Below are positions 1 to 17,210 of a stretch of DNA of 17,210 bases, piece by piece; position 1 is the stretch's first letter, and each line of letters opens with the position of its first letter. A model generated the notes under the pieces. It did no database searches and was not told the DNA's origin. It was given only the letters and a program-made list of their open reading frames with translations. Source of the stretch: Acidobacteriota bacterium (GTDB lineage Bacteria; Acidobacteriota; Terriglobia; Acidiferrales; UBA7541); contig QHYO01000437.1 in assembly GCA_003224135.1 (NCBI GenBank), forward strand, positions 1-17,210. Direction: 5' to 3'. The translations under genes and the position numbers were made by a program.

Positions 1-162
1 GGAGGCCGGCTCGAAGGGCGCCAAAAGCTGGTATGCGAGCTCACGGTGCGAAACGGCCTTGTCGTCTGGGACTTGAATGGAATAGCTCGAGGAGACTGGC
101 AAAAAAGAACGGCGTTTGTTCCGCACCCAGAATGGGATGGCACCCTTCCCCTCAAACGGTAG
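1..162 (+). CDS. Amidohydrolase / dihydroorotase-like metallohydrolase, C-terminal end (partial)
   Basis: Frame 1 is open from the left edge to a TAG at 160-162, giving 53 residues. The residues ELTVRNG..VVWDLNGIARGDW match the closing beta-strand and tail of amidohydrolase/deacetylase-type metallohydrolases, where the composite domain ends with a pattern like TVRDGKVVWDLNG and a DW. Such enzymes hydrolyse cyclic or acyl amide bonds using a metal centre. The metal-binding residues lie upstream of the window, so substrate and activity cannot be judged. The assignment rests on recall of family C-termini and is moderate. No gene follows closely on the same strand: the next start is at 419. Confidence 0.6.
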   Translation, partial: GGRLEGRQKLVCELTVRNGLVVWDLNGIARGDWQKRTAFVPHPEWDGTLPLKR

Positions 163-321
163 AAGGTGCTCCAAAGGCATCTTGTATAGAGAACTGATCT
201 TTGTGGCTTGCGCTTACCTAGCTGCGTGTTCTACGCGTCCTTCTTTTCAGGGCCGATGCTTGAACTAAGCTACAAAAATCACATGCCGACTTAGCGATAC
301 TATCGACGCTGACCACTGGGT

Positions 322-357
322 CAGGTTCTCGAAAAAAGGAACCTGTACCATTTTTTC
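322..357 (+). terminator. Hairpin with T-run; possible terminator or pseudoknot leader
   Basis: CAGGTTC (322-328) pairs perfectly with GAACCTG (339-345), and six T residues follow at 351-356. A 5-nt gap between stem and T-run makes it a weak intrinsic terminator for the amidohydrolase gene. The loop holds GAAAAAA (331-337), which can pair with TTTTTTC (351-357). The RNA could therefore form an H-type pseudoknot, or switch between two hairpins, ahead of the GGDEF gene. Nothing else is recognised in the gap 163-418. Confidence 0.35.
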
Positions 358-383
358 GTTGCCCCATTTTGCAGTGGAGGCCT

Positions 384-413
384 AAGGTGGACATTATGAT
401 GGTCTCGCCATAA
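384..413 (+). promoter_or_regulatory. Shine-Dalgarno plus 5-codon leader ORF ahead of the GGDEF gene
   Basis: AAGGTGG at 384-390 lies 5 nt before ATG at 396. The ORF starting there encodes only MMVSP and stops at TAA 411-413. The downstream gene starts at 419, 5 nt after this stop, and has no Shine-Dalgarno of its own (the preceding bases are ATAAAAACC). This arrangement suits translational coupling by reinitiation. That is inference; the ORF could be accidental. Confidence 0.35.
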
Positions 414-418
414 AAACC

Positions 419-1282
419 ATGAGATCAACACTGGGTCTTCGCGCCAGCCAAGCCCAAGCCTCACCTCTTGAGGGATCTGGGATATTCCGCGCTCATCAGG
501 CGGAATCCAGTCTGCGTCAGCTCGTGCGGAACGAGTGGTGGCTTTGGCTCTCCGCGCTCGTAGTGAGCGTGCTTTCGGCGACGACTTTTGTACTCACCGC
601 GATCCCCTCGTATTTCCGGCACCGCGAGCATTTTTACGAAATCAGCTCCGATCAGGCGCGGTGGGGAATCCTATGCCTGGTTCTTCTCTTCTACGGCTGG
701 CTGGTTTACAGGCAATGGACCTTCCGGCGACGGCGGAGCGAACTGTCACGGGATGACGCCGGGAAGGAAGTGCTGACTGGGCAAATTCCAGAATCATCCA
801 GCATCGATGCGGTGACGGGCTTACACGTGCGCGCGTTCATCGAGCAGCAGCTTGTCAAAGAGATTGCCCGCGCTAAGCGGCAGAACAGTCCGCTGAGCTT
901 GGCCACGATTCATCTCGATGAATTTGCCGAGATCACAAAACGCTACGGGCAATCGGCCACAGACGCGGCGCTTAAAGAGCTGGCCCGGCGCCTGAAGAAA
1001 GCGTGCCGTGGCTCGGACTTTGCAGTGCGCCTGTCAAATGACGATTTTCTGCTGGTGCTGCCGGAATGCGGCTTGGGTGAAGTCAAAACAGTCTTGAACC
1101 GGCTTGGTTCTCTCGAGATGGTTTGCTCGGGGCGGAAAGTAGACCTCGCCTACACGACGGGCTGGGTCGATTATCAACCGGGCGACCTGCCGTCGGATTT
1201 GCTCAAGCGCGCCACGCAACTGCTTCACCTGTACGAGAACGCCGTGAAAGACAGCTTTTCTTCTACGTTCGCACCGCACTAA
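419..1282 (+). CDS. Membrane protein with degenerate GGDEF domain
   Basis: The 287-residue protein has two predicted membrane helices (about residues 41-63 and 82-99), a short linker rich in Arg, and a GGDEF-fold domain from about residue 128 (DAVTG..) to 275. The signature motif is SNDDF (206-210) instead of GGDEF. The first metal-binding Asp is replaced by His165 (HLDEF), and the Asn-Asp pair after helix 1 is Thr173-Lys174. These changes argue against diguanylate cyclase activity. The inhibitory-site pattern RxxD is kept as R197-G-S-D200, exactly five residues before the motif, so cyclic-di-GMP binding without synthesis is possible. The start at 419 is the only in-frame ATG after the stop at 383; it lacks its own ribosome binding site and may be coupled to the leader ORF. 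An effector or sensor role is inference. Confidence 0.85.
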   Translation: MRSTLGLRASQAQASPLEGSGIFRAHQAESSLRQLVRNEWWLWLSALVVSVLSATTFVLTAIPSYFRHREHFYEISSDQARWGILCLVLLFYGWLVYRQWTFRRRRSELSRDDAGKEVLTGQIPESSSIDAVTGLHVRAFIEQQLVKEIARAKRQNSPLSLATIHLDEFAEITKRYGQSATDAALKELARRLKKACRGSDFAVRLSNDDFLLVLPECGLGEVKTVLNRLGSLEMVCSGRKVDLAYTTGWVDYQPGDLPSDLLKRATQLLHLYENAVKDSFSSTFAPH

Positions 1283-1321
1283 ACGGGTCGGGAATCGATT
1301 GACCTGGAAATAGAAATTGGC

Positions 1322-1335
1322 GGCGAGGCTTCGCC
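1322..1335. terminator. Short hairpin between convergent genes
   Basis: GGCGA (1322-1326) pairs with TCGCC (1331-1335) around a 4-nt loop, in the 70-bp gap between the convergent GGDEF gene and the VOC remnant. On the minus strand it is followed by a moderately T-rich stretch, but there is no clean T-run. It is a weak candidate for a bidirectional terminator. Confidence 0.2.
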
Positions 1336-1352
1336 AGTGGAAACGGTGAGCT

Positions 1353-1541
1353 TCAAAAGAAATCGAAAAGCGGACGCGACTCCACGCCATTGGTCTTGAG
1401 CAGTGCCCAATCGAAGCGTTCTTCGTGAGACTTCGAGGTGCTGACAACCTCGAACCCCAGGACATCCCGGTAGAATGCAATGGACGTAGGCATATCGAAC
1501 ACTTGCAATAGCGGCGCCATCCCTCGAATTTCAATCCCCAT
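1353..1541 (-). pseudogene. VOC / glyoxalase-like protein, truncated after the first beta-alpha-beta unit
   Basis: The ATG at 1541 has a strong AGGAGG-type site 6 nt upstream. The first ~53 residues read as the start of a vicinal-oxygen-chelate domain: PLLQVFDMPTSIAFYRDVLGF, then FDWALLKTNGVE. Family members continue with a second beta-strand set and a second half-domain and run to about 120-140 residues. Here the homology stops at GVE, then nine unrelated residues and a stop follow, 62 in total. The missing half is not found in another frame between 1283 and 1376. The gene follows the ankyrin gene by 29 nt and was probably co-transcribed. It may originally have been a resistance or isomerase-type VOC protein. 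A stable functional fragment is unlikely because VOC sites form from two halves. Confidence 0.75.
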
Positions 1542-1570
1542 GCGACCCTCCTGTTGAATCCTTCGGACGC

Positions 1571-3244
1571 TCACAACTTCGCGATGTGAGGCTGCAGCAG
1601 TTCATCAACCTCCCGATACCCCGACGGAAACTCGACGCCATTCACTGACGCTCCCGCATCGAGCAACATCTGAACCGAGTCGGGCGATCTTCTATTTGTC
1701 CAGTACGAATCCACGCAAGCGCGTACGGCAAGAGTCAACGGCGTTCGTCCTTTTCCGTCCAATATATCTATTGGCGCTCCGCGTTCGATCAGAACTTTGA
1801 TCGTAGCGGGGTACGCCTTCCAGGCCGCGACGTGCAGCGCCGTGCTGTTCTTCGCGATATCGAAATAGCCGTCACCATTCTCATAGATCGCTCGAACGTC
1901 CACGCCGAGGTCAAGGAGTTGGCGAACGCCGTCCGTATTCCCGACGCCTGCGAACTCGGCAAGCAGCTTACCTCCCTCTCCCACCACTTCGCGGACGAGC
2001 TGAGGTTCGCGCGCGGCAATCGCACGGACACTCGCTTCATCGTTTCTCGCACATGCAGCAATCAGCTCGTCAACCCCGTGAAGGTCGATGGGAACGCCTC
2101 GCCGTTCGAACAGCGCAAGCACGTCACGTCGTCCTCTTCGTGCGGCCATCGCCACAGCCGATTTCCCCGGGGATGGCAGCTGCGAGCGATTTGGGCGATC
2201 TGCAATGAGCGTCGGGTCGGCGCCATGCTCCAGCAACGCTTCGATGATTTTGATGTCGTTGTCGCTCAGCACGGCATTGTGAATTGCCATCTTTCCCCAT
2301 CGTGTCCTTCGATTTGGCTGGACGCCTTGCTCGAGCAACCATTTAATCCCCTCATAATCGTGCCAGTCGGTCTTGCGGAGCAGGATTGTCCCGAGACTCT
2401 TGTCGGTGAGCTTCCCGCTCTCGACCAGTATCTTCAAGGCAGCGTTGTCGTATGTTTCCGGTGCATGATACGGCGTTTCCTCGTCGTTCGGGTTGGCTCC
2501 GCGCTCAAGCAGTAAGCGAGTCAGCTCCGCGTGGTGGGCAATTCCGGCGGCGCCATAGAGCGCGCTCTCCCACTCCGGATTGGGCTGATGATTTTGTTCC
2601 ATCCACCCGGTATTTGCGCTCGCACCTGCATCGAGCAGCGCCTTCGCCGCTCGCACGAACCCGTCCGACCGCGGGAGGTCCAGCCGCAGGTATCGCGAGA
2701 AACACAGGTGCGTGAGCGCATCCCAACCGCGAGGACCACCCTTCACAGTGGCGTTCTGCGGATCGAGCGCCAGAAACCGGAGCACGCCAGCATCGTCGCC
2801 CAGAATTGCGGCCGCATGGATATCGCTCGTCGAAACGCCGGGATACGCGGCCAGAATCGCCTCGGCTTGCTCAAGTGTTCCAGACGCATGTCCGGAGTCG
2901 CGCGGAACACAAGCGGCCTCAATGAACGCCGCCAGTGGATTCTCTAGTGAGTCGACCGGCCGCTCACGAGCCAGTGCTTCGATGTGTTTCGCAAACTTCG
3001 GCCAGCTCTCGAAGCCGTGCTCCCGTGCGATCACCAATTGGGCATCGGCCAGAGCAAACCTCGCGTTTGCAATTTCGGAATCTGGCAGTTTTGCGAAACC
3101 CGGATGATATTTCTTGACTCGCTCAATCGCTTCAGGAGCGCCGGACTCGCGAGCCCGAAAAACCTTGAAGACTTTGACGAGGTCCTTTGCTTGTTTCTTA
3201 TATTGTTCAAGGTTGGGACGAGCAGGTACTTCTTTGGCATCCAT
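1571..3244 (-). CDS. Ankyrin-repeat protein
   Basis: The 557-residue protein starts at ATG 3244 with AAGGAAGG about 6 nt upstream. Residues 1-95 form a charged helical region (NLEQYKKQAKDLVKVF.., then REHGFESWPKFAKHI) typical of acidobacterial ankyrin proteins. From about residue 130 the chain is a series of ankyrin repeats, several with the usual motifs: ALLDAGASAN, RLLLERGANPN, ALLEHGADPT, ALHVAAW, VLIERGAPIDILDGKGRTPLTLA, MLLDAGASVNG. No signal peptide or membrane helix is evident, so a cytoplasmic protein-protein interaction role is likely, with unknown partners. It is the first gene of a minus-strand pair with the VOC remnant. Large plus-strand ORFs opposite it are antisense shadows. Confidence 0.9.
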   Translation of the reverse strand: MDAKEVPARPNLEQYKKQAKDLVKVFKVFRARESGAPEAIERVKKYHPGFAKLPDSEIANARFALADAQLVIAREHGFESWPKFAKHIEALARERPVDSLENPLAAFIEAACVPRDSGHASGTLEQAEAILAAYPGVSTSDIHAAAILGDDAGVLRFLALDPQNATVKGGPRGWDALTHLCFSRYLRLDLPRSDGFVRAAKALLDAGASANTGWMEQNHQPNPEWESALYGAAGIAHHAELTRLLLERGANPNDEETPYHAPETYDNAALKILVESGKLTDKSLGTILLRKTDWHDYEGIKWLLEQGVQPNRRTRWGKMAIHNAVLSDNDIKIIEALLEHGADPTLIADRPNRSQLPSPGKSAVAMAARRGRRDVLALFERRGVPIDLHGVDELIAACARNDEASVRAIAAREPQLVREVVGEGGKLLAEFAGVGNTDGVRQLLDLGVDVRAIYENGDGYFDIAKNSTALHVAAWKAYPATIKVLIERGAPIDILDGKGRTPLTLAVRACVDSYWTNRRSPDSVQMLLDAGASVNGVEFPSGYREVDELLQPHIAKL

Positions 3245-3296
3245 TACGACCTTCCTTTCGTAACTGCGCCTGGAGTCCGCCCGAATCAGGCTGAAA

Positions 3297-3313
3297 GAAG
3301 GTTCGTAACCTTC
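3297..3313. promoter_or_regulatory. Perfect inverted repeat, candidate operator of the ankyrin-VOC pair
   Basis: GAAGGTTCGTAACCTTC is a 7+3+7 perfect dyad centred about 60 bp before the ankyrin start. A -10-like TATAGT lies on the minus strand at 3322-3317, next to it; I see no good -35 element. The position suits a repressor site overlapping the transcription start. The regulator is unknown and not recognisable in the window. Confidence 0.45.
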
Positions 3314-3722
3314 GAAACTATACGTAAGGTGGGCACGGCCCTTTTCGCGGACTGGATGCGCCCTTCGCGCTAAGCGTCAGCGTAAGCATATCCCTTCCCC
3401 AAGTCAATCGCGTAGCGGCCCCGTTGCTCACCATTCGATCCGCACATGATTTCAAGTGCTCCATTTGGCTTTTGTGTCTGGGCCTTCACGCGAATTTTTC
3501 CAGCGTCCCGTACGCGACCTTTCTTGCAACTCATTTTCTCGCGTACTGCTTCGGGCTGATTCCTACGTCCGGCGCAGAAGCCCTCGTTCTTGGGTGCCCA
3601 GCAAGTGCGGCACAGAAAAAGGAGATTCAAAAAACTGTCTTATCTGCGTCTTAAGTGGAATGGGTGAGCGTTCCTTCGCCAGCAGGTCGCTGACGCGGGC
3701 CTACGTTGGCACTAGCATAGGC

Positions 3723-3767
3723 GCTCCTGGCACAGGAATTGACCCCGTACTCGTGCCAGGAAGGAGC
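3723..3767. repeat. Long inverted repeat (hairpin)
   Basis: TCCTGGCAC (3725-3733) is the exact reverse complement of GTGCCAGGA (3753-3761), with 19 nt between. A further GCTCC / GGAGC pair (3723-3727 and 3763-3767) can form as an alternative outer stem. There is no T-run. It lies 24 bp before the PadR1 -35 element. The role is unknown. Confidence 0.5.
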
Positions 3768-3790
3768 GGGTCACGCGTCTGCATCTCCTC

Positions 3791-3822
3791 TTGACAATCA
3801 GTGGGAGAGATGTATCCTTCCC
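3791..3822 (+). promoter_or_regulatory. PadR1 promoter with imperfect dyad over the -10
   Basis: A perfect -35 TTGACA (3791-3796) is followed after 16 nt by TATCCT (3813-3818). A 20-bp imperfect dyad (3803-3822, GGGA..AT/AT..TCCC, 8 of 10 pairs) covers the -10. PadR proteins commonly repress their own operon, so this dyad is the likely autoregulatory operator. The ribosome binding site AGGAGG is at 3833-3838. Confidence 0.5.
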
Positions 3823-3847
3823 CCTGACCCTCAGGAGGAATGCGCCG

Positions 3848-4180
3848 ATGGCGGACAAGTCGACGGATCTCGTTCAAGGCACTCTGGACATGCTCATCCT
3901 GAAAACGCTAGCGCTCGAATCAATGCATGGCTATGGCATCGGTGTCCGAATCGAACAGATGAGCAATGGAGTCTTTCACGTCAATGCAGGTTCGCTGTTT
4001 GTCGCCTTTCAGCGGTTGCAGCGCGCGGGACTGATCAAGAGCGAATGGAAGGCCACGGAGAACAGCAGGCGAGCGAAGTACTACGCTTTGACCGAACAGG
4101 GTCGAAAACGGCTCAACAGCGAAACGCGGGAATGGAGCAGGCAGGTGGCGGCGATCGCCAGAATCCTGGAGGCGTCGTAG
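3848..4180 (+). CDS. PadR-family transcriptional regulator (PadR1)
   Basis: The 110-residue protein starts at ATG 3848, 9 nt after AGGAGG; the open frame extends to 3791 but this start gives the normal family N-terminus (MADKSTDLVQGTLDMLIL). The winged-helix landmarks are present in order: LDMLILKTLALESMHGYGIG (helix 1 and turn), then a recognition region where the usual GSLYPAL is changed to GSLFVAFQRLQRAGLI, then the wing W-K-A-T-E-N-S-R-R-A-K-Y-Y and LTEQGRKRL, followed by a C-terminal dimer helix. It is a short PadR of the type paired with ADOP permeases and lies 6 nt before ADOP1, so it likely represses that operon. The Tyr-Pro to Phe-Val change in the recognition region is unusual. It is the only complete PadR in the window. 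Confidence 0.9.
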   Translation: MADKSTDLVQGTLDMLILKTLALESMHGYGIGVRIEQMSNGVFHVNAGSLFVAFQRLQRAGLIKSEWKATENSRRAKYYALTEQGRKRLNSETREWSRQVAAIARILEAS

Positions 4181-4186
4181 AGAGCG

Positions 4187-6814
4187 ATGTCTTTGCTGCG
4201 AAGGATCGCGAGCGGTCTGCGAGCGCTGTTTCAAAAGGAACAGACTGACCGGGAGCTGGACGAGGAGCTGCGCGCCTACCTTGAGATGGCGATCGAGGAA
4301 AAGATGAAGTATGGAACGAGCCGCAAAGATGCGACTCGAGCGGTGCGATTGGAACGCGGGAACGCAGAGGTCGCAAAGGAAGTGATCCACACCGCCCGAT
4401 GGGAATCTGTTGTAGAGACGTGCTGGCAGGACTTGCGCTTCGCTCTCCGCACGCTGCGCAAGTCTCCCGGCTTCACCGCGATGGCTGTCCTCACGCTCGC
4501 TCTCGGCATCGGCGCCAACACCGCCGTCTTCACGGTCGTCAATGGAGTGTTGTTGCGACCGATGCCATTCCCTGAAGCGGACCGACTCTTCCTCGTTTCA
4601 TTAGCACCGCGAGGTGGACCCTTTGAATGGCAACCCGGGATTTCAGATCGCGACTACCTCGCGTTTCGCGATCAGGATCAGGCGTTCGAGAATGTTGCGT
4701 CATTTACGAAAGGAACCACGGCAAATCTTACAGGCGCCGGTGATCCGCTCCAGATTCCGGTGGCGTATGTAACGATGCAGTTTTTTGCAGCACTTCGGAC
4801 GAATCCGGAAATCGGCCGTGGCTTTCTTGCAGGTGAAGACGAGCCTGGCCGCGACCACGTCGTTTTGCTCGGCAACGACCTCTGGAAGGAGCGATTCGGC
4901 TCGGACTCCGGAATTTTGGGAAAAACCATCAGACTGGACGGCCTTGACCGCGCCGTGATCGGCATCATGCCGCCCGGGTTCGCGTTCCCGGGTGCCAAGG
5001 CCTGGATGCCACTGGCCATCCGCGTCGATGAGCACAATTCATTTACTCGACCTGTCGTGGGACGGCTGAAATCGGGCGTTCCTCCTCAACAAGCTAGAGC
5101 GGAGCTCGAGACTTTCGCGGGGCATTTGCCTCTCGGTCCAGGCGAGAATCAGCGGATACCGCAAATTATTCCGCTAAAAGATTTGTTCGTCGCAAACATT
5201 CGTCCCTCGCTCGTGGTTTTCACTGGAGCAGTATCATTGGTGCTCCTGATCGCGTGCGCGAACGTAGCAAGTCTGTTCTTGGTTCGAGCCGCTGGCCGGG
5301 GACAGGAGATGGCAGTACGTAGTGCGTTAGGCGCAGGCCGCTGGCGGCTTGTGCGGCAGTTACTTACGGAAAGCACTGCCCTTTCGTTCACAGGCGGCGC
5401 CGCGGGACTCTTGCTGGCATTTTGGGGCGTCCCGGCGCTGCTTGCTTTAGCACCCGCAGGAAAAATCCCTCGACCGGAAATGATCAGGATCGACGGTTGG
5501 GTGCTCGCCTTCACTTTTGGCATTTCGACGATCACGGGCATTCTGTTCGGCTTGGCTCCAGCTTTCCAGGTCCTCAGGCGTGATATCCGGGACTCCTTGA
5601 GTCAGGCGGGGCACCGTGTGACGGGAGGCCACGAAAGACTGCGCGGCGCGCTGGCGATCTCCGAAATTGCCCTCGCGCTCATCTTACTCACTGGCGCTGG
5701 TCTGATGTTGAAGAGCTTCTTGCTGCTTCGCTCCGCAAATCCCGGTTTTGTGTCGCAAAACGTGATGACCCTGACTGTCGACCTGCAAGATTCGACCTAT
5801 CGCACAGCTGCTCAAATGCAGGCTTTCCACACGCGCGCACTCGCAGGGCTTTCCAGCCTGCCAGGAGCAGTTGTTGCAGGAGCTGTGGATTGGTTACCGC
5901 TTGGCAGTGCTTTGACCATGGGCGATTTTCAAGTGGAAGGGCGCCTCCGGCCGCCGGCTTTCATCGTGGACAAACCCTGTGTTAGCCCCGGTTACTTTAG
6001 AGCGATGGGAATTCGCCTGCTAAGCGGACGTGAGTTCACTGAACACGATAACAAGACTGCTCCGGGTGTGGTGATCGTGAGCCAATCCGTCGCACGAACC
6101 CTTTGGCCGGGCGAAGATCCCGTGGGGAAGCGCATTTCGATGGAAGATCATCCCAAAGGCGAAGATTAGCTAACTGTAGTCGGTGTTGTGGATGATCTTA
6201 AACAACAAGCGCTGGCGAAGAGCCCGGATCCAGCCATCTACCAACCCTATCTCCAAGTCTCGCACCCATTCTTCTTGAGCCACATGACGTTTGTGGTGAG
6301 AACAACCACTCCCCCAGAAAGCGTCGCTTCGGGAATGCGGGCCATTTTCAAAAATGTCGACAAGGACCAACCCATGTCGATCACTTCGATGGACAGCGTG
6401 ATTGCGACCACGATTGCCGAACCGCAATTCCAGGCGCGACTGCTGGCCTCGTTCGCGCTGATCGCCTTGGCGCTCACCATCGTGGGCGTCTACGGTGTGC
6501 TGTCTTATTCCGTTGTGCAACGCACCCAGGAAATCGGAGTGCGCATGGCGCTGGGCGCTCAGAATGTGGATGTGTTGCGGATGCTGCTTCGAAAAGCGCT
6601 GGTCCTCGTCTCCGCGGGAATTGTCATAGGCGGGGCGGGCTCGCTGGCCTTTGCGCGAGTGCTCGCGAAATTCCTGTTTGAGGTCAAGCCGGGCGATCCA
6701 GCAACGTTTACGGCAGTGGCGTTGGTGCTAGCGAGTTCGGCGCTCGCCGCCTGCTACATTCCCGCCCGGCGTGCCACAGGCGTCGACCCTCTGGTGGCCT
6801 TGCGTTACGAGTAA
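4187..6814 (+). pseudogene. ADOP-family ABC transporter permease interrupted by an amber codon (ADOP1)
   Basis: Read through one stop, the frame gives about 875 residues, the usual size for ADOP permeases. In order: an N-terminal helical prefix (residues 1-90, [13 protein letters not shown]..), the first helix with the signature [14 protein letters not shown], a MacB-type periplasmic domain, an FtsX-like core ([27 protein letters not shown]), a second periplasmic domain, and a last FtsX core (VGVYGVLSYSV..EIGVRMALGA) ending in RVDPLVALRYE style. TAG at 6167-6169 replaces codon 661, in the stretch GED-stop-LTVVGVVDD where relatives usually have Trp, so a single TGG to TAG change explains it. 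No frame change occurs at the stop. The product of the first part would lack the last three helices and is probably inactive, unless the stop is read through or reinitiation at GTG 6188 occurs. Confidence 0.85.
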
Positions 6815-7007
6815 GTTTCACACATGTCTGGTCCGAGTCTTCGAATCGCTTGGTCGTCTCGTCTGGGCTCTGCTCGCTGATCACGTGATTTCGGACTGTG
6901 ATGACCGTGGCGGGCATTTCGACTCAATACTCCCCGTTCTTCAATCCGGGGCGACGCCTGGTTTCAAAAAAATAATCCTCCGCCAATCTAGTTTCGCTTG
7001 TCTCTCA

Positions 7008-7044
7008 TTGACACTCTAACTATCCCCGATATATGTATATGTCG
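7008..7044 (+). promoter_or_regulatory. Promoter and palindromic operator of the third PadR (copy 1)
   Basis: TTGACA (7008-7013) is followed after 16 nt by TATATG (7030-7035). The -10 lies inside CGATATATGTATATGTCG (7027-7044), an 18-bp near-perfect palindrome. AGGAGG at 7052-7057 precedes the ATG at 7062. The layout fits PadR autorepression; the assignment is inference from position. Confidence 0.6.
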
Positions 7045-7061
7045 AATGTCTAGGAGGCGCG

Positions 7062-7202
7062 ATGCCGATTGAGAAATCCGACTTGCTGCAGGGCACGCTT
7101 GACATCGACCGAGCGTCCGCACGGCATAGCGCCGATTGCGGGCAAGTTGTTCGAGCCACATCCAGCCCCACGTTTCTCGCGTGGGCGTGGAACTCTGGGT
7201 AG
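7062..7202 (+). pseudogene. PadR N-terminal remnant (PadR3', copy 1)
   Basis: The start has a strong AGGAGG site 4 nt upstream. The first 15 residues, MPIEKSDLLQGTLDI, are a typical PadR N-terminus. The frame then runs into antisense ADOP sequence and on into the insertion sequence, stopping at 7200-7202 after 46 residues. No recognition helix or wing is present, so no DNA-binding function is expected. Confidence 0.85.
7105..7182 (-). pseudogene. ADOP permease N-terminal fragment (copy 1)
   Basis: On the minus strand the frame reads TRETWGWMWLEQLARNRRY and AVRTLGR, which is the end of the ADOP prefix domain just before the first membrane helix. Both sides are lost: the upstream part is replaced by the insertion sequence and the downstream part by the PadR fragment. 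Confidence 0.8.
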
Positions 7203-8283
7203 CGCATACGGTCTCGGTTGGTCTGGAAATAGTGAAGGCCGCGACGTGCTTCCTGCGAGCGAGGGATCTGGCGGCGGATGGCGTTGAGCAAAGCTTGGAA
7301 TTTTCCGGTGTCGAGTTCTTCCTGCCTACGTTCTGCCCACTCCGTTGCGCGTGGATGAGTGAGGCCGTAGAGAGCTTTTCCGAGATCACTCAAGTGTTGT
7401 TTGGCATGATAGCGGTCAACAATCTGGGTGGCATCGGGAAACTGATCCTCGGCGAGATTCCAAATCCAAAGGGCCCCATCTCCGAGCACGACTCTGCATG
7501 GCGCGTGGCAGAAGCGGCGGCGCGTAGCTTCGCGCCAGACGCGTTCGGCAAAAGGAGCGCGTGCGGCAGCGGTATCCAGCGCGGAAGCGCTCTCTAGAGC
7601 CGCCGAGTAGGTGACCGATCCTGCATCGCGGATGGGCGTGCCTTCTTCATCGCGCGCTTCCGCACTCCAAATGGTGCAGAGTTTCACTTCGCCGGTTTTG
7701 GCCGATCCGTCCGGCTGCTTGCCGATCCGGCCAGCGAGTTCCTCGGCGCGTAAAGGAATCCCTGTTCCGTCCATGCCGAGATACAAGGTCTGTGGCAGAG
7801 GAAGCATATCGGATGGTTCGCTGTGCTGGCGTTCGTCTTCGGCGATCTCTTTTCCGAGCGCTTCTGCGGTTCTCTCCACCTGCTTGGCATCCAGCGCCAC
7901 ACCGGCCAGTTCGGTCAACAGTTCGCTGCCTTCCTGGAAGCTGACCATCGCACCGACCGTGCCCACCATGCGCGTGAGGGCGGGAGACAAGGAAGTGTTT
8001 TCTATCTCCAGATGCGCGTCGCGAGGATAGTAACCCTGGCCACAAGCGGAGCAATGATAGTAGGCGCGTTCGAGTCGCAAGGGGCCCAGCACACTGACGA
8101 CGTTCTTGGTCCGGCACGCGACATAACGCGCTCGGTTCCCACAAGGACAACGAAGTGCACTCGCTTCATCGGAAAGATCGGCGTTGAGACGCTGCTCAAT
8201 GGCGTGAGCCGCGAGCCGCAGAGTACGCTGGCGCAAAGCGACTTCCAAGGCCTCGAAATCCAACTCCGCGAGGGCTTGCCGAC

Positions 8284-8697
8284 CTAAGAGGGCTTCGACT
8301 TCTTGGGCGACTTCGGCTTCCAGCGCTGTTTGGAGCCCCTTTTTTGGGCGGCCTCGGAAGCGGCCGCCGGACCTTGGAGTTGGGCATTGGCCCATTGCTC
8401 GCAAGCCTCCCAGAAGGCCTCCACTTGACGTCGGAACTGTTGGCCGGCCTCGACCTGACGGCGCACCAATTCGGCCTGGGCGGCAGCGACAAAGCGAGAT
8501 TCGGTTCGCCCCCCGACTCCCCGCGTGAGACTGAAATACGGGCCGTGGCGTGCGTTGGCGTCGCTGGCACAAGCACAGCCGGGTTTACTGCACTTGACGT
8601 AGCGTTCCGAGAACGAGCCTCGGCGCATCGGTCTAGCCTGCGCCAGCTGCGCAGCGAGATCACGAATACGTGCCGGAACTTCGCGAGAATCAGCCAT
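8284..8697 (-). CDS. ORF A of the ISKra4-like element (DUF6788-type N-terminal transposase part)
   Basis: The 137-residue ORF starts at ATG 8697 behind AAGGAGG. It has the conserved pattern MRRGSFSERYVKCSKPGCAC....HGPYFSLTR, a Cys-bearing motif that precedes many ISKra4-type transposases, followed by a basic tail (KRGSKQRWKPKSPKK). Near its end the minus strand carries CCC-AAAAAA-GGGG (A-run at 8345-8340). A -1 shift there moves into the transposase frame (GRPKKGLQTALEAEV). This suggests a programmed frameshift or transcriptional slippage making an ORF A-B fusion, as in many insertion sequences. Whether ORF A has its own role is unknown. Confidence 0.75.
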   Translation of the reverse strand: MADSREVPARIRDLAAQLAQARPMRRGSFSERYVKCSKPGCACASDANARHGPYFSLTRGVGGRTESRFVAAAQAELVRRQVEAGQQFRRQVEAFWEACEQWANAQLQGPAAASEAAQKRGSKQRWKPKSPKKSKPS

Positions 8698-8705
8698 GGT
8701 TCCTC

Positions 8706-8728
8706 CTTACGGCCATAATAGCCGTAAG
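8706..8728 (-). promoter_or_regulatory. Hairpin overlapping the transposase ribosome binding site
   Basis: CTTACGGC (8706-8713) and GCCGTAAG (8721-8728) form an 8-bp perfect stem with a 7-nt loop. In the minus-strand mRNA the 3' arm shares its last bases with AAGGAGG, the site for ORF A. Folding could restrain transposase translation, a common device in insertion sequences. Confidence 0.5.
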
Positions 8729-8783
8729 AATACTACCTTACCATCCTATTCTCATGCCTTTCTCACTTCTATGTCGTGCACCC

Positions 8784-8975
8784 TTTCGCTTGTCTCTCAT
8801 TGACACTCTACCTATCCCCGATATATCTATATGTCGAATGTCTTAGGAGGCGCGATGCCCATTGAGAAATCCGACTTGCTGCAGGGCACGCTTGACATCG
8901 ACCGAGCGTCCGCACGGCATAGCGCCGATTGCGGGCAAGTTGTTCGAGCCACATCCAGCCCCACGTTTCTCGCGT
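8784..8975. repeat. 192-bp direct repeat, copy 2
   Basis: This is the second copy of the segment at 6992-7182. On the left it abuts the intact end of the insertion sequence; on the right it continues without break into the rest of the ADOP3 N-terminus, so this copy keeps the natural right-hand context. Differences from copy 1 include AAC/ACC near 7018, G/C in the palindrome centre, one added T before AGGAGG, and G/C in codon 2. Confidence 0.9.
8800..8836 (+). promoter_or_regulatory. Promoter and palindromic operator of the third PadR (copy 2)
   Basis: TTGACA (8800-8805), 16-nt spacer, TATATC (8822-8827), with the palindrome CGATATATCTATATGTCG at 8819-8836. The arms are identical to copy 1; only the centre base differs, as expected if the arms are the protein contacts. 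Confidence 0.6.
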
Positions 8976-8986
8976 TTCTTCTTTGA
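8855..8986 (+). pseudogene. PadR N-terminal remnant (PadR3', copy 2)
   Basis: It has the same 15 PadR residues as copy 1 behind AGGAGG (8845-8850), then antisense ADOP sequence to TGA at 8984-8986, 43 residues in all. The promoter and start signals are intact, so the fragment could still be transcribed and translated, without function. Confidence 0.85.
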
Positions 8987-9154
8987 GTAGGTTGGGTTTC
9001 CGAATGCTCGCCGCGCCGCGTAGCGGGCCTTTTCAGGCTTCATTCCAGCGGCGATGTTTTCGGCAATCTGCCGGTCGATATGAAATTGAATCTCATCGCT
9101 TATTCGCTGGGCGATTTGCTCTCGACGGAATAAAGTCTGTAGCCGAAGCCACAA
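8898..9154 (-). pseudogene. ADOP permease N-terminus, frameshifted and truncated (ADOP3')
   Basis: From a TTG at 9154 the frame reads the ADOP prefix domain: LRLQTLFRREQIAQRISDEI, QFHIDRQIAENIAAGMKPEK, ARYAARRAFGNPT. At about 8990 one base is missing; the next frame continues correctly as LLKEETRETWGWMWLEQL to VRTLGR. The gene then ends abruptly at 8898-8900, where it meets the PadR fragment in the opposite direction; TC(G) is shared by both sides. It starts 23 nt after the ADOP2 stop, so it was the third gene of the PadR2-ADOP2 unit. About 85 of some 800+ residues remain. Confidence 0.8.
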
Positions 9155-9177
9155 TCTCCGAGCCTACGTTCATTGCA

Positions 9178-11046
9178 TCATTCGTATCTCAACGCAACCA
9201 TCGGATCGACGCGGGCAGCGCGGCGGGCTGGAATGAAACTGGCGACCAATGCGATCGAAACTAAGACGCCGGTTGCCACGGCAAAGATGAATGGATCGTT
9301 TGGTCGGAGATCAAAGAGCAGCGAACCCGCGCCTCGGGCGGCGGCGAGAGCAAGGACAATGCCGGCGCCGACGCCAAGAACAAGCAGCACCAGAGTTTGC
9401 CGGACGATGATGCCGACAACATCTCCCCGGCTCGCTCCTAGGGCCATGCGGATACCAATCTCGTTTCGGCGCATGGCCACAATGTAAGAGATGACGCCGT
9501 AGAGTCCGACCACTGCGAGGAGCACCGCCAGCAAACCGAAGAATCCTGACAGCATTGCCATGAGTCGCTCCTCAACAAGCCCATCGCGAATCTGCCTCTG
9601 AAAATCGACGAATTCCGTGATAACGTCGCGATGCTTTCCGGCAATCTGGCGCTTGGCAGTCGCGGCAATCGCCGCTGGCGCAAGATTCGAGTGGATCATC
9701 ACGTTGGACCAAGGGCCTTGATTTGGGAACTGCGACGCTGGGGCAAACGTCATAGGCGGAATCTGACCACGCAGGTCGTTGTATTTTGTATCTGGTATGA
9801 CGCCGACAATTTCGTATACGGTGGAAGATAGTTGGGTTCCTGCCCGGTGCGCAGCGTCTGTCCAATGGGTTCGACGCCAGATAAGCTGGCGTGTGCTCGC
9901 ACGAGCCAGCATCAAGTTGGCGAGGTTCGCGCACGCGATCAGCAGCACGAGTCCTGCGATGCCCAGCAATAGCATGAGCGAGCGATCATAATCCCGCAGC
10001 GCGCTGACACCAGTTGAGGCCGGGTACGCCGCGAGCTTGAACTTTTTGTAGGTCTCGATGGTGTGTGCGTCGCGGTCCGAGAGAACGGTCGCTTCGAAAA
10101 TGCCGGGGCTGAGCGCATCCATTTCTGCTGTGGCCCGTTGAATGGTCCAGCCGGGCCTCAGACGGCCCATCACTGACACATCGAAAATGTGGCGACTTAA
10201 TTCTTCTTTCGGCTGGCAAAATGGGAGTGCGATATCGAAGTGATCGCCAACGACCATCCCAAAAAATCCGGGTGGCGTTACGCCGATGATCTCGACCAGC
10301 TCGTTGTCCACGATACGCCTGATAGCAGGGGAAAGGTCGCGCCCGCCAAGTTCGCTCCGCCAATACGAGTAGCTGACGACCGCCCTGGTAACGGGACATG
10401 CGCCCTCGTCTTCGGACATCAGCAGTCGTCCACGGAAAGCCCTGACTCCCAATACCTGGAAGAAATCGCCGGTGACCCAAAGCCCTTTGAAGCGTCGCAT
10501 CTCGCTTCCCCGGCCTACATACCTTTGGTTCACGCTCCAAGCAAATACGCCCGAGAAGGCCTGCTGCTGGTCTCGGATTTGCTGCCACAGCGGTCGCGTC
10601 AGCTCTCCATATTGCTGATTGATGCCCATGCCCTGATGTCCGGCGTCTGTGATGCGAACTTCGGCGAGTTCTTGCGGATTTTGCACGGGCAGGCTGCGCA
10701 ATCGGATCGCATCGAGCAACATAAAAATGGCGGTGTTTGCGCCGATTCCGAGCGACAGAGTAACAATCGCGGTTACCGTGAAGGCAGTACTTTGGCGGAG
10801 TGTCCGCAAGGCGTAGCGAACGTCTGCAAAGAAACTTTCGATGGAAGGCCAGCGCCAGATTTCACGACTGTCCTCCTCAATAATAGTCACATTTCCAAAT
10901 TCGCGGCGAGCGACGGCCGCCGCCTCTTTTCTTGACATGCCGCTGGCAACGAGTTCCTCGATTTTTTCCTCAAGATGTTCGCGAATCTCTTCCGAGAGAT
11001 CTTTGTACAGGTGGCGGCGAGCGAAAAATTGTTTCATCCAACTCAT
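9178..11046 (-). pseudogene. ADOP-family permease with large internal deletion (ADOP2)
   Basis: The open frame encodes 622 residues against about 800-880 in the family. Residues 1-387 are normal: prefix domain, [18 protein letters not shown] helix ([17 protein letters not shown]), periplasmic domain and LLIACANLANLMLARASTRQ. The following FtsX core and the start of the second periplasmic domain are gone. A stretch of ~18 residues in the wrong frame bridges to VYEIVGVIPDTKYNDL at about residue 405. In the +1 frame that bridge (about 9886-9826) reads VEPIGQTLRTGQEPNY, a normal ADOP segment. So a deletion changed the frame and a second 1-base loss restored it. The last FtsX core and RVDPMVALRYE end are normal. 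Its start overlaps the PadR2 stop by 4 nt. A working transporter is unlikely. Confidence 0.85.
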
Positions 11047-11392
11047 AATTCACCCGGCGCCAGGACGCGCGTAATTCCTTCCAGCATCTTTTCAAATCGC
11101 GATACCTCATGCGCCAGGTGCTTTGCTCCTGCCGGCGTCAGTTTGTAAATCCGCACACGGCGGTTTGTGGAGGAGATTCCCCACTCGGCTTTGACCAACT
11201 TATCTTTCAGAAGCCGTTGCAGAGCGGGATAGAGCGAACCCTCCTCAATTTGGAGTAAATCGTTTGAAGTACGCTTGATATGCTGCGCGAGCGCATAAGC
11301 GCATACCCATGAAGAGGCTGCCGCCTCAACGTGCGAAGAATCATCATCTCCAGCGCGCCGGGAAAGAGATCCCGTTGCTCGCGATTTTTCAT
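11043..11392 (-). pseudogene. PadR-family regulator broken by an 8-bp tandem duplication (PadR2)
   Basis: From ATG 11392 the frame reads MKNREQRDLFPGALEMMILR and TLRRQPLHGYAL, a good PadR start, and then goes wrong. Another frame carries the rest: YALAQHIKRTSNDLLQIEEG, SLYPALQRLLKDKLVKAEWG, then the wing NRRVRIYKLTPAGAKHL and the C-terminal helix. The break is TATGCGCT repeated twice in tandem on the minus strand (plus 11290-11297 and 11298-11305). Removing one copy restores one continuous ~113-residue PadR. The stop overlaps the ADOP2 start (ATGA). The intact protein would have repressed this operon through the palindrome at 11434-11445. Confidence 0.9.
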
Positions 11393-11395
11393 GGA

Positions 11396-11408
11396 GGAGC
11401 AGTGCTCC
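11396..11408. promoter_or_regulatory. Palindrome in the PadR2 leader
   Basis: GGAGCAGTGCTCC is a 6+1+6 perfect inverted repeat ending 4 nt before the PadR2 start codon. It could be a hairpin masking translation start or a second protein site; the only upstream GGAG is inside it. Confidence 0.35.
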
Positions 11409-11433
11409 GGCGCCTCGACTCAAGCGATGTTAG

Positions 11434-11479
11434 TCTAGGCCTAGAGCAAAATAGTATGAGGGGGTTTGATTCAAGTCAA
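11434..11479 (-). promoter_or_regulatory. PadR2 promoter with palindromic operator
   Basis: On the minus strand TTGACT (11479-11474) is followed after 17 nt by TACTAT (11456-11451). The perfect 12-bp palindrome TCTAGGCCTAGA (11434-11445) covers the predicted transcription start, giving a leader of about 50 nt. It is the likely PadR2 operator by position. The rest of the gap up to 11649 shows only a short GGGCTT/AAGCCC hairpin (11536-11548). Confidence 0.55.
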
Positions 11480-11649
11480 GAGGAAATAGCGCCCGGAAGC
11501 AGCCCTTCGCTTCTCGAAGACCGCCGAAGGCGAATGGGCTTCAAGCCCGAATGCCATGGCCACTACGGGGAATTAGCACGCAAAGTTAGTTCGTCGGATT
11601 TGAGGTGACGCGAAGCGCCTACATTTCCGACCATTGCGACAAACTTCTG

Positions 11650-13512
11650 TCATTCATGAACACGCAGCGAGGCGTCTCCTGTAAGCACGGGAATTTGCTT
11701 CTGTTGAGAATCCGATGCACGTACACGGGCGAACGACAGCTTTGAAGAACCTGTGCCGATTGCGCGCACGACCACAGAGGCCAGAGTTCCCGTGCCGTTC
11801 ACTCCCAAAGTGTTTGGCTGACGTGTTAAGGAGATAATCGCTTGGCCGCGCTCCCTGTCGATATTTTGCACGAGGGCAATCTCCTGAGTCCCACCGGAGA
11901 GCAGATCACCATGATGCACTTCCTCGATGCTCAATATTCGCGGGTCGTATTGGAGCAGGAAAGGAACAGAGAACAGATCCTTCACATTCTCAGCGATTAC
12001 GTCAATCGACGTCTTCTGTCCAATCTCTAAGCTTATGTTTTCAGGTTCCAAGCGAATGCGGGCGGGTTCGAGGCGAACTGTAGCGGGAGGAAGCGTCGGA
12101 GCAAGGGCAGAGTCCTCGCGCCGCACTTGGATGTTCGTTTCAGTACCGGCGCTGACAGGCCGGATGTCCGCTTGCATCAACGCCGGGAGACGGACGATCC
12201 GGGGCACCAGCACGATCAATACTTCGTTCTCCTCATGATCGGTCTTTTCGCTTGAGAAAAGATAACGAAGGACCGGAATATGCGCGAGTCCTGGCCACCC
12301 GTTGAGCGCTTTGGAGTCAACATGCTCGAATAAGCCGCCGAGGATGCTGACTTCGCCCTCCTTCAGACGAATGTCGTGTTCGATTTTGCGCTGGCTAATA
12401 ATGGGCTGCTGGATGCCGCCAATCGTGCTCGTCCCTGTCACAGAAGAGACTTCGATCGACAACTTCAAACTGACCTCGTGGTTTGGATGGATGCGGGGCG
12501 TAATGTCAATGTTGACACCGACATCGATATACGTGAATTGCGTGTTTACAAGAGGATTTACCGAGGCTGAGGTCGACGAAAAACTTCCCGTTGCCACGGG
12601 TACACGGTCGCCGACCCGGAGCTTGGCCGGTTGTCCATCGACAGAACGGAGTTCTGGATTCTGGATGATGTGCGACGTGCTGTCCGTGAAAATTGCATTG
12701 GCAGTGGCTCCTGGCAGCGTGATGCTGTAGTTTGTGGCTATGTGGCCCAACTCGCTCAAAGGTGCCTTCGTCTTAGTCGAAGAAGAGTCGCTTGGCGGCG
12801 TGTAGGAGAGCGTGGCCGTGCTTCCCGGATCGATACCCAGTTGATGCACTTTGTCGCGTCTGGCCTGGAGCACCTCTACCTGGATAACTACCTCGGGCTT
12901 TGCGTTGTCCACATCGTGGATGATTTTAGCCGCGAGGGCCAGTTTGTCAGGCGTATCGCGGATGACGATAGCGTTTTGCGAATTCAGTTGCTGGACGCGC
13001 TTGAGGTCGAGTAGCTGCCTCAATCCATTCACAATCTCCGTCAGATCTTGTGACAGGACCGTATTCGATAAATAATACGTTTGTACAATCTGTTCCTCGT
13101 AGTCGCGGCGCTTTTGAGGTTGGTCCGGGATCACCATCACGATGTTCTGCGTTACGGGCTTCCAAAAAGCCTTTGCTTCAAAAGAAACAACGTCAAGCGC
13201 CTGCTCGAGTGTGACTTCGGCTAATTCTACTGAGATCCGTCGCGCCGGGAAGTCCGGATCGAATATTACTGTCAGGCCAGCGAGCTTGCCTATCGTTTCG
13301 TAAACAATCTTCGAATCGTTCACCATCTTGATGTTGATCGGTGAGTTGGATAGGGGCTTCAACTCCGGCGGACCCTCAGCTAGGGCGTGAAGGGCCTGCG
13401 GCCTGATAGCCTGATCGAGGACGCCTTCAGGCCCGGTTGGCCCCACCAACGAAAAATTCGGTCCGAACACCAGCAACAAACCTAGAATGGAGCGAAAAGA
13501 AGCGCTCAGCAT
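11650..13512 (-). CDS. Secretin with C-terminal cohesin domain
   Basis: The 620-residue protein starts at ATG 13512 with GGAG 8 nt upstream. A signal peptide covers about residues 1-25. Next come an N0/STN domain (about 55-120, VYETIGKLAGLTVIFDPDF..), an N1-type domain (about 130-205), and the secretin beta domain (about 265-450) with VGVNIDITPRIHPNHEVSL, then LKEGEVSILGGLFE and the gate-like WPGLAHIPVLRYLFSSEK ending in VLIVLVPRIVR. After a short linker with repeated RLEP, residues about 500-615 form a cohesin-like domain (VPFLLQYDPRILSIEEV..). Secretins form outer-membrane channels for type II secretion or type IV pili. No other secretion gene is visible here, so the partner machine is unknown. 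It follows the CpxP-like gene by 157 bp and may share its transcript. Confidence 0.85.
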   Translation of the reverse strand: MLSASFRSILGLLLVFGPNFSLVGPTGPEGVLDQAIRPQALHALAEGPPELKPLSNSPINIKMVNDSKIVYETIGKLAGLTVIFDPDFPARRISVELAEVTLEQALDVVSFEAKAFWKPVTQNIVMVIPDQPQKRRDYEEQIVQTYYLSNTVLSQDLTEIVNGLRQLLDLKRVQQLNSQNAIVIRDTPDKLALAAKIIHDVDNAKPEVVIQVEVLQARRDKVHQLGIDPGSTATLSYTPPSDSSSTKTKAPLSELGHIATNYSITLPGATANAIFTDSTSHIIQNPELRSVDGQPAKLRVGDRVPVATGSFSSTSASVNPLVNTQFTYIDVGVNIDITPRIHPNHEVSLKLSIEVSSVTGTSTIGGIQQPIISQRKIEHDIRLKEGEVSILGGLFEHVDSKALNGWPGLAHIPVLRYLFSSEKTDHEENEVLIVLVPRIVRLPALMQADIRPVSAGTETNIQVRREDSALAPTLPPATVRLEPARIRLEPENISLEIGQKTSIDVIAENVKDLFSVPFLLQYDPRILSIEEVHHGDLLSGGTQEIALVQNIDRERGQAIISLTRQPNTLGVNGTGTLASVVVRAIGTGSSKLSFARVRASDSQQKQIPVLTGDASLRVHE

Positions 13513-13669
13513 ATCTTGTGCTCCAAAATCCTGCCCGTTGCAGTTTGCACTCTGGTTTCCTCCCCGAGCACAGTTCGCAAATGTCCTGCTCGTCGAAAGC
13601 CGTTACACAGCAAGCAAGTTGCCGTTCGCTTGACGGGCTCGCGTCCGTCCCGAAAAGCAAACTTCTGGC

Positions 13670-14179
13670 TCATTCATGCCTGTCCGAAGTGGACACAAAC
13701 ACCGGGCCAGGTGGAAGCAAGGGAGCGGAAACGCCGAAAAATGGATGCGGCAACTGTTCCAACCTTTGCTTTTGATCCGCGCTTAAGTGGCTGTAAATCT
13801 TGGACTGGGCCTTGGCGTCAATAGCCAGAATCTCGCCGGAGATGCCGGCCACATCTCTGGCGAGCTGATCGATTTCTGCATCGGGCGCGGCCGCTTTCTG
13901 GGCCGAAAGAAGCGCGTCAGAAGACTGTTTCAGCTGCTCGAGCAGGGGCTTCGACAGTGTGTCCTCATCGTTGAAGATCGTTTTGGCATTCGCTTGTTGG
14001 CTTGCGTTCAGCGAGAGCATGGCGGTTAGCATAGCGACGCGATCCGCACCTCCCGCAACACCAAAGGCGGCTAACGATGGACCGCTTTGCGTCGAATACT
14101 GTTGAGCTGATGGAACGGCATGGACCGCAGCAATGGAAAGAACCGCAACCGACACATACTTACCGAGGGTTTCCTTCAT
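13670..14179 (-). CDS. CpxP/Spy-like periplasmic protein
   Basis: The start chosen is ATG 14179, with AAGGAG 7 nt upstream; the frame is open much further, but into the neighbouring regulator gene. The 169-residue product begins with a signal peptide (MKETLGKYVSVAVLSIAAV.., cleavage likely after PSA). The mature part is helical and contains two LTxxQ-like motifs, LNASQ and LSADQKQRL, spaced as in CpxP/Spy family proteins, with an acidic-glutamine-rich helix between. Family members are periplasmic chaperones or stress sensors that restrain a CpxA-type kinase. A 39-bp composite operator lies 83 bp before the start. Sequence similarity to known members is weak, so the family call rests on motif, size and context. 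Confidence 0.7.
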   Translation of the reverse strand: MKETLGKYVSVAVLSIAAVHAVPSAQQYSTQSGPSLAAFGVAGGADRVAMLTAMLSLNASQQANAKTIFNDEDTLSKPLLEQLKQSSDALLSAQKAAAPDAEIDQLARDVAGISGEILAIDAKAQSKIYSHLSADQKQRLEQLPHPFFGVSAPLLPPGPVFVSTSDRHE

Positions 14180-14261
14180 AGACTGACTCCTTTGTTCCGG
14201 ATTTGAACCCGCCTTCAGCCAACTAGGACGCTGTTGTCGCGCGGAGCGTTTTGTCGATCCT

Positions 14262-14300
14262 GTAAGACTTCCGTAAGAAGAAGGCTTACAAGCGGCTAAC
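14262..14300. promoter_or_regulatory. Composite four-half-site operator A (upstream of the CpxP-like gene)
   Basis: The plus strand reads GTAAG (14262-14266), N6, GTAAG (14273-14277), N7, CTTAC (14285-14289), N6, CTAAC (14296-14300). This is two 11-bp-period direct-repeat boxes facing each other. The same layout with identical spacings occurs at 15266-15304. GTAA-type direct repeats are the signature of CpxR-like regulators. No clear -10/-35 pair is visible next to it. Confidence 0.7.
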
Positions 14301-14372
14301 AACTGAACCGGAAAAACACGACCGCACAAACCAAGGCCGAGCGAGATGCGCCCATTTAATGAGTTGAGTCTT

Positions 14373-15173
14373 CTAGAAGCATGTTTTTGGTTCGACCGGA
14401 AAATAGTTTGTTGAAGGCAGCGGCGTCTCAGTGATCGCTGAGGCGAATGGGGTAGAGCGAACGTACACATAACCGACCCTTCGCACCCCGCGGATGCGCT
14501 CCGTACCGTCTGGCAAAGGTCCGAGTTTGCGTCGCAAGTTGCAAACGTGAACATCAATGCTGCGGTCAAACGGACAGTATTCGCGGTCCGAAACCTTTTT
14601 GAGCAGGTCTCTTCGATGAAGGATGCGTCCGCTGCAACCCAAGAAAACTGTTAGCAAATCAAACTCGACTGTCGTGAGGTCGATGAGTTCGGCCTTGCGG
14701 CGACACGTACGCGACCCTCCGTCCAGACAAAGATCATCTACTTCCATGTGTTCCGGCGTGAGGCCGGATTCGCGTGTCAGCCAAGGTGTCCGCCGCCGGG
14801 ATATCGCCCGCATTCGAGCGACGAGTTCACTCGGATTGAATGGCTTAACCAAGCAGTCATCCGCCCCGAATTCCAGTCCGATGATGTTGTCTACTTTCTC
14901 GCTTCGGTCGCTAAGGATCAAAATACCGACTGTCGAATGAGCGCGAAGCCGCTTGGTCACCTCGAGCCCGGTCAACTGTGGCAGTTTTAAGTCCAGGATC
15001 ACAAAATCGTGCTCGCCAGAAAGGCCATGCATCAGCCCTGACTTGCCGTCATGAGCAAGATGAACCGTCATTCCTTCCCGCGCCAAATGCTCTTCGAGCA
15101 ACTCGCACGTGTCTCGGTCTTCGTCGATTACAAGCACGCGAGGCTTCAGGCTGAGTTCCCTTCTCGTAGCCAT
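14373..15173 (-). CDS. OmpR/CpxR-type response regulator (RR1)
   Basis: ATG 15173 was chosen because AGGGA lies just upstream and the receiver starts 11 residues later; a GTG at 15191 would add six residues but has no ribosome binding site. The receiver (PRVLVIDEDRD..) has the acidic pair, phospho-acceptor Asp61 (VILDLKLP), Ser in place of the usual switch Thr (LILSDRS) and Lys110 (LVKPF). A winged-helix output domain follows with LTTVEFDLLTVFLG, RDLLKKV, SIDVHVCNLRRKLG and RGVRRVGYVYV. The C-terminus runs about 25 residues beyond the usual end. It has no kinase directly beside it, but lies 241 bp after RR2 and just after operator B, so it is probably autoregulated and activates the CpxP-like gene through operator A. 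Confidence 0.85.
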   Translation of the reverse strand: MATRRELSLKPRVLVIDEDRDTCELLEEHLAREGMTVHLAHDGKSGLMHGLSGEHDFVILDLKLPQLTGLEVTKRLRAHSTVGILILSDRSEKVDNIIGLEFGADDCLVKPFNPSELVARMRAISRRRTPWLTRESGLTPEHMEVDDLCLDGGSRTCRRKAELIDLTTVEFDLLTVFLGCSGRILHRRDLLKKVSDREYCPFDRSIDVHVCNLRRKLGPLPDGTERIRGVRRVGYVYVRSTPFASAITETPLPSTNYFPVEPKTCF

Positions 15174-15207
15174 CTTCCCTGGTCCCGGCACTTACTTGTG
15201 CTCTGAG

Positions 15208-15220
15208 GAGAGCAGCTCTC
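15208..15220. promoter_or_regulatory. Palindrome in the RR1 leader
   Basis: GAGAGCAGCTCTC is a 6+1+6 perfect inverted repeat 35 nt before ATG 15173 and 45 nt after operator B. It may be a leader hairpin. There is no other evidence for function. Confidence 0.3.
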
Positions 15221-15265
15221 AATGAGCCAAGACGCGCACATGGTTTGAATCGTTGTCTCTGTTTT

Positions 15266-15304
15266 GCAAGGTTGAGGTAAGAAGTGAACTTACAAGTGGC
15301 TTAC
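15266..15304. promoter_or_regulatory. Composite four-half-site operator B (upstream of RR1)
   Basis: The plus strand reads GCAAG (15266-15270), N6, GTAAG (15277-15281), N7, CTTAC (15289-15293), N6, CTTAC (15300-15304). Spacings are identical to operator A, and the right half is nearly the same sequence (CTTACAAGTGGCTTACAAC against CTTACAAGCGGCTAACAAC). It ends 93 bp before the chosen RR1 start. The remaining gap 15305-15432 holds nothing I can name. Confidence 0.7.
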
Positions 15305-15432
15305 AACAAAGTTGGCGGCAGCGAGTCCGGAGCCGTCAGAAGCGCTACAGCGCCAGATTCCATGCCCTCAGTCGTTGTTGTGAACTCTCTAGAGGCTGCT
15401 GGCCTTTTTCTGGACAGGAAGGCTTTGCAAGA

Positions 15433-16128
15433 TTAAGGAAACGGGATGAATTTGTAGCCCGACCGATGGGCGGTGAGAATGTGACGGGGGGATTTCGGAT
15501 TAAGTTCCAGTTTCTGCCTCAACTGGGCGACGTGGACGTCCACAGTTCGCGTATTCGGAAGCCCTTGTTGGTAACCCCATACCTGTTTGAGAAGCGCGTC
15601 GCGAGAAATGAGCTCATCCGGGTGCGAAACAAAGTACCTTAACAGCTCGAATTCTCTCGCAGTCAGTTCGACAGGTGATCCTTCGCGAAGAACCTCTTGT
15701 TTGCGAAGGTTCACTACCACGTTTCCAAAACAAAAAAGAGAATCGATCAATTGCGGCGGCGAATTGTTCGCGCGACGAAGCAACGCCTCCATTCGCGCCA
15801 ACAATTCCGCAACCTCGAAGGGCTTAATGAGGTAATCGTCGGCGCCCGTCTTTAGTCCTTTCACTCGGTCATTGACATGGCCGCGCGCCGTAAGCATCAA
15901 CACCGGCACATTCATGCAGTGGCGCCGCAATTCACGGCACACCTCAAATCCGTTTCGGCCCGGGAGCTGAATATCCAGAAGGAGAAGGTCATACGCTTCT
16001 CGAAGGGCCTCCGCTAGACCCTGTTCGCCGTCCTTACAGGCAGCGACGGAGTAACCCTCTTTCTCCAAACGCTCGCGCAGAAGAAGGGACAAGGTGGCTT
16101 CGTCTTCGATGAGCAGGATCCGATTCAT
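15433..16128 (-). CDS. OmpR/PhoB-type response regulator (RR2)
   Basis: The 231-residue protein has a canonical receiver: acidic pair in RILLIEDE, phospho-acceptor Asp52 (LLLLDIQLPG), Thr80 (LMLTAR) and Lys102 (LIKPF). The output domain has LTAREFELLRYFVSHP, RDALLKQVWGY, RTVDVHVAQLRQKLE and a final HRSGYKFIP. All key residues are present, so it should be functional. Its ATG overlaps the stop of the kinase gene by 4 nt (ATGA), which marks the pair as cognate and translationally coupled. Confidence 0.92.
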   Translation of the reverse strand: MNRILLIEDEATLSLLLRERLEKEGYSVAACKDGEQGLAEALREAYDLLLLDIQLPGRNGFEVCRELRRHCMNVPVLMLTARGHVNDRVKGLKTGADDYLIKPFEVAELLARMEALLRRANNSPPQLIDSLFCFGNVVVNLRKQEVLREGSPVELTAREFELLRYFVSHPDELISRDALLKQVWGYQQGLPNTRTVDVHVAQLRQKLELNPKSPRHILTAHRSGYKFIPFP

Positions 16129-17210
16129 ACGCTGGGTGTCTTCTGGACATCGTGTTGCCCGCGATGCGCAGGCAAGAACAGAGAGAACGAGGTGCCCGTG
16201 AGTTCCGAACTTTCCACCTCGACGATTCCCCGCTGGCTTTCCACTGCACGTTTCACCAGTGTAAGACCAAGACCGACACCGGGTATTTGCGAAGTCTCAC
16301 TTCGTCTTCCTCTATAGAACGCCTCGAAAATATGGGGAAGGTCGAGCAAAGAAATCCCCGGACCTCGGTCCTCGACCGAGATCTGTACCCACTCCCCCTT
16401 GGCCTTTCTTAGCCTTGTCACTCGGATGGCCAGCCATCGTCCCGCTGCAGCATACTTGATGGCATTTTGGATCAGGTTTTCGATGCACCTATTCATCAAA
16501 CGACTATCCACATCCACGAGGGGAAGAGCCGGCGCAATCTCGAGCTCCAGCTCCATACCGGCATCCTGCAAAGCTCGCTTGCAGTTTGCCAGGGAAGTTC
16601 TCACCACTTGCTCAGGAGAAATCGCGGTAGTGCGCGGAGCGAGTCCTGTCGATTCAATTCGCGCAAACGCTAACGTCTCCTCAATCATTTGGGAGAGTTC
16701 CGACGCGTGAGTGCTCACGATTTCGCCGTACCTGCGAGCCTCTGCCGAACTCTCGACCATTCCTTTCTTGAGGTTGTCAGACGCCAAACAAATAACCGCG
16801 AGAGGGGTGCGCAATTCGTGGGATACGCCGAGAACAAACTCGGTTTGCATTTGTGCTAAAGCACGCGCCCGCTCCGTGAAAGCGATCAGCGCGAGAATTC
16901 CCAGCGCGAGCACGAGAAGAACGCCTCCGCCCAAGAGAAGATTCCTCTGACGAAAGATGGCCATCGCCTGGTCGAGCGACCCCGCCCTGTATTTCACCAA
17001 CATCTTCCACAAACCGGCCGGGTCCGCGACCGGCGGAGAGCTCGTGGCGCAAGCCTGCGGCCTTTGAGTCAAGAACTCGGACAAACCGTTTGGGCTCGTT
17101 AGAATGTTGACGCCCGAAGTTCTTGCTATCACCCTGGGCTCGTTCATGGATGAGGAGGGCGAGAAACAGTCCATACGAAGCTGAAGAAGGTTGATACTTC
17201 CGTCAGGACG
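16125..17210 (-). CDS. Sensor histidine kinase (partial, N-terminus outside the window)
   Basis: The frame stays open from the stop at 16125 to the right edge; an ATG at 17174 exists but lacks a ribosome binding site, and the residues before it continue smoothly, so the true start is beyond the window. Visible parts: the end of an extracytoplasmic region (..YRAGSLDQAMAIFRQRN), one membrane helix (LLLGGGVLLVLALGILALIAF), a HisKA domain with FVLGVSHELRTPL (phospho-accepting His at 16820-16818), and an ATPase domain with the N-box (NRCIENLIQNAIKYA), G1 (VEDRGPGI), F-box (FEAFYRG) and G2 (GVGLGLTLV). All catalytic motifs are present. It is the likely kinase for RR2 and possibly also for RR1. Its extracytoplasmic side may be where the CpxP-like protein acts; that is inference. 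Confidence 0.92.
   Translation of the reverse strand, partial: RPDGSINLLQLRMDCFSPSSSMNEPRVIARTSGVNILTSPNGLSEFLTQRPQACATSSPPVADPAGLWKMLVKYRAGSLDQAMAIFRQRNLLLGGGVLLVLALGILALIAFTERARALAQMQTEFVLGVSHELRTPLAVICLASDNLKKGMVESSAEARRYGEIVSTHASELSQMIEETLAFARIESTGLAPRTTAISPEQVVRTSLANCKRALQDAGMELELEIAPALPLVDVDSRLMNRCIENLIQNAIKYAAAGRWLAIRVTRLRKAKGEWVQISVEDRGPGISLLDLPHIFEAFYRGRRSETSQIPGVGLGLTLVKRAVESQRGIVEVESSELTGTSFSLFLPAHRGQHDVQKTPSV

Follow-up and report, generated by a model that had tools for sequence, protein, structure and literature searches.

Two copies of a probable four-box OmpR-type operator beside a two-component system and a CpxP-like gene in an acidobacterial contig

Operators made of opposed boxes are usually regarded as atypical for regulators of the OmpR family. 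The locus described here raises the question of how such an operator may be used, as it carries two copies of one, A and B, in front of two different genes: A precedes a CpxP-like gene and B precedes the gene of a response regulator (RR1), while a second response regulator (RR2) and a histidine kinase (HK) are encoded alongside. Which of the two regulators would bind these sites, and what kind of promoter would they control? The window, that is, the whole stretch of DNA analyzed, is one entire contig of 17,210 bp; the assembly it belongs to is 85% complete and has 804 contigs totalling 4.54 Mb.

The two sites and their genes

The genes of interest lie on the minus strand in the order HK - RR2 - [B] - RR1 - [A] - CpxP-like - secretin. 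The histidine kinase gene (16125..17210) stays in frame up to the contig end, where it is cut, and overlaps by its 3' end the start of RR2 (15433..16128), an OmpR/PhoB-family response regulator that we propose below as the binder of A and B. RR1 (14373..15191, with GTG 15191 or ATG 15173 as start) is a CpxR-like response regulator of the OmpR family, and no kinase gene follows it in the window. Both regulators score above the Pfam cut-off for the receiver (PF00072) and Trans_reg_C (PF00486) domains, and neither is CpxR by NCBIfam, with 161.6 bits (RR1) and 161.7 bits (RR2) against a cut-off of 341 for NF008199. CpxR is the best NCBIfam match of RR1, far under cut-off; the best matches of RR2 are RpaB, MtrA and PhoB, all under cut-off. 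The kinase, as far as its cut N-terminus allows it to be scored, is not of the CpxA type (NF007007, 104 bits against a cut-off of 486), its best matches being PnpS and PhoR. The CpxP-like periplasmic protein (13670..14179; ATG 14179, with AAAGGAG ahead of it) narrowly exceeds the Pfam gathering score for LTXXQ (PF07813), at 25.4 bits against 24.3 over residues 46-144, and has no NCBIfam match at 0.001. The secretin gene that comes next on the same strand (11650-13512) resembles cohesin weakly at its C-terminus, with a score under cut-off. Farther away, an ISKra4-family transposase gene (7016-8572; 199 bits against a cut-off of 205) lies between two ADOP-type permease genes.

Site A (14262-14300, minus strand; GTAAGACTTCCGTAAGAAGAAGGCTTACAAGCGGCTAAC) is located 82 bp ahead of ATG 14179 of the CpxP-like gene. 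Site B (15266-15304, minus strand; GCAAGGTTGAGGTAAGAAGTGAACTTACAAGTGGCTTAC), between RR2 and RR1, is located 92 bp ahead of ATG 15173 of RR1 or 74 bp ahead of GTG 15191. Both sites follow the pattern GTAAG-N6-GTAAG-N7-CTTAC-N6-CTTAC with one mismatch each, a T to A change in the last half-site of A and a T to C change in the first half-site of B, as stated in a preliminary description of this DNA. The two sites are identical at 27 of 39 positions, which divide into 18/20 inside the half-sites and 9/19 outside them, so that the sharing of bases between the boxes, another early observation, is genuine yet modest.

The presence of A and B is not a matter of chance, since at up to two mismatches they are the sole matches to the four-box pattern in 101 genomes (their own and 100 relatives), the reversed-pattern control giving none. 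At up to three mismatches, 36 genomes of the genus yield one extra match (G025), and the control matches in three genomes. Likeness extends beyond the sites on one side: the 60-bp gene-proximal flanks are identical at 28/60 positions (1.5e-4 by shuffling), a level attained by 15 of the 34,300 60-mers of the window, and the 60-bp distal flanks are not alike (14/60). Exact GTAAG-N6-GTAAG occurs elsewhere in the same genome as two pairs, on contigs C316 and C650, with equally many for the reversed control; we rejected both as regulon members, their neighbours (polymerase-X-like, NUDIX, no Pfam) having no evident link to the system.

Recurrence of the inverted core before CpxP-like genes

A four-box pattern with variable centre (GTAAR-N6-GTAAR-N5..35-YTTAC-N6-YTTAC) matched one of 399 genomes of the class, G144. 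The match is not significant by itself, as the reversed control also matched one genome; the telling part is its position, between an RR2-type gene (50% to RR2, 33% to RR1) and a CpxP-like gene (35%, 5.6e-18). Searching the class with the CpxP-like protein of G144 at 1e-9, with at most nine candidates scored per genome, gave 56 places including the window in 50 of the 399 genomes. We counted 54 of the 55 other places, G173 being dropped for having no CpxP there, and distinguished nine loci in which a co-directional RR2-type regulator immediately precedes CpxP, 11 loci where CpxP is divergent from an RR1-type regulator, and 34 remaining loci. The arrangement of the window, where a co-directional RR1-type regulator immediately precedes CpxP, is found in none of the 54.

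This grouping and the core were both fixed once G144 and an initial 30 loci were known, and the P values, taken from per-region shuffles, carry no correction for it. The inverted core GTAAR-N6/7-YTTAC, at no more than one mismatch, was found before CpxP in 9/9 RR2-type loci (G144, G255, G224, G309, G356, G342, G344, G287 and G384), in 3/11 RR1-divergent loci (one exact, that of G314, and one at P<0.05) and in 0/34 of the remaining loci. The RR2-type loci do not represent nine independent events, since all are in family f7 and their regulators fall in two tree groups. Seven of the nine cores are exact, and across all nine stretches (9.5-12 kb) the only exact cores are these seven, one per stretch and each before CpxP. 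The centre is N6 in all nine, against N7 in the window.

The operator of opposed direct-repeat pairs that the preliminary description placed before a regulator gene and a CpxP-like gene has four-box counterparts before other CpxP-like genes of the class. Three of the nine RR2-type loci carry the complete form with an N6 centre, G144 being exact for GTAAR/YTTAC and G255 and G224 having one mismatch each, and all three show the gene order HK-RR2-[operator]-CpxP. The other six have the core alone, at 6 to 8 mismatches from the four-box form. Exact direct pairs are spaced by N6 in the RR2-type loci (3/3), as in the window; they are found in six of the 11 RR1-divergent loci, with N5 in every case, and in 6/34 other loci (five N5, and one N6 in G210). 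In G314, which is RR1-divergent, the exact inverted core lies beside a direct pair.

G144, G255 and G224 are also the only RR2-type loci where a kinase gene is directly upstream of the regulator. In G309, G356, G342, G287 and G384 the regulator stands beside CpxP without an adjoining kinase and an RR-HK pair is convergent; in G344 there is no kinase match in 10 kb. Since the kinase is directly upstream in only three of nine loci, the rule may simply be a regulator beside CpxP, which would mean RR1 at A. Several smaller features were noted in these regions. Loci L229, L230, L231, L233 and L234 of f7 combine a kinase-less regulator and CpxP with a convergent RR2-HK pair; a TTAAC/TTTAC-GTTC-TTAA repeat is seen by eye upstream of the regulator in G287, G384, G342 and G344; and the gene after CpxP in G144 and G255 (L148, L235) belongs to the di-haem cytochrome c peroxidase/MauG family.

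A promoter-like element in phase with the half-sites

Between each site and its gene lies an element that the preliminary description did not mention. On the minus strand, AAAC-N16-GCGTC follows A (14227..14251) and CAAC-N16-GCGTC follows B (15231..15255), and in both cases CGTC begins 31 bp beyond the final half-site; the letters common to the two flanks are [CA]AAC-N16-GCGTC. Promoters of ECF sigma factors are described with AAC in the -35 region and CGT in the -10 region (PMC4153023); going by the letters given there, the elements of A and B resemble them in having AAC and CGT at about 16 bp, and differ in being set at a fixed phase to response-regulator half-sites.

A strict form of the element, CAAC-N15..17-CGTY, fits B and not A, which has AAAC. 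Within 130 bp of the start, this form is present in 6/9 RR2-type CpxP loci (0.10 expected by shuffling), 1/11 RR1-divergent loci (0.05 expected) and 11/34 other loci (0.37 expected). In the 53 CpxP-like loci left when G170 is excluded as too short, it occurs near the gene 17 times in sense and once in antisense orientation, against one sense and no antisense occurrence in the distal 120 bp. The distance from half-site to CGTY, measured on the first promoter match of each locus and with [CA]AAC allowed for the window only, comes to 31 (and 42) for A and B. It is 31-33 for the six RR2-type loci that have the promoter (G144, G255, G309, G342, G344 and G287) and either 32 or 41-42 for G200, G098b, G358, G269, G163, G188, G251 and G218; G170 (25) is off, and no half-site falls in range for G336, G275 and G309b. 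Promoter-like element and phasing thus appear, as judged from sequence, to be common to many CpxP-like genes of the class. At loci L149-L178 and L209-L229, CAAC-N15..17-CGTY keeps a constant helical phase downstream of a YTTAC box even where no regulator gene was found alongside.

Combining core and promoter in one pattern gave three matches in 379 genomes (G287, G342 and G344), all of them RR2-type CpxP loci, with no match for the control; since the pattern itself was derived from loci of this kind, its value lies in the absence of any other match. In the window's own genome, YTTRC-N11-AAC-N16-SCGTY occurs at six places including A and B, against three for the reversed control, and we therefore claim no further regulon member.

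Candidate binders and related operators

The preliminary description favored RR1 as the binder and named RR2 in brackets; it is the bracketed regulator that fits better. RR2 is the likelier binder because the core is present in 9/9 RR2-type loci and, at no more than one mismatch, in 0/24 regions upstream of RR1 relatives, and because RR1 relatives more often bear CpxR-like direct repeats. By the same counts, the conservation upstream of orthologues that had been expected of the motif is found for the CpxP-like gene and not for RR1.

We give a probability of roughly one half (about 0.52) to the reading that A and B are two operator copies belonging to the HK-RR2 two-component system next to them, through which RR1 and the CpxP-like gene are driven. 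Sequence-level support for it consists of the sites, their link to RR2-type loci, the promoter letters and the spacing. RR2, presumably phosphorylated, would bind as two head-to-head dimers on GTAAG-N6-GTAAG and CTTAC-N6-CTTAC; bound just upstream of the ECF-type promoter, it would activate the CpxP-like periplasmic gene at A and the transcription of RR1 at B. The simpler unit would be the HK-RR2-[operator]-CpxP arrangement of G144, G255 and G224, inside which the window lineage would have placed a kinase-less CpxR-like RR1 with its own copy of operator and promoter, resulting in a cascade that runs from HK to RR2 and from there to RR1 and the CpxP-like gene. The binding protein, its phosphorylation, activation, the sigma class and the order of events are the elements of this scheme that we infer. 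Several observations weigh against it: the N7 centre of the window, the small share of RR2-type loci with a kinase directly upstream, the lack among the 54 CpxP loci of any with the window's RR1 arrangement, the scarcity of the exact core near RR2 homologues, the weakly supported place of RR2 in the tree, and the boxes found beside RR1-type genes, the last three taken up below.

The main competing reading, which we consider rather improbable, is that RR1 acts as a CpxR-like orphan at both sites, controlling its own gene through B and driving the CpxP-like gene through A, with phosphate supplied by the kinase next door or by an unlinked one. RR1 is indeed the regulator whose gene adjoins A, and its relatives do have boxes of this kind: a GTAAR direct repeat is present within 250 bp upstream of 15/24 RR1 relatives (window excluded) against 2/15 other regulators (P<0.05 by shuffling), a score that re-examines data already scored once, that counts four loci from one genus among the 15, and that becomes 14/23 against 3/16 if L019, earlier scored as a control, is kept as one. 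The period is 10 in ten of these loci and 11 in the other five, so that RR1 relatives also use the longer period. Opposed pairs, with a wider centre that by eye measures 24-25 bp, are found upstream of the RR1 orthologue in G033 and G007, and G314 joins its direct and inverted pairs beside an RR1-type gene. Against RR1 stand the absence of the inverted core upstream of its relatives, the N5 spacing of the exact direct pairs in RR1-divergent CpxP loci, and the matrix built from the four window pairs, since replaced by the direct-repeat score, which reached P<0.05 in only 7/23 relatives (8/24 with the window) and in 2/16 controls.

Both regulators might also be integrated at a composite operator, RR2 occupying the inverted inner pair and RR1 competing or joining on the GTAAG-N6-GTAAG pairs. 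The side-by-side position of the two genes in the window and the association of GTAAR half-sites with both regulator types speak for such an arrangement, which is nonetheless unlikely: in the RR2 search, the 10-12 kb stretches of the four-box loci G144, G255 and G224 show one regulator gene of this kind each. Least probable is a local duplication that left copies of operator and promoter, B having no present function and RR1 being read through from RR2. The likeness of the gene-proximal flanks (28/60) is what a duplication would leave, but the agreement of half-sites at 18/20 positions, against 9/19 for the bases between boxes, suggests that the boxes are under selection in each copy.

Starting again from RR2 as the preferred binder, we tentatively extend the scheme to the class, where many CpxP-like envelope genes could be under joint control: an OmpR-family regulator would bind GTAAR/YTTAC boxes, as opposed dimers in RR2-type loci, at a fixed helical phase above an ECF-sigma -35 element, and recruit or activate RNA polymerase with an alternative sigma factor. 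The window lineage would then have copied this operator-promoter cassette before a kinase-less regulator, creating a two-regulator envelope-stress cascade.

A and B are a variant within OmpR-family operators, and no new kind, because they join the half-site of the CpxR box to a plan, inverted core plus direct repeats, that is known from AgrR. The CpxR motif is given as GTAAA-N5-6-GTAAA in PMC9600279; compared with it, GTAAG-N6-GTAAG of the window has a spacing that is allowed, differs in the last base, and is supplemented by an inverted copy. As in the gammaproteobacterial control of cpxP, tandem GTAA half-sites near one helical turn apart precede a gene of the CpxP family of periplasmic proteins. 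The window differs from that system by its four head-to-head boxes, GTAAG sequence, N7 centre and ECF-like promoter, by a CpxP-like gene that is co-directional with the regulator genes, and by regulators neither of which is CpxR by the NCBIfam cut-off. The same inverted N6 core can be read in the Pseudomonas aeruginosa CpxR sites GTAAGCCTTGGCTTAC (dnr) and GTAAAGATAACTTTAC (hpd), which are the authors' estimates near DAP-seq peaks (PMC12802237). The operator of AgrR, an OmpR-family regulator like CopR and PcoR, is described as an inverted core with in-phase direct repeats (PMC7380067), a plan that resembles A and B. Its core as given there, ATKACA-N4-TGTMAT, has TTAC/TKAC before GTMA, the opposite half-site order to GTAAR-N6-YTTAC, so that A and B are not of the AgrR/CopR type, and AgrR concerns silver and metal resistance, unlike the window system. 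Among the papers listed by our literature search on Cpx-like control in Acidobacteria, none dealt with such control. The present analysis ties an opposed-box operator to a recognizable module, HK-RR2-CpxP with an ECF-like promoter at fixed phase, and offers a route to predicting the regulons of such systems. It raises the question of whether a response regulator can activate ECF-sigma polymerase, and also illustrates that picking the neighbour with the best annotation, in this case the CpxR-like RR1, may lead to the wrong binder.

Homologues of the two regulators provided further instances of related sites. RR2-like matches were found in 164 genomes, and we took the best 30 loci, one of them the window's own. 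The exact core is absent near the RR2 homologue in 28 of the 29 others examined; the exception, contig C113 of G356 (L204), has an HK-RR pair (57% to RR2) with three boxes after it, GTAAA-N6-GTAAA-N6-TTTAC. The genes downstream of this operator, one for a small glycine-rich secreted protein and one presumably for a DUF2202-like protein, are candidates for other targets of the same kind of operator. On contig C13 of G287 (L208), an RR2 relative is followed by CTTAC-N6-TTTAC and an ORF that may encode an ECF sigma factor. In the regulator tree RR2 is in no well-supported group: the G356 (C113) and G287 (C13) sequences join it at 82/76, with the long RR1 branch in the same group, and the row nearest to RR2 by path, G068, has no such site.

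RR1 relatives are also present in G059, of the same family, and in JASHRN010000105.1 ('Candidatus Acidiferrales bacterium'); a scan with generic peptide patterns gave at least 80 loci, of which L055 alone was useful. The paralogue of RR1 in its own genome is on C579 (54%), and a kinase resembling that of C579 adjoins the regulator in 23 of the 24 distinct RR1-relative loci, the sole exception being L135, where the regulator sits at the contig end. In C579 (L037:6496-10281) and G033 (L039:2969-6831), the CpxR-like RR-HK pair is divergent from bamA (POTRA + Omp85), with opposed boxes between them that read GTTAA/CTTAA in C579 and GTAAR/CTTAM in G033; this pair is possibly a regulator of outer-membrane assembly.
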